Positions 1-64,000 of a DNA stretch of 64,000 bases are shown here, piece by piece. Below the pieces are notes generated by a model that saw only the letters and a program-made list of their open reading frames with translations, did not search any database and was not told the origin of the DNA. Position 1 is the stretch's first letter; each line of letters begins with the position of its first letter. Both the position numbers and the translations under genes were made by a program. Source of the DNA: Streptomyces populi (GTDB taxonomy: Bacteria; Actinomycetota; Actinomycetes; Streptomycetales; Streptomycetaceae); the NCBI RefSeq assembly GCF_002911015.1, contig NZ_KZ626843.1, forward strand, positions 62,001-126,000, given 5' to 3'.

Positions 1-276
1 ACGCCACCGGGGGTCGTCGAACATGGTGGTGAAGTTGTCGAAGCCGATCCACCGGGGCGAGTCGAAGAGGTCGTAGTCGGTGAAGGCGAAGTAGAGGGAG
101 GCGACCATCGGACCCGCGGTCAGGAGCAGGAAGCCCGCGATCCAGGGCGACATGAAGAGGTAGCCGGCGAGGTTCTCGCGGCGCCGCCCCGGGCGCGTTC
201 CGGCGACGGGGTGCGCGGGGCGCGCCCGCTGCGCTTCGGGCGGAGAGTCCTTGACGAGCGTCACGGCGGTTCCCAT
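1..276 (-). CDS. Sugar ABC transporter permease (MalF type), 3' end outside window
   Basis: Only the N-terminal 92 codons lie in the window; the gene continues past position 1. The translation has a charged cytoplasmic leader (RPGRRREN) followed by a first membrane segment (NLAGYLFMSPWIAGFLLLTA), then SLYFAFTDYDLF and the WIGFDNFTTMF block typical of MalF/UgpA-class permeases. Its ATG overlaps the stop of the upstream binding-protein gene by one base (TGATG), so the two are probably translationally coupled. It should form the transmembrane channel of a carbohydrate importer with a second permease downstream, not visible here. Substrate unknown. Confidence 0.9.
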   Translation of the reverse strand, partial: MGTAVTLVKDSPPEAQRARPAHPVAGTRPGRRRENLAGYLFMSPWIAGFLLLTAGPMVASLYFAFTDYDLFDSPRWIGFDNFTTMFDDPRWR

Positions 277-1565
277 CAGGCGGAGAGGGCGGTCTTCGCC
301 TCGGAGAAGAACTGCTTCACCGCGTCGGAGACCTTGGTGGTGCCCTGGGACATGTCACCGCCGATGCGCAGGAAGGCGGCCTCGACGGTGTCGGCGCCCG
401 CCGGGTGCGGGGTGATCGCGCCGAGCACACCGGCCGCGGCGACGTCCTTCTCGTACTGCGCGATGGCCTTGCTGGGGGCGTCGGAGGGCTGGAAGGCGTC
501 GAACTGCTCGGTGGTGGCGAGGATCCCCCGGTCGTAGCCCATGATCTTGCCGACCTCGGGGTCGTGGACCATGAAGTCGATGAACCGGGCCACTTCCTCG
601 GGATGCTTGGTGTGCGCGGAGGCGCTGAGCATCAGCGAGGCGAGGTACTGACCGGTCTGCCTGCCGTCGGTCGTCGGAATCGGCGCCAGACCGTAACTGC
701 TGTCGCCCTCCGCCGTATAACGGACCGTGAAGTTGTCCCAGGTGAACTCGGAGGCCGCGTGGCCCGCCGAGAGGGAGGACTTGGGTTTGTCCTGTTCGAC
801 CCGCTTGGGATCGGTGATGATGCCGGCCTTGACGCGGTTGTAACCGTCGGCCCACCACTCCGTCAGATCGGCCTCGTCGAAACCGAGTCCGTCCTCGGTG
901 AAGAACGCCTTGCCGTTCTGCCGGAGGTAGAGGTCGTACAGATACATGATGCTGAAGTAACCGGTGTCGCCCGCCACCTTCTGGGTGTCGTGAATCCTCT
1001 TGAGCGCGGCGAAGTACTCGTCCCAGGTCCAGCCCTGCTTCGGATCGACGCCCGCCTTCTCGAACACCTTCTCGTCGACGACAAGTGACATGGTGTTGGA
1101 CCCGACGGGAATCCCGAGCTGCTTTCCGTCGACCTGGCCGACCTTCTCGACCCCGGCGCGAAAGTTCTTCAGGCTCAGATTTCCGGCGTCTATCTGGGAC
1201 TTGAGGTCGAGCAGGATCCCTCGCTTGTCGTACTTCCGCAGAAACCCGACGGCGTTCTGGAATACGTCCGGCGGATTTCCGCCCGCGGCCTGGGTCTGGA
1301 ACTTCTCCCAGAAAGCCACGTAATCCTGGAAGTCCGTCTGTACCTTGATCTTCGGATATTTCTTCTCGAAGAGCGCGATGGAGCGGTTGATCCGCTTCGC
1401 CCGCTCGTCCGCGCCCCACCAGGCGTAACGGATCGTCACCGTCCCGTCCCCGGCGCCGCTTCCGCCCCCACCGCAGCCCGTCGTCGCGGCCAGCCCCAGC
1501 GCGGCCACCGAAGCCCCGGCCGCCTTGAGGACCGTCCGCCTCTCGACACTCCCGTTGTTCCCCAC
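276..1565 (-). CDS. Tat-exported carbohydrate-binding lipoprotein of ABC importer
   Basis: A family 1 extracellular solute-binding protein of 429 aa that captures a sugar at the cell surface and hands it to the permease encoded next. The GTG at 1565 is chosen because GGGGAGG lies 7 nt upstream; longer in-frame starts lack such a site. The N-terminus has a twin-arginine pattern (VERRTVLK), a hydrophobic core and a lipobox-like TTGC before a Gly-rich linker, so it is probably a Tat-dependent lipoprotein. TIRYAWWGADERAKR and FEKKYPKIKV are typical of the family's first lobe. Leads the operon; a LacI-type palindrome lies about 50 bp upstream. Substrate cannot be read from sequence. Confidence 0.88.
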   Translation of the reverse strand: MGNNGSVERRTVLKAAGASVAALGLAATTGCGGGGSGAGDGTVTIRYAWWGADERAKRINRSIALFEKKYPKIKVQTDFQDYVAFWEKFQTQAAGGNPPDVFQNAVGFLRKYDKRGILLDLKSQIDAGNLSLKNFRAGVEKVGQVDGKQLGIPVGSNTMSLVVDEKVFEKAGVDPKQGWTWDEYFAALKRIHDTQKVAGDTGYFSIMYLYDLYLRQNGKAFFTEDGLGFDEADLTEWWADGYNRVKAGIITDPKRVEQDKPKSSLSAGHAASEFTWDNFTVRYTAEGDSSYGLAPIPTTDGRQTGQYLASLMLSASAHTKHPEEVARFIDFMVHDPEVGKIMGYDRGILATTEQFDAFQPSDAPSKAIAQYEKDVAAAGVLGAITPHPAGADTVEAAFLRIGGDMSQGTTKVSDAVKQFFSEAKTALSA

Positions 1566-1612
1566 TGCCGGGCCTCCCCGCAACGTCGACGCCATCCGCA
1601 TGAATCGTTTCA

Positions 1613-1626
1613 AGTAAGCGCTTGCT
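1613..1626. promoter_or_regulatory. LacI-family operator candidate upstream of sugar ABC operon
   Basis: AGTAAGCGCTTGCT is a 14-bp palindrome with one mismatched pair, centred on the CG step typical of LacI/CebR-type operators in actinomycete sugar operons. It lies 48 bp upstream of the chosen binding-protein start. The regulator itself is not in the window. Confidence 0.55.
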
Positions 1627-2040
1627 GGCACAAGGTACGGAGGCGCTCCGGGCGCGTCAATGATTCGGACAGGAATTGACGTGCGACGCCCCGATCCCGC
1701 CGCACCGACCCCTGCGCCCCTTCCCGCACACCCGTGCACGAGTACGCAGGTCGGACCCGCGCGGTCGGCCCACCGAACATTCCCTGGGTCACGGAACCGC
1801 TCGGCGGCGCGGCCGAAAACGTACTGTCGCGGGGGCGTTGACGGGATGTCGGCCGAGGGTGGGGGAAACGGAGCGTGAGGGGTGGGGCACCTGCCCGCGC
1901 GCCGCGCCGACGTTCACGGACACCGGACCCCTCCGAACCTCCCCACCCGACCCACCGGCCGGACCAGGACACCCACCAGGCCCACCACCCCGGCGCACCA
2001 CCACTCCCCCGCACCCAGGAACGCACGGAATGCACGGAAC

Positions 2041-2246
2041 GGGCCCGGTACGACCACCACGAAGCACCCGCAGTCGGCCGCGCACAGAGGGGACCGTGCC
2101 GGCACAACGGGCCCGGTACGACCACCACGAAGCACCCGCAGTCGGCCGCGCACAGGAGGGGCCGCGGCCGGCACAACGAGCCCGGCACGACCACCACGAA
2201 GCACCCGCGGCCGGGATCCGGCGGGAGGGGCCGTGCCGGTACATCG
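2041..2246. repeat. Three 68-69 bp tandem repeat units
   Basis: Units begin at 2041, 2109 and 2178. The first two are nearly identical and share the core CGACCACCACGAAGCACCCG; the third diverges at its end and runs into the palindromic element at 2227. Each unit ends in a GAGGGG(A/C)C(G)..GCCGGCAC block that resembles the left edge of that element, so the tandem array may have grown from it. ORFs across it are low-complexity on both strands and no gene is called in 1630-2462. Confidence 0.8.
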
Positions 2247-2339
2247 AATGCCCGCAGGCCGGACGGATCGGAGCCCACCAGCACCTCTCGACCCCGGGGG
2301 GATCCGTTCGGATGCGGGCGGATGTACCGGCGCGGCCCC
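2227..2339. repeat. 113-bp palindromic dispersed repeat, copy A
   Basis: Two roughly 40-nt arms are imperfect reverse complements: GCCGGTACATCGAATGCCCG on the left, CGGGCGGATGTACCGGC on the right, plus GGACGGATC against GATCCGTTC nearer the centre. A second copy, about 90 percent identical by eye, lies at 38953-39065. The transcript would fold into a long hairpin. It carries no ORF of its own and resembles a non-autonomous MITE or REP-like unit. Confidence 0.8.
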
Positions 2340-2416
2340 GACCCACCCACCGGACCGCCGGGCACGTACCTGCGTCCAGGACGATCGGGCCACCCCCGCC
2401 CCGGGACGACGAAAGC

Positions 2417-2448
2417 GGCCCCGGTCCACGATGTCGTGGGCCGGGGCC
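2417..2448 (-). terminator. Hairpin terminator of tRNA-Val
   Basis: GGCCCCGGTCCACGA pairs with TCGTGGGCCGGGGCC (one mismatch), and on the minus strand the stem is followed by GCTTTC. It lies just past the tRNA 3' end. Confidence 0.65.
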
Positions 2449-2462
2449 GTCTGTCGTACGTG

Positions 2463-2534
2463 TGGGCGATACTGGGTTCGAACCAGTGACCTCTTCGGTG
2501 TGAACGAAGCGCTCTCCCGCTGAGCTAATCGCCC
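2463..2534 (-). tRNA. tRNA-Val(CAC)
   Basis: Full cloverleaf on the minus strand: acceptor GGGCGAT/ATCGCCC, D-arm AGCTCAGCGGGAGAGC, anticodon stem CTTCG/CGAAG with loop TTCACAC (anticodon CAC), and a GGTTCGAACC T-arm. Encoded CCA is absent. It differs in anticodon from the three tRNA-Val(GAC) genes at 9.4-9.7 kb and reads GTG codons. Confidence 0.95.
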
Positions 2535-2616
2535 GGGTGCAGGAAGAACATTACCCCATGTCAGGGGATGGCTTCGACCATCCGGACCAGCCCGGAGCAG
2601 CCCCACGCCGACCTCG

Positions 2617-3075
2617 TCACTCCTCGATGTTCCACGGCATCACGAGGCCGAACCTCCAGAGGTACACCCCCACCAGCACGGCGACGATCACGAGGCCGAC
2701 CGTGGTGAGGATGATGTTGCGGCGCCGGACCTTGGGGTCGAGCGCCCGCTGCGCGGCCTCCGTGACCTTGCGCTTCGTCCAGCGGAGCACGAGCTGGGCC
2801 CAGACGAACTCGGTCGCCCAGATCGCCATGCCGCCGAAGATCACCAGCCAGCCGGGACCCGGCAGCGGAAGCATGACCACGCCGGCGGCGACCACCGCGA
2901 GCCCGACGACGAAAACGCCCACCTGCCAGCTCACGTGCAGCGCGCGGCGGGCCTTGATGAATTGGGGCGCGCGCGAACCGAGCGCTCGCTCATTCTCCGC
3001 CCCGTCGTCCCCCCTGTCGTGCACCCCGTCGTCCGCCATGGCGGCCTCGCCCAACTCGTCACTCCCCGTATTCAT
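2617..3075 (-). CDS. PGPGW-motif membrane protein (TIGR02611 family)
   Basis: A 152-aa protein of unknown function found in actinobacteria. After a polar N-terminus of about 50 residues come two close membrane segments around the signature LPLPGPGWLVIFGG, then a basic stretch (RWTKRKVTEAAQRALDPKVRRR) and a C-terminal membrane segment. The ATG at 3075 was chosen; a GTG 11 codons upstream is possible and neither has a strong ribosome site. Divergent from ssgB. Family name is from motif recognition. Confidence 0.85.
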   Translation of the reverse strand: MNTGSDELGEAAMADDGVHDRGDDGAENERALGSRAPQFIKARRALHVSWQVGVFVVGLAVVAAGVVMLPLPGPGWLVIFGGMAIWATEFVWAQLVLRWTKRKVTEAAQRALDPKVRRRNIILTTVGLVIVAVLVGVYLWRFGLVMPWNIEE

Positions 3076-3266
3076 ACGACCAAACCCTACCCGAGAGAAA
3101 CCAGTCACCGGAATGGCCCTATCCGGAGAACGCGCCCTCGGCCGGATGAGTTACATAAAGACATGCAAAACCCTCAGAGGGGTTTACAACGGCACCGTAG
3201 GTGGCATGTCGATTTCGCCGACGTGCGAATCCCCGAGCGCACACTGAGCGAAAGGCCCTGGCGCTT

Positions 3267-3680
3267 ATGAACACCACGGTCAGCTGCGAGCTGCACCTGC
3301 GCCTCGTTGTGTCGAGCGAGTCCTCACTGCCTGTACCCGCAGGACTGCGGTATGACACGGCCGATCCCTACGCCGTGCACGCCACCTTCCACACCGGAGC
3401 CGAGGAAACCGTCGAGTGGGTGTTCGCCCGCGACCTCCTCGCCGAGGGCCTCCACCGGCCCACCGGTACCGGCGACGTCCGAGTCTGGCCGTCCCGGAGC
3501 CACGGCCAGGGCGTCGTATGCATCGCCCTGAGCTCCCCGGAGGGTGAAGCCCTGCTCGAAGCCCCCGCGAGGGCCCTGGAATCATTCCTGAAGCGAACGG
3601 ACGCAGCCGTGCCGCCCGGCACGGAACACCGGCACTTCGATCTCGACACGGAGCTCTCACACATCCTGGCCGAGAGCTGA
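3267..3680 (+). CDS. ssgB: Sporulation-specific cell division regulator SsgB
   Basis: A 137-aa SsgA-like protein. MNTTVSCELHLRLVV, PVPAGLRYDTADPYAVHATF and VEWVFARDLL are the signature blocks of SsgB, which is nearly invariant among streptomycetes. SsgB works with SsgA to place FtsZ at future septa in aerial hyphae (family knowledge). Full length, ATG start with AAAGG upstream. The 190-bp gap to the divergent membrane-protein gene must hold its developmental promoter; I could not identify the -10/-35 with confidence. Confidence 0.97.
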   Translation: MNTTVSCELHLRLVVSSESSLPVPAGLRYDTADPYAVHATFHTGAEETVEWVFARDLLAEGLHRPTGTGDVRVWPSRSHGQGVVCIALSSPEGEALLEAPARALESFLKRTDAAVPPGTEHRHFDLDTELSHILAES

Positions 3681-3971
3681 CGCGTCACGACAGAGCCGCC
3701 CGGCGCCGTCCACTCGGGGAGACGGCTCGGGCCCAGACAACCGCATAGGGAAGGCACCGGCGCCGACGCCGCGGAAAGTTCGCGGCGGCGGCGCCGCTGC
3801 ACGCCGCCCCTGGGCACGGACTCCCGTTCCCGTCCACCTGCTCCCGTCCACGCCGCTCCCATCCACCCGCTCCCATCCACCCGCGCCCGTCTCCCCCGCG
3901 CCGGGAAGCCACTACCATCGGCCAGCATCGGGCGGGCGCCCTCGCCCGACCCCCAGGCCAGGGAGCGAAAC

Positions 3972-4529
3972 GTGCTGATCACCCACGACACCCGGTGCGC
4001 ACTCGACGCCGTGGTGGATCTGGTGAACACCGCGCCGGAGGACGAGACGGCGGACGGGCTCGCCGATGTGCCGTCCCTCGCCGATTTCGTACGAAAGCAC
4101 GAGATCAGTGATGTCGGTGTGCTGTCGGAGCGCGATCTCGCAGCCGTACGGGACGTTCGCGGCCGGTTCGCCGGGATCTTCGCCGCCGACGACCCGCGTA
4201 CCGCCGCCTCGCTCATCAACGAGCTGGTGGCGGCCGCCGGCACCACGCCCCGGCTGACGGACCACGACGGCTACGACTGGCACGTCCACTACTTCGCGCC
4301 GGGCGCCTCGGTCGCCGACCACCTCGCGGCCGACTGCGGGATGGCTCTGGCCTTCTTCGTGGTCGCCGGAGAGCAGGACCGGCTGCGGCGCTGCGAGGCC
4401 CCGGACTGCCGGCGGGCCTTCGTCGATCTCTCCCGCAACCGCTCCCGCCGCTACTGCGACAGCCGCACCTGCGGGAACCGGCTCCATGTGGCCGCCTACC
4501 GGGCACGCCGCAAGGAAGCCGCGGGCTGA
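3972..4529 (+). CDS. CGNR zinc-finger regulator (ABATE domain)
   Basis: A 185-aa protein with an N-terminal ABATE-like helical domain and a C-terminal CGNR zinc finger: CEAPDC...YCDSRTCGNRLHVAAYRARR, with four cysteines for zinc. Such proteins are presumed DNA-binding regulators of stress or detoxification genes; targets are unknown. GTG start at 3972 has GGGAGCG five bases upstream. The upstream gap (3681-3971) holds degenerate CCCGT/ATCCAC repeats around 3825-3895 and no gene. Confidence 0.85.
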   Translation: MLITHDTRCALDAVVDLVNTAPEDETADGLADVPSLADFVRKHEISDVGVLSERDLAAVRDVRGRFAGIFAADDPRTAASLINELVAAAGTTPRLTDHDGYDWHVHYFAPGASVADHLAADCGMALAFFVVAGEQDRLRRCEAPDCRRAFVDLSRNRSRRYCDSRTCGNRLHVAAYRARRKEAAG

Positions 4530-4599
4530 CCGGCTCGCACCGCCACAGGCGCCACGGGACCCACGGACGAGATGCCGGCCGACCCTCTCGGAAGAAGGC

Positions 4600-4683
4600 G
4601 GACTCGCGACCGGTCCAGGGTCGGACTTACGACCGGTCCAGGGTCGGACTCGCGACCGGTCCGGGGTCGGACTCGTGGCCGGA
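4600..4683. repeat. 23-bp tandem repeat, about 3.6 copies
   Basis: Units of GGACTCGCGACCGGTCCAGG plus GTC start at 4600, 4623, 4646 and 4669 (last partial), differing at one to three positions. They lie between two convergent genes and contain the near-palindromic GACCGGTC. No coding role seen. Confidence 0.85.
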
Positions 4684-4728
4684 CCGACGGAGCCCTCGGC
4701 GGGTGACGCCAGGGGCTCCGTGTACAGC

Positions 4729-4881
4729 TCAGAGCAGCAGCAGGTCGTGCAGCGAAGCCATGAGCAGCAGACAGCCGATCACCGCAAGGAAGATCATCAG
4801 CGGCGGCTGGGAGAGCGCGAAGAGACAACCACGCCGCTCCTCGGGCGGAGCAGCGGTGTCGCTCGTTGTTGTGTCCAGCAT
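4729..4881 (-). CDS. 50-aa single-pass membrane protein
   Basis: A short ORF with a Thr/Glu-rich head (MLDTTTSDTAAPPEERRG), then CLFALSQPPLMIFLAVIGCL and LLMASLHDLLLL, giving one strong transmembrane helix and a short tail. The helix-rich composition, preserved punctuation between flanking genes and Streptomyces-like codon use argue it is real. ATG start; the preceding GCGAG is a weak ribosome site. Function unknown. Confidence 0.6.
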   Translation of the reverse strand: MLDTTTSDTAAPPEERRGCLFALSQPPLMIFLAVIGCLLLMASLHDLLLL

Positions 4882-5036
4882 CTCGCGGGCGATGATGCAG
4901 CAGAGAACGCCCGCTTCGCGATCAACACGCCCGGAACGTACGGGAGTTCGCTGGATGATGTGACGGGAGCGCTCGAACGTGAACGGTTCCGCGCGTTCCC
5001 TGTGTCACGTATGCGATCTTGTGTCGCTCCGGCGGG

Positions 5037-5483
5037 TCATATTCCGTGCTTCTTCAGGATCGCCTCGATGTCGCTGAAGTCGTCCCCGGAGCCGTTCGCC
5101 CGTGGCGCGGCGGCCGGCCGGGTGGCCGGGCCGGAGCCCTGGCCCAGCGACGGGGCCGAGGCCGCGGGAGCCGCCGCCTCGCGCCGGCCGGCGGCCTTCG
5201 CGGCTCTGCGCTCCTTCCGCGTCCCGCCCTCGCGCCGCTCCACGGCGCGCGTGATCATGAACAGTGCCCAGGCTCCGCCGAGCACCACGAAGCCGGCCCA
5301 CGCGGTCGGGCTGAACGCGGTGTCGGCCAGCCAGCCGACCACTCCGGTCATGACCAGGCCGAGCGGCACCAGGGAGTAGGCGGCGATCCGGGCGGCCGCC
5401 AGGAAACGCTTGCGGTACGCCGTCACCGCGGCGATGCCCAGGCCGGCGACGGAGACGGCGGAGCAGACGGTCTCTGCGATCAT
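5037..5483 (-). CDS. Conserved membrane protein, function unknown
   Basis: A 148-aa protein with about three transmembrane helices in residues 1-80 (AVSVAGLGIAAVTAY, IAAYSLVPLGLVMTGVVGWL, AWAGFVVLGGAWALFMI), then a basic stretch (RREGGTRKERRAAKAAGRRE), a Pro/Ala-rich linker and a conserved-looking acidic tail FSDIEAILKKHGI. ATG 5483 follows GGAGGA at 5 nt, a clear start. No enzymatic motif; the short helical tail could be a protein-interaction motif. Confidence 0.75.
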   Translation of the reverse strand: MIAETVCSAVSVAGLGIAAVTAYRKRFLAAARIAAYSLVPLGLVMTGVVGWLADTAFSPTAWAGFVVLGGAWALFMITRAVERREGGTRKERRAAKAAGRREAAAPAASAPSLGQGSGPATRPAAAPRANGSGDDFSDIEAILKKHGI

Positions 5484-5655
5484 TCCGGTCCTCCAGGCGG
5501 GCTCGGCACGACATGGTTCCTCGTGCCTTCCATCCTGCACCGCCCCGTGCCCGGTATGCCACGGTCCGGGCAGACCTCAGGGACATCTCGGGGTCGCCGT
5601 CCTCCTCAGGTCCCGGTGGGACCGCCCCCCTCACCGGACTGGGAGACTGGATCCC

Positions 5656-6177
5656 ATGAACGACTCCTCCACCGCGCGCCCGGCTCCCGTCGTCCTGGAG
5701 GTCTGGTGCGATCTCCAGTGCCCCGACTGCCGTGACGCCCTCGCCGACCTCCGCGCGCTGCGCGCCCGCTACGGCGACCGTCTGGAGCCGCGCCTGCGGC
5801 ACTTCCCCCTGGAGAAGAACAAGCACGCCTTCGCCGCGGCGCAGGCCGCCGAGGAGGCCGCCGAGCAGGGGGCCGCCTGGCCGTACGTCGAGGCCGTACT
5901 CGGTCGCGTCGAGGAGCTGAACCGCGGCGGCGAAGACTTCCTGGTCTCGGTCGCGCGGGAACTCGGGCTGGACGCCGAGGAGTTCGACACGGCCCTGATC
6001 GACGGGCGGCACATCCTGATCGTCGACGCGGACCAGGCCGAGGGCAAGGCGATCGGCGTCACCGGTACCCCGACGTACGTCATCGGTGGTGAGCGCCTGG
6101 ACGGCGGCAAGAGCCAGGAGGGGCTGCGCGGGCGGATCGAGGAGATCGCCGACCGCCTGCTCGCCGAGCGGGCCTGA
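5656..6177 (+). CDS. DsbA-like thioredoxin-fold oxidoreductase
   Basis: A 173-aa thioredoxin-fold protein with CPDC at residues 22-25, a helical insertion, and the cis-proline loop GVTGTPTYVIGG. No signal peptide is visible, so it probably acts in the cytosol, like FrnE- or glutaredoxin-related disulfide oxidoreductases. ATG follows GGGAG at 8-9 nt. Convergent with the GNAT gene. Partner unknown. Confidence 0.88.
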   Translation: MNDSSTARPAPVVLEVWCDLQCPDCRDALADLRALRARYGDRLEPRLRHFPLEKNKHAFAAAQAAEEAAEQGAAWPYVEAVLGRVEELNRGGEDFLVSVARELGLDAEEFDTALIDGRHILIVDADQAEGKAIGVTGTPTYVIGGERLDGGKSQEGLRGRIEEIADRLLAERA

Positions 6178-6233
6178 CACCCGCCGGTTCCGTGACGGGC
6201 CCGGGCTCCGGTCCGGGCCCGGAGCCGTCACGG

Positions 6234-7061
6234 CTAGAGCAGCGTCTTGTACAGGTGGTACTCCGTCGTCCCGTAGCCGAGCGTCTCGTAGAGCCGCTCG
6301 GCCGGGGTGTTCCCCGCGAAGACGTTGAGGGCGATGGCGGTCAGTCCGGCGGCCGCCGCCCGGGCCTCGGCGAGCCGCATGAGCGTCCGGCCGTGTCCGT
6401 GTCCGCGCCGGTCGGCACGGACACGGACGTCGTAGACGAAGGCGCGTCCGCCCCGGCGCCCCAGCCAGAGATCGCCCACGGGGACGCCCTCGTGCTCCAG
6501 GACGCTCAGCCACATGTTCGCGGTGGCCGGACCCTGCGGCAGCGCCCCGCCGAAGTCGCGGTCCGCCTTGGCGAGCGCCTCGGCCTCCGGTACCCCGCGC
6601 CGGATCCAGTCCTCCGCGTAGTCCCGCCTGCCCGCCCGGTCCCAGGTCTCGTACTCGTCCTGGGTCATGGGACGGTCGGCGCTGCCCGGCGGGAGGACGA
6701 GCACGGAATCGTCGAGCGGCTTCTCCATGATGCGGTTGCGCAGCACGTAACCGAGCGCCCTGACGAGCCCCAGGGCCGCCGTGGCCTCGCCGGGAACGGT
6801 CACCTCGATCCGCCGGCAGCCCCAGCCGCGGGCCACCTCCTCCGCGGCCAGCGCGGCCACGGTGCCCCGGCCGCGGCCCCGGTCCGGCTCGTCGATGCCG
6901 AGCTCGTGGATCCTGGCGACGGGCGGGCCCGATCCGGGTTCCGTGGCGAGGTGTACCCGGCCGACGGGACGGCTGTTCACGCACACCTGGTAGCGGCGTG
7001 AGAGCGCCCCGTCGGCGGCGTGGTGAAGCGGCTCGGTCGGCCGCAGGGTCGTGGTCATCAC
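6234..7061 (-). CDS. Double-domain GNAT acetyltransferase
   Basis: 275 aa with two GNAT folds. The N-terminal one carries IDEPDRGRGRGTVAALAAEE and the C-terminal one VRADRRGHGHGRTLMRLAEA, both matching the acetyl-CoA pyrophosphate-binding R/QxxGxG/A loop. The C-terminal motif LNVFAGNTPAERLYETLGY is the usual family ending. Tandem GNATs include mycothiol synthase and aminoglycoside acetyltransferases, but nothing here assigns a substrate. Start is GTG 7061 or ATG 7058. Confidence 0.85.
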   Translation of the reverse strand: MMTTTLRPTEPLHHAADGALSRRYQVCVNSRPVGRVHLATEPGSGPPVARIHELGIDEPDRGRGRGTVAALAAEEVARGWGCRRIEVTVPGEATAALGLVRALGYVLRNRIMEKPLDDSVLVLPPGSADRPMTQDEYETWDRAGRRDYAEDWIRRGVPEAEALAKADRDFGGALPQGPATANMWLSVLEHEGVPVGDLWLGRRGGRAFVYDVRVRADRRGHGHGRTLMRLAEARAAAAGLTAIALNVFAGNTPAERLYETLGYGTTEYHLYKTLL

Positions 7062-7137
7062 GGGTGTTGTACCCGCCGGCGCTCACGTCGTCAGCCGAAT
7101 TTCCCGGTGATCACGGGCAGGTGGCCTCCGGGGCCGC

Positions 7138-7959
7138 TCAGGGGTCGAGGTCGTCCCCGGCCCGCTCCTCGAAGAGGCGCATCGCCTTGGCGGTCACCGG
7201 GCCCGGCGCGCCCGGCAGTTCACGGGCGTCGATCCGGTGCACGGCCTGGACGTCGCGCAGCGTGGAGGTCAGGAAGACCTCGTCGGCGTGCTCCAGGACG
7301 TCCAGCGGCAGGTCGGTCTCCCTGGCGCCGGTCCATTCGACCGTGAGGGCACGGGTGATGCCGGCGAGGCAGCCGGAGGCGACCGGCGGGGTGTGTATCT
7401 CGCCGTCGAGGACGACGAAGACGTTCGACCCGGTGCCCTCGCAGAGTCGGCCCACCGTGTTGGCGAACAGCGCCTCGGACGCGCCGTGTTCACGCGCGCG
7501 GGCCAGGGCGACGACGTTCTCGGCGTACGAGGTGGTCTTCAGGCCGGCCAGGGCGCCGCGCTCGTTGCGGGTCCAGGGGACGGTGACGACGGCCGTGGAG
7601 TCGGGGCGCGGGGCCGAGCCGCCGAGCGCGACGACGAGGGTCGGGCCGTGCTCCCCGCGGTCGGAGCCGAGCGGCCCGTGACCGCCGGTGTAGGTGATGC
7701 GGAGCCGGCCGAGCGGCATCGGGTTGGCGTCGAGGACGGCGGCGCAGGCGCGGCGCACCTCGTCGGCGTCGGGCTCGGGCAGGCCCAGGCCGCGTGCCGA
7801 ACGGGCCAGCCGGTCGAGGTGGCGGGTCAGTGCGAAGGGCCGGCCGTCGACCGCCTTCACGGTCTCGAAGATGCCGTCGCCCACGGTCAGCCCGTGGTCG
7901 AAGACGGAGACACGGGCGGCCTCGATGTCCTGCAGCCCGCCGTCGAGCCAAAGCTTCAC
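7138..7959 (-). CDS. pabC: Aminodeoxychorismate lyase-like class IV aminotransferase
   Basis: 273 aa. Class IV PLP fold with FDHGLTVGDGIFET at the N-terminus, the PLP lysine in LAGLKTTSYAENVVALARA, and EGTGSNVFVVLDGEIHTP near the cofactor phosphate site. Together with the pabB-like gene just upstream (86 bp apart, same strand) it most likely converts aminodeoxychorismate to p-aminobenzoate for folate. Branched-chain or D-amino acid aminotransferase is the alternative within the family. GTG 7959 follows GAGGTAGGA. Confidence 0.85.
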   Translation of the reverse strand: MKLWLDGGLQDIEAARVSVFDHGLTVGDGIFETVKAVDGRPFALTRHLDRLARSARGLGLPEPDADEVRRACAAVLDANPMPLGRLRITYTGGHGPLGSDRGEHGPTLVVALGGSAPRPDSTAVVTVPWTRNERGALAGLKTTSYAENVVALARAREHGASEALFANTVGRLCEGTGSNVFVVLDGEIHTPPVASGCLAGITRALTVEWTGARETDLPLDVLEHADEVFLTSTLRDVQAVHRIDARELPGAPGPVTAKAMRLFEERAGDDLDP

Positions 7960-8045
7960 TGGTCCTACCTCGCATGTGAATGTGCCGGGCGTGTCGTCCG
8001 GCACGGCGTTCCGGCCCCGGTCCCCGCGCCGCCCCCGGATCCGGG

Positions 8046-9092
8046 TCAGCCGGTGAGGGTCCCGTCACCCGCGTCGTACGTTCCCGACGCTACCGCGAGC
8101 AGCCGGGACGCCTTCAGCTCGGTCTCCCGCCACTCCCCCTCGGGGTCGGACCCCCAGGTGATGCCGGCCCCCGTGCCGAAGCGCAGGACGCCGTCGGCGC
8201 GGTCGATCCAGAAGGTACGGATGCCCACGGCCAGCTCTCCGGTGCCCCGGTCGGCGTCGACCCAGCCGATGCCTCCGCAGTACGGGCCGCGCGGCGCGGT
8301 CTCCAGGGCCTCGATGATCCGCAGCGCGCTGGACTTCGGGGCGCCGGTGACGGAGCCGGGCGGGAAGGCCGCGGCCAGGAGTCCGGGCCAGCCGACGTCC
8401 TCGCGCAGTTCGCCGCTGACGGTGGAGACGAGGTGGACGAGCCCCGGGTGCTTCTCGACGACGCACAGGTCGGGCACGGTCACGGTGCCGGTGGCGCAGA
8501 CCCGGCCGATGTCGTTGCGGACGAGGTCCACGATCATCACGTTCTCGGCGTAGTCCTTGTCGAGGAGGTCCGCCTCGGTGCGTCCGGTGCCCTTGATCGG
8601 GCCCGACTCGACGCCGCGGCCCGCGCGGCGCACGAAGAGTTCCGGGGAGGCGGTGGCTATCTCGACGCCGTGCTCCGGCAGCCGAATCGTTCCGGCATAG
8701 GGCGCCGGGTTGCCGCGGGCCAGCAGGGCGGTCAGCGCGTCGACGTCGGCGTCGGCCGGGACGGGCGCGGAGAGCACGCGGCAGAGGTTCGCCTGGTAGA
8801 CCTCGCCGGCCGCGATGTGCTCCCGGATGCGCCGGACACCGGCCGTGTACGCGGCGCGGTCGAGGGACGACGTCCAGTCGCCGGCCGCCGGTCCGTGCCA
8901 CCGTCCGGGCACCGGGGCGGGCACCGGCTCCTCCCGTACGTCCCGGAAACGGGCGCAGGTCAGGCGTCCTTCGAAGTCTGCGGAGACGGCCCAGAAGCCG
9001 GTCGAGTCCAGGGCCGCGGGATCGCTGGTGACGTCGAGGAGACCGGTCGCCACGAGGCCGCCGAAGCGGGCGAGAGGAGGGAGGTCGAGCAC
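8046..9092 (-). CDS. pabB: Aminodeoxychorismate synthase component I
   Basis: 348-aa chorismate-binding enzyme: GEVYQANLCR, SPELFVRR, the PIKGTGRT loop whose lysine separates PabB from anthranilate synthase (PIAGT), DYAENVMIVDLVRNDIGRV, and FPPGSVTGAPK. It makes 4-amino-4-deoxychorismate from chorismate, passing it to the neighbouring pabC product. The short N-terminus lacks the fused glutaminase seen in antibiotic-pathway PabAB proteins. GTG 9092 has no ribosome site, but TAGACT stands 7 nt upstream, so the mRNA is probably leaderless. Confidence 0.9.
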   Translation of the reverse strand: MLDLPPLARFGGLVATGLLDVTSDPAALDSTGFWAVSADFEGRLTCARFRDVREEPVPAPVPGRWHGPAAGDWTSSLDRAAYTAGVRRIREHIAAGEVYQANLCRVLSAPVPADADVDALTALLARGNPAPYAGTIRLPEHGVEIATASPELFVRRAGRGVESGPIKGTGRTEADLLDKDYAENVMIVDLVRNDIGRVCATGTVTVPDLCVVEKHPGLVHLVSTVSGELREDVGWPGLLAAAFPPGSVTGAPKSSALRIIEALETAPRGPYCGGIGWVDADRGTGELAVGIRTFWIDRADGVLRFGTGAGITWGSDPEGEWRETELKASRLLAVASGTYDAGDGTLTG

Positions 9093-9248
9093 GCAGACGA
9101 GTCTAGGGCGGGTGTCCTGCGAGTGCCCTGGCCATGTCCCTGGTCAGGCAGACCGCAGCACGCTGCGGAAACGCGTTTTTGTGCTGGCCCGGGAATCCGC
9201 TAGAGTTCAACACGTCGCCGGGACGCGCAAGCGAAACGGAAACGACAA

Positions 9249-9321
9249 GCGGACGTAGCTCAGTTGGTAGAGCGCAACCTTGCCAAGGTTGAGGTCGCCA
9301 GTTCGAACCTGGTCGTCCGCT
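9249..9321 (+). tRNA. tRNA-Gly(GCC)
   Basis: GCGGACG/CGTCCGC acceptor, D-arm GCTCAGTTGGTAGAGC, anticodon stem CAACC/GGTTG with loop TTGCCAA (anticodon GCC), T-loop GTTCGAAC. First of a five-tRNA array; no CCA is encoded. Confidence 0.96.
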
Positions 9322-9358
9322 CGCAGGAAGTGGGGGATCTTCCCGAACCCGCACTCCT

Positions 9359-9429
9359 GGTGGAGTGGCCGAGAGGCGAGGCAACGGCCTGCAAAGCCGT
9401 CTACACGGGTTCAAATCCCGTCTCCACCT
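9359..9429 (+). tRNA. tRNA-Cys(GCA)
   Basis: GGTGGAG/CTCCACC acceptor, anticodon stem ACGGC/GCCGT with loop CTGCAAA (anticodon GCA), T-loop GTTCAAAT. Second of the array, 37 nt after tRNA-Gly. Confidence 0.96.
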
Positions 9430-9433
9430 CCAA

Positions 9434-9505
9434 GGACGATTAGCTCAGCGGGAGAGCGCTTCCCTGACACGGAAGAGGTCACTGGTTCAATCCCAGTATC
9501 GTCCA
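9434..9505 (+). tRNA. tRNA-Val(GAC), copy 1
   Basis: Acceptor GGACGAT/ATCGTCC, anticodon stem CTTCC/GGAAG with loop CTGACAC (anticodon GAC), T-loop GTTCAATC. Only 4 nt after tRNA-Cys, so the two must be processed from one precursor. Confidence 0.96.
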
Positions 9506-9539
9506 CCGGTCCGCAAGGACCTGATCCGCAAGGATCCCC

Positions 9540-9611
9540 GCGCGATTAGCTCAGCGGGAGAGCGCTTCCCTGACACGGAAGAGGTCACTGGTTCAATCCC
9601 AGTATCGCGCA
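9540..9611 (+). tRNA. tRNA-Val(GAC), copy 2
   Basis: Same body as copy 1 but acceptor stem GCGCGAT/ATCGCGC, with compensating changes on both sides. Identical in sequence to copy 3. Confidence 0.96.
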
Positions 9612-9651
9612 CGCAGTACCAGCAGCAAGCGTGGCTCCGACCGCGTGACCT

Positions 9652-9723
9652 GCGCGATTAGCTCAGCGGGAGAGCGCTTCCCTGACACGGAAGAGGTCAC
9701 TGGTTCAATCCCAGTATCGCGCA
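9652..9723 (+). tRNA. tRNA-Val(GAC), copy 3
   Basis: Identical to copy 2 (acceptor GCGCGAT). Last of the array; a strong hairpin follows 6 nt later. Confidence 0.96.
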
Positions 9724-9728
9724 CCAGC

Positions 9729-9763
9729 AAAGCCCCCGGCCGTCTCGACGGCCGGGGGCTTCG
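9729..9763 (+). terminator. Terminator of the tRNA array
   Basis: AAGCCCCCGGCCGTC pairs with GACGGCCGGGGGCTT around a 2-nt loop, followed by CGTCGTG. It ends the Gly-Cys-Val transcript. Confidence 0.85.
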
Positions 9764-9823
9764 TCGTGCCCGGGATCACACCCGTCCCAGCCCGTGCGAC
9801 CCGGCCGACGCGGCCCGGACACG

Positions 9824-9861
9824 CCGGAGGGGCCCCTCTGTTCGAAAGGGGCCCCTCCGGG
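9824..9861 (-). terminator. Terminator of the zinc-ribbon gene
   Basis: CCGGAGGGGCCCCT and AGGGGCCCCTCCGG form a 14-bp stem directly downstream of the minus-strand gene ending at 9866. Confidence 0.75.
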
Positions 9862-9865
9862 TGGC

Positions 9866-10168
9866 TCAGGACGAGAAGAGCATGTGACCGAAGCTCTTGT
9901 GGCGGTGGTGGCCGCCGTGACCGCCGTAGTGACCACCGCCGTGACCGCCGTGCTGCGGGGCGCCCCAGGCGGGGGCCGGCGCGGACGGGTACGCCTGCGG
10001 GGCACCCGGGGGCGGCGGCGCGGGCTGGGACCACTGCGACTCCACGCGGGTCAGTGCCTCCAGCTCGCCGTAGTCGAGAAAGATGCCGCGGCAGCCGCTG
10101 CACTGCTCGATCTGGACGCCGTTGCGGTTGTACGTGTGCATCGGCGCATGACATTTCGGACACTGCAT
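9866..10168 (-). CDS. zf-TFIIB zinc-ribbon protein with His/Gly-rich tail
   Basis: 100 aa. Residues 1-35 hold a TFIIB-like zinc ribbon: MQCPKCHAPMHTY then QIEQCSGCRGIFLDYGELE. A Pro/Ala linker follows and the tail is dense in histidine and glycine (HGGHGGGHYGGHGGHHRH), which could bind metal. ATG with GAGGAGTTGAGCC upstream. Widespread in actinobacteria; role unknown. The tail is unusual among short zinc ribbons and may be a metal sink. Confidence 0.85.
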   Translation of the reverse strand: MQCPKCHAPMHTYNRNGVQIEQCSGCRGIFLDYGELEALTRVESQWSQPAPPPPGAPQAYPSAPAPAWGAPQHGGHGGGHYGGHGGHHRHKSFGHMLFSS

Positions 10169-10242
10169 GCTCGGCTCAACTCCTCGCCGGTCGGTACTGC
10201 TTCCGCCAGGACAGACACTGCCCGGCCTCGGTCGGTTGCAGC

Positions 10243-11202
10243 CTACGTCGCGAAACCCCGGGGCAACTCGGGCGGGAGGGCACTCATTCGGTCACAGGCG
10301 TCGACCACGGCCTGCTGCACCTCGTCCAACGGCCTCCTCGCGGCGGCGGACTTGGCGATCGCCAGGGCCGCGGTCTGCACGGTGAGGGCACGGGCCGCGA
10401 CGTCCAGGGCGGGCCAGGGATCGCCGTCGGCGGGAACGGCGGGACCGCCCGCGTCCCGGTAGGCGGTCAGGAAGCGGAGCCACTCGTCGGGCGGCAGCAG
10501 CCCGCAGGCGTACCAGGCGGCGGGGCGGGCCAGGTCCCAGGCCGGGTCGCCGACGCCCAGGTCGTCGACGTCGATGAGGAGCCAGGGACCGTCCGGCGCG
10601 GGGCGGCGCACGAGCTGGCCGAGGTGCAGGTCGCCGTGGCACAGGGTGGCGGTGTCCGGCATCGGGGCCTCGGCCCGCGCCCAGCCGGGCAGCGCGGCCC
10701 AGGCCCCGAGGACCGGCGCGGCGGCCGGGTGCGGGCCCGCCGCGCGCAGCCGGGCCACCGCGCGGGCGGCCTTGACGGGTCCGCGCATGGGCGGCAGCCC
10801 GTCCGGGGCGGGGGTCCGGTGCAGCCGGGCCAGCAGGGTCGCGGCCTCCTCCCAGGGGGCGGCGTCGGGGGTGTCGGGATCGACGGGGGAGCCGTACGGC
10901 CAGAGGGTCACCCGGCGGCCGAGGAGACCGGCGGGGGCGGGGTCCAGCGGCGGCAGGAGGATGCCGGGGAGGCACGTGGCCGCGAGGACGCGCCGGGCGA
11001 GCTCGTGGGGGTCCGTGTCCGGGGCGTGGACCTTGGCGACGACGTCGCCGTGGCGGACCACCGTGCCGTCGTCCCGGTCCGCGAGGAGCGTGTCCTCGGC
11101 GCCGCAGGAGCAGGCTCCGCGGGGGCGGGGCACGGCCGTCGCCGGGTGGGCCGCGTCACGCGCCACGGCGGTGAGCGCGGGCAGCAGGCTGTCTACGGTC
11201 AC
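10243..11202 (-). CDS. Aminoglycoside phosphotransferase-family kinase
   Basis: 319 aa. APH fold with the catalytic loop CHGDLHLGQLV and the metal-binding LLIDVDDLGVGDPAWDLARPA, plus WEEAATLLARLHR between lobes. The N-lobe has a CSCGAE pair of cysteines before VVRHGDVVAKVHA. Such kinases act on small metabolites (aminoglycosides, choline, homoserine, sugars); the substrate is not apparent and resistance should not be assumed. GTG 11202 follows AGGGAG at 4 nt. Confidence 0.8.
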   Translation of the reverse strand: MTVDSLLPALTAVARDAAHPATAVPRPRGACSCGAEDTLLADRDDGTVVRHGDVVAKVHAPDTDPHELARRVLAATCLPGILLPPLDPAPAGLLGRRVTLWPYGSPVDPDTPDAAPWEEAATLLARLHRTPAPDGLPPMRGPVKAARAVARLRAAGPHPAAAPVLGAWAALPGWARAEAPMPDTATLCHGDLHLGQLVRRPAPDGPWLLIDVDDLGVGDPAWDLARPAAWYACGLLPPDEWLRFLTAYRDAGGPAVPADGDPWPALDVAARALTVQTAALAIAKSAAARRPLDEVQQAVVDACDRMSALPPELPRGFAT

Positions 11203-11358
11203 GGATCTCCCTGGGCTGTACGACGTCTGCCGGTGAGGGTACGCAGCCGCGGGCGGACCCTGGCACCCGGCACCGCGGCGGCCGGGCGGCAGCCCGCTTC
11301 GCGGCCCGGCGCCCGTTCCCCGCGCCCCGGAGTCCGGCACACGGCACACGGCACAAAG

Positions 11359-11394
11359 AGATGCCCGCGCAGCTCCCCAGCTGCGCGGGCATCT
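11359..11394. terminator. Hairpin terminator, 16-bp stem
   Basis: AGATGCCCGCGCAGCT and AGCTGCGCGGGCATCT form a perfect 16-bp stem with a 4-nt loop (CCCC), followed by TCCTGCC on the plus strand. It lies in the 279-bp gap 11203-11481, downstream of the minus-strand gene ending at 11482, where nothing else is seen. Confidence 0.75.
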
Positions 11395-11481
11395 TCCTGC
11401 CGTCCGCCGCACCCCCGTCCCCACGGGGTTTCATGGCCGGATGTCCCCGCCCGGACCGCTCTTCCGGGCCCGGGGCGCCGC

Positions 11482-11688
11482 TCAGCGCCCCAGCATCACG
11501 CCCACGGACGACGCCTGTGTGACCACCGCGTCCCAGCCGCCGAAGACGACCACCAGCAGGGCCGCCAGGGGGAGGACCATCGCTGTCGCCACCAAGGGGT
11601 GGCGCTGACCCTGGCGGGTGCCGAACGCGGCGGTGTACACCTTGCGCCCCTGCGTACGGAGCTCTGTCCGCGATGCCGTGTGGGCCAT
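11482..11688 (-). CDS. Small single-pass membrane protein
   Basis: 68 aa: a polar head rich in Arg/Lys/Gln (MAHTASRTELRTQGRKVYT), then ATAMVLPLAALLVVVFGGW and a short tail. ATG 11688 follows AGGAGAGG at 5 nt, a strong ribosome site that supports translation. Function unknown. Confidence 0.7.
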   Translation of the reverse strand: MAHTASRTELRTQGRKVYTAAFGTRQGQRHPLVATAMVLPLAALLVVVFGGWDAVVTQASSVGVMLGR

Positions 11689-11929
11689 GGTCCCTCTCCT
11701 GACCGAGATTCCGTCGTGCCTGGCAGCGGCGGGTGTCTGACCTCGGGGGACGAGTGCTGCACCCGCCGCTTGACCTCAAATCTAGGCGCGTGACGGCGCC
11801 GGGTCGTCATGCCCTCGTACCGATTGCCGGGCCTCCCGGAGGATGAGCCGTGACCTGCGGAGTACTACCGTGGGTGGAGACGCGGACCCAGGTCTCAGGG
11901 TCTTCCCGGAGGGGGCGTCCGATGTGCCC

Positions 11930-12163
11930 CTACTGTTCCGAACCGTCCTCCCGGGGAACCGGCTGCTCGACGAGTGCCAGCACCCGAGTCGCCATGAAGC
12001 GGGCGGTCCGTACCACTGTTCCGTTTCGAGTGACTTCGCTCACTTCTACGACACCTCGGCGCACCGCCGTCTCCACCCGGCGACCCGCCCTGCTCGCCAC
12101 CACCTCGTACGTACGCGTCGTGTCCCCCGCGTCCACGACTATCTCCACACGGTCACCCTTCAC
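11930..12163 (-). CDS. Small conserved beta-rich protein, function unknown
   Basis: 77 aa beginning VKGDRVEIVVDAGDTTRTYE, with alternating hydrophobic/polar strands throughout and no membrane or catalytic motif. GTG 12163 is preceded by AGAAGGGGGA at about 8 nt. Upstream in-frame sequence is low quality. Divergent from the Ser/Thr kinase, with 196 bp between them. Confidence 0.65.
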   Translation of the reverse strand: MKGDRVEIVVDAGDTTRTYEVVASRAGRRVETAVRRGVVEVSEVTRNGTVVRTARFMATRVLALVEQPVPREDGSEQ

Positions 12164-12359
12164 GGGCTCAATCCCCCTTCTGTGACAGACGGTTGGGATC
12201 ACAGGCGGCCCAAAGGGGCCCTGTTCGCACGCTCTCTGACCACCTCTCAAGTTTCCCACCCGGCACTGACAATCGATCGGAACGAGAGGGCGCGGCCTCT
12301 GCGCGCACCCGGCCGCGGAAACGTAAGCTGTGGCTCGTCAAACGGACCGGGCAGCGGGG

Positions 12360-13643
12360 ATGAACATGGCGATGATGCGCCTGAGGCGCGAGGACCCGCG
12401 TGTCGTCGGCTCGTTCAGGCTTCACCGACGGCTCGGCGCGGGCGGCATGGGTGTCGTCTACCTGGGATCCGACCGGCGTGGCCAGCGGGTCGCGCTGAAG
12501 GTGATCCGGCCCGACCTGGCGGAGGATCAGGAGTTCCGTTCCCGGTTCGCGCGCGAGGTCTCGGCGGCACGGCGGATCAGGGGCGGCTGCACGGCACGGC
12601 TCGTCGCCGCCGACCTGGAGGCGGACCGGCCCTGGTTCGCCACGCAGTACGTGCCCGGCCCCTCCCTGCACGACAAGGTCGCCGAGGAGGGTCCGCTGTC
12701 GGCCGCCGACGTGGCCGCCGTCGGCGCCGCCCTCTCCGAGGGGCTGGTCGCGGTGCACGAGGCCGGGGTGGTCCACCGCGACCTCAAGCCGTCCAACATC
12801 CTGCTGTCCCCGAAGGGGCCGCGGATCATCGACTTCGGCATCGCGTGGGCGACCGGGGCGAGTACGCTCACCCACGTCGGCACGGCGGTCGGCTCCCCGG
12901 GCTTCCTGGCGCCGGAGCAGGTGCGCGGCGTCGCCGTCACCCCGGCCACGGACGTGTTCGCCCTCGGGGCCACCCTCGCGTACGCGGCGACCCAGGACTC
13001 ACCCTTCGGACAGGGCAGTTCCGAGGTGATGCTCTACCGCGTGGTCCACGAGGAGCCCCATCTGCACGGGGTTCCGGACGCCCTCGCGCCGCTCGTGCGG
13101 GCCTGCCTGGCGAAGGACCCCGAGGAGCGGCCCAGCACCCTCCAACTGTCCCTGCGGCTCAAGGAGATCGCGGCCCGCGAGGCCCAGGGCATGGTGGACG
13201 CGCGCCCGCCCGCGCCGCGCTCGGACCCGGACCGGCCGACGGGACGCCTGGCCGAGCAGTACGCCGAACAGCGCACCCAACGGCGTCCGGGGACCACGCC
13301 CCCGCCGCGGGGGACCACTCCCCCGCCGCGCACCGGCGGGACGAACGGCGGGTCGCGGTCGGGGGCGCGCCCCGCGCCCGTCCGCAACACCGGCCGCACC
13401 GGGAACAGGCCCGCCCCCCGCAGCGGCGCCGGACGGCCCGGTCAGCGCACCACCAGGACCGGCAGGCGCCCCGCCAATCCACGGCTGCTGCGCCAGCGGC
13501 TCTTCGTGTTCGTGGTGGTGACGCTGCTGGTCGCGCTCGGTATCGCGGCGGCCCAGGGGTGTCAGGGGCCGTCCCGCGGACTCGACGACGGCCCGCGCAA
13601 GGTCGTGCACCAGGAACGGCCGGCGTCCGGGGCGTTCCCGTAG
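12360..13643 (+). CDS. Transmembrane Ser/Thr protein kinase
   Basis: 427 aa. Hanks-type kinase domain in about residues 18-275: glycine loop GAGGMGVVY, ATP lysine VALKVI, catalytic HRDLKPSNILL, DFGIAWATG, and SPGFLAPEQV. A Pro/Arg/Gly/Thr-rich juxtamembrane linker (TTPPPRGTTPPPRTGG) leads to one helix (LFVFVVVTLLVALGIAAA) and a very short outside tail, so there is no PASTA or other sensor domain. Start uncertain among ATGs at 12360, 12366 and 12372. Substrate unknown. Confidence 0.9.
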   Translation: MNMAMMRLRREDPRVVGSFRLHRRLGAGGMGVVYLGSDRRGQRVALKVIRPDLAEDQEFRSRFAREVSAARRIRGGCTARLVAADLEADRPWFATQYVPGPSLHDKVAEEGPLSAADVAAVGAALSEGLVAVHEAGVVHRDLKPSNILLSPKGPRIIDFGIAWATGASTLTHVGTAVGSPGFLAPEQVRGVAVTPATDVFALGATLAYAATQDSPFGQGSSEVMLYRVVHEEPHLHGVPDALAPLVRACLAKDPEERPSTLQLSLRLKEIAAREAQGMVDARPPAPRSDPDRPTGRLAEQYAEQRTQRRPGTTPPPRGTTPPPRTGGTNGGSRSGARPAPVRNTGRTGNRPAPRSGAGRPGQRTTRTGRRPANPRLLRQRLFVFVVVTLLVALGIAAAQGCQGPSRGLDDGPRKVVHQERPASGAFP

Positions 13644-13702
13644 GCGGTACGGTCCCCAGGTCCGTGCGGGCGCGCCTCACGACGGCGGCCGGCGCACGGT
13701 CC

Positions 13703-14521
13703 TCAGCTCTCGGGGCGGCCCGTCGCCACCGCGTAGAAGGCCACCGCGGCCGCCGCGCCGACGTTCAGGGAGTCGACGCCGTGGGCCATCGGGATGCGGA
13801 CCCATTCGTCGGCCGCCATCAGGGCCCTGGTGGAGAGCCCGTCGCCCTCCGCGCCGAGCATCAGCGCGACCCGGTCCATCTTGTGCGGGGCGGCCTCGTC
13901 GAGGGATCTCGCCTTCTCGTCCGGGGTGAGGGCGAGCAGGTTGAACCCGGCGTCGCGCACCGACTCCAGGCCCTTGGGCCAGGTGTCGAGCCGGGCGTAC
14001 GGGACCGAGAAGACCGCGCCCATCGAGACCTTCACCGAGCGGCGGTAGAGGGGGTCGGCGCAGTCCGGGGAGAGCAGCACCGCGTCCATGCCGAGGGCGG
14101 CGGCGGAGCGGAAGATGGCGCCGATGTTGGTGTGGTCGTTGACCGACTCCATGACGACGACCCGGCGCGCGGTCCGCAGCAGTTCCTCCGCCGTCGGCAG
14201 CGGCTTGCGCTGCATCGAGGCGAGCGCCCCCCGGTGCACGTGGTAGCCGGTGACCTGCTCGGCGAGCTCCGGGCTGACCGCGTAGACGGGTGCCGGGAGC
14301 TCGTCGATGACGTCGCGCATGACGTCGACCCACTTGGCGGACAGCAGCATCGAGCGCATCTCGTAGCCGGCGTCCTTGGCCCGTCTGATGACCTTCTCGC
14401 CCTCGGCGATGAACAGGCCCTCGGCGGGTTCGCGCTTGCGGCGCAGTTCCACGTCGGTCAGGCCCGTGTAGTCGCGCAGACGCGGGTCGTCGGGGTTCTC
14501 GACGGTGATGAGATCGGCCAC
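13703..14521 (-). CDS. SpoU/TrmH-family RNA 2'-O-methyltransferase
   Basis: 272 aa. N-terminal substrate-binding domain (EGLFIAEGEKVIRRA) and C-terminal SPOUT knot with the three motifs: NDHTNIGAIFRSAAALG, LGAEGDGLS and IPMAHGVDSLNVGAAAAVAFY. It should transfer methyl from SAM to a ribose 2'-OH in rRNA or tRNA. Thiostrepton-type resistance methyltransferases belong to the same family, but this copy sits in a housekeeping context next to corrin genes. Confidence 0.9.
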   Translation of the reverse strand: MADLITVENPDDPRLRDYTGLTDVELRRKREPAEGLFIAEGEKVIRRAKDAGYEMRSMLLSAKWVDVMRDVIDELPAPVYAVSPELAEQVTGYHVHRGALASMQRKPLPTAEELLRTARRVVVMESVNDHTNIGAIFRSAAALGMDAVLLSPDCADPLYRRSVKVSMGAVFSVPYARLDTWPKGLESVRDAGFNLLALTPDEKARSLDEAAPHKMDRVALMLGAEGDGLSTRALMAADEWVRIPMAHGVDSLNVGAAAAVAFYAVATGRPES

Positions 14522-14585
14522 AGGGTGATACTGCCTTGTCCTGGGTGCGGTGCCAACGGCTGGGAACGGGTTGGGTTACCCGGGG

Positions 14586-15818
14586 TTACTCGGGAAGTCC
14601 GGAGCCGATGCCCACGACCTCGCCGATGACGATGACCGCGGGCGGTCGCACGTCCTCGGTGCGGACGGTCTCGGCGACGGTGGCCAGGGTGGCGTCGACG
14701 CGCCGCTGAGCGGCGGTCGTGCCCTCCTGGACCAGGGCGACGGGGGTGTCGGCGGGCTTGCCGTGTGCCACGAGGGTGTCGGCGATCTTGCCGATCTTGT
14801 CGACGCCCATGAGGACGACGAGGGTGCCGCGGAGTTCGGCGAGCGCCGACCAGTCGACGAGGGAGCGCTCGTCGTCGGGGGCGACATGACCGCTGACCAC
14901 GGTGAACTCGTGGGCGACGCCCCGGTGGGTGACAGGGATGCCCGCGGCGCCCGGCACCGAGATCGAGCTGGAGATGCCGGGGACGACCGTGCAGGCGATC
15001 CCGGCCTCGGCGAGCGCCTGGGCCTCCTCCATGCCGCGGCCGAAGACGAAGGGGTCGCCGCCCTTGAGCCGGACGACGGACTTGCCCTGCTGCGCGTGCT
15101 CGATGAGCGCGTTGTTGATGGCCTCCTGGGCCATGAACCGGCCGTACGGGATCTTCGCCGCGTCGATCACCTCGACGTGCGGCGGGAGTTCGGCGAGCAG
15201 GTCACGGGGGCCGAGCCGGTCGGCGATGACCACGTCGGCCTCGGCCAGCAGCCGGCGCCCGCGGACGGTGATCAGGTCGGGGTCGCCGGGACCTCCGCCG
15301 ACCAGGGCGACACCGGGGGTACGGGTGCGGTGGTGCGGCGCGACGAGCGTCCCGTCGCGCAGGCCCTCGACCACGGCGTCGCGGATGGCGGCGGTGTGGC
15401 GGGGGTCGCGGCCCTTGGCGTCGGTGGTGAGGACGGCGACGGTCACGCCCTCGCTGTGGCCGGTGGCCGGGGTCCAGGCGGTCGCCGCGTCGGCGTCGTC
15501 CGAGCGGACGCACCAGACGCGGTGGCGCTCGGCCTCGGCACTGGCCTCGGCACTGGCCCGCGGGTCGCTGGTGGCGATCAGCGCGTACCAGGCGTCGGCG
15601 AGGTCGCCCTCCTCGTACGGGCGCCTCGTCCAGGTGATCTCGCCCGCGTCCGCCATCGCCTCGACGGACGGGGTCGCCTCCGGGGACACGAGGTGGACGT
15701 CCGCGCCCGCCGCGATGAGCGCGGGGAGCCGGCGCTGGGCCACCTGGCCACCGCCGAGGACGACGACACGACGACCGGAGAGGCGGAGGCCCACCGGGTA
15801 TGCGGGGTGTTCGGCCAT
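14586..15818 (-). CDS. cobA: Uroporphyrinogen-III C-methyltransferase with precorrin-2 dehydrogenase domain
   Basis: 410 aa. Residues 1-150 are a CysG N-terminal-type NAD domain (RLSGRRVVVLGGGQVAQRRL) for oxidising precorrin-2; residues 165-410 are SUMT: VALVGGGPGDPDLITVRGRRL, GKSVVRLKGGDPFVFGRG, PGISSSISVPGAAGIPVTHR. It commits uroporphyrinogen III to corrins and, if the first domain is active, to sirohydrochlorin. Lies after cobT and cobL on the same strand. Could also serve sirohaem (cysG). Confidence 0.92.
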   Translation of the reverse strand: MAEHPAYPVGLRLSGRRVVVLGGGQVAQRRLPALIAAGADVHLVSPEATPSVEAMADAGEITWTRRPYEEGDLADAWYALIATSDPRASAEASAEAERHRVWCVRSDDADAATAWTPATGHSEGVTVAVLTTDAKGRDPRHTAAIRDAVVEGLRDGTLVAPHHRTRTPGVALVGGGPGDPDLITVRGRRLLAEADVVIADRLGPRDLLAELPPHVEVIDAAKIPYGRFMAQEAINNALIEHAQQGKSVVRLKGGDPFVFGRGMEEAQALAEAGIACTVVPGISSSISVPGAAGIPVTHRGVAHEFTVVSGHVAPDDERSLVDWSALAELRGTLVVLMGVDKIGKIADTLVAHGKPADTPVALVQEGTTAAQRRVDATLATVAETVRTEDVRPPAVIVIGEVVGIGSGLPE

Positions 15819-15967
15819 GGCGGTGCGGCTCCTCGTACGTGCAGGCGGTGCGGTGGGCGCTGCGGCTCTGGAGCGGCCCTGACATGGGGTTCTTCGGTAG
15901 GAGTCCAGACTACGGCGGGCCGGGTGGGCGGCGCTGGACGCCTGCCCACCCCACCCGTGCCGTGGAC

Positions 15968-18900
15968 CTACTTCTCGGTCACCCCGGCCGAGTCGAACGT
16001 CGCGACCTCGTGCATCGCCCGCGCCGCGCTCTGCACGACGGGCAGGGCCAGGAGGGCGCCGGTGCCCTCGCCGAGACGCAGGTCGAGGTCGATCAGGGGA
16101 CGCAGGCCCAGCTTGTTCAGGGCGGCCACGTGACCGGGCTCGGCGCTGCGGTGGCCCGCGATGCAGGCGGCCAGCACCTCGGGGGCGATGGCGCGGGCCA
16201 CCAGGGCGGCGGCGCCCGCGCTGACGCCGTCCAGGATCACCGGCGTCCGCAGGGACGCGCCGCCGAGGAGGAGACCGACCATGGCGGCGTGCTCCAGACC
16301 GCCGATCGCCGCGAGGACGCCGATCGGGTCCGCCGGGTCCGGCTGGTGGAACTCGATGGCGCGGCGGACGACCTCGGTCTTGCGGGCCAGGGTCTCGTCG
16401 TTGATGCCGGTGCCGCGGCCCGTCACCTCGGCCGGGTCGGCACCGGTGAAGACCGAGATCAGGGCGGCCGACGCGGTCGTGTTGGCGATGCCCATCTCAC
16501 CGGTCAGCAGCGCCTTGTTGCCCGCGGCCACCAGGTCGCGGGCCGTCTCGATGCCCACCTCGAGCGCGGCGACGGCCTCTTCCCGGGTCATGGCGGGACC
16601 CGTGGTCATGTCGGCGGTGCCGGCGCGGACCTTGCGCGGCAGCAGGCCCGGCGTGGCGGGCAGGTCCGAGGCGACGCCCACGTCGACGACGCAGACCTCG
16701 GCGCCCACCTGGTTGGCGAAGGCGTTGCAGACCGCGCCGCCACCGAGGAAGTTGGCCACCATCTGGCCGGTGACCTCCTGCGGCCAGGGGGTGACGCCCT
16801 GCGCGTGGACACCGTGGTCACCGGCGAAGATCGCGACGGCGGCCGGCTCCGGGATCGGCGGCGGGCACATCCGGGACAGGCCCGACAACTGCGCGGAGAT
16901 GATCTCCAGCATGCCGAGGGCGCCCGCGGGCTTGGTCATCCGCTTCTGGCGCTCCCACGCCTCGCCCAGCGCCTTGGCGTCCAGGGGGCGGATGTTGGAG
17001 ACCGTCTCGGCGAGCAGGTCGTGCGGCTCCTCGCCGGGCAGGGCGCGGCGGCCGTACGTCTCCTCGTGCACGACCCACGACAGGGGGCGGCGCTTGGACC
17101 AGCCGGCCTGCATCAGCTCGGGCTCCTCCGGGAACTCGTCGACGTACCCGACGCACAGGTAGGCGACGACCTCCAGGTGGTCGGGCAGGCCCAGGGCGCG
17201 GACCATCTCGCGCTCGTCGAAGAAGCTGACCCAGCCGACGCCGAGGCCCTCGGCGCGGGCGGCGAGCCAGAAGTTCTCCACGGCGAGCGCGGCGGAGTAC
17301 GGGGCCATCTGCGGCTGGGTGTGCCGGCCGAGGGTGTGACGGCCGCCGCGGGTCGGGTCGGCGGTGACGACGACGTTCACCGGGGTGTCGAGGATGGCCT
17401 CGATCTTCATTTCCTTGAACTGCTTGGCGCGGCCCTTGGGAAGCGACTTGGCGTAGGCCTCGCGCTGGCGCTGGGCGAGTTCGTGCATGCTGCGCCGGGT
17501 CTCGGCGGAGCGGATGACGACGAAGTCCCAGGGCTGGGAGTGACCGACGGACGGCGCGGTGTGCGCGGCCTCCAGGACGCGCAGCAGCACGTCGTGCGGG
17601 ATCGGGTCGTCGCGGAAGCCGTTGCGGATGTCGCGGCGTTCGCGGATCACCCGCAGGACGGCCTCGCGTTCGGCGTCGTTGAAGCCGGGGGCGGCCGGAC
17701 CGGTGGACTCGCGTACCTCTTCCACCACGGCCGTGCCCTCTTCCTGGTCCGCGCCCTGGGTGCGCAGGTCCTCCGCCTGCTGCGCGGCCACGGGTTCCGG
17801 CTCCGCGGTGAGCGGCTGCGGCACGGACACGCCCTCGGGCTCGGCCTCCGCCTCCCGGGGGGCGGGCACCGACGCCTGCGCGACCGGCTCGGCCTCCGCC
17901 ACGGGAGTCTCCTCGGCCGGTACGGGCGCCACGGTCACGGCGGCCTGGGCCGGCTCCTGGGCCGGCGGCTGCTCCTCGACGGCCGGCGGGACGGTCACGC
18001 CGTGCGGCGGGGTCGGGGCCAGGTGCGCGGCCGTCGGCACCGTGCCCTCCACGGGCACGAAATGGCCGAGGCTCTGGTCGGCCTGGGGCACGACGGGCGC
18101 GCCGGGGAATCCGGGGACGCCCGCCGCCGGGTCCGTACCGCTCTCGGGGTGCGGGTCACCGTCGGCCCGGCCCACGGCCTCGGTCGGCGCGTCCGCCTCC
18201 ACCGGTGCGGCCTGCGGGGTCTCGGCGGAACCGGGGCCGGGCAGGTCGGTGCCGTCGTGGGCGGCGGCCTCCTCTGCCGGAACGGCACCGTTCTCGGCGG
18301 GGGCCGGCCGGTCGGTGAACTGCTGGGCCTCGGCCGCGTCGGGGGTGATGTCCTGTCCGCTCTGCGAGGCGTCCGCCGAGCGCGCGGAGAGCGCCGACAG
18401 CGCGGAGTCCGGGGTCTCGTAGGGGTGCGGGACCGGGGCTCCGACGGGCTGCTCGTCTCCGGGCAGGGAGGCCTCGTCCACGAGGGGAACGGCCTGTTCC
18501 GGCGCGGGGGCGACGGGCTCGGCCTCCTGAACCACGGGCTCGGCCGGGCCGGCTCCGTCGGTGTCCTGGTCGGCGGGCTGCTCCGGGGCCTGCGCGGCGG
18601 CGTCCTCGGCGGGGACGGGCTCCTCGGCCGGGGCGTGCGGCACCGCGGGCCCGGCGTCCTCGGCGAGCTGCGCCGGTACGACCTCGGGCACGGGCGTCTC
18701 CGCCCCGCTCGCGATCCCTGTCACGGCGTCGGCGGTGTCCGGTGCGCCCGGGGTCTCCGGGGCGTCCTGGAACTGCGGGGCGTCCGGGCCGTCCGTCGCG
18801 GGCACGGCCTCGGGGGCCGGGTCGTCCGTCCGGTCCTGGAGGCCCAGCGGCGCCGCGTCGGCCTCCGGCGCGGGTGCCTGGGCGGCGTCGGGCGCCGGGA

Positions 18901-19630
18901 CCGAGTCGTGGACGAGGTGCTCCGCCACGACGGCGGGTGCCTGCTCGGCCTCCGCGGCCCCCGGCAGCTCGGGGTCCGGTACGGGCTCCGCGTCCACCGC
19001 GGAGCCGGGCAGCTGTCCCGTCTCGGGGACGACCGTCCCAGGGGCGGCCGTCTCCGCGGCCATGACCTCGCCGCCCGCCGGAACGGTCCCCCACGGCGCC
19101 GCGCTCTGCGGCGGGGCCTCGGCGGACTGGGGCACGTCCAGGTACTCCGGACCGACGGTCGGCGGGCCGGCCTGGTGCAGGGGCACGACCGGGGTGGTCA
19201 TGGAACCCGGACGGGCACCCGCCGGTCCGCGGTCGGCGAGCGAACGCACCGGGCTGGAGGAACCGTCCGGCGTGGGCGGACCGAGGTGCAGCGGACGGCG
19301 CGGCGCCACGGGCTGCGGGACCGGCTGGGGCACGGGCGCCGGGCTCGGCGCGCGCACGGCGCCGAGGTCGATGGCGCCGGTGTCGCGGCCGTCCGTCTCG
19401 TGCGGACCGGGTTCGTCGGTGAAGGGCATCGGGGCCGGCGGCGGCACCTCGTTGCCCCAGGCTCCCTGGGCACCGGGCGCGCCCGGCAGCAGGAGCAGGT
19501 CGTCGTCCTCGACAGGGTTCTCGGAAGCGTCGAGGAAGGTGTACGCACCCGGTGCGGCGACGCCCGGCTGCTCCACCATGCCTGCGTTCTCCGGCAATCC
19601 CTCGCCCGGGACCTGGCCGGTGTCGGTCAT
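15968..19630 (-). CDS. cobT: BluB-CobT fusion with long disordered N-terminus
   Basis: 1220 aa in three parts. Residues 1 to about 640 are a Pro/Ala/Glu/Asp-rich low-complexity region with few hydrophobics. About 645-865 is a BluB flavin-destructase domain (ERRDIRNGF, AAHTAPSVGHSQPWDFVVI, GLGVGWVSFF), which turns FMN into 5,6-dimethylbenzimidazole. The final 350 residues are CobT, which couples that base to nicotinate mononucleotide phosphoribose: IFAGDHGVHAQGVTPWPQEV and catalytic-Glu motif EGTGALLALPVV. Making and activating the lower ligand in one chain is sensible. Full-length, no frameshift. No cobalamin riboswitch seen upstream. Confidence 0.92.
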   Translation of the reverse strand: MTDTGQVPGEGLPENAGMVEQPGVAAPGAYTFLDASENPVEDDDLLLLPGAPGAQGAWGNEVPPPAPMPFTDEPGPHETDGRDTGAIDLGAVRAPSPAPVPQPVPQPVAPRRPLHLGPPTPDGSSSPVRSLADRGPAGARPGSMTTPVVPLHQAGPPTVGPEYLDVPQSAEAPPQSAAPWGTVPAGGEVMAAETAAPGTVVPETGQLPGSAVDAEPVPDPELPGAAEAEQAPAVVAEHLVHDSVPAPDAAQAPAPEADAAPLGLQDRTDDPAPEAVPATDGPDAPQFQDAPETPGAPDTADAVTGIASGAETPVPEVVPAQLAEDAGPAVPHAPAEEPVPAEDAAAQAPEQPADQDTDGAGPAEPVVQEAEPVAPAPEQAVPLVDEASLPGDEQPVGAPVPHPYETPDSALSALSARSADASQSGQDITPDAAEAQQFTDRPAPAENGAVPAEEAAAHDGTDLPGPGSAETPQAAPVEADAPTEAVGRADGDPHPESGTDPAAGVPGFPGAPVVPQADQSLGHFVPVEGTVPTAAHLAPTPPHGVTVPPAVEEQPPAQEPAQAAVTVAPVPAEETPVAEAEPVAQASVPAPREAEAEPEGVSVPQPLTAEPEPVAAQQAEDLRTQGADQEEGTAVVEEVRESTGPAAPGFNDAEREAVLRVIRERRDIRNGFRDDPIPHDVLLRVLEAAHTAPSVGHSQPWDFVVIRSAETRRSMHELAQRQREAYAKSLPKGRAKQFKEMKIEAILDTPVNVVVTADPTRGGRHTLGRHTQPQMAPYSAALAVENFWLAARAEGLGVGWVSFFDEREMVRALGLPDHLEVVAYLCVGYVDEFPEEPELMQAGWSKRRPLSWVVHEETYGRRALPGEEPHDLLAETVSNIRPLDAKALGEAWERQKRMTKPAGALGMLEIISAQLSGLSRMCPPPIPEPAAVAIFAGDHGVHAQGVTPWPQEVTGQMVANFLGGGAVCNAFANQVGAEVCVVDVGVASDLPATPGLLPRKVRAGTADMTTGPAMTREEAVAALEVGIETARDLVAAGNKALLTGEMGIANTTASAALISVFTGADPAEVTGRGTGINDETLARKTEVVRRAIEFHQPDPADPIGVLAAIGGLEHAAMVGLLLGGASLRTPVILDGVSAGAAALVARAIAPEVLAACIAGHRSAEPGHVAALNKLGLRPLIDLDLRLGEGTGALLALPVVQSAARAMHEVATFDSAGVTEK

Positions 19631-19977
19631 GCGTACCCCTCGCCCATCGGATTAGTGCTCCAAAGTCCAGCTCGCCCGGAACGGCGCACCGACCGCCCCA
19701 CAGTGAAGAACGAGCGTGCGTGCCCAGCGGCACGAACGACCCGCCTACAAAGACGACAAAGCCATTAACTGGCATTGTCCCGGTCATCCCGCCCTCGCGA
19801 CAGCGTGATCCGCGAGTGCCCGCTGTGGACTGCGCCACGTTGCGCGTCCTCCGGTTCCGACGTACCCCACACACGCCTCAAAACGGGCGGGTTTTCCGGA
19901 CATTGGCCGACGAAAGGCCGACCTCCGGGAGCGGTACGACGATCGGCCAGCCTACCGCGCGCAGTACGACAACAGGA

Positions 19978-21189
19978 TCACGGGGCGCGATCCGGCAGAC
20001 GGCCGCTGAGCAGGAACGCGACGCTCCGCTCCTTCTCCGTCCAGGCCCTCGTGTCGAGTTCGACGGACTGGACGAGGGCGCACTCGACGTCATAGCCGTG
20101 TTCGGTCAGATCGCGGCCGATGAGTTCGGCGGCGTCACGGGTGGCGGCGTGCGCGACGATGCGCTGGGGCCGGCGGTCCGCGACCGCGGAGACGACCTCC
20201 GCTCCCCCGCCCCCGACGCGCACGACATCGGGTTCGGGCAGGTCCTCCAGGACGTGCGGGGCGCTGCCGTGCACGATCTGCATCTGCACGCCGTACCGGC
20301 GGGCCGAGTGCTCGGCGCGGGCGCAGGAGCCCGGACTGCGGTCGACCGCGATGACGGCGGCACCGGTGCGGGCGGCCTCGACGGCGAAGGCGCCGCTGCC
20401 GGAGCCGATGTCCCAGACGAGGTCGCCTACGCGCGGTCCCAGCCGGGCGAGTTGGGCGGCGCGCAGCAGATCGGTCTCGCCCTCGCCGAGCGCCCCGCCG
20501 TACGCGCCCGCGGGCAGCGCCCAGCCGCGCGGTCCGCCGCCGGGGTCCCGGCCGGCGATCCAGCCGCTCCCCTGGGCTGCGGCCACGAAGCCGCCGATGA
20601 CGATCACCACGTTCGGGTCGCGCCAGGTGTGGTCGGCCGCCTTGTCGGAGGTCAGGATCGTGACCTGCTCGCGGGCGGTGCCGAGTTCCTCACAGATGAC
20701 GAAGGTGCGGTGCACTCCCTCGAGCAGCAGCCCGAGTTCGGCGGGTCCGGCCCCGGGTGAGGTGAGAACTGCGACTTTAGTGTGGGCTCGGCATACATTC
20801 ACCGCGCGTCGCAGCGTACGGCTGTGTGCGACGACTACTTGTGCGTCGTCCCAAGGCATCCCGGCACGGGCGAAGGCGGCGGCCACGGCGGAGACGGCGG
20901 GCACGACCTCGACCTCCAGGCCGAACTCGGGTGCGCGCAGAGTGCGTACGACGCCGAAGAACCCCGGATCCCCGTCGGCGAGGACGACGGCGGTGCCCCG
21001 GTGGCTCGCGATCCGGCCGGCGGCGAGGGCGACACTGCCCAGCCGGACGCGTTCGGCGCCCTCGGGCACTTCGGGGAGCTCGAGATGGTGGGCCGCGCCG
21101 GCCACCATCGTGGCGGCACCGAGGGCGGAGCGCGCCGCAACGGTCAGCGGCGAGCCGTCCCAGCCGATCACCGTGACCCGGTCGGCCAT
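19978..21189 (-). CDS. cobL: Precorrin-6Y C5,15-methyltransferase (decarboxylating)
   Basis: 403 aa fusing CbiE-like and CbiT-like halves. N-terminal SAM tetrapyrrole methylase with VTVIGWDGSPL and LADGDPGFFGVVRTL; C-terminal Rossmann methyltransferase with GEGETDLLRAAQLARLGP, WDIGSGSGAFAVEAA and AVDRSPG. It methylates C5 and C15 and decarboxylates the C12 acetate of the corrin ring. ATG 21189 lies 11 nt after GGAG. Upstream gap 21190-21492 holds CGACC-rich repeats and an inverted CGTATG...CATACG pair (21378-21403), possibly its control region. Confidence 0.92.
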   Translation of the reverse strand: MADRVTVIGWDGSPLTVAARSALGAATMVAGAAHHLELPEVPEGAERVRLGSVALAAGRIASHRGTAVVLADGDPGFFGVVRTLRAPEFGLEVEVVPAVSAVAAAFARAGMPWDDAQVVVAHSRTLRRAVNVCRAHTKVAVLTSPGAGPAELGLLLEGVHRTFVICEELGTAREQVTILTSDKAADHTWRDPNVVIVIGGFVAAAQGSGWIAGRDPGGGPRGWALPAGAYGGALGEGETDLLRAAQLARLGPRVGDLVWDIGSGSGAFAVEAARTGAAVIAVDRSPGSCARAEHSARRYGVQMQIVHGSAPHVLEDLPEPDVVRVGGGGAEVVSAVADRRPQRIVAHAATRDAAELIGRDLTEHGYDVECALVQSVELDTRAWTEKERSVAFLLSGRLPDRAP

Positions 21190-21492
21190 CGTCGTCAGTC
21201 TCCAGAAGGTCTTCGCAGGTCTCAGGTGCAGCCCGGGCGGGCTTGGTGAGGGTACCCCGGTGCGGTCCGGCGGCGGTGTGCCGGTCGGCGTGGCGCGCGA
21301 CGCGAGCGGTCCCGTCCCGCCCGGACGACGGCCGCGGTCCACGGGACCGGGATCCGGCGAGGTGCCCCATGTGCACCCGTATGACCCGACACGACCGCAT
21401 ACGACTCACCACGACCGTGTACGACCCGTCATGGCAGGTCCCGTTCGCCGGGGCGGGCCGCGCGCGGGGACCGCCGTGCCCGCCCGGTCCCC

Positions 21493-22131
21493 TCAGTTCC
21501 AGTCGTTGAACGAGGCGAAGCCGCCGGTGTCGCCGAGGTGCCCGTCCATGCCGTCCAGGTCCTCGGGCAGCAGGCTCCACACGATGAAGTCGGTGCGCAG
21601 GTCGACCCAGGTGCCTTCCTCGGTCCGGGTGCGCGCTATGCAGGCGTTGCGCAGCACGCCCTCGCTGATGCAGCCGATCTTCTGGGCGACCTGCTGCGAG
21701 GCGGTGTTGCCGGCGGCCGTGCGCAGTTCGACGCGCTCGAACTTCTGGTCGCTGAAGAGCCATCGGGCGGTGGCGAGCGCGGCCTCGGAGGCGTAGCCCT
21801 CGCCCCGCGCCCAGGGGGCGATGATGTAGGACAGCTCGGTGGAGCGGACCCGCCAGTTGGTCTTGCCGAGCTGGATGACTCCGACCAGGCGCTGGGTGAG
21901 GAACTCGGTGACGGCGAGGTCGAGGCCACGCCCCTGGGCCCGTTCCGTGGGCGCGTAGTCGGTGATCCAGTCGTGGGCACCGCCCTCGGTGAACGGCTGC
22001 GGGATCGACGTCCACGCCGCCACCATCTCGTCGTTCATCATCTCCGTCAGCGCGGGCACGTCGTCCTCGTCGAGCGCACGCAGGACCAACCGCTCCGTGC
22101 TGATGGAGATGTCGGGGAAGGTGCTCGTCAT
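21493..22131 (-). CDS. RimJ/RimL-type GNAT N-acetyltransferase
   Basis: 212 aa. STERLVLRALDEDDVPAL at the start and ELSYIIAPWARGEGYASEAA, LRTAAGNTASQQVAQKIGCISEGVLRN in the core match the RimJ/RimL subgroup that acetylates protein N-termini or small amines. ATG follows CGGAG at 6 nt. The C-terminal tail (DGHLGDTGGFASFNDWN) is an extension. Substrate unknown. Confidence 0.85.
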   Translation of the reverse strand: MTSTFPDISISTERLVLRALDEDDVPALTEMMNDEMVAAWTSIPQPFTEGGAHDWITDYAPTERAQGRGLDLAVTEFLTQRLVGVIQLGKTNWRVRSTELSYIIAPWARGEGYASEAALATARWLFSDQKFERVELRTAAGNTASQQVAQKIGCISEGVLRNACIARTRTEEGTWVDLRTDFIVWSLLPEDLDGMDGHLGDTGGFASFNDWN

Positions 22132-22225
22132 GCGACGCTCCGTAACCGTCGGGGACTTCGGACCTGATGTACCGTCGGGTCCGCTGAACTGCCCAGCATG
22201 CAGCATGAAACCACCGAACGGCACA

Positions 22226-22260
22226 ACGGGGTCCACTCCGGGTAATGGAGTGGACCCCGT
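22226..22260. terminator. Terminator of metNIQ, perfect 14-bp stem
   Basis: ACGGGGTCCACTCC and GGAGTGGACCCCGT pair perfectly around a 7-nt loop, 46 bp beyond the metQ stop. Confidence 0.85.
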
Positions 22261-22306
22261 GCGGTGACGAGGGCGGCCGCGGGCGGCGGGCCGCCCGGTC
22301 CCCGGC

Positions 22307-23143
22307 CTACTTGAACGACGGGATGACGGAACCGGCGTACTTGTCCTCGATGAACTTCTTCACCTCGGGCGAGGTGAGCAGCTTGGCGAGCTTCTTCACC
22401 CGCGGGTCGTTCTCGTTGCCCTTCTTGACGGCGAGGAAGTTCCCGTACGGGTTGTTCGTCGCCGACTCCAGGACGAGCGCGTCCTCGGCGGGCTTGAGGC
22501 CGGAGGATATGGCGTAGTTGCCGTTGATCACCGCGGCGTCCACGTCGTCCAGGGAACGCGGGGTCTGAGCCGCCTCGACCTCCTTGAACTTGAGGTTCTT
22601 GGGGTTCTTGGCGATGTCCTGCGGGGTCGCCTCGCTGCCGGCGCCGTCCTTGAGGGTGATGAGCCCGTTGGACGCGAGCAGCTTCAGGGCCCTCGCCTCG
22701 TTCACGGCGTCGTTCGGCACGGCGACGGTCGCGCCGCTCTTCAGCGCGTCGGCGCTCTTCACCTTGTGGGAGTAGAGGCCGAGCGGCTCCAGGTGCACCG
22801 TGACGACGGGCACGATGTGGGTGCCGCGCTTCTTGTTGAAGTCGTCGAGGTACGGCTGGTTCTGGAAGTAGTTGGCGTCGACCGAGCCGTCCTCGGTGGC
22901 CGTGTTGGGGACGATGTAGTCCTGGAACTCCTTGACCTCCAGGTCGAGGCCCGCCTTCTTCGCCAGGTTCTTCTCGATGAAGTTCAGGATCTCGGCGTGG
23001 GGGACCGGGCTGGCGGCGACGACGAGCGGGCCGCTGTAGTCGGAGGACGAGGAGGAGTCCTTGTCCGAACCGCAGGCGGAGAGACCCAGGGTGAGGGCTC
23101 CGGCGGCGAGGACGGCGGTGGTGATCTTGGCAGTGTTACGCAC
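22307..23143 (-). CDS. metQ: Methionine-binding lipoprotein MetQ
   Basis: 278-aa NlpA/MetQ family lipoprotein. Signal peptide ends in lipobox LSAC; mature part has VAASPVPHAEILNF, YIVPNTATEDGSVDANYFQN and INGNYAISSGL, hallmarks of D/L-methionine binding proteins. Membrane-anchored outside the cell, it feeds the MetI/MetN importer encoded just upstream. GTG 23143 with GGAAAGG upstream. Confidence 0.95.
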   Translation of the reverse strand: MRNTAKITTAVLAAGALTLGLSACGSDKDSSSSSDYSGPLVVAASPVPHAEILNFIEKNLAKKAGLDLEVKEFQDYIVPNTATEDGSVDANYFQNQPYLDDFNKKRGTHIVPVVTVHLEPLGLYSHKVKSADALKSGATVAVPNDAVNEARALKLLASNGLITLKDGAGSEATPQDIAKNPKNLKFKEVEAAQTPRSLDDVDAAVINGNYAISSGLKPAEDALVLESATNNPYGNFLAVKKGNENDPRVKKLAKLLTSPEVKKFIEDKYAGSVIPSFK

Positions 23144-23266
23144 GAAAAGTGCCTTTCCTGAGGGGTGGAGCGACCCCGTCATGGGGTGGACGGGGAAATC
23201 TGTGAGGGGGCCGGGGCCTCGCGGGTCCACGGCGGGGCCGGGGAGCGCGCGGGGTCCGCGGGTCGT

Positions 23267-24004
23267 TCAGGCGGCCTCGCCGACGTCCGCGGCGGCGGGC
23301 CGGCGGGACTTCAGCAGGCGCAGCCTCGGGGCCGGGCCCGAGTGGCCGCCGCGGCGGTCCAGGGTGCGGGCCGCGTGGTCACCGGCGAACTGGATGGCCG
23401 AGATGACCACGGCGAGGATGGCGACGATGATCCACATCAGCTCGGTCTCGAAGCGCTGGTAGCCGTAGCGGATGGCGAGGTCGCCCAGCCCGCCGGCGCC
23501 GACGGTGCCGGCCATCGCGGAGTAGCCGATGAGGGCCACGACCGTGGTGGTCGCCGAGGAGATCAGCGACGGCAGCGCCTCGGGGACGAGGACCTTGCGG
23601 ACGACGGTCCAGGTGTTGCCGCCCATCGCCTGCACGGCCTCGACGAGCCCGCCGTCCACTTCACGGACGGCCGTCTCGACCAGACGCGCGAAGAACGGGA
23701 TCGCGCCGATGGCGAGCGGCACGATGGCGGCCTCGCGGCCGATGGTCGTGCCGGTGACCCAGCGGGTGAAGGTCATCAGGGCGACCATCAGGATGATGAA
23801 CGGCATCGAGCGGGCGATGTTCACGACCTGCCCGACGACCTTGTTGGCGACGACGTTCTGCAGCAGGCCACCACGGTCCGTCAGCACCAGCAGGAGACCG
23901 AGCGGCAGACCGCCGACGATCGCTATGAGGGTGGACCAGCCGACCATGTAGAGCGTGTTCCAACACTCCTCGGACAGCAGCGGCTGCATCTCGTTCCAGC
24001 TCAC
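23267..24004 (-). CDS. metI: Methionine ABC transporter permease MetI
   Basis: 245 aa with five to six membrane helices; MVGWSTLIAIVGGLPLGLLL near the start, ARSMPFIILMVALMTFTRW, and the EAA loop EAVQAMGGNTWTVVRKVLVP that contacts the ATPase. Its GTG overlaps the metN stop (GTGA), implying coupled translation. C-terminus is extended by about 35 basic/Ala-rich residues compared with E. coli MetI. Confidence 0.95.
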   Translation of the reverse strand: MSWNEMQPLLSEECWNTLYMVGWSTLIAIVGGLPLGLLLVLTDRGGLLQNVVANKVVGQVVNIARSMPFIILMVALMTFTRWVTGTTIGREAAIVPLAIGAIPFFARLVETAVREVDGGLVEAVQAMGGNTWTVVRKVLVPEALPSLISSATTTVVALIGYSAMAGTVGAGGLGDLAIRYGYQRFETELMWIIVAILAVVISAIQFAGDHAARTLDRRGGHSGPAPRLRLLKSRRPAAADVGEAA

Positions 24005-25038
24005 TTGGCGGCACCTTCCTCGACCAGCTCGGGCTGCTGCCCCTGGATCTCGATCTGCAGGCCCTGCTCGCGCAGGAATCCGATCGGCACGACGTTCTCC
24101 TCGTAACGGCCGGGCAGTTCGATGCGCATCCGGCCGACCTGCCTGCCACCGACGGTGTCCATCGCGGCGCCGAGGATCGAGATGTCGATGTTGTAGGTGC
24201 GCGAGAGCTGCGAGATGACCGGCTGGGTGGCCGACTCCCCGTGGAAGGTGACGTCGATGACGGTGCGGTCGTCGCCGGAGGCGGTGCCGCTGACCGGGAA
24301 GAGGGCGGAGGCCAGCTCGGAGCCGGGCGTCGCGAGCAGTTCGCTGACGGTGCCGGACTCCACGATGCGGCCCTTGTCCATCAGCGCGGCCGAGTCGCAG
24401 ACCGTCTTGACGACGTCCATCTCGTGGGTGATGAGCAGGACGGTGAGGCCCAACTGGCGGTTCAGGTCGCGCAGGAGCTGGAGGATGGAGCGGGTGGTCT
24501 CCGGGTCGAGGGCGCTGGTCGCCTCGTCGGAGAGCAGCACCTTCGGGTCGCCGGCCAGCGCGCGGGCGATGCCGACGCGCTGCTTCTGGCCGCCGGAGAG
24601 CTGGGCCGGGTAGGACCCCGCCTTGTCGGACAGGCCGACCAGGTCGAGGAGTTGGAGGGCCTTGCGGCCGCGCTCCCTCCTGGTGAGCCCGAGGATGTCG
24701 AGCGGCAGCTCGACGTTCTCCTGGACGGTCCGCGAGGACAGCAGGTTGAAGTGCTGGAAGACCATGCCGATCCGGGTGCGCGCCCGGCGGAGTTCCCGGC
24801 CGGCGCGCGAGCCGCGCCCGACGAGGGCGGTGAGGTCCTGGCCGGCGACGGTGACCGTGCCGGAGGTGGGACGCTCCAGGAGGTTGACGCAGCGGATGAG
24901 CGAGGACTTGCCGGCGCCGGACTGGCCGATGACGCCGTACACCTCGCCTTCGCGGACGTGCAGATCGACGCCGTCGAGGGCGGTCACTTCACGGCCGCGC
25001 GAGCGGTAGACCTTGGTGAGGCCCGTTGTCGTGATCAC
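24001..25038 (-). CDS. metN: Methionine ABC transporter ATPase MetN
   Basis: 345 aa. ABC ATPase with Walker A GQSGAGKSS, Q-loop MVFQHFNLL, signature LSGGQKQRVGIARAL, Walker B KVLLSDEATSAL and switch THE; a C-terminal NIL domain (about 265-340) that binds methionine and inhibits transport. GTG 25038 preferred (CGGAAACCCCA upstream); GTG 25053 possible. First structural gene of metN-metI-metQ; the leader region is long (about 290 nt from a putative start site) and carries a Cys/Met-rich leader ORF. Confidence 0.95.
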   Translation of the reverse strand: MITTTGLTKVYRSRGREVTALDGVDLHVREGEVYGVIGQSGAGKSSLIRCVNLLERPTSGTVTVAGQDLTALVGRGSRAGRELRRARTRIGMVFQHFNLLSSRTVQENVELPLDILGLTRRERGRKALQLLDLVGLSDKAGSYPAQLSGGQKQRVGIARALAGDPKVLLSDEATSALDPETTRSILQLLRDLNRQLGLTVLLITHEMDVVKTVCDSAALMDKGRIVESGTVSELLATPGSELASALFPVSGTASGDDRTVIDVTFHGESATQPVISQLSRTYNIDISILGAAMDTVGGRQVGRMRIELPGRYEENVVPIGFLREQGLQIEIQGQQPELVEEGAAK

Positions 25039-25244
25039 TGGGGTTTCCGTCACTGTCGAGTGCGGGGCGTGGGTGTGCGCCGGGCACGGGTGCATTCGGT
25101 CGGAACGCGGCACGGTTCTCGCGATGGCGATGGAACCGGAAGGAGAACGTGTGCGCGGGGCAGCCCGGTCACGTACGCGGTACGGACACGAGGCGCGGCG
25201 GTCCCGCTTCGGGGCGCGGGATCAGAAGGTGGTGCGAGGGCCCT

Positions 25245-25331
25245 CTAGCAGGCACACATTCGACACATACAACGAGCACCGGGCGTCATGGTCGCCTCGG
25301 TCGCAAGGATGCGGTTGCTCGTCGTGGTCAT
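25245..25331 (-). CDS. Cys/Met-rich leader peptide upstream of metNIQ
   Basis: A 28-codon ORF whose last eight residues are C-M-C-R-M-C-A-C before TAG: four Cys and two Met, three of the Cys codons being the rarer TGT. Two starts are possible: ATG 25331, preceded by TTTACT 7 nt away (leaderless), or internal ATG 25289 with GAGG five bases upstream, giving MTPGARCMCRMCAC. Position and composition suit a ribosome-stalling attenuator sensing cysteinyl/methionyl-tRNA. The palindrome GAGGGCCCTC begins at the stop codon. Not recognised from any database; inference. Confidence 0.55.
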   Translation of the reverse strand: MTTTSNRILATEATMTPGARCMCRMCAC

Positions 25332-25366
25332 GGGAGGAAGTAAAGCAGACCGGGGGCCGGGGGCCA

Positions 25367-25397
25367 CCACCGCTGTCCGAATAGCGGACAGCGGTGG
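25367..25397. promoter_or_regulatory. 13-bp inverted repeat upstream of the met leader
   Basis: CCACCGCTGTCCG and CGGACAGCGGTGG flank AATAG, perfect over 13 bp. It sits where the -35 of the putative leader promoter would lie (the -10-like TTTACT is at 25339-25344), so an operator is plausible; lack of a T tract argues against a terminator. Confidence 0.5.
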
Positions 25398-25432
25398 ACG
25401 GTCCCCGGCCGTCGCGGAGGCCTTTCAGCCCC

Positions 25433-25690
25433 GGACGGAGGTCTCCGTCCCCCTCGTCCGTCACCAGTACGGACAAGGCTGAGCGGTCCTCGACGACGAG
25501 GTCCGCGTCGAGTTCGCCGGCCTGGTGCGCTGTGGCCAACGCCACGGTGGTCATGCCCGCGGCGCGGCCCGCCCGGAGCCCGGCGGGGCGTCCTCGAGGA
25601 CGACGCACCGGGCGGGATCCACGCCCGGTGCGCGGGCGGCCGGCGGACAGGCCTCGGGGTCGGGCTCGCCCCGGGTGGTGCCGTCGGCCC
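25433..25690 (-). pseudogene. Remnant of a HAD-family phosphatase
   Basis: The minus strand holds the C-terminal half of a Gph/sugar-phosphatase-like HAD protein split over two frames: TRGEPDPEACPPAA and GVDPARCVVLEDAPPG in one, then LRAGRAAGMTTVALATAHQA and LDADLVVEDRSALSVLVTDE in the other. Adding one G near 25576 would rejoin them. The N-terminal half with the catalytic DxD is missing, the motif III lysine reads Glu (GEPDPE for GKPDPE), and the ORF runs through its expected stop into the met leader region. Confidence 0.7.
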
Positions 25691-25748
25691 GGCGGGGCAG
25701 CCCGGGGGCGAGCGCATCAGGTCTTTTGGCCCGTAATAGGGTCACGGC

Positions 25749-26108
25749 ATGTTCGTTGCCCTGACGGTCGTGACGGCCGTCGCCGCGCTCGCGCTCGCCG
25801 CCTGGTGCGGCTGGGCCGCCCACCGCGATCAGCCCACCAAGGACTGGCACTTCATCGGCATGGCCGTGGTGAGCGTGCTCGCCCTGGTCCAGCTGGTGAT
25901 CGGCGTCGTCCAGCTGGCACGCGGCGAGAAGCCGGAACAGGGCACGACGATCTTCGTGGCGTATCTGATCGGCGCCTTCGCCTGCATTCCCGCCGCGGGA
26001 TTCATGTCGCTGGCGGAGCGCACCCGCTGGGGTTCGGTCACGGTGGCGGCCGGCGGCGTCGTCCTGGCCGTGCTCGAGGTCCGGCTCTACGACATCTGGG
26101 GAGGCTGA
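25749..26108 (+). CDS. Four-helix membrane protein, unknown function
   Basis: 119 aa, nearly all membrane: ALTVVTAVAALALAAWCGWA, FIGMAVVSVLALVQLVIGVV, TTIFVAYLIGAFACIPAAGF and VTVAAGGVVLAVLEVRLYDI. ATG start. Followed after one base by a second membrane protein, so the two likely form a complex or two-subunit unit. No recognised domain. Confidence 0.8.
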   Translation: MFVALTVVTAVAALALAAWCGWAAHRDQPTKDWHFIGMAVVSVLALVQLVIGVVQLARGEKPEQGTTIFVAYLIGAFACIPAAGFMSLAERTRWGSVTVAAGGVVLAVLEVRLYDIWGG

Positions 26109-26109
26109 G

Positions 26110-26583
26110 ATGACGGCCGCGGAGGAGAACACGACCGTGACGCGGGACGAACAGGACGGGACCCCGGCGGAGCCGGACGCGACGAAGCGCGCGCGGCTCA
26201 TCGGCGGCCCCGGCATCCTGCTGGTGTGGCTGTACGGGGTGATGGTCGTCGGCGCCGTCTCCCGGTCGGCCGTGCAGATCTCCACGCAGTTCGACAAGGC
26301 GCCGCTCGCCTACTCGCTGTCCGCGGTCGCCGGTCTCGTCTACGGGTTCATCACGTACTCGCTCGTGCGCGGCGGCGAGACGGCGCGCAGGGCGGCGCTG
26401 GTGTGCTGCGCCGCCGAGCTCGCGGGCGTACTGGTCGTCGGTACCTGGACGCTGGCCGAGCCGTCCGCCTTCCCCGACGCCACGGTGTGGTCGGACTACG
26501 GCATGGGCTATCTCTTCATCCCGGTCCTGCTGCCGCTGTCGGCGATGTACTGGCTGCGCAAGGCGCGTACGAACGCCGGCTGA
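26110..26583 (+). CDS. Membrane protein, partner of the preceding gene
   Basis: 157 aa. An acidic N-terminus of about 30 residues, then four membrane helices (ILLVWLYGVMVVGAVSRSAV, PLAYSLSAVAGLVYGFITYS, AALVCCAAELAGVLVVGTW, MGYLFIPVLLPLSAMYWL). TGAGATG junction with the upstream gene puts its GGGGAGG ribosome site inside that gene. Function unknown. Confidence 0.8.
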   Translation: MTAAEENTTVTRDEQDGTPAEPDATKRARLIGGPGILLVWLYGVMVVGAVSRSAVQISTQFDKAPLAYSLSAVAGLVYGFITYSLVRGGETARRAALVCCAAELAGVLVVGTWTLAEPSAFPDATVWSDYGMGYLFIPVLLPLSAMYWLRKARTNAG

Positions 26584-26607
26584 CGGCCCGGCCGGAGCCG
26601 GCCGCAG

Positions 26608-27111
26608 TCAGGCGCTGGCGGCGTACGCTCCGGCGTCGGCGCCCTTGGCCAGGGTCACCAGTGTCAGACGCTCGCCCACCCGCTCCTGCGAGACGGGGGC
26701 GTAGCCGTGCTTGCGGTACAGGCGCAGGTTGCGCTCGCTGCGGTGGCCGGTGAACAACTGGAAGGACTTCGCCTCCCCCTCGGCGCCGAGGCGGGCCTCG
26801 ATCGCGTCGAGCAGGCGTCCGCCCAGGCCGTGCCGCTGCATGCGCGGGTGCACGATGAGCTTGTTGATGCGGGCCGTGCCGTCGGCGTCGACGGCGCCGC
26901 GTACGGAGGCCACCACCTCGTCGCCGAGCCGGGCCACCAGTACGGTGCCGCCCGCCAGTTCCGCCCTGAGCGAGTCGAGCGGCTGCGTGAGCGGTTCGAT
27001 GCCGTAGTCGCCGTACAGCTCGGCCTCGCTCTGATAGCAGAGGTACTGCAGCTTCAGGATCGGTTCCGCATCCTGCTCGGTCGCCGCCGAGATGGTCACG
27101 CTCATGCCCAT
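26608..27111 (-). CDS. GNAT N-acetyltransferase
   Basis: 167 aa, single GNAT domain: KLIVHPRMQRHGLGGRLLDA is the acetyl-CoA loop, followed by FTGHRSERNLRLYRKHGY. Substrate unknown. ATG 27111 has GGGAGG at 9 nt; ATG 27105 is an alternative. Confidence 0.85.
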   Translation of the reverse strand: MGMSVTISAATEQDAEPILKLQYLCYQSEAELYGDYGIEPLTQPLDSLRAELAGGTVLVARLGDEVVASVRGAVDADGTARINKLIVHPRMQRHGLGGRLLDAIEARLGAEGEAKSFQLFTGHRSERNLRLYRKHGYAPVSQERVGERLTLVTLAKGADAGAYAASA

Positions 27112-27166
27112 GTGTGCATGCCTCCCGCTCACCTGTTCCGGTCGTCCCCCACTCCTATCCCCGTCG

Positions 27167-27661
27167 TCAGCGGGCCGCAACCTCCGCGGTCAGCAATCGC
27201 CGGAGACATCCGAGACATCTGGAGCGTTCCGGACCGAGACTTCCCTGTGAGATACCCAACTCGCCCGCGATCTCCCGGTAGGTGAGGTCCTCCGGGGAGA
27301 GCAGGGCGGCCATCAGGACCGGGCAGCGGCCGGGCAGCCGGCGCACCGCCTCGTGCAGCTCGCGACGGCGGACGGCGGCCAGCGCCCGCTGCTCCGGGCC
27401 GGGGCCGTCGTCGTCCGCGGGTTCGGTGGCGTAGGGCCGCTCGGCGCGGGCCCTGCGGCGGCTGCGGCGGGCCTCCGAGCGCACGGCCCGGCGCACCCAG
27501 CGCCGCGGGTCGGCGGGCGGTCCCGTCGCGTCCAGGCGTTCCAGCAGCCGCAGCCAGACGGCCTGCTCCAGGTCGCCGGACTCCTCGCCGCAGGCCTGGG
27601 CCTCCGCCGACGCCTCGGCGGCGAGCAGCGGCCCGAGGGCGGTCACCATCTCGTGGGTCAT
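27167..27661 (-). CDS. ECF-like sigma factor
   Basis: 164 aa. The C-terminus is a clear sigma region 4 helix-turn-helix (LTYREIAGELGISQGSLGPE then RSRCLGCLRRLL). Region 2 is present but degenerate (SGDLEQAVWLRLLERL...RRWVRRAVRSEARR). The GPxRSRCLxCLRRL ending is typical of a streptomycete ECF-like group with cysteines near the end. No anti-sigma gene is adjacent. ATG 27661 has no ribosome site and starts 13 nt after a terminator hairpin, hinting at a leaderless mRNA or a later start. Confidence 0.8.
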   Translation of the reverse strand: MTHEMVTALGPLLAAEASAEAQACGEESGDLEQAVWLRLLERLDATGPPADPRRWVRRAVRSEARRSRRRARAERPYATEPADDDGPGPEQRALAAVRRRELHEAVRRLPGRCPVLMAALLSPEDLTYREIAGELGISQGSLGPERSRCLGCLRRLLTAEVAAR

Positions 27662-27673
27662 GCGTGGAACGAC

Positions 27674-27709
27674 ACGGCCGCCCCGGCGAGAGGTTGCCGG
27701 GGCGGCCGT
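27674..27709 (-). terminator. Terminator of glpQ
   Basis: ACGGCCGCCCCGGC and GCCGGGGCGGCCGT pair perfectly over 14 bp around an 8-nt loop, between the glpQ stop and the sigma-factor start. Confidence 0.75.
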
Positions 27710-27807
27710 TTCTCACCCCATCCGGGACGGGTGGGCGGTTCGTTGACGGCTGCGGGCTTCCGTCCCGTTCCCGGCCACCGGTCCGCCGGCGTACCGGGGC
27801 GACGGGC

Positions 27808-28971
27808 TCACCGCCCCAGGAAGTCCGCGCGGGCCAGCACCGCGGTGTCCGCGTTGTCGGTGAAGACGCCGTCGATGCCCGTCTCGAAGTAGGCCCTGAA
27901 GGCGCCGAAGGGATCCCCGTAGGCGTCCACGGCGGTGCCCTTGCGGAAGTTCGCGGGGAGGAAGGGGTTCTCGTTGCGCATGGTGTACGGGTGCAGGATC
28001 AGGCCCGCCCGGTGCGCGTCGGCGACGAGCGTGGTCGGGCTGGTGAGGTTGCCGGCCGCGTCCTTCGGGACGACGAGGTCGAGCGTGGGGCCGATGCCCT
28101 GCGCGTACGAGGCGATCCACTCCAGGCCGGCGGGTGTGACGAGGTCGGCGACCGTGCGGGGGTCGCCCGCCGCGACGAAGTCCCAGGGACGGGTGTTCGC
28201 GGCCGACAGCAGGACGACGAGCGGGTTGCCGACGAGCTCGTCCAGCCGCTGGATGCTGCTCGGCTCGAAGGACTGGAGGATGACCGGCGAGTCCTTCCTG
28301 TCCTTGCCGTACTTGCGCAGCAGTTTCGCGACCCGCTCCTCCAGGCCGAGGCCGAGCGCCCGGAAGTAGGTGGGGTGCTTGGTCTCGGGGTAGATCCAGA
28401 CCTGCTTGCCGCGCCTGCGGGTCTGCTCGTCCTGCCAGCGGAGCACCTCTTCGAAGGTGGGGATCTCCCAGCGGCCGTCGTAGAGGGTGTTGTGCGGACG
28501 GTTGGCGGGGACGCGCTCCACGGCGCGCAGGGTCTTCAGTTCGGCGAGCGTGAAGTCCTCGGTGAACCAGCCGGTGGTGGGGACCCCGTCGAGCGTCTTG
28601 GTGGTGCGGCGGCCGGCGAACTCGGGGTGCGCCGCGACGTCCGTGGTCCCGCCGATCTCCGGTTCGTGCCGGCACACGAGGTGACCGTCCCTGGTGGGCA
28701 CCAGGTCACCCGCCTCGACGACGTCGGCGCCCAGGTCGAGGGCGAGCTGGTACGAGCCGAAGGTGTGCTCCGGCCGGTAGCCGCTGGCCCCGCGGTGTCC
28801 GATGACGGTCGGTCTGGGCAGGCTCCGGTAGCCGCCGCCCCCGTGGCGTCCGTCCGCGCTCGCGGTGCCGGGCAGGCCGAGGGCCGCTCCGCCCGCCCCG
28901 AGCACCGCGGCCGAGAGCAGCGTCCGCCGCGCCGTTCCCCGCTCCTGACCGTTCGACTCCTGCGCCCCCAT
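27808..28971 (-). CDS. glpQ: Secreted glycerophosphodiester phosphodiesterase
   Basis: 387 aa. Tat signal (TARRTLLSAAVLGAGGAALG, ending TASA), then GDPD motifs: VIGHRGASGYRPEHT with the catalytic His, VEAGDLVPTRDGHLVCRHE (acid/base His and metal ligands), and GVFTDNADTAV at the end. It releases glycerol-3-phosphate from deacylated phospholipids or teichoic acid outside the cell, a classical phosphate-starvation function. ATG 28971 follows GGGAGGAG. Divergent from plsC; a PHO-box-like repeat lies upstream. Confidence 0.93.
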   Translation of the reverse strand: MGAQESNGQERGTARRTLLSAAVLGAGGAALGLPGTASADGRHGGGGYRSLPRPTVIGHRGASGYRPEHTFGSYQLALDLGADVVEAGDLVPTRDGHLVCRHEPEIGGTTDVAAHPEFAGRRTTKTLDGVPTTGWFTEDFTLAELKTLRAVERVPANRPHNTLYDGRWEIPTFEEVLRWQDEQTRRRGKQVWIYPETKHPTYFRALGLGLEERVAKLLRKYGKDRKDSPVILQSFEPSSIQRLDELVGNPLVVLLSAANTRPWDFVAAGDPRTVADLVTPAGLEWIASYAQGIGPTLDLVVPKDAAGNLTSPTTLVADAHRAGLILHPYTMRNENPFLPANFRKGTAVDAYGDPFGAFRAYFETGIDGVFTDNADTAVLARADFLGR

Positions 28972-29254
28972 GAGCGCTCCTCCCGCCGTAGGTGCCCTGC
29001 CTGACGAAGCGGGACGATCGTAGGTGCCCCCGTGTGACGACGGGGAGGCCCGCGGCGGAACAGTGGGTGACCTCGGACGGCCGCACGGCAAGCGGAACAT
29101 GACGGTCCGTCGGCATCGGCCGGGCGGTCCCGGGTAGGCGTGACCCGAGGCGGGCGAGCGGCCCCGCACCGGGCGCTCACCCGTTCGCCGGTACCCGTAC
29201 GCGATGTCCGTCACACCGGTCCGCCCCGCTCTCCACCGCTCACGGGCACGCAAC

Positions 29255-29275
29255 CGCAGGTAAACGTAGGTCAAC
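29255..29275 (-). promoter_or_regulatory. Candidate PHO box upstream of glpQ
   Basis: On the minus strand, units GTTGACCTACG and GTTTACCTGCG each match the Streptomyces PhoP unit (GKTCAYYYRSG) at 10 of 11 positions by eye. They overlap by one base (10-bp spacing instead of the usual 11), which lowers confidence. The 28972-29380 gap otherwise holds an inverted CCGGTCGAT/ATCGACCGG pair at about 29285-29319 and no gene. Confidence 0.45.
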
Positions 29276-29380
29276 AGTGCGTATCCGGTCGATGAAGTCG
29301 ATGTGCAATCGACCGGGAACCGCGAGTATCGTCCTCACCTGCACAGATTCCATACCGATCCCTTGAAACCGGAGGGCCCG

Positions 29381-30052
29381 TTGTCCCGCTTCGCGCTCAT
29401 CAAGGCAGTGTTCGGAACGATCATGCGCCCGATGTTCCGCCTACGGGTGGAAGGCGTGGAGAACATCCCCGGCGACGGCCCGGTGATCCTCGCCGGCAAC
29501 CACCTCACGTTCATCGACTCGATGATCCTTCCGCTGGTCTGCGACCGGCAGGTGTTCTTCATCGGCAAGGACGAGTACGTCACGGGCAAGGGCCTCAAGG
29601 GCCGGCTCATGGCGTGGTTCTTCACCGGCGTCGGCATGATCCCGGTGGACCGGGACGGCGCCAACGGCGGCGTGGCCGCGCTGATGACCGGCCGCCGGGT
29701 CCTGGAGGAGGGCAAGATCTTCGGGATCTACCCCGAGGGCACCCGCTCCCCCGACGGCCGTCTGTACCGCGGCCGCACCGGCATCGCCCGGCTCACCCTG
29801 ATGACCGGCGCCCCGGTCGTCCCCTTCGCGATGATCGGCACGGACAAGCTCCAGCCGGGCGGCGCGGGCATGCCGCGGCCGGGCAAGGTCACGGTCCGCT
29901 TCGGACCGGCCATGGAGTTCTCGCGCTACGAGGGCATGGACCGCGACCGGTACGTGCTGCGCGCCGTCACCGACTCCGTGATGACCGAGGTCATGCGGCT
30001 CTCCGGCCAGGAGTACGTCGACATGTACGCCACCAAGGCGAAGGCCGCCTAG
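29381..30052 (+). CDS. plsC: 1-acyl-glycerol-3-phosphate acyltransferase
   Basis: 223 aa. Acyltransferase motifs in order: NHLTFID (HX4D), FTGVGMIPVDRDG, IYPEGTRSPDG and VVPFAMIGTDKL. Makes phosphatidate from lysophosphatidate at the inner membrane. TTG 29381 is chosen because GGAGGG sits 4 nt upstream; an in-frame ATG at 29303 gives an atypical 26-residue extension. Several PlsC paralogues occur in streptomycetes, so the physiological substrate is not certain. Confidence 0.88.
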   Translation: MSRFALIKAVFGTIMRPMFRLRVEGVENIPGDGPVILAGNHLTFIDSMILPLVCDRQVFFIGKDEYVTGKGLKGRLMAWFFTGVGMIPVDRDGANGGVAALMTGRRVLEEGKIFGIYPEGTRSPDGRLYRGRTGIARLTLMTGAPVVPFAMIGTDKLQPGGAGMPRPGKVTVRFGPAMEFSRYEGMDRDRYVLRAVTDSVMTEVMRLSGQEYVDMYATKAKAA

Positions 30053-30069
30053 CGGCGCGGCACACCAGG

Positions 30070-30121
30070 GCAAAAGGGTGGGCTCCGACCGGAGATCTCC
30101 GGTCGGAGCCCACCCTTTTGC
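30070..30121. terminator. 52-bp perfect palindrome between convergent genes
   Basis: The 26-base arms (starting GCAAAAGGGTGGGCTCCG) are exact reverse complements with no loop bases. CCCTTTTGC ends the stem on either strand, so it probably terminates plsC and the convergent MFS gene alike. The following 30122-30264 has three degenerate GCGGCCACG-headed repeats and no gene. Confidence 0.85.
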
Positions 30122-30264
30122 GGCCACGTCTCCCGCCGAGGCCCCCGTTCCGGCGCGGCCACGCGCCTCCCACCGGGGCCCCATCCGGCGCGGCCACGCA
30201 CATCCCGCCGGCTACCCGTTCCCGCGGGCCCAGCGCATCTCGCCAGGTCCCCGCTCCCGCGCGG

Positions 30265-31782
30265 TTACGCTTCCAGCTTCTGGTCCCGCAGCAGGAACCA
30301 GGCCGCCGCCGCGGTGGCGAGCAGGACCGCCGCGCCCGCGCCGGAGGCGAGTGCCAGACCGTCCACGAAGGACTCCCTGGCCGCGGTCAGCAGTGCCTCG
30401 GCGGTGTGCTCGGGCAGGTGTCCGGCGGCCTCCACCGCTCCGCCCAGCGAGTCGTGCGCCGCGGCCGGCGTGCCCGCGGGGCCGGTGAAGCCGGCGTAGA
30501 CGCCGGTCACGACGGAGCCGAGCAGGGCGATGCCCAGAGCCGCTCCGAGTTCGTACGCCGTCTCGGAGACCGCGGACGCGGCGCCCGCCTGCTCCTTGGG
30601 CACGGCGGAGAGGATGACGTCGGCGGTGACGGTGAACGAGAAGCCCGCGCCGACACCGACGACCAGCAGGGCCGCGCCGAGCAGCGGATAGCCGGTGGAG
30701 CGGTCCAGCACCGTGAGCACGCCGAGCGCGAGGCCCACCGCGGCGAGTCCGCCGGACACGACGGTCCGCACGGAGAAGCGCCGCGCGAACCGCCCGGCGA
30801 CCAGACCCGCCGCCACCGCGCCCACGGCGGCGGGGACTTCGGCGAGCCCCGCCTCGAACGGGCCGCGGCCCTGCACGAGTTGCAGGTACTGGGACAGGAA
30901 GAACACGAGCCCTGACATACCGAGCACCGTGAACAGGTCGGCGAGGACCGCACCGGAGAACCCCCGGTTGCGGAACAGACGGACGTCCAACAGCGGCTTC
31001 GTGAGCGACAGTTGGCGACGCACGAAGCAGAAGAGGGCGACCGCCCCCAGCAGGCCCGCGGCGAGCGCCGCGCCGCCCGGCCCGTGCGCGGCGAGCTCCT
31101 TCACCGCGTACACCACACCGATGAGCCCGACGAGCGAGAGCGTCACGCCGATCAGGTCCCAGGGGCCGGGGTCCGGGCTCTTCGACTCGGGGAGCAGTCT
31201 GCGCCCGACGAGGACGAGGACCACCATCACCGGCAGGTTGATGAGGAAGACCGAGCCCCACCAGAAGTGCTCGAGCAGGAAGCCGCCGACGACGGGCCCC
31301 ACCGCGGTGCCAGCGGAGGCCGTCGCGCCCCAGATGCCGATGGCGAGGCTGCGCTCGCGCGGGTCGTGGAAGATGTTGCGGATCAGGGCCAGGGTGGCGG
31401 GCATCAGGGTCGCGCCCGCGACGCCGAGCAGCGCCCGCGCCAGGATCATCATCCCGGGTGTCGTGGCATAGGCGTTGAGCACGGATATCAGGCCGAACGC
31501 CGTGGCGCCGGTCAGCAGCAGCCTCTTGCGGCCGATGCGGTCACCGAGACTGCCCATGGAGACGAGCAGACCGGCGATGACGAAGGAGTAGACGTCACCG
31601 ATCCACAGGAGCTGGGTGCCCGAGGGTTCGAGGTCCTCACTGATGTACGGGGTCGCGAGGCCGAGGACGGTCGCGTCGACGGCCACCAGCAGCACGGCGA
31701 GGACGAGGACGCAGAGCGCGAGCCAGCGGCCCGGGCGCTTCCGCGTCTCCGTCGCGACCGCCGGCCGCAGGGTGCTGGTCAT
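30265..31782 (-). CDS. 14-TM MFS multidrug-type efflux transporter
   Basis: 505 aa of the DHA2/EmrB-QacA type. LAVLLVAVDATVLGLATPYI holds the conserved first-helix aspartate, MGSLGDRIGRKRLLLTG the A-loop, and MILARALLGVAGATLMPATL motif C region; about 14 helices in all. Its ATG overlaps the tetR stop (ATGA). Drug or metabolite export under TetR control is likely; substrate unknown. Confidence 0.92.
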   Translation of the reverse strand: MTSTLRPAVATETRKRPGRWLALCVLVLAVLLVAVDATVLGLATPYISEDLEPSGTQLLWIGDVYSFVIAGLLVSMGSLGDRIGRKRLLLTGATAFGLISVLNAYATTPGMMILARALLGVAGATLMPATLALIRNIFHDPRERSLAIGIWGATASAGTAVGPVVGGFLLEHFWWGSVFLINLPVMVVLVLVGRRLLPESKSPDPGPWDLIGVTLSLVGLIGVVYAVKELAAHGPGGAALAAGLLGAVALFCFVRRQLSLTKPLLDVRLFRNRGFSGAVLADLFTVLGMSGLVFFLSQYLQLVQGRGPFEAGLAEVPAAVGAVAAGLVAGRFARRFSVRTVVSGGLAAVGLALGVLTVLDRSTGYPLLGAALLVVGVGAGFSFTVTADVILSAVPKEQAGAASAVSETAYELGAALGIALLGSVVTGVYAGFTGPAGTPAAAHDSLGGAVEAAGHLPEHTAEALLTAARESFVDGLALASGAGAAVLLATAAAAWFLLRDQKLEA

Positions 31783-32330
31783 GGTTCCTCTCTCCTGAGC
31801 GCGCCGCCGAGCAACAGCTCGACGATCATGTGGTGGAAGTCCTTGGCGGCGACCCGGCCCTCGGTCACGGCCCAGGACGCCGAGGCCATCAGCCCGTAGA
31901 GCGCCTCGGTGAGCCAGGCCGGGGTGAGATCGATGCGGAACTCGCCGCTCTCCTGGCCGCGCCGGAACAGCGCGGCCACCCGGACGTCGATCCGGGCCCA
32001 GCCCTCGTGCTGACCGTCGCCCTCGAACAGCTGGTTCTCCGTGTAGAGGAAGGCGAGCAGTCCGGCCGACCGCTCCAGCTCGCCCACCAGGCGGCGCACG
32101 GCCTCCTGGGCGGTGCCGTCACCGAGACGGGCCGCGTCCAGCGCGGCCTCGCACTCCTCGATGCCGAGCGCCTCCAGCGCCCGGACCAGCGCGTCCCGGC
32201 CGGCGAACTGGCGGTGCAGCGTGGCCCGGCTGATCCCGGCGGCCTTGGCCACCTCGTCCATCGTCGCGGTGGATTTGCGGGTGAGCAGGGCGGCTGCGCT
32301 GCGCAGCACGTGTTCACGGTCGACAGCCAT
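31779..32330 (-). CDS. TetR-family repressor of the adjacent MFS gene
   Basis: 183 aa. N-terminal HTH: DEVAKAAGISRATLHRQFAG; C-terminal ligand domain TetR-like. ATG 32330 chosen over 32357 because the latter lies inside the palindromic operator and because TACTGT lies 6 nt upstream of 32330, suggesting leaderless translation. Co-transcribed with the MFS gene. Confidence 0.9.
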   Translation of the reverse strand: MAVDREHVLRSAAALLTRKSTATMDEVAKAAGISRATLHRQFAGRDALVRALEALGIEECEAALDAARLGDGTAQEAVRRLVGELERSAGLLAFLYTENQLFEGDGQHEGWARIDVRVAALFRRGQESGEFRIDLTPAWLTEALYGLMASASWAVTEGRVAAKDFHHMIVELLLGGALRREEP

Positions 32331-32348
32331 GAGACAACAGTACCGCAA

Positions 32349-32368
32349 GTGAGACATGAATGTCTCAC
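32349..32368. promoter_or_regulatory. TetR operator, 9+9 palindrome
   Basis: GTGAGACAT-GA-ATGTCTCAC is perfect over both 9-bp arms and overlaps the -35 region of the inferred leaderless tetR promoter (TACTGT at about 32337-32342). Further GAGAC half-sites lie on either side (ATGAGACAA at 32329, GTCTCAT at 32381). Confidence 0.75.
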
Positions 32369-32447
32369 AAGGAGCATGCGCGTCTCATACCCATCTGCCT
32401 CGGGTGCCCGAAACGCGCCTCCGACGGGACTCCCGGCCCCTTGGCGC

Positions 32448-33419
32448 TCAGTGCCAGGGCAACTGCCCGCGCCGCTCCCAGTACGCCCGCGGTTCCTCCA
32501 CCAGCGCGGCGAGCCGGGACAGCTGGTCCTCGTCGAGGTCGACGACCGCCGCGTGCAGGTTCGAGGCGAGCTGGTTGGCGGTGGCCGCCCCCGACAGCAC
32601 GACGCCGGCCCAGGGCTGCCGCAGGATCAGCGCGAGGGCGACCGCGTCGCAGCCCAGGGAGGTCTCCTCGGCGACGGCGCGCAGGACCTCGGGCGCACCG
32701 GGCCCGGCGAGCCGGCCGTTGGCCACTCCCTCCTTGACGATCACCGTGAGCCCGGCGTCGTGGGCCTCGGCGAGCGCCGGGGCGGCGGAGGTCTCCAGGA
32801 CGTTGTACGTGGACTGGACGGTACGGAAGAGCGGCTCGCCGTCGACCGTGACGGCCAGCGCCGCCCGGATCGCCTCCGCCTGGGCGGGTCCGCTGGTGGA
32901 GAAGCCGATCGACAGACCGCCGGCGGCCGCCTCGGCGAGGGCCGCGTGCAGTTCCTTGTCGGTGAGGGCCGGACTGTCCGGGGTCACCGAGTGGATCTGG
33001 TAGAGGTCGAGCCGGTCGCCGAGCAGTTCCGCGGTCTCGGCGCGCTGCCGCTCGTACATGGCGAGGCCGTGGTCCTTGACCTCGTGCGTCTCGGCGTCGG
33101 TGCGCCAGTCGGCGGTGTAGGCGTAGCCCCACTTGCTGCCGACGACGACGTCGTCGACGTCCGGGCGGCCGCTCAGCCAGTCGGCGAGGAACTCCTCGGA
33201 GCGGCCGTAGGAACGGGCCACGTCGAAGTAGCGCACGCCCTGGGCGTAGGCGGCCTCGAGGAGTTCACGGGTGCGCTCGCGCAGGGCGTCGACGCTGCGG
33301 TCGGCCGGGAGGTCCTCCTCGCGCCCGAGGTTGATGTAGCCGGGGCGCCCCACCGCGGCGAGCCCCAGGCCGAGGTGGGCGGTGGGAGTCGTGGCTGAGG
33401 CGAGACGTGCGAAGGGCAT
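32448..33419 (-). CDS. Aldo/keto reductase
   Basis: 323 aa. TIM-barrel AKR with the catalytic tetrad visible: Asp and Tyr in YFDVARSYGRSEEFL, Lys in VVVGSKWGYAY, His in LDLYQIHSVTP. Should use NADPH to reduce an aldehyde or ketone; substrate not known. ATG follows CGGAG at 5 nt. No obvious operon partner. Confidence 0.9.
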   Translation of the reverse strand: MPFARLASATTPTAHLGLGLAAVGRPGYINLGREEDLPADRSVDALRERTRELLEAAYAQGVRYFDVARSYGRSEEFLADWLSGRPDVDDVVVGSKWGYAYTADWRTDAETHEVKDHGLAMYERQRAETAELLGDRLDLYQIHSVTPDSPALTDKELHAALAEAAAGGLSIGFSTSGPAQAEAIRAALAVTVDGEPLFRTVQSTYNVLETSAAPALAEAHDAGLTVIVKEGVANGRLAGPGAPEVLRAVAEETSLGCDAVALALILRQPWAGVVLSGAATANQLASNLHAAVVDLDEDQLSRLAALVEEPRAYWERRGQLPWH

Positions 33420-33598
33420 CGCGGCTCCGTTCGGTCGGCTCCTTGCGGCTCCCGGCCAACGTAACCCGCGACACCCTCCGCCGTACGGCACCCGCCCCGG
33501 ACCGCGGACCGTGTCCGCTCCGCGGGCGGGCCGGCCCGGCGGCGGGCGGCGTCAGCCCTCCGCTCCCGAACCGGCCCCCGGCGCGAACCCCGCTCCTG

Positions 33599-35107
<1,509 letters not shown>

Positions 35108-35167
35108 CTATTGCTCGGGGGTTCGAGGCGGCGGACACGACACGGTCCGCGCCAAGTCCCTTACGTC

Positions 35168-36361
35168 CTAGGCCAGATCCCGCTTGGCGGCGATCTTCGA
35201 CGACAGGCTGTAGATGTCGATGAAGCCCTTGGCCGCGGCCTGGTCGAAGGTGTCGCCGGTGTCGTACGTGGCGAGGTCGAAGTCGTAGAGCGAGGTGTCC
35301 GAACGCCGGCCCGTGACGACCGCGCGGCCGCCGTGCAGGGTCATCCGGATGTCGCCGTTGACGTGCTGGTTGGCCTCGGCGATGAAGCCGTCCAGGGCCC
35401 GCTTGAGCGGGGAGAACCACTGGCCGTCGTAGACCAGTTCGCCCCAGCGCTGCTCGACCTGCCGCTTGTAGCGGGCGAGTTCACGCTCGACGGTGACGTT
35501 CTCCAGCTCCTGGTGGGCGGTGATCAGCGCGATCGCGCCCGGAGCCTCGTACACCTCACGGGACTTGATGCCCACGAGCCGGTCCTCGACCATGTCGATC
35601 CGGCCGATGCCCTGGGCGCCGGCGCGCTCGTTGAGCTGCTGGATGGCCTGCAGGACGCTGACGGGCTTGCCGTCGATGGCGACCGGGACGCCCTGCTTGA
35701 AGGTGATGATCACCTCGTCGGCCTCGCGGGCCTCGGCGGGGTTCGAGGTGTACTCGTAGATGTCCTCGATCGGGGCGTTCCAGATGTCCTCCAGGAAGCC
35801 CGTCTCGACCGCGCGCCCGAAGACGTTCTGGTCGATGGAGTACGGGGACTTCTTGGTGGTGGCGATCGGGAGCTGCTTCTCCTCGCAGAAGGCGATCGCC
35901 TTGTCCCGGGTCATCGCGTAGTCGCGGACCGGCGCGATGCACTTGAGGTCGGGGGCGAGGGCGACGATGCCGGCCTCGAACCGCACCTGGTCGTTGCCCT
36001 TGCCGGTGCAGCCGTGGGCGACCGTGGTGGCGCCGTGCTTCTGGGCGGCGGCGACGAGGTGCTTGACGATCGTCGGCCGGGAGAGGGCGGAGACCAGCGG
36101 GTAGCGGTCCATGTAGAGGGCGTTGGCCTTGATCGCCGGGAGGCAGTACTCGTCGGCGAACTCGTCCTTGGCGTCGGCGACCTCGGCCTCGACGGCACCG
36201 CAGGCGAGTGCTCGCTTGCGGATGACGTCCAGGTCCTCGCCGCCCTGGCCGACGTCGACCGCAACGGCGATGACCTCGGCGCCCGTCTCCTCGGCGATCC
36301 AGCCGATGGCGACGGAGGTGTCCAGACCGCCCGAGTAGGCGAGTACGACGCGCTCGGTCAC
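35168..36361 (-). CDS. argG: Argininosuccinate synthase
   Basis: 397 aa. P-loop-like [46 protein letters not shown], and [17 protein letters not shown]. Joins citrulline and aspartate with ATP. GTG 36361 after AGGAGAA. Upstream DNA carries ArgR-type TGCAT palindromes. In S. coelicolor I recall argG lying far from argH; here they are linked. Confidence 0.97.
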
Positions 36362-36375
36362 GGGATTCTCCTCAC

Positions 36376-36416
36376 AGTGCATTCGCTGACATGCATGAGT
36401 ATGCAGCACTCTGCAT
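36376..36416. promoter_or_regulatory. ARG boxes upstream of argG
   Basis: TGCATGAGTATGCA (36392-36405) overlaps TGCAGCACTCTGCA (36402-36415), with a further GTGCATTCGC at 36378. The TGCA-n6-TGCA palindromes match the style of actinomycete ArgR sites and lie 30-55 bp before argG. Confidence 0.7.
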
Positions 36417-36607
36417 GGTTCGTCAATCGCGGCTCGCCCCACACACCCGGCGAAGGAATCTTCACGGAGGGTTGAACGCCCGTAATCGTTTCCGCGTATC
36501 TCCCGCTGAACGCAGGCGCCGCGTTCGCGCACGACAGGCACACGGACCATGACCGACCAGTCGAACACCGGTCGGCCGTCCGCCCCCGACCCGAGTGAGG
36601 ATTCCGC

Positions 36608-37450
36608 ATGTCCAGGGCTCTTCCGAAGTACAACAAGCGGCGCGTCGTGATGATCGGCGGAGCCTCCGCCGTGGTGCTGTCCGCGGCGGTGATCGCCGGC
36701 AGCGCGCTGGCGGGCGAGACGCACAACGACAACGCCCAGAACGCCACGACGAAGGCCGCCGCGAGCACCATCACCTGCCCGGACGTCGCCTCGAAGCTGC
36801 CCGCGGTCCCCGCCTCCGCCAAGGCCGAGGTCGACAGGAACCTCGCCCTGCTGAACACCCAGATCGCCGAGGCCAACAAGCGACTCGTCGACACCGTCGG
36901 ACAGGGCGGCCCCAACTTCGTCCAGAACGCGATCCTCGGCCCCCTCAAGGACAAGCGCGTCTCCACCATCGACCGCATCGCGATCTCCATCGGCCGCACC
37001 GCCGCCAAGCCCACCGGACTGGACACCCTCGCGGCCTGCACCCTGAACACCGCGGGAGGCGCGGCAGCCGACGGCACGGCCACCGCGTCCGCCGCCCCGA
37101 GCGCGACGGCCGGCGCTCAGGCGGGCGGGGCCGCCGGAAGCGGCGCAGCCGCCACCGCGGGCACCATCACCTGCCCGGACGTCGCCTCGAAGCTGCCCGC
37201 GGTCCCCGCCTCCGCCAAGGCCGAGGTCGACAGGAACCTCGCCCTGCTGAACACCCAGATCGCCGAAGCCAACAAGCGACTCGTCGACACCGTCGGACAG
37301 GGCGGCCCCAACTTCGTCCAGAACGCGATCCTCGGCCCCCTCAAGGACAAGCGCGTCTCCACCATCGACCGCATCGCGATCTCCATCGGCCGCACCGCCG
37401 CCAAGCCCACCGGACTGGACACCCTCGCGGCCTGCACCCTGAGCAAGTGA
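36608..37450 (+). CDS. Secreted protein with two near-identical domains
   Basis: 280 aa. Signal segment [20 protein letters not shown] then A-rich linker, and two copies of a 94-residue helical domain ([20 protein letters not shown] ... [17 protein letters not shown]) separated by a 38-residue Ala/Gly/Thr linker. Each domain has one Cys near each end, likely a disulfide. The DNA copies differ at a single synonymous base. ATG follows GTGAGGATTCCGC. Not recognised; divergent from argG, with a clear hairpin after it. Confidence 0.8.
36765..37442. repeat. 282-bp direct repeat inside the secreted-protein gene
   Basis: Copies at 36765-37046 and 37161-37442, offset 396 bp, differ only at the GAG/GAA codon (36876/37269). 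The 114-bp spacer is unrelated. Confidence 0.9.
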
Positions 37451-37499
37451 CCTGACCGGTGACGCGACCGCCCCGTAGACGCCGACCGGGGCGGCCCAC

Positions 37500-37538
37500 G
37501 GGTTCCGGCGGTGCCCCTGAACGACGCCGCCGGAACCC
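37500..37538 (+). terminator. Terminator after the duplicated secreted protein
   Basis: GGGTTCCGGCGG and CCGCCGGAACCC make a 12-bp perfect stem with a 15-nt loop. A second stem (GACCGCCCCG/CCGGGGCGG) lies just before it. Confidence 0.65.
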
Positions 37539-37584
37539 GCAATCCCTTAGACAGGCGAAAGGTCTTCCCCGATAATCATTAGAC

Positions 37585-38172
37585 ATGGGAAAGACCTATG
37601 AACGCATCGACGGCCGCCTCCGCACCTTCATCGAGGCACAGCCCCTCTTCTTCACCGCGACCGCGCCCCTGTCCGGGGACGGCACGGTCAATCTCTCCCC
37701 CAAAGGGCTCACCGGTTCGTTCGCCGTCGTCGACGAACTGACCGTGGCGTATCTGGACTTCGCCGGGAGCAACGCGGAGACGATCGCGCATCTGCGCGAG
37801 AACGGCCGGATCACCCTGATGTGGTGCGCCTTCCAGGGCCCGCCCAACATCGTCCGGGTGCACGGCCGCGGCGAGCCGGTCTTCCGCGACGACCCGCGTT
37901 TCAAGGAACTCCTCACCCATTTCCGCGGCATCGACCCGACCCCGCACGGACTGCGCGCGATCATCGTCGTGACCGCCGAGCTCGTCCGTGACACCTGTGG
38001 CTACGCGGTCCCCTTCATGGCCTACGACCAGGACCGCGACCTGCACGGCAAGCGCTTCGCACGCGAGGACGACGCCTCGCTGAGCGAGTACTTCACCAAG
38101 AAGGAGCACATCGCGACGAGCCTGGACGGACTTCCCGGGCTGCCGCTGCCGTTGCCCCCCAGTACGGTCTGA
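37585..38172 (+). CDS. PPOX-fold (pyridoxamine 5'-phosphate oxidase-like) protein
   Basis: 195 aa. Split-barrel flavin- or F420-binding fold: LFFTATAPLSGDGTVNLSPKG, VAYLDFAGSNAETIAHLREN and ITLMWCAFQGPPNIVRVHGR are typical. Oxidoreductase with unknown substrate. GATAAT lies 8 nt before the ATG and no ribosome site is seen, so it is probably leaderless. Three bases separate it from the transpeptidase gene. Confidence 0.85.
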   Translation: MGKTYERIDGRLRTFIEAQPLFFTATAPLSGDGTVNLSPKGLTGSFAVVDELTVAYLDFAGSNAETIAHLRENGRITLMWCAFQGPPNIVRVHGRGEPVFRDDPRFKELLTHFRGIDPTPHGLRAIIVVTAELVRDTCGYAVPFMAYDQDRDLHGKRFAREDDASLSEYFTKKEHIATSLDGLPGLPLPLPPSTV

Positions 38173-38175
38173 GCC

Positions 38176-38874
38176 ATGCGCCTCGGAGCCGCCGCCCTCG
38201 CGTCCGCGTCCCTGCTCGCCCTGGCCCCGAGCGGGCCGCCGCCCGCCACCGTCCTTCCCGCGCGGCTGGCCGACACGGGCGGCGGGAGCCAGCTCCTCAC
38301 GGCCGAGGCCCCGCGCCCGAACGCGACCTCGGGGACGCTCACCTGGTGGGACCTGCGGGGCGGACGCTGGGTGCGGGCCGGCTCGGCGCCCGCGCGGTTC
38401 GGGGCGCGCGGACTCGTCGAGGGCGGAGCCCGGCTCCAGGGCACGAACACGACACCCACCGGTCTGTACGAGCTGCCGTACGCGTTCGGGACCCGGGCGG
38501 CACCGCGCGGGACCTCGATGCCGTACCGCCGGGTGAACAAGGACTCCTGGTGGTGCCAGGACAACGCCTCCCGCTCGTACAACCGGTGGACCGAACCGCG
38601 CCCCGCGGACTGCCGGGCGAAGGAGTCCGAGCATCTGATCACCTACGCCGGGCAGTACGCGCACGCCCTCGTCATCGGCTTCAACTACGAGCGGCCCGTA
38701 CGGGGCCGGGGCGCGGGAATCTTCCTGCACGTCAACGGCGACGGCCCGACGGCCGGCTGCATCTCGGTCTCCAAGGACGCGATGCGGCGCCTCCTCACCT
38801 GGGCAGACCCCGCACGAGCCCCCCACATCGCCATCGGCACGACGACCGGAACAACGACGATCACCCGCTACTGA
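38176..38874 (+). CDS. Exported L,D-transpeptidase (YkuD-type)
   Basis: 232 aa. Short signal peptide (MRLGAAALASASLLALAPSG), then a YkuD-like catalytic domain ending in FLHVNGDGPTAGCISVSKDA, where His and Cys form the active site. Such enzymes make 3-3 peptidoglycan cross-links or attach proteins. The gap TGAGCCATG to the PPOX gene suggests co-transcription, though no functional link is obvious. Confidence 0.85.
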   Translation: MRLGAAALASASLLALAPSGPPPATVLPARLADTGGGSQLLTAEAPRPNATSGTLTWWDLRGGRWVRAGSAPARFGARGLVEGGARLQGTNTTPTGLYELPYAFGTRAAPRGTSMPYRRVNKDSWWCQDNASRSYNRWTEPRPADCRAKESEHLITYAGQYAHALVIGFNYERPVRGRGAGIFLHVNGDGPTAGCISVSKDAMRRLLTWADPARAPHIAIGTTTGTTTITRY

Positions 38875-38952
38875 CGACACCGCACCACCGACCGCCACCC
38901 CCGCGCACCCGCACCCGCACCCCATCTCACCCGCAGCCGGGTACGCACAGGA

Positions 38953-39065
38953 GGGGACGTGCCGGTACATCGAATGCCCGCATCCGGACGGATCGAAAGC
39001 CACCCGCACCTCTCGACGTCCCCGGGATCCGTTCGGATGCGGGCGGATGTACCGGCGCGGCCCCG
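38953..39065. repeat. 113-bp palindromic dispersed repeat, copy B
   Basis: Same element as 2227-2339: shared GTGCCGGTACATCGAATGCC left block, CACCTCTCGAC centre and GGATGTACCGGCGCGGCCCC right block. Preceded by ACGCACAGGAGGGG, also present before copy A. Sits between the transpeptidase and the histidine kinase terminus; no gene is present in 38875-39118. Confidence 0.8.
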
Positions 39066-39118
39066 CCCCCCACCGGAACCGGGCCACCGGCCCTGGGCCA
39101 CCGGAACCGAGCCACCGT

Positions 39119-40648
39119 TCAGACCGCCGGAAGTCTGACCGTGAACGTCGTCGCCCCCGGGCTGCTCTCCAGGCCGACCGTGCCGTCGTGCGCCTCGACC
39201 ACGGCCGCCACGATCGACAGGCCGAGCCCCGCCCCGCTGCCGGAGGCGTCGGCACGGCGCCGGTCCGCCCGGGTGAAGCGCTCGAAGACACCCGGCCGGA
39301 CGTCCTCGGGAACCCCGGGACCGTCGTCGTGGACCTTCAGCACGGCGTCCTTCCCGTCACGCTCCAGGGACACCGTCACCCGGGTGCCCGGGGGCGTGTG
39401 GACGCGGGCGTTGGCCAGCAGGTTCGCCGACACCTGCTGGAGCCGGTGGAGGTCGCCCGTCACCGTCACCGGCTCCTCCGCAAGCTCCAGCACCCAGCGA
39501 TGGCCGGGGCCCGCCGCGCGGGCGTCGGTCACCGCGTCGAGGACGAGACGGGTCAGGTCGACGGGCAGGCGCTCCAGGGGACGCCCCGCGTCCAGACGGG
39601 CCAGCAGCAGCAGGTCGTCGACCATCTCCCCCATGCGCGCCGACTCGGCGGCGATCCGCTCGAGGGCCCGCGTCACCTTCGGGGGCACCGGCCCGGGGTG
39701 CAGCAGCGCGAGCTCGGCGTGGCCCCGGACCGAGGCGACCGGGGTGCGCAGCTCGTGGCTGGCGTCGGCGGCGAAGGTGCGCAGCCGTTCCTCACTCGCG
39801 TGCCGCTTGGTGAGCGCGTCCTCGACATGGCCGAGCATGCGGTTGAAGGCGCCGGCGACACGGCCCACCTCGCTGCGCGGGTCCGCCCCGGGCGCCCGTG
39901 GAGGCAGTGCCACCTCGCCGCTGGCGAGCGGGAGTTCGCTGACCCGGGTGGCGGTCGCGGCGACCCGGTTCAGCGGCCGGAGCGACCAGCGCACCCACAG
40001 GGCCCCGGTGACCCCGGCGGCCACGAGCGTCACGCCGAAGACCAGGGAGGCGACGAGTTCCAGACGGTGGACGGCCGCGTCGACCGGCTCCGTGGGCAGC
40101 CCGGTGATCAGGACGTCGCCGTCCTTGCCGGGCGTCGCCAGGACGCGGTAGTCGCCGAGACCCGAGATGCACACGGTGTGGGCCCGGCCGTCCGCCGGGA
40201 CCGCTGCCAGGGCCGCCTCGTCGTGGGCGGTCGGATCCACGTTCCGGACGGCCGTGCCGGAGCCCGGCGGCACGACGGCGGCGTTGGTGACGTCCCCGCC
40301 GACCAGGCGCGCCCCGAACGTGCCGGTGCTCTGGCGCCGGATGTCGCCGCGCTCGTCGCCGTCGTGGTCGGACGGCTTGCCGGGCGACGTCGCCGAACCG
40401 TGCTCCAGGCTCGCCGGGAACCGCGCCCCGGCCTCCTGGAGCTGCTGGTCGAGGCGGCCGGTCAGGAAGCCGTCCAGTTCGTAGACCGCGGCCAGGCCGA
40501 CGGCCGCGCAGCTGAGCGCCAGCAGCACGAGCAGTCCGGCGGTGAGGCGAGCGCGCATCGTGCGGGGCCGGGGCAGCGCCCGCAGCGCCGAGGCCGCCCG
40601 GGCCCGCCGGGGCCCCTTCCCGTTCCCGTCCCGCATGTCCGGCCTCAC
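39119..40648 (-). CDS. Sensor histidine kinase of the flavin-redox locus
   Basis: 509 aa. Two membrane helices (LTAGLLVLLALSCAAVGLAA; LVASLVFGVTLVAAGVTGAL) enclose an outside sensor of about 150 residues; HAMP, then H-box FAADASHELRTPVASVRGH, N-box LQQVSANLLANARVHTPPG, and G-boxes HDDGPGVPEDV, GSGAGLGLSIV. GTG 40648 overlaps the response-regulator stop (GTGA); ATG 40636 is also possible. Phosphorylates the adjacent OmpR-type regulator. Its signal is unknown; context suggests redox state or an electron acceptor. Confidence 0.93.
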   Translation of the reverse strand: MRPDMRDGNGKGPRRARAASALRALPRPRTMRARLTAGLLVLLALSCAAVGLAAVYELDGFLTGRLDQQLQEAGARFPASLEHGSATSPGKPSDHDGDERGDIRRQSTGTFGARLVGGDVTNAAVVPPGSGTAVRNVDPTAHDEAALAAVPADGRAHTVCISGLGDYRVLATPGKDGDVLITGLPTEPVDAAVHRLELVASLVFGVTLVAAGVTGALWVRWSLRPLNRVAATATRVSELPLASGEVALPPRAPGADPRSEVGRVAGAFNRMLGHVEDALTKRHASEERLRTFAADASHELRTPVASVRGHAELALLHPGPVPPKVTRALERIAAESARMGEMVDDLLLLARLDAGRPLERLPVDLTRLVLDAVTDARAAGPGHRWVLELAEEPVTVTGDLHRLQQVSANLLANARVHTPPGTRVTVSLERDGKDAVLKVHDDGPGVPEDVRPGVFERFTRADRRRADASGSGAGLGLSIVAAVVEAHDGTVGLESSPGATTFTVRLPAV

Positions 40649-41493
40649 CGGCCCGCCGCGGGCTTGAGGACGTACCCGGCGCCCCGGACCGTGTGGATCA
40701 TCGGCTCCCGGCCGGCGTCGACCTTCTTGCGCAGATAGGAGATGTAGAGCTCGACGACATGGGCCTGGCCGCCGAAGTCGTACGACCAGACGCGGTCGAG
40801 GATCTGTGCCTTGCTGAGCACCCGGCGCGGGTTGCGCATGAGGAAGCGCAGCAGCTCGAACTCGGTCGGCGACAGCTCGATCAGGTCCCCGCCCCGGGTC
40901 ACCTCCCGGGCCTCCTCGTCCATCGCCAGGTCTCCGACGACCAGCCGGGGGCCCTCGTCGATCCGGCGGGCCATGCCGGCGCGGCGGAGCAGTCCGCGCA
41001 GCCGGGCGACGACCTCCTCCAGGCTGAAGGGCTTGGTGACGTAGTCGTCGCCGCCCGCCGTGATGCCGGCGATGCGGTCCTCCACCGCGTCCCGGGCGGT
41101 GAGGAAGAGGACGCAGACACCCGGCAGCACGGTGTGCAGATCGCGCAGCACGGCGAAGCCGTCGGTGTCCGGGAGCATCACGTCGAGGACGACGGCGTCG
41201 GGCAGCAGCTCGCGCGCCCCGGCTGCGGCCGAGGCGCCGTCGTGCGCGGTACGGACCTCCCAGCCCTCGTACCGCAGCACGCCGGAGAGGACCTCGGCCA
41301 GGTCCGGATCGTCGTCGACGACGAGGACGCGCACGGGGGTGCCGTCGGGCCGCGTGAGCGCGGGCGGCCGCCCGGCCCCACGGGACCGGCCGGCACCGGC
41401 GCTCGTGGGCCGGGAAGTACCGGGATCCGCAGCTCGGGAAGCACCCGGATCCGCGACTCGGGAAGCACTGGGGTCTGGGGAGGGAGTGTTCAT
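40645..41493 (-). CDS. OmpR-family response regulator of the flavin-redox locus
   Basis: 282 aa. An Ala/Ser/Pro-rich head with repeats (SRVADPG, SRAADPG, SRPT; 24-bp DNA repeats at about 41410-41480), then a receiver: VLVVDDDPDLAEVL, phosphorylated Asp in AVVLDVMLPD, Lys in GGDDYVTKPFSLEE. Winged helix: IELSPTEFELLRFLMRNPRR, YISYLRKKVD, HTVRGAGYVLKP. ATG 41493 with GGAAGG. Likely binds the 11-bp repeats immediately upstream. Confidence 0.93.
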   Translation of the reverse strand: MNTPSPDPSASRVADPGASRAADPGTSRPTSAGAGRSRGAGRPPALTRPDGTPVRVLVVDDDPDLAEVLSGVLRYEGWEVRTAHDGASAAAGARELLPDAVVLDVMLPDTDGFAVLRDLHTVLPGVCVLFLTARDAVEDRIAGITAGGDDYVTKPFSLEEVVARLRGLLRRAGMARRIDEGPRLVVGDLAMDEEAREVTRGGDLIELSPTEFELLRFLMRNPRRVLSKAQILDRVWSYDFGGQAHVVELYISYLRKKVDAGREPMIHTVRGAGYVLKPAAGR

Positions 41494-41541
41494 GTCGCCT
41501 TCCAGCATCGCGCCTCCCGGCGGTCCCTCCCCTCCGTGCGG

Positions 41542-41648
41542 CCTCTGAGTTTCCTCTGAGTCGCCTCTGCGTCGCCTCTGCGCGAGAACCCGCTCTCAGT
41601 TCGCTGTGAGTCCGCCCGGAACGGGCTCGTTCAGAGCCGCCTCAGAGG
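41542..41648. promoter_or_regulatory. 11-bp direct-repeat operator of the two-component system
   Basis: Four adjoining 11-bp units start at 41542, 41553, 41564 and 41575: CCTCTGAGTTT, CCTCTGAGTCG, CCTCTGCGTCG, CCTCTGCGCGA. Inverted TCAGAG cores (complement of CTCTGA) recur at 41631 and 41642, again 11 bp apart; CTCTCAG/CTGTGAG lie between, at 41593 and 41604. OmpR-type dimers recognise tandem sites at this spacing. The region separates the regulator from the reductase genes. Confidence 0.75.
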
Positions 41649-41697
41649 TTCACCGAGCACAGTTTCCACCCGGACCGCAAGAAAGCAGGACGCACAG

Positions 41698-43056
41698 ATG
41701 ACCACGGTGTACGAGCGGGCTGCCCCGCGCACGACACGAGGACGCGGGCGGCCCCGGCCCTCGCCCGCCGGACCGCTGCTCGCCCTGCTGTGGGCGGGAG
41801 CGGCCGGAGTCCTCGCCCTGTGGTGGGCCGACACCCGGTCGGTGGTGGGCCTGGCGGGCTGGCTGACGGACGCCGGACGGATCGCCGGACTGCTGTGCGG
41901 CTACGCCTGCGCCGTCCTGGTGGCGCTGATGGCCCGGGTCCCGCTCCTGGAGCGGCGCGTCGGCTCCGACCGGGTGGCCCGCTGGCACGCCATGGCCGGC
42001 CGCTACACGATCTGTCTGCTCGTCGCGCACGTCACGCTGATCCTCTTCGGCTACGCGGCCCAGGACGGGACGGACGTCGTCCACGAGACGATCGGCGTGG
42101 TGTTCGACTACCCGGAGATGCTCAAGGCGACGACCGGCACGGTCATCCTGTTCGCCGTCGGGATCACCTCGGCGCGCCGGGCCCGCCGCCGGATCAGCCA
42201 CGAGTTCTGGTACTACGTGCACCTGCTGACGTACGCGGCGGTCTTCCTGGCCTTCTTCCACCAGCTCGCGCTCGGCTCCGACTTCGTCGGCGACGCGGCG
42301 GCCCGGGCCGCCTGGTACGCCCTGTACCTCGGTACGGCCGCGCTCGTCGTGTGGTTCCGGCTGCTCGCCCCGGTGCGGCTCAACCGGCGCCACCGGCTGC
42401 GCGTGGAGTCCGTGCACCGGGAGGCACCCGGGGTCTTCTCCGTCGTGATCCGCGGGGAGCGGCTGGACGAACTGGACGCGCGGGCCGGCCAGTTCTTCCG
42501 CTGGCGGTTCCTCGCGGACGGAATGCGGTGGACCTCGACGCCGTACTCGCTGTCGGCGCCGCCCCGGCCGGACCGGATGCGGATCACGGTGAAGGCGCTC
42601 GGCGACCACAGCGCGGCCGTCGGGACGCTGCGTCCCGGCACCCGGGTGTGGGCGGAGGGCCCCTACGGCTCGCTGACGGCGGACCGGAGCAGTACGGCGA
42701 AGGCCCTGCTGATCGCGGGCGGCGTCGGCATCACGCCGCTGCGCGCCCTGTTCGAGACCCTGCCCGGCCGGGTCACGCTCCTCTACCGGGCGCGCACGGC
42801 CGAGGACCTGGCACTGGGCGGCGAGTTGGAGGACATCGCGCGGTGGCGCGGGGCCCGCGTCCTGTACGCGCTCAACGCCGCCGACGGCACCCGCCCGCGG
42901 TTCACCGCCGAGTCGCTGCGCGAGGCCGTGCCGGACGTCGCCGAGCACGACGTCTATCTCTGCGGTCCCCCCGCGATGGCCCGGGACCTGTACGGGGCGC
43001 TGCGCGCAGCGGGCGTCCCCGACCGCCGTATCCACCACGAGTCGTTCGAGCTGTGA
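41698..43056 (+). CDS. Ferric-reductase-like membrane flavocytochrome 1
   Basis: 452 aa. N-terminal ferric-reductase transmembrane domain of about six helices with paired haem histidines in RWHAMAGRYTICLLVAHV and YYVHLLTYAAVFLAFFHQL. C-terminal FAD/NAD(P)H module: RWRFLADGMRWTSTPYSLSA (FAD), LIAGGVGITPLRALFE (nucleotide), VYLCGPPAMARDLY. Moves electrons from cytosolic NAD(P)H across the membrane. ATG with CAGGA upstream. First of a five-gene unit with its FMN partner next. Confidence 0.92.
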   Translation: MTTVYERAAPRTTRGRGRPRPSPAGPLLALLWAGAAGVLALWWADTRSVVGLAGWLTDAGRIAGLLCGYACAVLVALMARVPLLERRVGSDRVARWHAMAGRYTICLLVAHVTLILFGYAAQDGTDVVHETIGVVFDYPEMLKATTGTVILFAVGITSARRARRRISHEFWYYVHLLTYAAVFLAFFHQLALGSDFVGDAAARAAWYALYLGTAALVVWFRLLAPVRLNRRHRLRVESVHREAPGVFSVVIRGERLDELDARAGQFFRWRFLADGMRWTSTPYSLSAPPRPDRMRITVKALGDHSAAVGTLRPGTRVWAEGPYGSLTADRSSTAKALLIAGGVGITPLRALFETLPGRVTLLYRARTAEDLALGGELEDIARWRGARVLYALNAADGTRPRFTAESLREAVPDVAEHDVYLCGPPAMARDLYGALRAAGVPDRRIHHESFEL

Positions 43057-43063
43057 GGCCGCC

Positions 43064-43576
43064 GTGCACGCCCTGAAGAAGAACCGTCCGCTGCGCCGGG
43101 TGACGCTGGCGGCCGCCGCCACGGTCACCGGTTTCGTCCTGCTGCTCTCGCTGAAGCCGCACACGCCGCCGGCACCGGCCGAGGCCTCGTCGTCCGTGGG
43201 CCGTTCCTCCACCGCGGCCCCGGGCGACTCGTCCGGGAACACCCCGGAAAGCGACTCCGGCGGTTCCGCGGGCACGTCCGGGGGCTCGAAGAGCACGGGG
43301 AGCAAGACCGTCACCGGCGATACGGTGCAGACCCGTTGGGGTCCGGTCCAGGTGCGGATCACGCTGAAGGACGGCCGGATCACCGAGTCCGCCGCGGTCG
43401 TCTATCCTTCGGACAATCCCAGGGACCAGGAGATCAACAGTTACGCGATTCCCCAGCTCAGGCGCGAGACACTGGCCGCGCAGAGTGCTCGGATCGACTC
43501 GGTGTCCGGAGCCACCTATACCAGCGACGGATACAGGCAGTCACTCCAGTCCGCACTCGACTCGGCAGGCCTCTGA
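43064..43576 (+). CDS. Exported FMN-binding domain protein 1
   Basis: 170 aa. Signal-anchor (LRRVTLAAAATVTGFVLLLSL, no lipobox), Ser/Gly/Thr-rich linker, and an FMN-binding domain (residues 80-170: WGPVQVRITLKDGRITESAA ... IDSVSGATYTSDGYRQSL). The Thr in SGAT is the expected site of covalent FMN attachment by ApbE. GTG 43064, eight bases after the reductase stop. Proposed acceptor for electrons from reductase 1. Confidence 0.9.
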   Translation: MHALKKNRPLRRVTLAAAATVTGFVLLLSLKPHTPPAPAEASSSVGRSSTAAPGDSSGNTPESDSGGSAGTSGGSKSTGSKTVTGDTVQTRWGPVQVRITLKDGRITESAAVVYPSDNPRDQEINSYAIPQLRRETLAAQSARIDSVSGATYTSDGYRQSLQSALDSAGL

Positions 43577-43659
43577 ACGCACGGGCGTCGTGGACCGTAT
43601 CTCTGGGCCAGGGGGCCACTCCCCTCACCCCGTCTCTCCAGGACGAACACGGAGGAACC

Positions 43660-45039
43660 GTGTCCACGATCGCCGGTGGTCGCGCCGCGCGGCGCCAGAC
43701 CATGCGCCGAATCCGCCCTCGCCGCTCGCCCGCCGTCCCGCTGTTGATCGCCGTCTGGGCCGGCGCCGCCGCCGTCCTCTGGCTGTGGTGGAACAACACC
43801 CCGTCCATCGCGGACAACAACAGCAGGATCCTCAACGCCGGGCGCATCACCGGGCTGCTCGCCGGTTATCTGATGGCCCTCGTGGTGCTGCAGATGGCCC
43901 GGGTCCCCGCCCTCGAACGCAGGGTGGGATCGGACCGGGTGGCGCGCTGGCACGCGATGACCGGCCGCTACACCATCTGCATGGTCATCGCCCACCTCTT
44001 CCTGACGATGTGGGGCTACGCCCTGCAGTCCGGCAAGGGGCTCGGCGGGATCGTGCAGCAGACCGTCGACTCGGTCAACCAGCTGCCCGACATGGGCAAA
44101 GCGGCGATCGGCACGGGCCTGCTCGTGCTGATCGGGTTCATCTCCGTCGGCTGGCTGCGCCGGCTGATCCCGTACGACACCTGGTACCACGTCCACCTGC
44201 TGACGTACGCCGCGGTGTTCCTGACGTTCTGGCACCAGCTGTCCACCGGCAACGACTTCGCGGTGGAGCCCGTCGCCAAGACCGTCTGGTACGGGCTCTA
44301 CGGCTCGGTGACCGCCCTGGTCATCTGGTACCGAATCCTTTCTCCGATCCGGCTGAACCTGAAGCACCGGATGCGGGTCCAGGCGGTCATCGAGGAGACG
44401 CCCGGCATCGTGTCGGTGCTGATCAGCGGACGCAAGCTGCACCGGATGGGCGCGGAGGCGGGGCAGTTCTTCCGCTGGCGCTTCCTGGCGCCCGGGATGC
44501 GCTTCAGCTCCCACCCGTACTCGCTCTCGGCGTCGCCCCGCCCCAACATGCTGCGCATCACCGTGAAGGCGATCGGCGACCACAGCGCCGGCCTGCGTGA
44601 TCTGGAGCCGGGCACCCGGGTCTGGGCCGAGGGCCCCTACGGCGCCCTGACCGCCGACAAGCGCAGCCGCGGCAAGGTGCTCCTGGTGGCGGGCGGCGTC
44701 GGCATCACCCCGATGCGGACGCTGTTCGAGACCCTTCCCGGCGCGTCGGGCGACCTCACGCTGCTCTACCGGGCCAACACCACGCAGGACCTGGCCCTGT
44801 GGGACGAACTGGCCGCCATCTCCAAGGAGCGCGGGGCGCGGCTGATGTACGCGGTGAACAGCCCCGACGGCGAGCGTCCGGACATCTCGGCGGACTCCCT
44901 GCGCCGCAAGCTGCCCGACATAGACGACCACGACGTCTTCATGTGCGGGCCGCCCGGCTTCGCCCAGGAGGTGTACGCGGCACTGCGCGGCGCGGGCGTC
45001 CCCGCTCGCCGCATCCATCACGAGTCGTTCGAGATGTGA
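43660..45039 (+). CDS. Ferric-reductase-like membrane flavocytochrome 2
   Basis: 459 aa, a close paralogue of the gene at 41698: RWHAMTGRYTICMVIAHLF, WYHVHLLTYAAVFLTFWHQL, RWRFLAPGMRFSSHPYSLSA, LVAGGVGITPMRTLFETLPG, FMCGPPGFAQEVY, and the same RRIHHESFE ending. GTG 43660 has GGAGG 4 nt upstream. Duplicated with its FMN partner, so the locus has two parallel reductase-flavoprotein modules. Confidence 0.92.
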   Translation: MSTIAGGRAARRQTMRRIRPRRSPAVPLLIAVWAGAAAVLWLWWNNTPSIADNNSRILNAGRITGLLAGYLMALVVLQMARVPALERRVGSDRVARWHAMTGRYTICMVIAHLFLTMWGYALQSGKGLGGIVQQTVDSVNQLPDMGKAAIGTGLLVLIGFISVGWLRRLIPYDTWYHVHLLTYAAVFLTFWHQLSTGNDFAVEPVAKTVWYGLYGSVTALVIWYRILSPIRLNLKHRMRVQAVIEETPGIVSVLISGRKLHRMGAEAGQFFRWRFLAPGMRFSSHPYSLSASPRPNMLRITVKAIGDHSAGLRDLEPGTRVWAEGPYGALTADKRSRGKVLLVAGGVGITPMRTLFETLPGASGDLTLLYRANTTQDLALWDELAAISKERGARLMYAVNSPDGERPDISADSLRRKLPDIDDHDVFMCGPPGFAQEVYAALRGAGVPARRIHHESFEM

Positions 45040-45058
45040 GCGACGGGAGTCAGGAACG

Positions 45059-45850
45059 ATGAAGAAGAATCACCCCATCCGCCGGTTCGTGCTGGCGAGC
45101 GCCGCCACCGTGTCCGGAATAGTGCTGCTGCTGGCGCTCAAGCCCGCGTCCGACCCGGCCGCCGCCTCGGCGCAGGCCGGTGCCGTGCCCCAGCAGACGG
45201 CGGCCGCCCAGGGGGCTCAGGGCGGCGCCGCCGAGCAGGCGGGCGCCGGCACCGTCCTCGGTGACGTGGTGCGGACCGAGTACGGCCCGGTCCAGGTGCG
45301 GCTCACCATGAGCGGCGGCAAGATCACCAAGGCCGAGGCGGTCCAGGCGCCCGCGGGCGGGACCAGCTCCCAGAAGACCGAACTCTCGGTGCCCAAGCTC
45401 AACCAGGAGGCCGTCGCGGCGGGCAGCGCCGACATCGACAGCGTCTCCGGCGCCACCTACACCAGCGAGGGCTACAAGAAGTCCCTCCAGTCGGCCCTGG
45501 ACAAGGTGAAGACCTCCGGCGGCACGTCGGACTCCTCGAGTTCCCCGGGCAAGGCCTCCGCGACACCGGCCGCACAGGCACGCGTCGTCACCGGGACCGT
45601 GGCGAACACCCAGTACGGCCCCGTCCAGGTCCGGCTCACGCTCGCCGGCAAGAAGATCACCAAGGCCGAGGCGGTCCAGGCGCCCTCGGGCGGGACCAGC
45701 TCGCAGAAGACCGAACTCTCGGTGCCCAAGCTCAACCAGGAGACCGTCGCGGCGGGCAGCGCCGACATCGACAGCGTCTCCGGCGCCACCTACACCAGCG
45801 AGGGCTACAAGAAGTCCCTCCAGTCCGCCCTGGACAAGGCCGGTGTCTGA
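45059..45850 (+). CDS. Exported protein with two FMN-binding domains
   Basis: 263 aa. Signal-anchor IRRFVLASAATVSGIVLLLA, Ala/Gln linker, then two FMN-binding domains (about 70-150 and 182-262), each with YGPVQVRLT and DIDSVSGATYTSEGYKKSLQ. Two SGAT threonines imply two covalent FMNs. Domain arrangement recalls PplA of the Listeria extracellular electron transfer system (also two flavinylated domains), though that is a lipoprotein and this has no lipobox. Stop overlaps the apbE start. Confidence 0.9.
   Translation: MKKNHPIRRFVLASAATVSGIVLLLALKPASDPAAASAQAGAVPQQTAAAQGAQGGAAEQAGAGTVLGDVVRTEYGPVQVRLTMSGGKITKAEAVQAPAGGTSSQKTELSVPKLNQEAVAAGSADIDSVSGATYTSEGYKKSLQSALDKVKTSGGTSDSSSSPGKASATPAAQARVVTGTVANTQYGPVQVRLTLAGKKITKAEAVQAPSGGTSSQKTELSVPKLNQETVAAGSADIDSVSGATYTSEGYKKSLQSALDKAGV
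45281..45840. repeat. Direct repeat of FMN-binding domain DNA
   Basis: Blocks of about 227 bp starting at 45281 and 45614 (offset 333 bp). The 3' two thirds are almost identical; differences concentrate in the first 60 bp. Indicates a recent internal duplication. Confidence 0.85.
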
Positions 45851-46634
45851 GCCCGTCGAGGACGCACCCCAGGAGCTGCGCCACGCCGAGGAGGTGATGG
45901 GCACGGTCTTCTCCTTCGACGTGCGCGGCGGCGAACCCGGGGCCGTGCGCACGGCGTTGGAGGAGGCGGTCACCCGACTCCACCGCGTGGACGAGGTGTT
46001 CAGCACCTACCGTGAGGACAGCCAGATCTCGCGGCTCGTCCGCGGGGAGATCACCGTCGAGGAGTGCGACCCGGAGGTCGCCGAGGTCCTCGAGCTGGGC
46101 GCCGAGGCGGAACGGGTCAGCGACGGCTGGTTCAGCACGCGTTACGAGGGGCGGCTCGACCCCACGGGGATCGTCAAGGGCTGGGCGGCGGAACACGCGG
46201 CCCAGCGTCTCGCCGCGGCCGGGGCGAGCGGAGTGAGCGTCAACGGCGGCGGCGACGTCCAGCTGCTCGGCGTCCCCGGGCCGCACCGCCCCTGGCGGGT
46301 GGGCGTGTCCGACCCGCTCCGTCCGGGCACGCTCGCCGCGGTGATCTCCGCGGCCGGTGCCGACGAGCTGGCCGTCGCGACCTCGGGCACCGCCGAACGC
46401 GGTGCCCACATCGTCGACCCGCGCACCGGGAGGTCCGCGGTCACCGACCTGGTGGCCGTGACCGTGGTGGGCCCCCGGCTGACCTGGGTGGACGCCTGGG
46501 CGACCGCGGCCTTCGCGATGGGCTCACGGGCGGGCCTGGACTGGCTGGAGTCGCTTCCGGACGTGGAGGCGCTGCTCATCACGGCGGGCGACGAGGTCAG
46601 ATGCACGGGAGGCCTCGCCCGGCGCCTGGGCTGA
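45843..46634 (+). CDS. apbE: FAD:protein FMN transferase ApbE
   Basis: 263 aa. EEVMGTVFSFDVRGG, DPTGIVKGWAAEHAAQRLAA, GVSVNGGGDVQLLG, ELAVATSGTAERGAHIVDPR and VDAWATAAFAMG are ApbE motifs for FAD and Mg binding. Transfers FMN from FAD to Thr in SGAT sites, presumably on the two FMN-domain proteins just upstream. GTG 45843 overlaps the preceding stop by 8 nt. No signal peptide is evident, so modification may be cytosolic before export, or the start is further upstream. Confidence 0.92.
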   Translation: MSEPVEDAPQELRHAEEVMGTVFSFDVRGGEPGAVRTALEEAVTRLHRVDEVFSTYREDSQISRLVRGEITVEECDPEVAEVLELGAEAERVSDGWFSTRYEGRLDPTGIVKGWAAEHAAQRLAAAGASGVSVNGGGDVQLLGVPGPHRPWRVGVSDPLRPGTLAAVISAAGADELAVATSGTAERGAHIVDPRTGRSAVTDLVAVTVVGPRLTWVDAWATAAFAMGSRAGLDWLESLPDVEALLITAGDEVRCTGGLARRLG

Positions 46635-46668
46635 CCGGCGCCGGCCCCGCCCCGGCACTCCTGTCGGC

Positions 46669-46723
46669 GCGTACGACGGTGGAGGCGCGCCCCGGAGCGG
46701 GGTGCGCCTCCACCGTCGTACGC
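46669..46723. terminator. Long bidirectional terminator between apbE and argR
   Basis: GCGTACGACGGTGGAGGCGC and GCGCCTCCACCGTCGTACGC are exact complements, with CCCC/GGGG pairs and one mismatch inside, around a 5-nt loop. Lies between the convergent apbE and argR genes. Confidence 0.85.
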
Positions 46724-46724
46724 G

Positions 46725-47261
46725 TCAGTGATCCTTCTGGGCCAGCCGCAGCAGGTGATCGGCCAGCGCCTGGCCGCCCGTCGCATCGCGGCTGATCAGC
46801 ATCAGGGTGTCGTCCCCCGCGATCGTGCCCAGGACGTCGTGCAGTTCCGCCTGGTCGATCGCCGAGGCGAGGAACTGCGCGGCCCCGGGCGGGGTGCGCA
46901 GGACCACGAGATTGGCCGAGGCCTCCGCGGAGATCAGCAGCTCCGCGGAGAGCCTGCGCATCCGCTCCTCCTTCGCCGACTCCCCCAGCGGCGCGCGCGG
47001 GGTGCGGAACCCGCCCTCGCTCGGCACCGCGTAGATGAGGTCGCCGTCGTTGTTGCGGATCTTCACCGCGTTCAGCTCGTCGAGGTCCCGGGAGAGCGTC
47101 GCCTGGGTGACGTTCAGCCCGTCGTCGGCGAGGAGCTTCGCCAACTGGCTCTGCGAGCGCACCGGTTGCCGGTTGAGGATGTCCACGATCCGGCGGTGGC
47201 GTGCGGTGCGGGTCTGCGGCACGGCGGGCCCCGCGTGCTCGTGGTCCTGCGCGTGACTCAT
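46725..47261 (-). CDS. argR: Arginine repressor ArgR
   Basis: 178 aa. N-terminal winged HTH ([20 protein letters not shown] ... [19 protein letters not shown]) and C-terminal arginine-binding hexamer domain ([27 protein letters not shown]). Represses arginine synthesis by binding ARG boxes with arginine as corepressor. Last gene of the argC-J-B-D-R set, 23 bp after argD. Confidence 0.96.
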
Positions 47262-47284
47262 CGTCTTCGTCCCATTTCCCGGGA

Positions 47285-48493
47285 TCACCCGTCCCCGTTG
47301 ACTGCGTCGAGGATGCCGGGAAGGGCCCGGAGGAAGGCGTCCACCTCGTCGTCGCCGAGGTTCAGCGGCGGCATCAGCCGTACGACATCGGGGGCGGGCG
47401 CGTTCACCAGGAGACCGGCGTCCTGAGCCGCCTTCTGCACCTGGGGCGCGAGCGGCTCGGTGAGCACGATACCCAGGAGCAGCCCCGCACCCCGGACGTG
47501 GTCGATCAACGGATGGCCGGAACCGTCACCGAGCCCCTCGATCCCGTCCCGCAGCTTCTCGCCCACGCGCTTGACGTTCTCCAGGAGTCCCTCGGACGCG
47601 ATCGTGTCGAGCACGGCGAGTCCGGCGGCGCACACGACCGGATTGCCGCCGAAGGTCGTTCCGTGGTGGCCCGGCTCCAGCAGTGCGGCGGCACGGCCGA
47701 AGGCGACGGTGGCGCCGAGCGGCAGTCCGCCGCCGAGGCCCTTGGCGAGCGTGACGACGTCGGGCAGGACGCCCTCGTGGGCCTGGTACTCGAACCAGTG
47801 GCCGGTGCGGCCGATGCCGGTCTGCACCTCGTCCAGGACGAGCAGGGCGCCGTGGGCCGCGGTGATGGCGCGCGCCGCCTTCAGATAACCCGGGGGCGGT
47901 ACGACCACGCCCTTCTCGCCCTGGATCGGCTCGATGATCACCAGCGCGGTGTCCTCGGTGACCGCCTGGGCGAGGGCCTGGGCGTCGCCGTACGGGACGT
48001 GCGTGACGTCGCCGGGCAGCGGCAGGAAGGGCTCCCGCTTGCCGGACTGGCCGGTGAGCGCGAGGGCGCCCATGGTCCGCCCGTGGAAGCCGCCGGTGGT
48101 GGCGACCATGTGGGTCCGGCCGGTCAGCCGGCCGATCTTGAACGCGGCCTCGTTGGCCTCGGCGCCCGAGTTGCAGAAGTACACCCGGCCCTCGCGGCCG
48201 AAGAGCTGCAACAGCCGTTCGGCGAGGGCGACGGGCGGCTCGGCGACGAAGAGGTTGGAGACATGGGCGAGGGTGCCGATCTGCCGGCTCACCGCCTCGA
48301 CGACGGCGGGGTGGCCGTGGCCGAGGGCGTTGACCGCGATGCCGCCGACGAAGTCGAGGTACTCGTTCCCGTCGGCGTCCCACAGCCTGGTCCCGGCGCC
48401 GCGGACGAGCGGCAGCCGCGGGGTGCCGTAGTTGTCCATGAGCGCGCCCTGCCAGCGCTGGGTGAGCTCCTCGTTCGTCGTGCCGCCGGTCAT
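47285..48493 (-). CDS. argD: Acetylornithine aminotransferase
   Basis: 402 aa. Class III aminotransferase: [54 protein letters not shown] lysine in [18 protein letters not shown] overlaps the argB stop (ATGA). Converts N-acetylglutamate semialdehyde to N-acetylornithine. Confidence 0.96.
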
Positions 48494-49409
48494 TCCGCGT
48501 CCCCCGCTTCCTCGTCGTCCGGCACGACCATCGTGCCGATGCCCTCGTCGGTGAAGATCTCCAGCAGGATCGAGTGCTGGACCCGGCCGTCGATGACACG
48601 GGCGGTGGTGACGCCGTTGCGCACGGCGTGCAGACACCCCTCCATCTTCGGCACCATGCCGCTGGCCAGCTCGGGAAGCAGCTTCTCCAGCTGGGAGGCG
48701 GTGAGGCGGCTGATCACCTCGTCGCTGTCGGGCCAGTCCTCGTACAGTCCCTCGACGTCCGTGAGGACCATGAGGGTCTCGGCGCCCAGCGCGGCAGCGA
48801 GTGCCGCAGCCGCCGTATCAGCATTGACGTTGTAGACATGTCCGTCGTCCTGGCTCCGGGCGATCGAGGAGACGACCGGGATGCGGCCGTCGGCGAGCAG
48901 GGCCTCGATCGCGCCCGTGTCGATCGCGGTGATCTCGCCCACCCGCCCGATGTCGACCAGTTCGCCGTCGATCCGGGGCCGGTGCTTGGTGGCGGTGATG
49001 GTGTGCGCGTCCTCGCCGGTGAGGCCGATGGCGAGCGGTCCGTGCTCGTTGAGCAGTCCGACCAGCTCGCGCTGGACCTGTCCGGCCAGCACCATGCGGA
49101 CGACGTCCATCGCGTCCTCGGTGGTGACGCGCAGGCCCGCCTTGAACTCGCTGACGATGCCGTGCCGGTCGAGGGCCGCGTTGATCTGGGGACCGCCGCC
49201 GTGCACGACGACCGGCCGGAGGCCCGCGTGGTGCAGGAAGACGATGTCCTGGGCGAAGGCGGCCTTCAGCTCGGCGTCGACCATGGCGTTGCCGCCGAAC
49301 TTGACGACGACGGTCTTGCCGCGGTGCCGGGTCAGCCAGGGCAACGCCTCGATGAGGATCTGCGCCTTGGGCAGGGCGGTGTGCCTACGGGTCGGGTTCG
49401 TCGGATTCG

Positions 49410-49413
<4 letters not shown>
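48490..49413 (-). CDS. argB: Acetylglutamate kinase
   Basis: 307 aa. [60 protein letters not shown] and [12 protein letters not shown] match ArgB. Phosphorylates N-acetylglutamate; usually the arginine-inhibited step when the N-terminal helix is present. That helix ([20 protein letters not shown]) is present, suggesting feedback sensitivity. ATG overlaps the argJ stop (ATGA). Confidence 0.96.
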
Positions 49414-51643
<2,230 letters not shown>

Positions 51644-51840
51644 CCTCCTCGATCGGCCGCCTCGGGCTCCTGAGGCTCAACGTTTCCAGGTGGCGAGTGA
51701 GCCGTCGAGACGGCGAGGCCGAGTGTCGAACCCGGCGGCAGACGATGAGCCGAAGCACGACAGTCGTCACGAAGCCAGGCCCTGCCGTCACCACGGCCGA
51801 CGGCAGAAGCGGAGCACCGGGCAGGAGATAGCGTTCCGGC

Positions 51841-52221
51841 ATGACCTCAGCACCGCCCCGGTTCCCGCCGTATCCGATCCGTGGCGTGCACGTGCTGCAT
51901 CAGAAGCAGAACTGCGCGCCGCACTTCGCGGAGATAGTGGTGGATTTCGAGCCCGCAGCCGAGGGCTTCGCCTTCGAGGCGGCCCAAGGGCTGACGGTGG
52001 AGTACGAACCTGCCGAGAACCTGCCACGCTTCATCGCGGCTGCCGCCGCGGGGCTCGAGGAGCAGCTGAGCTTGCCCGAGCACGGAGTCGTGATCGCCAC
52101 TCGGGTGGTGCTGCGACGCGTCCGCGCCGATACGTTCGGCTCTCACGAACTGGCGTTCAAGATCGCGGGCTGTCTCGCCGCCCGCAAGGCTTTGGAGCGC
52201 ACGGGGGCGCCACGACTCTGA
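51841..52221 (+). CDS. Free-standing EF-G domain IV-like protein
   Basis: 126 aa. The order HFAEIVVDFEPAAEGFAFE, ENLPRFIAAAAAGLEEQL, TRVVLRRVRADTFGSHELAF, KIAGCLAARKAL parallels EF-G domain IV (the tip that enters the decoding site). No GTPase domain is present in any frame on either side. ATG with GGAG 12-13 nt upstream. Could modulate the ribosome or mimic tRNA; inference only. Confidence 0.7.
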   Translation: MTSAPPRFPPYPIRGVHVLHQKQNCAPHFAEIVVDFEPAAEGFAFEAAQGLTVEYEPAENLPRFIAAAAAGLEEQLSLPEHGVVIATRVVLRRVRADTFGSHELAFKIAGCLAARKALERTGAPRL

Positions 52222-52509
52222 GCGGCGCCCCGGCTCCGCCCCCGCACGGGGGCGTGCCGTCACCGAGGGCCTGTGCCGCCGGGTCGGCGCGCGTGGGACC
52301 GGCTCCGGCCGCGGCGCGCGCAGGGCGCCCCACCGCAGGCGCACTTCGCGGCGCTGGACCACTCGGCACAGGAGAAGCCCGCGGCGGAGCAGGAAGCGGC
52401 CGCGCAGAGCTCCGATGGACTCGGCACCCTCCGGGGGCCGGCGGCCGAGATCCCCAGAAGGTGCCTCGGGTGCCGCCGGTGACCTCGGCCGCGGGGAGGC
52501 CGTCCCGGG
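52222..52509. other. Intergenic region, nothing convincing
   Basis: 288 bp between convergent genes. CCCCCGCACGGGGGCG at 52239 could be a small hairpin. Several ORFs cross it (for example plus-strand 52273-52482), but they have biased Arg/Ala composition and no good ribosome site. Confidence 0.6.
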
Positions 52510-52902
52510 TCAGGAACGCTTCGCGTCCCGCTCCGTGTTCTTCTGCTTGATGCGCGCCGTCTCCTTGCGGACCTCCGCCTGGGTGGCGCGCTCACGCCGC
52601 AACCACTCGGGGTCCTCCGTCTTCAGCGCCTCGATCTGCTCGGTGGTGAGCGCCTCGCTGACGCCGCCGCGGGCGAGTCCGGCGATGGAGACGCCGAGCT
52701 TGGCGGCGACGACCGGCCGCGGGTGCGGGCCGGTGCGGCGCAGCTCCTGGAGCCACGCGGGCGGGTCGGTCTGCAGCGCGTTCAGCTCGGCACGCGAGAC
52801 GACACCCTCCTGGAACTCGGCGGGGGTGGCCTCGAGGTACACACCCAGCTTCTTCGCCGCGGTGGCGGGCTTCATCGTCTGGGCGGTCTGGTGCGAACTC
52901 AT
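52510..52902 (-). CDS. DUF5997 family protein
   Basis: 130 aa, mostly helical: MKPATAAKKLGVYLEATPAE, LQTDPPAWLQELRRTGPHPR, VVAAKLGVSIAGLARGGVSE, with a basic C-terminus. The LGVSIAGL segment looks like a helix-turn-helix. ATG 52902 has no ribosome site but TACCCT stands 7 nt upstream, so the mRNA is probably leaderless. Divergent from the LysR-like effector-domain gene; possibly its missing DNA-binding partner. Confidence 0.8.
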   Translation of the reverse strand: MSSHQTAQTMKPATAAKKLGVYLEATPAEFQEGVVSRAELNALQTDPPAWLQELRRTGPHPRPVVAAKLGVSIAGLARGGVSEALTTEQIEALKTEDPEWLRRERATQAEVRKETARIKQKNTERDAKRS

Positions 52903-52984
52903 GAGGTCAAGGGTATCGAGCGCGCGGGCCGCCGCCGACCATCGCGGGTGCGGCGCCCGGGGTCCCGCCGGGTAATCTGACGTG

Positions 52985-53818
52985 GTGACCGGCTCCGAAG
53001 CATCCCCTTCCTTCAGGCTCGCCTACGTTCCGGGGGTGACGCCCTCGAAGTGGGTGCGGATCTGGAACGAGCGGCTGCCCGACGTTCCCCTGGTCCTCGT
53101 CCCGGTGTCCGCCGCCGAGGTGTACGACGTCCTGCGGCGCGGCGACGCCGACGCGGGGTTCGTCCGGCTGCCGGTCGACGGGACCGACCTGAGCGCGATC
53201 CCCCTCTACACCGAGACGACGGTCGTCGTGGTCCCCAAGGACCACATCGTGGCGGCGGTCGAGCAGGTCTCGGGCGAGGACCTCGCCGACGACATCGTGC
53301 TGCACCCCGAGGACGACCCGCTGGACTGGGAACGGCTGCCGGGCAGGCCCGCGCTGGAGCGGCCCGCCGTGACCGCCGACGCCGTGGAACTCGTCGCGGC
53401 GGGCATCGGGGTCGTGATCGTGCCGCAGTCCCTCGCCCGGCTCCACCACCGCAAGGACCTCACCTACCGGACGGTCACGGACGCCCCCGAGTCGCGGGTC
53501 GCGCTGGCCTGGCCGGAGGAGCGGACGACCGACATGGTGGAGGACTTCATCGGCATCGTGCGCGGACGCACGGTCAACAGCACGCGCGGGCGTTCCCAGA
53601 CCCCGCCCGCGGCGCAGCGGAAGGACCGGGGCGCGGCGAAGTCCGCCGGGTCCGCCTCCCGGAAGTCCGACGCGGGCGGTGCCCGGCGCAAGCCCGCGCC
53701 GGGCCGGACGGGCGGCAAGGGCGGTGGCGGGGCCGCGGCCAAGAACTCCCGGGGCGGCGGCGGTACGGGCGGTCCGAAGGGCGGCGCGAAGCGCGGCAGG
53801 CCCCGCCGCGGTTCCTGA
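52985..53818 (+). CDS. LysR-type effector domain without HTH, basic tail
   Basis: 277 aa. FRLAYVPGVTPSKWVRIW, LRRGDADAGFVRLPVDGT, VTADAVELVAAGIGVVIVPQ are the LysR substrate-binding fold, but no N-terminal helix-turn-helix precedes it. Residues about 200-277 are a Lys/Arg/Gly-rich tail (KDRGAAKSAGSASRKS, GAKRGRPRRGS) that could bind nucleic acid. GTG 52985 (or 52982) lies 6 nt after TAATCT, so leaderless. Role unknown. Confidence 0.8.
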   Translation: MTGSEASPSFRLAYVPGVTPSKWVRIWNERLPDVPLVLVPVSAAEVYDVLRRGDADAGFVRLPVDGTDLSAIPLYTETTVVVVPKDHIVAAVEQVSGEDLADDIVLHPEDDPLDWERLPGRPALERPAVTADAVELVAAGIGVVIVPQSLARLHHRKDLTYRTVTDAPESRVALAWPEERTTDMVEDFIGIVRGRTVNSTRGRSQTPPAAQRKDRGAAKSAGSASRKSDAGGARRKPAPGRTGGKGGGGAAAKNSRGGGGTGGPKGGAKRGRPRRGS

Positions 53819-53936
53819 CCCCCGGGACGGTCCGGCGGTGCCCCGTCCGGCGGGCGGTGGTCCGAACGGCAGGACGGGGAGGCCGGAGCGCGTCGACGGG
53901 GCGCGCCGCGTCGGACGGGACGGAGAGCGGGACGGC

Positions 53937-54380
53937 ATGGGCGAGTTCTGGCCGGTTCAGGACGTGCTGGCGCACCTGGGCGGAAGCTGGCGGGTCGAGC
54001 GCGGTGTGCGGGACCTCGCGAGCGGCGCCGAGGGGCGCTTCACCGGCACGACGGTCTTCGGGCCGCTGGACGGCGCCGGGCTCCTGCACCGGGAGTCGGG
54101 CACGTTCGTGTGGCAGGGCGTAGCGCGGCCCGCCGAGCGGACCCTGCGGTTCCTGCCGGGCGACGCCCCCGGTACCGCCCTCGTACGGTTCTCGGACGGC
54201 CGCCCGTTCCACGACCTGGACCTGACGAGCGGGCGCTGGGTCGCCGACCACCCGTGCGCGGCGGACCTCTACCGGGGCGAGTTCACCGTCCGGGACGAGG
54301 GCCACTGGCGGTCCGTGTGGCGGGTGCGGGGGCCCGCGAAGGACCTGGTGCTCACCACCGGCTACACGCGCCTGGTCTGA
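53937..54380 (+). CDS. DUF6314 family protein
   Basis: 147 aa, beta-rich: DVLAHLGGSWRVERGVRDLA, GLLHRESGTFVWQGVARPAE, HDLDLTSGRWVADHPCAADL, WRVRGPAKDLVLTTGYTRL. Lipocalin-like barrel expected; no known function. ATG 53937 with GAGCGGGAC upstream. Overlaps the convergent gene by 19 bp at the 3' ends. Confidence 0.8.
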   Translation: MGEFWPVQDVLAHLGGSWRVERGVRDLASGAEGRFTGTTVFGPLDGAGLLHRESGTFVWQGVARPAERTLRFLPGDAPGTALVRFSDGRPFHDLDLTSGRWVADHPCAADLYRGEFTVRDEGHWRSVWRVRGPAKDLVLTTGYTRLV

Positions 54381-55003
54381 GCGGGCGCCCCGTCGACGCG
54401 CAGGTTCCAGCGGCCCGCCCGGCCCGTCACGGTGACCGCCGACAGGGGACGGACGTCGATGTTCCAGTACGTCGACGGCGGCGCCTTCAGTGCGTAGACC
54501 AGCGCGGCCCGTACCACCGAGGGCTCGGCCACCGCGACGATGCTGCCGCCGTCCTCCCCCGGCCGGGTGTCGAGCCAGGCACCGACCCGGGCGATGAAGG
54601 CCAGCAGGCTCTCACCGCCGTGGGGCGTGGAGCGCGGATCGGACAGCCAGGAGTCCACGGCCTCGGGCTCACGGGCCATGGCCTCGCCCAGGGTGAAGCC
54701 CCGCCAGCGGCCCATGTCGCAGTCACGCAGGGCGAGCTGGACCAGGGGTGCGTAGCCGAGGACGTCACCGGTGGCCCGGCTGCGGGGCGTCGGCGCGCAG
54801 TAGCGGAGCTCGGCCGCCGCCAGCGGCAACAGCTCCGCGGCGGCGCGCTGCGCTTCTTCCCATCCCGCCTGGTCCAGCGGCCGGTCGTCCTCGAAGCGCT
54901 CCGCGAGCAGCGCGGAGCTGCGTGCGGCTGCGACGAACGTGACCCGAAGATGCATGCGCAGATCGTGGAGCGCGGGGCTCCACGGGTCAAGGGTGTTACG
55001 CAC
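54362..55003 (-). CDS. Histidine-phosphatase-fold protein lacking catalytic His
   Basis: 213 aa. Phosphoglycerate-mutase-like architecture: LDQAGWEEAQRAAAELLPLA, PTPRSRATGDVLG, CDMGRWRGFTLGEAM, HGGESLLAFIARVGAWLD. But the RHG motif reads AAR (FVAAARSS) and the second catalytic His is Glu (VAEPSVVRAALVYAL). So it is probably a pseudoenzyme or a binder. GTG 55003 used; ATG 54955 also possible. Confidence 0.75.
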   Translation of the reverse strand: MRNTLDPWSPALHDLRMHLRVTFVAAARSSALLAERFEDDRPLDQAGWEEAQRAAAELLPLAAAELRYCAPTPRSRATGDVLGYAPLVQLALRDCDMGRWRGFTLGEAMAREPEAVDSWLSDPRSTPHGGESLLAFIARVGAWLDTRPGEDGGSIVAVAEPSVVRAALVYALKAPPSTYWNIDVRPLSAVTVTGRAGRWNLRVDGAPAQTRRV

Positions 55004-55170
55004 GGTGTCCGAATATTCACCGGGGCATCGGCTCCGGGTCTATGCCCCGGCTGCGCGGGTTCCCCGGATCCGGTCTTCTCACCGACGGGGCCCGGGCGCG
55101 GGGGCCGGGCGGTGGCACGGAGTCCGGTCGCAGGGGCCGGGCGGCGGCACGGAGTCCGGGCGCGTCGGGC

Positions 55171-56604
55171 TCAGGTCCGCACCTCGTCGTACGCCGCCGC
55201 CAGACGCCGGACGCCCTCCGTGATCTCCTCCGTCCCCGCCACCGCCGCGAAGCTCAACCGGATCCGCGCGGCGGGGGGTTCGGCGCTGTAGTAGGGGCGG
55301 CCGGGAGTGACGGCCACCCCCGCGCGCAGGGCGGCCGCGGTGAACGCGGACTCGTCGGTACCGTCGGGCAGCCGCCCCCACAGGTGGTAGCCGCCGAACG
55401 GGACGTGGGGCAGGGCGAGTTCGGGGATCCGTAGCCGCAGGGCCGCGGTCATGGTGTCGCGCCGGGCCTTCAACTCGGCCGAAACCGTGCGCAGATGACG
55501 CGGCCAGGCGGGCGAGCCGACGAGTTCGAGCGCGGCCTCCTGGAGCGGGCGCGGCACGAAGAAGGTGTCGACGACCTGGATGGCGCGCAGCCGTTCCAGC
55601 ACCGGACCGCGCGCGGCCAGGGCGCTGACCCGGAAGCTCGGCGAGGTCGCCTTGGTCAGCGAACCGACGTGCACCACGACCCCGTCGGGGTCCTCGGCGG
55701 CCAGCGGACGCGGCAGCGGCGGGGCGTCCTCGTGCACCAGGCGGCGTACGAAGTCGTCCTCGACGACGAAGGCCCCGGCGTCCCGTGCGATGCGCAGCAC
55801 CTCGCCGCGCCGCTCGGGCGAGAGCACGGCGCCGGTCGGGTTCTGGAACAGCGGCTGGCAGACGAAGACCCGGGCGCCGGTCGCCCGGAAGGCGTCCGCC
55901 AGGAGCTCGGGCTTCACCCCGTCGGGGTCGACCGGGACCGGGACGGGGCGGAGGCCGGCGGCGCGGGCGATGGCGAGCATGCCCGGATACGTGGGCGACT
56001 CGACCAGGACCGGGGCGCCGGGCGGCGCGAGCGCGCGCAGGGCGGTCGTCAGGGCGGTCTGGCCGCCCGCCGCGACCAGCACCTCGGCGGCGCCGACCGC
56101 CCCGCCGATCCCCCGGGCGAACCACTCGCGCAGTTCGGGCAGTCCCTCCATGGGCGGCCGGGACCAGGCGCCGGGGCGGCGGCCCGCCCGGGCGAGGGCC
56201 GCGCCCATCGCCCGCTCCGGCTGGAGCGAGGGGTGCAGATAGCCGCCGTTGAACTCGACGACACCGGGGGGCGGAGCGGCGAGCGAGACGAGGACGCCGG
56301 AAGCGTCCACGGTGCGGGGGACGGCCTCGGCCGCGGCGTCCGCGCTGAGCGCGATCTCCTGCCAGGAGGTGTCCCCGGCGGTCGCGGCGGGCCGGGGGCG
56401 CGCCCGGAAGGCGCCCGCACCGGGCCGGGTGACCACGAGGCCCTCGGCGGCCAGCTGCGCCAGCGCCCGGGACACGGTCACCGGACTCACCCGGAACCGC
56501 TCGACGAGCGCCCGGCTGGACGGCAGCTTTCCACCAGGAGAGTAGCGGTCGAGCTCTTTCCTCAAGCTGTCCGCCAGATCGACCACACTGCTACGCTCTT
56601 GCAT
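55171..56604 (-). CDS. MocR-type GntR/aminotransferase regulator
   Basis: 477 aa. N-terminal GntR winged helix (LPSSRALVERFRVSPVTVSR), linker, then a class I aminotransferase-like domain with PLP lysine in HVGSLTKATSPSFRVSALAA and FVCQPLFQNPTGAVLSPERR. Such regulators sense PLP or amino compounds. ATG overlaps the divergent transporter's ATG; TACTCT lies 8 nt upstream, leaderless. Probably controls the adjacent transporter. Confidence 0.92.
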   Translation of the reverse strand: MQERSSVVDLADSLRKELDRYSPGGKLPSSRALVERFRVSPVTVSRALAQLAAEGLVVTRPGAGAFRARPRPAATAGDTSWQEIALSADAAAEAVPRTVDASGVLVSLAAPPPGVVEFNGGYLHPSLQPERAMGAALARAGRRPGAWSRPPMEGLPELREWFARGIGGAVGAAEVLVAAGGQTALTTALRALAPPGAPVLVESPTYPGMLAIARAAGLRPVPVPVDPDGVKPELLADAFRATGARVFVCQPLFQNPTGAVLSPERRGEVLRIARDAGAFVVEDDFVRRLVHEDAPPLPRPLAAEDPDGVVVHVGSLTKATSPSFRVSALAARGPVLERLRAIQVVDTFFVPRPLQEAALELVGSPAWPRHLRTVSAELKARRDTMTAALRLRIPELALPHVPFGGYHLWGRLPDGTDESAFTAAALRAGVAVTPGRPYYSAEPPAARIRLSFAAVAGTEEITEGVRRLAAAYDEVRT

Positions 56605-56625
56605 GAGAGCACAGAGTAGCGCTAT
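56584..56625. promoter_or_regulatory. Overlapping divergent leaderless promoters with inverted repeat
   Basis: GCTACGCTCTTGC-ATG on the plus strand and GCTACTCTGTGCTCTC-ATG on the minus strand place TACGCT and TACTCT 5-8 nt before overlapping start codons (CATG at 56602-56605). The two arms, GCTAC and GTAGC with GCTCT/AGAGC, also form an imperfect palindrome, a likely MocR site. Confidence 0.6.
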
Positions 56626-57559
56626 CGACCGGACCGGGATAGCGGTCAGCACCGGCACCGAGCCCCCGGCCTCCACCCCGTCCCGGAGCCCGGCCCCGGG
56701 AGACCGCCGCTCGGGCACCCTCCAGGCGGCCCTGGGTGTCACCGCCTTCTCCCTCACCTTCCCCGCGACCGCCTGGGGTCTCACGGGCTTCGGCCCCTGG
56801 TCGCTGGTGACCGTGCGCTGCGTCCTCGCGGCGGTTCTCGCCGGCGGCTGTCTGCTGGCCCTGCGGGTCCCCCGGCCGGCCCGGCGGCATCTGGCGGGCC
56901 TCGCCGTGGTCGCCGCGGGTGTCGTCCTCGGCTTCCCGCTCCTGACGACCCTCGCCCTGCGGACCTCCTCCACCGCCCACGCCGCCGTCGTGGTCGGGCT
57001 GCTGCCGCTCACGACGGCCCTGTTCTCGGCCCTGCGCACCGGCGCACGGCCGTCACGGACGTTCTGGTTCGCGGCCTGCGCGGGCGCGGCGGCCGTGATC
57101 GCGTTCACCGTGCAGCAGAGCGGCGGATCCCTGACCGGCGCGGACGCCTATCTCTTCGGTGCCCTGCTGATCTGCGCGGCGGGCTACACCGAGGGCGGCC
57201 GGCTGGCCCGGGTGATGCCGGGCTGGCAGGTCATCGGCTGGGCCCTGGTCCTGTGTCTGCCGCTGAGCGTTCCGGGCGCGCTGCTCGCGTTGTCGTACGA
57301 GCCGGTGCAGCTGACGGCGCACAGCGTGACCGGGCTGCTGTGGGTCGCCGCCGGTTCGCAGTTCCTCGGCCTGGTCGTCTGGTACCGGGGGATGGCGTCG
57401 ATCGGGATCCCCAAGGCCAGCCAGTTGCAGCTGGCCCAACCGCTGCTCACACTGGTGTGGTCGGTACTGCTCCTGGGCGAGCGGCTCACCCCGGCGGCAC
57501 CCCTGACGGCGGCCGCCGTCCTCGTCTGCATCGCTCTGACCCAGCGGGCACGGGGCTGA
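56603..57559 (+). CDS. EamA/DMT-family transporter
   Basis: 318 aa, about ten membrane helices in two EamA repeats after a 35-residue Pro/Ser head. SLVTVRCVLAAVLAGGCLLA, TSSTAHAAVVVGLLPLTTAL and GIPKASQLQLAQPLLTLVWS are characteristic. Metabolite or drug exporter; substrate unknown. ATG 56603 overlaps the MocR start codon in antisense. Confidence 0.9.
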   Translation: MRAQSSAIDRTGIAVSTGTEPPASTPSRSPAPGDRRSGTLQAALGVTAFSLTFPATAWGLTGFGPWSLVTVRCVLAAVLAGGCLLALRVPRPARRHLAGLAVVAAGVVLGFPLLTTLALRTSSTAHAAVVVGLLPLTTALFSALRTGARPSRTFWFAACAGAAAVIAFTVQQSGGSLTGADAYLFGALLICAAGYTEGGRLARVMPGWQVIGWALVLCLPLSVPGALLALSYEPVQLTAHSVTGLLWVAAGSQFLGLVVWYRGMASIGIPKASQLQLAQPLLTLVWSVLLLGERLTPAAPLTAAAVLVCIALTQRARG

Positions 57560-57650
57560 CCCGCACGCACCGGACCGGCCGGCCGGTGCCCCGGGCCCTG
57601 GCCCGAGGACCGCGAACCGCCGCTCCCGTACAGACGAGGAGACCGTTCAG

Positions 57651-57860
57651 ATGCACGCAAGCAAAGGCGACAAGCTGGTGCAGCACGGCAGGACCGTCGG
57701 CCAGCGCGACAAGGTCGCGGAGATCACCGAGGTCATGGGAGCGGAAGGCTCTCCCCCCTACCGCGTGCGGTTCGAGGACGGTCACGAGGCCGTGTGCCTG
57801 CCGGGCCCGGACTCCGAGATCCGCCACGGTGACATGCCCCGGCGGAAGATGCCGCGGTAG
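57651..57860 (+). CDS. DUF1918 family small protein
   Basis: 69 aa: GDKLVQHGRTVGQRDKVAEI, PPYRVRFEDGHEAVCLPGPD. SH3-like DUF1918 fold common in actinobacteria; function unknown. ATG follows GAGGAGACC. Confidence 0.88.
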   Translation: MHASKGDKLVQHGRTVGQRDKVAEITEVMGAEGSPPYRVRFEDGHEAVCLPGPDSEIRHGDMPRRKMPR

Positions 57861-57899
57861 GACGACGACAGCAGAAGCGGACCGGACGCCGGCGGGCCC

Positions 57900-59147
57900 T
57901 CAGCGCGAGGGCTTCGCCGGCTGCCGGTAGTGGTCGGCCACGACCCGCGCCATCGCCCCGATCCGGTCGGCGCCGGCCTCCGAGGCCGCGAAGAAGACGT
58001 GCCCGCGCACTTCGGGGTGGCGGCGGGCGAGGGTGAGGTGCCGGGAGAGTTCGGCCGGGTCCTGCCAGGCCGCAGGCTGCGCCGGGTCGCCCGCCTTGTA
58101 CAGCGCCTCGCCCGCGTACAGCTGCACGCCCGTGCCCCGGGCGACCCGCGCCCACCAGGACAGCAGCAGCGCGTAGTCGGCGGCGGCGAAGCCGATGTTC
58201 CAGTAGAGCTGGGGGCAGACGTAGTCCACCCAGCGCTCCCTGACCCATTTCCTGGTGTCGGCGTACAGGTCGTCGTACGTCTCGACGCCGGCCCGGGTCG
58301 GTGAGCCGAGCGGGTCGGTCGACGCGTTGCGCCAGACGCCGAAGGGACTGATCCCGAAGCGGACCCCGGGGCGCACCTTCCTGATCCCGGCCGCCGTCTC
58401 CAGCACCAGCAGGTCGACGTTGTGGCGCCGCCAGGCCGCCCTGTCCGGGAAGCCCGCGCCGTGTTCGGCGTACGCGGCGTCGTCGTCGAAGCGCTCGCCG
58501 CGCACCGGGTACGGGTAGAAGTAGTCGTCGAAGTGGACGCCGTCGACCGGGTACCGGCGCACCGCGTCGAGCATCGCGGCCCGGACGAACGTGCGGACCG
58601 GGGGCAGCCCGGGGTTGTAGTAGAGCTTCCCGCCGTACCGCACGGTCCAGTCCGGGTGGAGCCGGGCGGGGTGCGAGGGGGCGAGCCCCGCGGGGTCCGG
58701 CCGTCCCGAGACGCGGTACGGGTTGAACCAGGCGTGCAGTTCCAGGCCGCGCGCGTGGGCCTCCCGTACCGCGGTGCCCAGCGGGTCCCAGCCGGGAGCC
58801 TCGCCCTGGACCCCGGTCAGCCAGCGGGACCACGGCTCGTACGGGGAGGGCCACAGCGCGTCGGCGGCGGGGCGGACCTGGAAGAACACGGTGTTCAGAC
58901 GCAGCCGCACGGCCGTGTCCAGATGGGCGAGGAGTTCGGCGCGCTGACGCGCGGGGCTCAGGCCGGTGCGGGAGGGCCAGTCGCGGTTGGAGACGGTCGC
59001 GAGCCACATGCCCCGCATGGCGCGCGGGGCCGCCGCCGACCGGTGCGGCGCGCTCGCGCCCCGGGCGGCGGCGTCCCCCGCCGTGCCGAGCCCCGGCAGT
59101 GTCGCGAGCGCGGCCGCCGTGAACGCCCGGCGTGACAGTCGCCCCAT
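57900..59147 (-). CDS. Tat-exported GHL10-type glycosyl hydrolase
   Basis: 415 aa. Tat signal (SRRAFTAAALATLPGLG), then RGMWLATVSNRDWPSRTGLS, LELHAWFNPYRV, GVHFDDYFYPYPV, FGISPFGVWRNASTDP, DYVCPQLYWNIG: the DUF187/GHL10 family of (beta/alpha)8 hydrolases. Presumed to act on cell-wall or extracellular glycans. ATG with GGGGGTACGGGT upstream. Confidence 0.88.
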   Translation of the reverse strand: MGRLSRRAFTAAALATLPGLGTAGDAAARGASAPHRSAAAPRAMRGMWLATVSNRDWPSRTGLSPARQRAELLAHLDTAVRLRLNTVFFQVRPAADALWPSPYEPWSRWLTGVQGEAPGWDPLGTAVREAHARGLELHAWFNPYRVSGRPDPAGLAPSHPARLHPDWTVRYGGKLYYNPGLPPVRTFVRAAMLDAVRRYPVDGVHFDDYFYPYPVRGERFDDDAAYAEHGAGFPDRAAWRRHNVDLLVLETAAGIRKVRPGVRFGISPFGVWRNASTDPLGSPTRAGVETYDDLYADTRKWVRERWVDYVCPQLYWNIGFAAADYALLLSWWARVARGTGVQLYAGEALYKAGDPAQPAAWQDPAELSRHLTLARRHPEVRGHVFFAASEAGADRIGAMARVVADHYRQPAKPSR

Positions 59148-59314
59148 ACCCGTACCCCCGTGTCGAGGATTCGTCCGGTAACGGACCGTATCGAGACCCA
59201 GCATGCCCCACCCCGGCGATCGATCATCGATACTTCGGAGTAACGTGCACGTTCGGAGCAGGGGCCGAACAACGGACCGCCTGCCAGGGCCTGCGGATCA
59301 GCGAAGGGAACGAT

Positions 59315-60175
59315 GTGACCGACATCGAACGCGTCGGAGTGGTGGGCTGCGGCCAGATGGGAGCGGGCATCGCCGAGGTGTGCGCCCGCGCCGGACTGGA
59401 CGTCAAGGTCGCCGAGACCACCGGCGAAGCCCTGGAGATCGGCCGGACCCGGCTCTTCTCCTCCCTCGCCAAGGCGGCCGGGCGCGGAAAGATCTCCGAG
59501 GAGGAGCTCAAGGCCACCCAGGACCGGCTGAGCTTCACCACGGACCTCGGCGAGTTCGCCGACCGCGACCTGGTGATCGAGGCCGTCGTGGAGAACGAGC
59601 AGGTGAAGACCGAGATCTTCCAGGTGCTCGACCAGGTGGTGACCAGGCCGGACGCGATCCTGGCCTCCAACACCTCCTCGATCCCGCTGGTCAAGCTGGC
59701 CGTCGCGACCTCGCGGCCCGACCAGGTCGTCGGCATCCACTTCTTCAACCCGGCCCCGGTGCAGCAGCTCGTCGAGCTGATCCCGGCGCTGACCACCTCC
59801 GAGGGCACCCTCGGCCGCGCCCAGCTGTTCGCCGAGAAGGCGCTCGGCAAGCACGCGATCCGCGCCCAGGACCGCTCGGGCTTCGTCGTCAACGCGCTGC
59901 TGATCCCGTATCTCCTGTCCGCGATCCGGATGTTCGAGTCGGGTATGGCGAGCCGCGAGGACATCGACAACGGCATGGAGATGGGCTGCGCCCACCCCAT
60001 GGGCCCGCTCAAGCTGTCCGACCTGATCGGTCTCGACACGGTGGCCTCGGTCGCGTACTCGATGTACGAGGAGTACAAGGAGCCGCTGTACGCCGCTCCC
60101 CCGCTGCTCCAGCGCATGGTCGACGCCGGCCGCCTCGGCCGCAAGACCGGCTCGGGCTTCTACACCTACGGCTGA
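59315..60175 (+). CDS. 3-hydroxybutyryl-CoA dehydrogenase
   Basis: 286 aa. Rossmann VGVVGCGQMGAGIAEVCARA, ASNTSSIPLVKLAVATSRPD, catalytic His in VVGIHFFNPAPVQQLVELIP, GFVVNALLIPYLLSAIRMFE, HPMGPLKLSDLIGLD. NAD(P)-dependent oxidation/reduction of 3-hydroxyacyl-CoA; PHB, butyryl-CoA or fatty acid route not determined. GTG with GAAGGGA upstream. A strong terminator follows. Confidence 0.93.
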   Translation: MTDIERVGVVGCGQMGAGIAEVCARAGLDVKVAETTGEALEIGRTRLFSSLAKAAGRGKISEEELKATQDRLSFTTDLGEFADRDLVIEAVVENEQVKTEIFQVLDQVVTRPDAILASNTSSIPLVKLAVATSRPDQVVGIHFFNPAPVQQLVELIPALTTSEGTLGRAQLFAEKALGKHAIRAQDRSGFVVNALLIPYLLSAIRMFESGMASREDIDNGMEMGCAHPMGPLKLSDLIGLDTVASVAYSMYEEYKEPLYAAPPLLQRMVDAGRLGRKTGSGFYTYG

Positions 60176-60210
60176 CCCCCTCGGACACCCGCTCCGTTCC
60201 ACGGAGTTCG

Positions 60211-60246
60211 CGCGGGCCCGGCACCTTCCACGGTGCCGGGCCCGCG
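60211..60246 (+). terminator. Terminator of the hydroxyacyl-CoA dehydrogenase gene
   Basis: CGCGGGCCCGGCACC and GGTGCCGGGCCCGCG, 15-bp perfect stem, 6-nt loop, then TCGTTC. Confidence 0.85.
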
Positions 60247-60375
60247 TCGTTCACACGCCGTGTGCGCACCGGGCCCGCATATGCCCGGCGCACACTCTCC
60301 CCACGTGCCCACCAGGCGAGTTGACTTTCCGTGCGCAGACACAGGGATGTGCCGACCACGGAAAGGAGCGGACTC

Positions 60376-60633
60376 GTGACCGCCGACCCCGAGCATCCCG
60401 CGGCACCGAAGGAGATCGCGGAGTTACGCCGGTCGCTCGAAGTGGGGTTCACCCGCATCGAGGGCGGACTGGCGCTGCTCACCCAGCGCGACGACCAGAC
60501 GGCCAAGGACCTCGATGACCTCAGCACGCGGATCGTCGCGCTCGAACACACCCGCTGGCCCCTGCCCACCGTCGCCGTCGTCGCGGCCGTGGGCGCACTG
60601 GCCGTCGCGGTCTGGCAGGCTCTGGGCCACTAG
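60376..60633 (+). CDS. Small tail-anchored coiled-coil protein
   Basis: 85 aa. Heptad-like amphipathic region (IAELRRSLEVGFTRIEGGLA ... DDLSTRIVALEH) then a single C-terminal membrane helix (LPTVAVVAAVGALAVAVWQA). GTG 60376 follows AAAGGAG. Topology resembles phage holin-like or haemolysin XhlA proteins, but no lysis gene is nearby; function unknown. Confidence 0.75.
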   Translation: MTADPEHPAAPKEIAELRRSLEVGFTRIEGGLALLTQRDDQTAKDLDDLSTRIVALEHTRWPLPTVAVVAAVGALAVAVWQALGH

Positions 60634-60659
60634 GCTCCAGGACGCGCGAGGGGGGTGGA

Positions 60660-61205
60660 TCAGGGCAACGCGTCCTGCCCGAGCCTGAGGTGGTGCAGCA
60701 GGAGCAGTGCGGCCGCCATGTTGGCGGCCGGGACCTCACCGCGGGCGACCATGTCGGGAACCAGCTTGAGGGGAACCCATTCCCGGCGGTCGGACTCGAA
60801 GTCGTCCACGGGGTGTCCGGTGTACGCGCCCTCGTCGGCCCAGTAGATGTGGTGCCGGGCGTCGGTGAGCCCGTTGGAGGGCTCGACACTCATCAGATGC
60901 CGCAGGGGCCCCGGCCGCCACCCGGTCTCCTCCTCCAGTTCGCGGGCCGCCGCCACGGCGATGTCCTCGCCGTCCTCCACGACGCCCGCCGCGAGCTCCC
61001 ATCCCCAGCTGTCGGTGATGAAGCGGTGCCGCCACAGGAGCAGCACCTCGTTGGCCTCGTTCACCACCGTCGCCACGGCGACGGGCCGCAGCCGTATCAG
61101 GAAGTGATCGAGGTGCCGCCCGTCCGGCAGCTTCACATCTGCGAGATTGACACTGAACCAGCGGTTTTCATACACAGTTCGTTCGTTCTGTTTCGTCCAC
61201 TGCAC
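60660..61205 (-). CDS. Nudix hydrolase
   Basis: 181 aa. Nudix box GVVEDGEDIAVAAAREL followed by EEETGW (consensus GX5EX7REUXEEXGU), preceded by VATVVNEANEVLLLWRHRFI. The ADP-ribose pyrophosphatase-like layout (ENRWFSVNLADVKLPDGRHL) suggests a nucleotide-sugar or ADP-ribose substrate. GTG 61205 with GGAAGGTGG upstream. Confidence 0.9.
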   Translation of the reverse strand: MQWTKQNERTVYENRWFSVNLADVKLPDGRHLDHFLIRLRPVAVATVVNEANEVLLLWRHRFITDSWGWELAAGVVEDGEDIAVAAARELEEETGWRPGPLRHLMSVEPSNGLTDARHHIYWADEGAYTGHPVDDFESDRREWVPLKLVPDMVARGEVPAANMAAALLLLHHLRLGQDALP

Positions 61206-61394
61206 GGTTCTGCCACCTTCCGCCGAGTGAAGGCAATATCGCAGCAGCGACGTCCCGGCAGCAGGGCTCACCGGGGTCGGGACGCAGCACGGCGGCGGTG
61301 GACACGGCCCGGCGGAACGGCCGCCCGCGTGCCCGGTGCCGCTCGCGCCCCGGTGCTTCGGCTCGGCGTGCGGAACGGCTTGTCCGGCCGCTTC

Positions 61395-62735
61395 CTACAG
61401 CGGTACGCGCAGCGCGCCGTCGATGAGTTCGGCGGCCTCGGTCGTACCCGCGCAGCCGCTGCGCACCAGGTGTTCGCGTACCGCGCGAAGTCTGTCGCGC
61501 AGCCGCTGGGACTCCATCCCCCGCGCCTGCTCCGCCATCTGCACGGCCGTCGCCACCGCCTTGTCGGCGTTGCCCTGGCGCAGTTCGATCTGGCTGAGCA
61601 TGGCCAGCCGGTGCACCCGCCCCCGGTCGTGCGCCGGAGTGTCGACCGCGGCCGCGGCGTGCTCCGCTGCGGCCACCAGGTCGCCGAGGCTGAGCAGCGC
61701 CTCCGCCACCTGTACGTTGACCAGTCCCGGCTGGACATAGCCGGTCTCGTCGGGCTCGTAACCGCGCCGGATGCGCTCGGCGGCCTGCTCGGCACGCCGT
61801 ATGCAGGACAGCGCGCTGCTGCCGTCGCCGAGGTGCGCGTACGCCTTGGCCTGCATGGCGTAGAGGTCGGAGGCGAGCGCCGGGGTGATGTGGCGCCCCG
61901 CGGCGCGCAGCGCGGCCTCGGCGAAGGCGACCGCCTGCCGGTACTCGCGCATGAACAGCGACTGGTTGACCAGCAGGGCTATGACGTAGGCCCCGAGTCC
62001 CCTGTCCCCGCTGGCCTTCGCCAGGCGCAGCGCCTGGTGGAAGTAGCGCTGGGCGAGTCCGTGCGCGTCGGAGTCGTAGGCGCAGATGCCCGCGATGGCC
62101 ACCAGCCCGCCCGTCGCGCGGTGGAGCTGCCGGCCGGTGGCGTCGGTGTAGCTGCCGCGCAGCAGGGGCGCGGTCTCGGAGTTGAGGAAGCCGACGATCC
62201 GGGTGCGGGTCGCCATGCCCCCGGCCTTGCGGTACATCTGCTCGTAGTGGGCCCGCGCCGCGCGCAGCATCTCGATGTCGGCCATGCTGACCCGGTGGCG
62301 GCCGCCGCGGGAGACGTCCACGTCCTCGGGCGGGTTCTCCCACTCCCACACGGGCATCACGGCGGGGGTTCCGGTGACGGCGGGGGCACCGAGGATGTGG
62401 GGGCGCTGCTGTTCGTCGGAGCGCCACAGCGCGGTGGCGCGTTCGACGAAGCCGGAGAGCGAACCGGGGTGCGGGGTGGAGGGTTCGCCGGGGACCCCGA
62501 GGCCGATGTCGTCGAGCGTGACGGGCCGGTGCAGCCGTCCCGCGAGCACCTCGCAGATCAGGTCGGGCACCTGTCCGCGCGGTCGCTGGCCCTTCAGCCA
62601 CCGTGCCACGGCGGTGTGTTCGTAGCGCAGCGCCAGACCGCGGGCCCGTCCCGCCTGGTTGACGTGGGCGGCGAGTCCCGCGTGCGAGATGCCCGCCTCG
62701 TCGAGGATCGCGTCGAGCAGGGTGTTGGGCTGCAT
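61395..62735 (-). CDS. TPR-containing transcriptional regulator
   Basis: 446 aa. N-terminal HTH-like region (ILDEAGISHAGLAAHVNQAG, HTAVARWLKGQRPRG) and a C-terminal helical/TPR body (LVNQSLFMREYRQAVAFAEA, LYAMQAKAYAHLGDGSSAL, RVHRLAMLSQIELRQGNADK). Related in layout to the NsdA-type regulators of development and antibiotic synthesis in Streptomyces, of which genomes hold many; target unknown. ATG 62735 with GGGGGGCC upstream. Confidence 0.85.
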   Translation of the reverse strand: MQPNTLLDAILDEAGISHAGLAAHVNQAGRARGLALRYEHTAVARWLKGQRPRGQVPDLICEVLAGRLHRPVTLDDIGLGVPGEPSTPHPGSLSGFVERATALWRSDEQQRPHILGAPAVTGTPAVMPVWEWENPPEDVDVSRGGRHRVSMADIEMLRAARAHYEQMYRKAGGMATRTRIVGFLNSETAPLLRGSYTDATGRQLHRATGGLVAIAGICAYDSDAHGLAQRYFHQALRLAKASGDRGLGAYVIALLVNQSLFMREYRQAVAFAEAALRAAGRHITPALASDLYAMQAKAYAHLGDGSSALSCIRRAEQAAERIRRGYEPDETGYVQPGLVNVQVAEALLSLGDLVAAAEHAAAAVDTPAHDRGRVHRLAMLSQIELRQGNADKAVATAVQMAEQARGMESQRLRDRLRAVREHLVRSGCAGTTEAAELIDGALRVPL

Positions 62736-63145
62736 GGGAGGCCCCCCGGGTGGCTCGTTGCCGACGGCGCCGGTCGTGCGGGCCGCGCCCGACCGCACCA
62801 GAGAGAGTAGTGCGTCCCCTTTCACACGGGGTGTGATGGGAATGCCCGCATCCGCACGGTGCGCGCGCTGTCGCGGAGAGTTTCGCACCGGTTGACTGAA
62901 ATGCCTCGCAAGAGGCCGGCCGGGCCGCCGGCTCCCCCTCGTACAGTGCGGCGGCCCGCTCCGCGCCGTCCGCCCGGCCGCCTGCCCGACACTCCGTGGC
63001 CGGGCGGACGGCAGAGCCGGCCGGGGCGACCGCGGGACCCCGGTCGTCCGGGTGCGGGTCCCGTGGCCGGTCGCCCTTTCCCCTCCCGGAACCCGGAGGA
63101 GCGCATGCCGTCGTCCGTGCCCGCCCGGGGCTCGTGGGACAGCCC
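62736..63145. other. 410-bp gap; partial match to the dispersed repeat
   Basis: No ORF with good start or composition. GAATGCCCGCATCCGCACGG at 62839-62858 matches the left arm of palindromic copy B at 19 of 20 bases, either a remnant of that repeat or chance. Otherwise nothing recognised. Confidence 0.4.
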
Positions 63146-64000
63146 TCATCGGGGCACGTGCTGGGACACCCGGCCCTGCTTCAGGGCGAGGGGCCGGCGG
63201 TCGTTGTGCAGCACCAGGAGGGCCACGTCGTCGTCGGGCCGGCCGCCGGTGTGGCGCAGCAGACCGGTGAACACCGCGCGCAGCACGGCCTGCGGTACGA
63301 CGGGCCCGTCGCGGACGGCCGCCGCGAGCGCCGGGAGCAGCGGGAAGAAGCGTCCGCGGGCGTCCCGCGCGTCCTCGGCTCCGTCGGTGTGCAGGAAGAG
63401 CCCCTCACCGGGCCGGAGCCGGCCGCAGGGTTCGGCCGGGAGACGGGCCGGGAGCGGGAACGGCCCGAGCGGCGGCAGCGGTTCGACGCGGACGAGCGGC
63501 CGGACGTGGCCCCGGGCGAGCAGATACGGCCAGGGGTGGCCGCAGTTGAGGGCGTGCACCTCGCCGTCGCCGCGGATCTCCAGCAGCAGGACGGTGACGA
63601 ACTCCTCGGCGGCGGGGCCCTCGGGGTCGAGCCCGGCGGAGGAGTGTTCGGCCCGGTCCCGCTCGCGCAGGTGCCGGGCCAGCGCCCGCTCGAGTCTTCT
63701 GAGGACGCCGCCGAGCTCGGCCTCGTCGTGGGCGGCCTCGCGGAAGCTGCCGAGGACGGCGGCGGCGGTCCCGATGGCTCCCAGTCCGTGCCCGCGGACG
63801 TCCCCCATCACGACCCGCACGCCGTGTTCGGTGGCGATCGCCTCGTACAGATCGCCGCCGATGCTCGCGCCGTGGTCCGCGGACAGCTGGGCCGCGGCGA
63901 TGTCCAGCCCGTCGATGCGCGGCGGCAGCGGGCGCAGCAGGACGTTCTGCGCGGCTCCCGCGACCCTGCGGATCTGCCGGAGTTCACGCAGCAGCACTCT
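63146..64000 (-). CDS. PP2C/SpoIIE-type phosphatase, 5' end outside window
   Basis: C-terminal 284 residues of a SpoIIE-like Ser phosphatase. ASIGGDLYEAI and VMGDVRGHGLGAIGTAAAVL hold the metal-binding aspartates; LNCGHPWPYLL and LFLHTDGAEDARDARGRFF complete the core; DDVALLVLHN ends it. Such proteins usually carry N-terminal membrane helices, GAF or PAS sensors and dephosphorylate anti-anti-sigma factors; the sensor lies beyond 64000. Confidence 0.88.
   Translation of the reverse strand, partial: RVLLRELRQIRRVAGAAQNVLLRPLPPRIDGLDIAAAQLSADHGASIGGDLYEAIATEHGVRVVMGDVRGHGLGAIGTAAAVLGSFREAAHDEAELGGVLRRLERALARHLRERDRAEHSSAGLDPEGPAAEEFVTVLLLEIRGDGEVHALNCGHPWPYLLARGHVRPLVRVEPLPPLGPFPLPARLPAEPCGRLRPGEGLFLHTDGAEDARDARGRFFPLLPALAAAVRDGPVVPQAVLRAVFTGLLRHTGGRPDDDVALLVLHNDRRPLALKQGRVSQHVPR

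What the first reader, a model, noticed from the sequence alone, without database searches (positions are those of the whole stretch)
39119..46634. Two-component-controlled transmembrane flavin electron-transfer locus
Two ferric-reductase-like flavocytochromes, each followed by an exported FMN-binding protein with SGAT flavinylation motifs, end in apbE and stand divergent from an OmpR-type two-component system. Seen: gene order, overlaps, haem histidine pairs, FAD/NAD(P)H motifs, three SGAT sites. Known: ApbE links FMN to Thr of such sites; Listeria PplA and other EET systems use ApbE-flavinylated surface proteins. Inference: the five genes carry NAD(P)H electrons across the membrane to surface flavins, for iron, quinone, thiol or antibiotic acceptors. 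The double reductase/flavoprotein layout under its own sensor is unusual, and I know of no assigned function.
Basis: partly seen in the sequence, partly recalled or inferred. Interest (0 to 1): 0.85.

Follow-up and report, generated by a model that had tools for sequence, protein, structure and literature searches.

The report
Flavin electron relay loaded before export
Many Streptomyces soil bacteria carry this gene set for two membrane proteins predicted to pass electrons from inside the cell to flavin-bearing surface proteins; the gene for the flavin-attaching enzyme encodes no recognisable export signal, so the flavin is likely fixed on inside the cell before export, and the core genes share a conserved promoter pattern with a sugar-polymer-cutting enzyme that they might feed.

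Summary
In detail: a two-component pair (HK, RR) stands divergent from FR1-FMN1-FR2-FMN2-apbE, with three SGAT sites. The class is known: MsrQ-like flavinylation clusters (eLife 2021). A close homologue of FMN2 (SaFMN3) carries covalent FMN. Added here: (1) ApbE has no signal peptide. A start-independent hydropathy test finds one in 0 of 186 ApbE rows of class Actinomycetes and in 25 of 30 from other classes; FMN proteins of the same loci pass in 161 of 167. FMN1 and FMN2 have RR just before the hydrophobic core in 120 of 120 Streptomyces cases. Flavin loading in the cytosol with Tat export is the likely route here; outside the genus KR is as common as RR, so Tat is not a general rule. (2) The locus is two transcription units. 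FR1-FMN1 travel with HK-RR (41 loci with all, 32 with none) and carry RR boxes. FR2-FMN2-apbE have an ECF-type promoter, GAAC-N17-CGTA, in 80 of 80. (3) The same promoter precedes a secreted protein (56 of 57) and one membrane-anchored LPMO group (17 of 17, own gene included; paralogues 0 of 12). A role in LPMO electron supply is possible but untested.

The parts
39119..40648 (-). sensor histidine kinase (HK); extracellular region with SLEH and an acidic DHDGDE..DTR-like stretch
   Evidence: Pfam; 44 HK aligned
40645..41508 (-). OmpR-type response regulator (RR)
   Evidence: Pfam; 82-83% identical RR beside FR-FMN-apbE in family f84
41543..41560 (+). predicted RR box CTCTGAG-N4-CTCTGAG (0 mismatches), RR-proximal
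   Evidence: at most 2 mismatches in 37 of 43 Streptomyces intergenic regions
41630..41647 (-). predicted RR box, opposite orientation, FR1-proximal (1 mismatch)
   Evidence: 41 of 43 regions
41698..43056 (+). FR1, ferric-reductase-like membrane flavocytochrome with NAD(P)H-binding part
   Evidence: Pfam; PDB matches; alignment
43064..43576 (+). FMN1, exported-looking FMN_bind protein, one SGAT site, RR before hydrophobic core
   Evidence: Pfam
43574..43602 (+). predicted ECF-type promoter TGAAC...CGTATCT of FR2; overlaps the FMN1 stop codon
   Evidence: GAAC-N17-CGTA in 80 of 80 loci
43660..45039 (+). FR2, paralogue of FR1 (59% identical)
   Evidence: Pfam; alignment; tree
45059..45850 (+). 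FMN2, exported-looking FMN_bind protein with two domains and two SGAT sites, RR before hydrophobic core
   Evidence: Pfam; PDB 8p2a match 3e-36
45843..46634 (+). apbE, short flavin transferase without recognisable signal peptide
36473..36501 (+). the other exact copy of the FR2-type promoter pattern in the genome
   Evidence: GAAC-N17-CGTA in 56 of 57 loci
36608..37450 (+). secreted-looking protein with a duplicated domain, predicted to be in the same ECF regulon

Best explanation
This is a Streptomyces MsrQ-like flavinylation locus whose two ferric-reductase-like membrane proteins are predicted to carry NAD(P)H electrons out to exported FMN proteins, which are likely flavinylated in the cytosol by a signal-less ApbE and then exported folded, probably by Tat. 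Shown by sequence: gene order, domains, SGAT sites, no signal-like segment on ApbE, RR before the hydrophobic core of FMN1 and FMN2, conserved boxes at RR/FR1, conserved promoter-like pattern at FR2. Inferred: NAD(P)H and FAD feed each FR on the inside; two haems carry electrons across; FMN1 (one flavin) and FMN2 (two flavins) stay tethered outside by the N-terminal segment and pass electrons on. The constant core is FR2-FMN2-ApbE under an ECF sigma factor; FR1-FMN1 is an inducible duplicate under its own two-component system and relies on the core's ApbE. The final acceptor is not settled; surface metal (copper or iron, including a copper LPMO with the same promoter pattern) is my first choice, O2 second.
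Against: Tat is not shown. Outside the genus the pair before the core is RR in 14, KR in 14 and RxR or none in 7 FMN frames (4 more without a core in the slice looked at), although their ApbE lack a signal too; other Streptomyces clusters have RR in 14 and KR in 5. So RR is a feature of this locus, not of the class, and the export route elsewhere is open. TatC is in 237 of 246 class genomes and does not discriminate. PMC10339131 read the SaFMN3 N-terminus as secretion signal plus membrane anchor and took the transferase to be extracellular. My signal test is a hydropathy rule, not SignalP, and class and control loci were mostly the best-scoring ones. An ApbE exported in complex with FMN2 is not excluded. 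Electron transfer, haem content and flavinylation were not measured for these proteins.
Confidence: 0.55

Rival explanations
1. Assimilatory metal reductase: the surface flavins reduce Fe(III), Cu(II) or other metals for uptake, as proposed for MsrQ-like clusters with VIT1.
For: Published VIT1 association in 153 clusters. Of 30 flanking genes scanned in 14 hand-picked loci, 7 in 4 loci are of metal-transport families: ZnuA and two ABC-3 permeases after apbE in L171, ArsP_1-YHS in L204, CorA in L167, NicO and CorA in L177. The HK sensor has an acidic stretch, DHDGDE in 33 of 44 and a looser form in 43 of 44 Streptomyces HK, which could bind a cation.
Against: The genes beside this locus that I scanned are no metal transporters: argR, an argD-type aminotransferase, L,D-transpeptidase, PNPOx. 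No background rate for the neighbour scan. The acidic stretch is not kept in the HK of f84 and f99.
Confidence: 0.3
2. NOX-like oxidase: the relay reduces O2 outside the cell to H2O2 or superoxide, for signalling, defence or as co-substrate for peroxygenases.
For: Reduced SaFMN3 is re-oxidised by O2 at 1.2 s-1; best PDB matches of FR1 are 8qt6 and kin, E 7.7e-13 (that these are SpNOX is recalled).
Against: The rate is modest and reduced flavins react with O2 in general (recalled), so this is no proof of purpose.
Confidence: 0.2
3. Usual extracytosolic flavinylation: ApbE leaves the cell by riding on FMN2 or by an unknown route, and FMN is attached outside.
For: The review and SaFMN3 passages that I saw describe exported ApbE for exported substrates; FMN proteins without RR in other families are hard to explain by Tat.
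Against: 0 of 186 class ApbE rows have a signal-like segment; FAD would have to be exported too, which in Listeria needs dedicated transporter subunits.
Confidence: 0.22
4. Respiratory extracellular electron transfer of the Listeria kind, disposing of excess NADH to distant acceptors.
For: NAD(P)H-linked membrane protein and flavin-site surface protein.
Against: No exported ApbE; Streptomyces are aerobes (recalled); one to three sites per FMN protein in most orthologues give short reach.
Confidence: 0.1

Closest known systems
MsrQ-like flavinylation gene clusters (Meheust et al. 2021, PMC8238504)
   Same: PF01794 membrane protein, mostly with PF00175 C-terminal part, beside FMN_bind and apbE; broad in Actinobacteria
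   Different: two FR-FMN pairs, own two-component system for one pair, ECF-type promoter for the other, no signal on ApbE; that paper kept clusters with a signal or lipid site on at least one of the target genes
SaFMN3 of Streptomyces azureus (PMC10339131, PDB 8p2a)
   Same: same FMN domain family, 67 of 86 residues identical to the first FMN2 domain; multi-flavin; gene flanked by a transferase gene
   Different: three domains against two here; among 77 FMN2 orthologue frames 53 have two sites, 14 three, 9 one, 1 none; FR partners are not named in the parts of the paper that I saw
Listeria EET (FmnB, PplA, EetB; PMC9973259)
   Same: ApbE-like enzyme and surface protein with covalent FMN
   Different: FmnB acts outside and needs FAD export; here ApbE has no signal, and an FR protein is the predicted electron source
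Cytosolic ApbE of Klebsiella pneumoniae
   Same: ApbE without signal peptide
   Different: its target there is a soluble fumarate reductase, not an exported protein
SpNOX-type bacterial NADPH oxidase (PDB 8qt6 and others)
   Same: haem membrane part plus FAD/NAD part in one chain, E 7.7e-13 over residues 150-438
   Different: no flavinylated partner proteins in that system (recalled)

Membership tests
MsrQ-like flavinylation cluster | PF01794 protein within five genes of apbE or an FMN_bind gene | tested here: met
   definition
MsrQ-like flavinylation cluster | a signal peptide or lipid site on at least one of ApbE/FMN_bind | tested here: met
   FMN1 and FMN2 have a hydrophobic N-terminal segment behind a start codon; hydropathy rule, not SignalP
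MsrQ-like flavinylation cluster | transmembrane electron transfer to the flavin | not testable with these tools
   needs purified or in-vivo assay
ApbE flavin transferase family | ApbE fold and conserved residues | tested here: met
ApbE flavin transferase family | exported, membrane-bound location usual in bacteria | tested here: not met
   0 of 186 rows in the class, 25 of 30 in other classes; cytosolic members are known, so this does not exclude membership
Tat substrate (FMN1, FMN2) | twin arginine before a moderately hydrophobic core | tested here: met
   120 of 120 Streptomyces FMN proteins of this locus with a core; not general outside the genus
Tat substrate (FMN1, FMN2) | export lost without TatC or with RR changed to KK | not testable with these tools
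   needs a laboratory strain
Listeria-type EET | extracytosolic ApbE (FmnB) with FAD export | tested here: not met
   no signal on ApbE; FAD exporter not searched for
CutRS-type two-component system | two conserved extracellular cysteines and TAWATAAA sites | tested here: not met
   the one extracellular Cys is kept in 8 of 44 HK; box here is CTCTGAG-N4-CTCTGAG; definition
sigma-E type ECF regulon | ECF promoter with 16-17 bp spacer, dependence on sigE | tested here: inconclusive
   spacer 17 in 80 of 80 fits, but the letters of the published consensus are in a figure that I could not see, and dependence cannot be tested

The most novel reading that the evidence does not exclude
The FR2-FMN2-ApbE core is the built-in electron (or H2O2) supply of a membrane-anchored copper LPMO on the Streptomyces surface: both are switched on by one ECF sigma factor, the flavins are loaded in the cytosol and sent out through Tat, and electrons run NAD(P)H, FAD, two haems, surface FMN, LPMO copper. 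That would supply a missing physiological reductant of a bacterial LPMO.
Probability: 0.15. Interest if true: 0.9.

Novelty: new variant of a known kind. Interest (0 to 1): 0.65.

Why it matters
Flavinylation of exported proteins is described in the papers seen as happening outside the cell, which demands FAD export. A class of bacteria whose sampled ApbE have no signal, paired with exported-looking FMN proteins, says that the order of events is probably reversed there, and this is testable with one fractionation, one tatC mutant and one mass spectrum. The split control (ECF-type promoter for the core, two-component boxes for the duplicate) and the promoter shared with an LPMO group give a concrete lead on when the relay is used and on what it might feed; PMC8981238 (abstract) says that no bacterial LPMO electron donors had been identified before its own candidate.

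Tried and rejected
Considered and dropped: control of all five genes by the two-component system (boxes in the 300 bases upstream of FR2: 0 of 80 at 2 mismatches, 1 of 80 at 3). RR regulon beyond this locus: own-genome matches at 2 mismatches are near the control count (17+17, several of them from this locus, against 13+10); of two further 1-mismatch sites, one (L238) precedes a trypsin-like, HtrA-like protease and the other (L237) lies at transporter genes; not pursued. CutRS identity: rejected. TatC co-occurrence as a test: uninformative. HK acidic stretch as a general metal sensor: not kept in f84/f99. The first FMN N-terminus script was wrong because the profile had grown into the signal region; replaced. 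The position table was drawn with a pattern that itself demands RR, so RR there proves nothing. The first promoter search in the genome used a spacer one base too long and is superseded. Of the five 1-mismatch promoter sites, L271 precedes an unknown gene and L272 lies between a regulator and a monooxygenase gene, so no exported protein there. A Pfam scan of the wrong strand of L238 was repeated on the right one. Enlarging the LPMO table failed and then met the cap. Papers: the lists of ten searches (titles and abstract starts only) showed none on a cytosolic ApbE serving exported substrates in Actinobacteria; subscription papers and supplements were not searched.
Full report
What is there. 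The seven genes are present and open at the stated places: HK and RR on the minus strand (overlapping by 4 nt), then FR1, FMN1, FR2, FMN2, apbE on the plus strand with gaps of 7, 83 and 19 nt and an 8-nt overlap between FMN2 and apbE. FR1 and FR2 are 59% identical and both keep two His pairs. FMN1 has one FMN_bind stretch, FMN2 two; all three carry SGAT. argR (Pfam) follows on the other strand. The nearest named relative in the scan is Streptomyces aureus (FR2 98% identical).

It is a known class. Meheust et al. (PMC8238504; abstract, two sections and passages seen) describe 1797 'MsrQ-like' clusters, broadly conserved in Actinobacteria, 1437 of them with a C-terminal NAD-binding part. The first FMN2 domain matches PDB 8p2a, a domain of SaFMN3, at E 3e-36 with 67 of 86 residues identical (that 8p2a is the SaFMN3 domain is my reading of PMC10339131 and the sequence). 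SaFMN3 carries covalent FMN when co-expressed with ApbE, has a potential of -184 mV and is re-oxidised by O2.

Layout across Streptomyces. A scan of named genomes with FR2 gave 583 relatives, of which the best 80 were kept, all Streptomyces. FR2-FMN2-apbE with argR is the constant core where contigs reach far enough. Of 73 loci with more than 6 kb upstream, 41 have FR1, RR and HK, 32 have none, and none is mixed; 7 with less upstream were set aside. Presence changes at least 14 times on a quick FR2 tree, 77 loci scored. In a quick tree of 92 of 183 FR sequences FR1 and FR2 are sister groups (99*), so the pair arose by duplication in the Streptomyces line. In family f84 (L155, L157, L158) and f99 (L182) a close two-component system (RR 71-83% identical) stands divergent from a single FR-FMN-apbE, probably the older arrangement. 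This genome has a second such cluster with its own two-component system (L013; RR 53%, HK 40%).

Two transcription units. The RR/FR1 gap holds CTCTGAG-N4-CTCTGAG in both orientations: at most 2 mismatches in 37 of 43 (plus) and 41 of 43 (minus) Streptomyces loci, against 0.1 and 0.05 of 43 in base shuffles. Matches also lie in that gap in L155, L158 and L182, but not in L157. Upstream of FR2 the box is absent (0 of 80 at 2 mismatches). Instead GAAC-N17-CGTA, an ECF-type promoter (that label is recalled), is present in 80 of 80 loci with or without the FR1 module, always with spacer 17 although 16 to 18 were allowed (shuffles 2 of 1600). In the window its -35 part overlaps the FMN1 stop codon at 43574. 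The pattern occurs in 0 of 43 RR/FR1 gaps and in 62 of 4240 windows of 310 bases on the opposite strand, 1.5%. Outside the genus it is not seen: of 59 FR upstream regions in the second sample 11 have it, all from Streptomyces genomes.

ApbE has no recognisable signal. For every ApbE frame I asked whether any start codon up to 75 residues upstream of the domain is followed by a hydrophobic, acid-free 15-residue stretch before the domain (hits with under 150 aligned residues dropped). Named Streptomyces loci 0 of 76, second-sample loci 0 of 110 (60 short-type, 50 long-type; 15 from Streptomyces, 32 family codes, 3 duplicates of sequences already counted). Controls from other classes of the phylum sample, the best-scoring 30 loci: 25 of 30, one frame dropped. 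A like rule on FMN proteins in the same loci passes 120 of 124 and 41 of 43, so the result is not a failure of the rule in high-GC genomes. Stop-to-stop frames of 255-265 aa occur. The model (61 sequences, pLDDT 95) matches T. pallidum Ftp from residue 7 onward, so the fold begins where the protein begins. The genome has just two ApbE places.

Therefore flavin is likely attached inside. FMN1 and FMN2 show RR within five residues of the hydrophobic core in 120 of 120 Streptomyces cases with a core (4 of 124 frames had none, cut or shifted frames among them; a wider count gives the same 120 with 7 without core and 2 without motif). This is what a Tat signal or Tat signal anchor would look like, and Tat carries folded, cofactor-loaded proteins (PMC9973259 passage). 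Against a general rule: FMN frames of other families have RR 14, KR 14, RxR or none 7 (six of them RxR in f85, one cut), no core 4; other Streptomyces clusters RR 14, KR 5; RK or KK none. Their ApbE lack a signal as well, so outside this locus the export route is open.

Who shares the promoter. In this genome TGAACNC-N15-CGTATCT has two exact matches, both in this window: at FR2 and 107 bases before a secreted-looking protein with a duplicated domain (36608-37450); five more have one mismatch; the reversed control gives none. The 36608 promoter is kept in 56 of 57 loci, whereas the neighbouring L,D-transpeptidase and PNPOx genes have the pattern in 0 of 61 and 2 of 71. One 1-mismatch site precedes an LPMO_10 protein (E 6.6e-52) with a signal-like start, a Ser/Thr/Ala-rich linker and a C-terminal membrane tail (sequence; the start codon is my choice). 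In 17 of 17 genes at 58% identity or more with upstream sequence (the own gene and 16 others; one more was cut) GAAC-N17-CGTA lies 65-159 bases before the start; in 12 paralogues under 50% it is found in none. Of 61 Streptomyces genomes, 14 have both this LPMO (50% identity or more) and a close ApbE (75% or more), 4 only ApbE, 4 only the LPMO, 39 neither (from the lists; Fisher p 3e-7, phylogeny not controlled). Other 1-mismatch sites precede a secreted serine protease and a membrane peptidoglycan-binding protein (start of the latter assumed), one an unknown gene and one no exported gene. The regulon thus looks like one of exported envelope proteins, and the LPMO keeps the promoter in the four genomes without a close ApbE (L278, L288, L290, L291). 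The LPMO link is a lead, not a finding.

Function. The mechanism I commit to: NAD(P)H to FAD to two haems in FR, then to surface FMN, with cytosolic flavinylation and probable Tat export. Acceptor: surface copper or iron first, O2 second. Metal-transport genes sit beside such clusters in 4 of 14 hand-picked loci (no background rate), and PMC8238504 reports VIT1 in 153 clusters.

Papers, what was seen: PMC8238504 abstract, two sections, passages; PMC11334425 abstract and passages; PMC12052999, PMC9973259, PMC5928378, PMC10924467, PMC12802291, PMC9205884 passages; PMC10339131 first of six parts and passages; PMC5449189 searched, no match; PMC6767563 one section and passages; PMC8981238 abstract and passages.

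Noticed in passing
window 36608-37450: Secreted-looking protein made of two nearly identical ~80-residue domains joined by an Ala/Gly-rich linker; no Pfam family above cut-off; shares the ECF-type promoter of FR2 in 56 of 57 loci.
   Followed up: partly
L013 (own genome, C78:28000-39757), 4948-7448: Second FR-FMN-apbE cluster divergent from another two-component system; its apbE lies in two frames in this assembly, while in L166, L169, L173 and L185 it lies in one frame.
   Followed up: partly
L171:1527-4916: A ZnuA-like binding protein and two ABC-3 permeases follow apbE closely on the same strand, the tightest metal-uptake link among the scanned neighbours.
   Followed up: partly
HK 39119-40648, extracellular part: Acidic stretch DHDGDE..DTR after SLEH (strict form 33 of 44, looser form 43 of 44 Streptomyces HK) that is not kept in f84/f99; possible cation site.
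   Followed up: partly
L238:1501-1518: One-mismatch copy of the RR box just before a trypsin-like (HtrA-like) protease gene elsewhere in the genome.
   Followed up: partly
L183, L184, L191, L193, L198, L211 (family f85): FMN proteins with RAR/RGR instead of RR although ApbE has no signal: export route unexplained.
   Followed up: no
L178, L187, L190, L192, L196, L201, L205, L206, L212 (family f92, 1.3-2.2 Mb genomes): Streamlined genomes keep FR-FMN-apbE with MKR at the FMN start and ApbE frames of only 253-278 aa from stop to stop.
   Followed up: no
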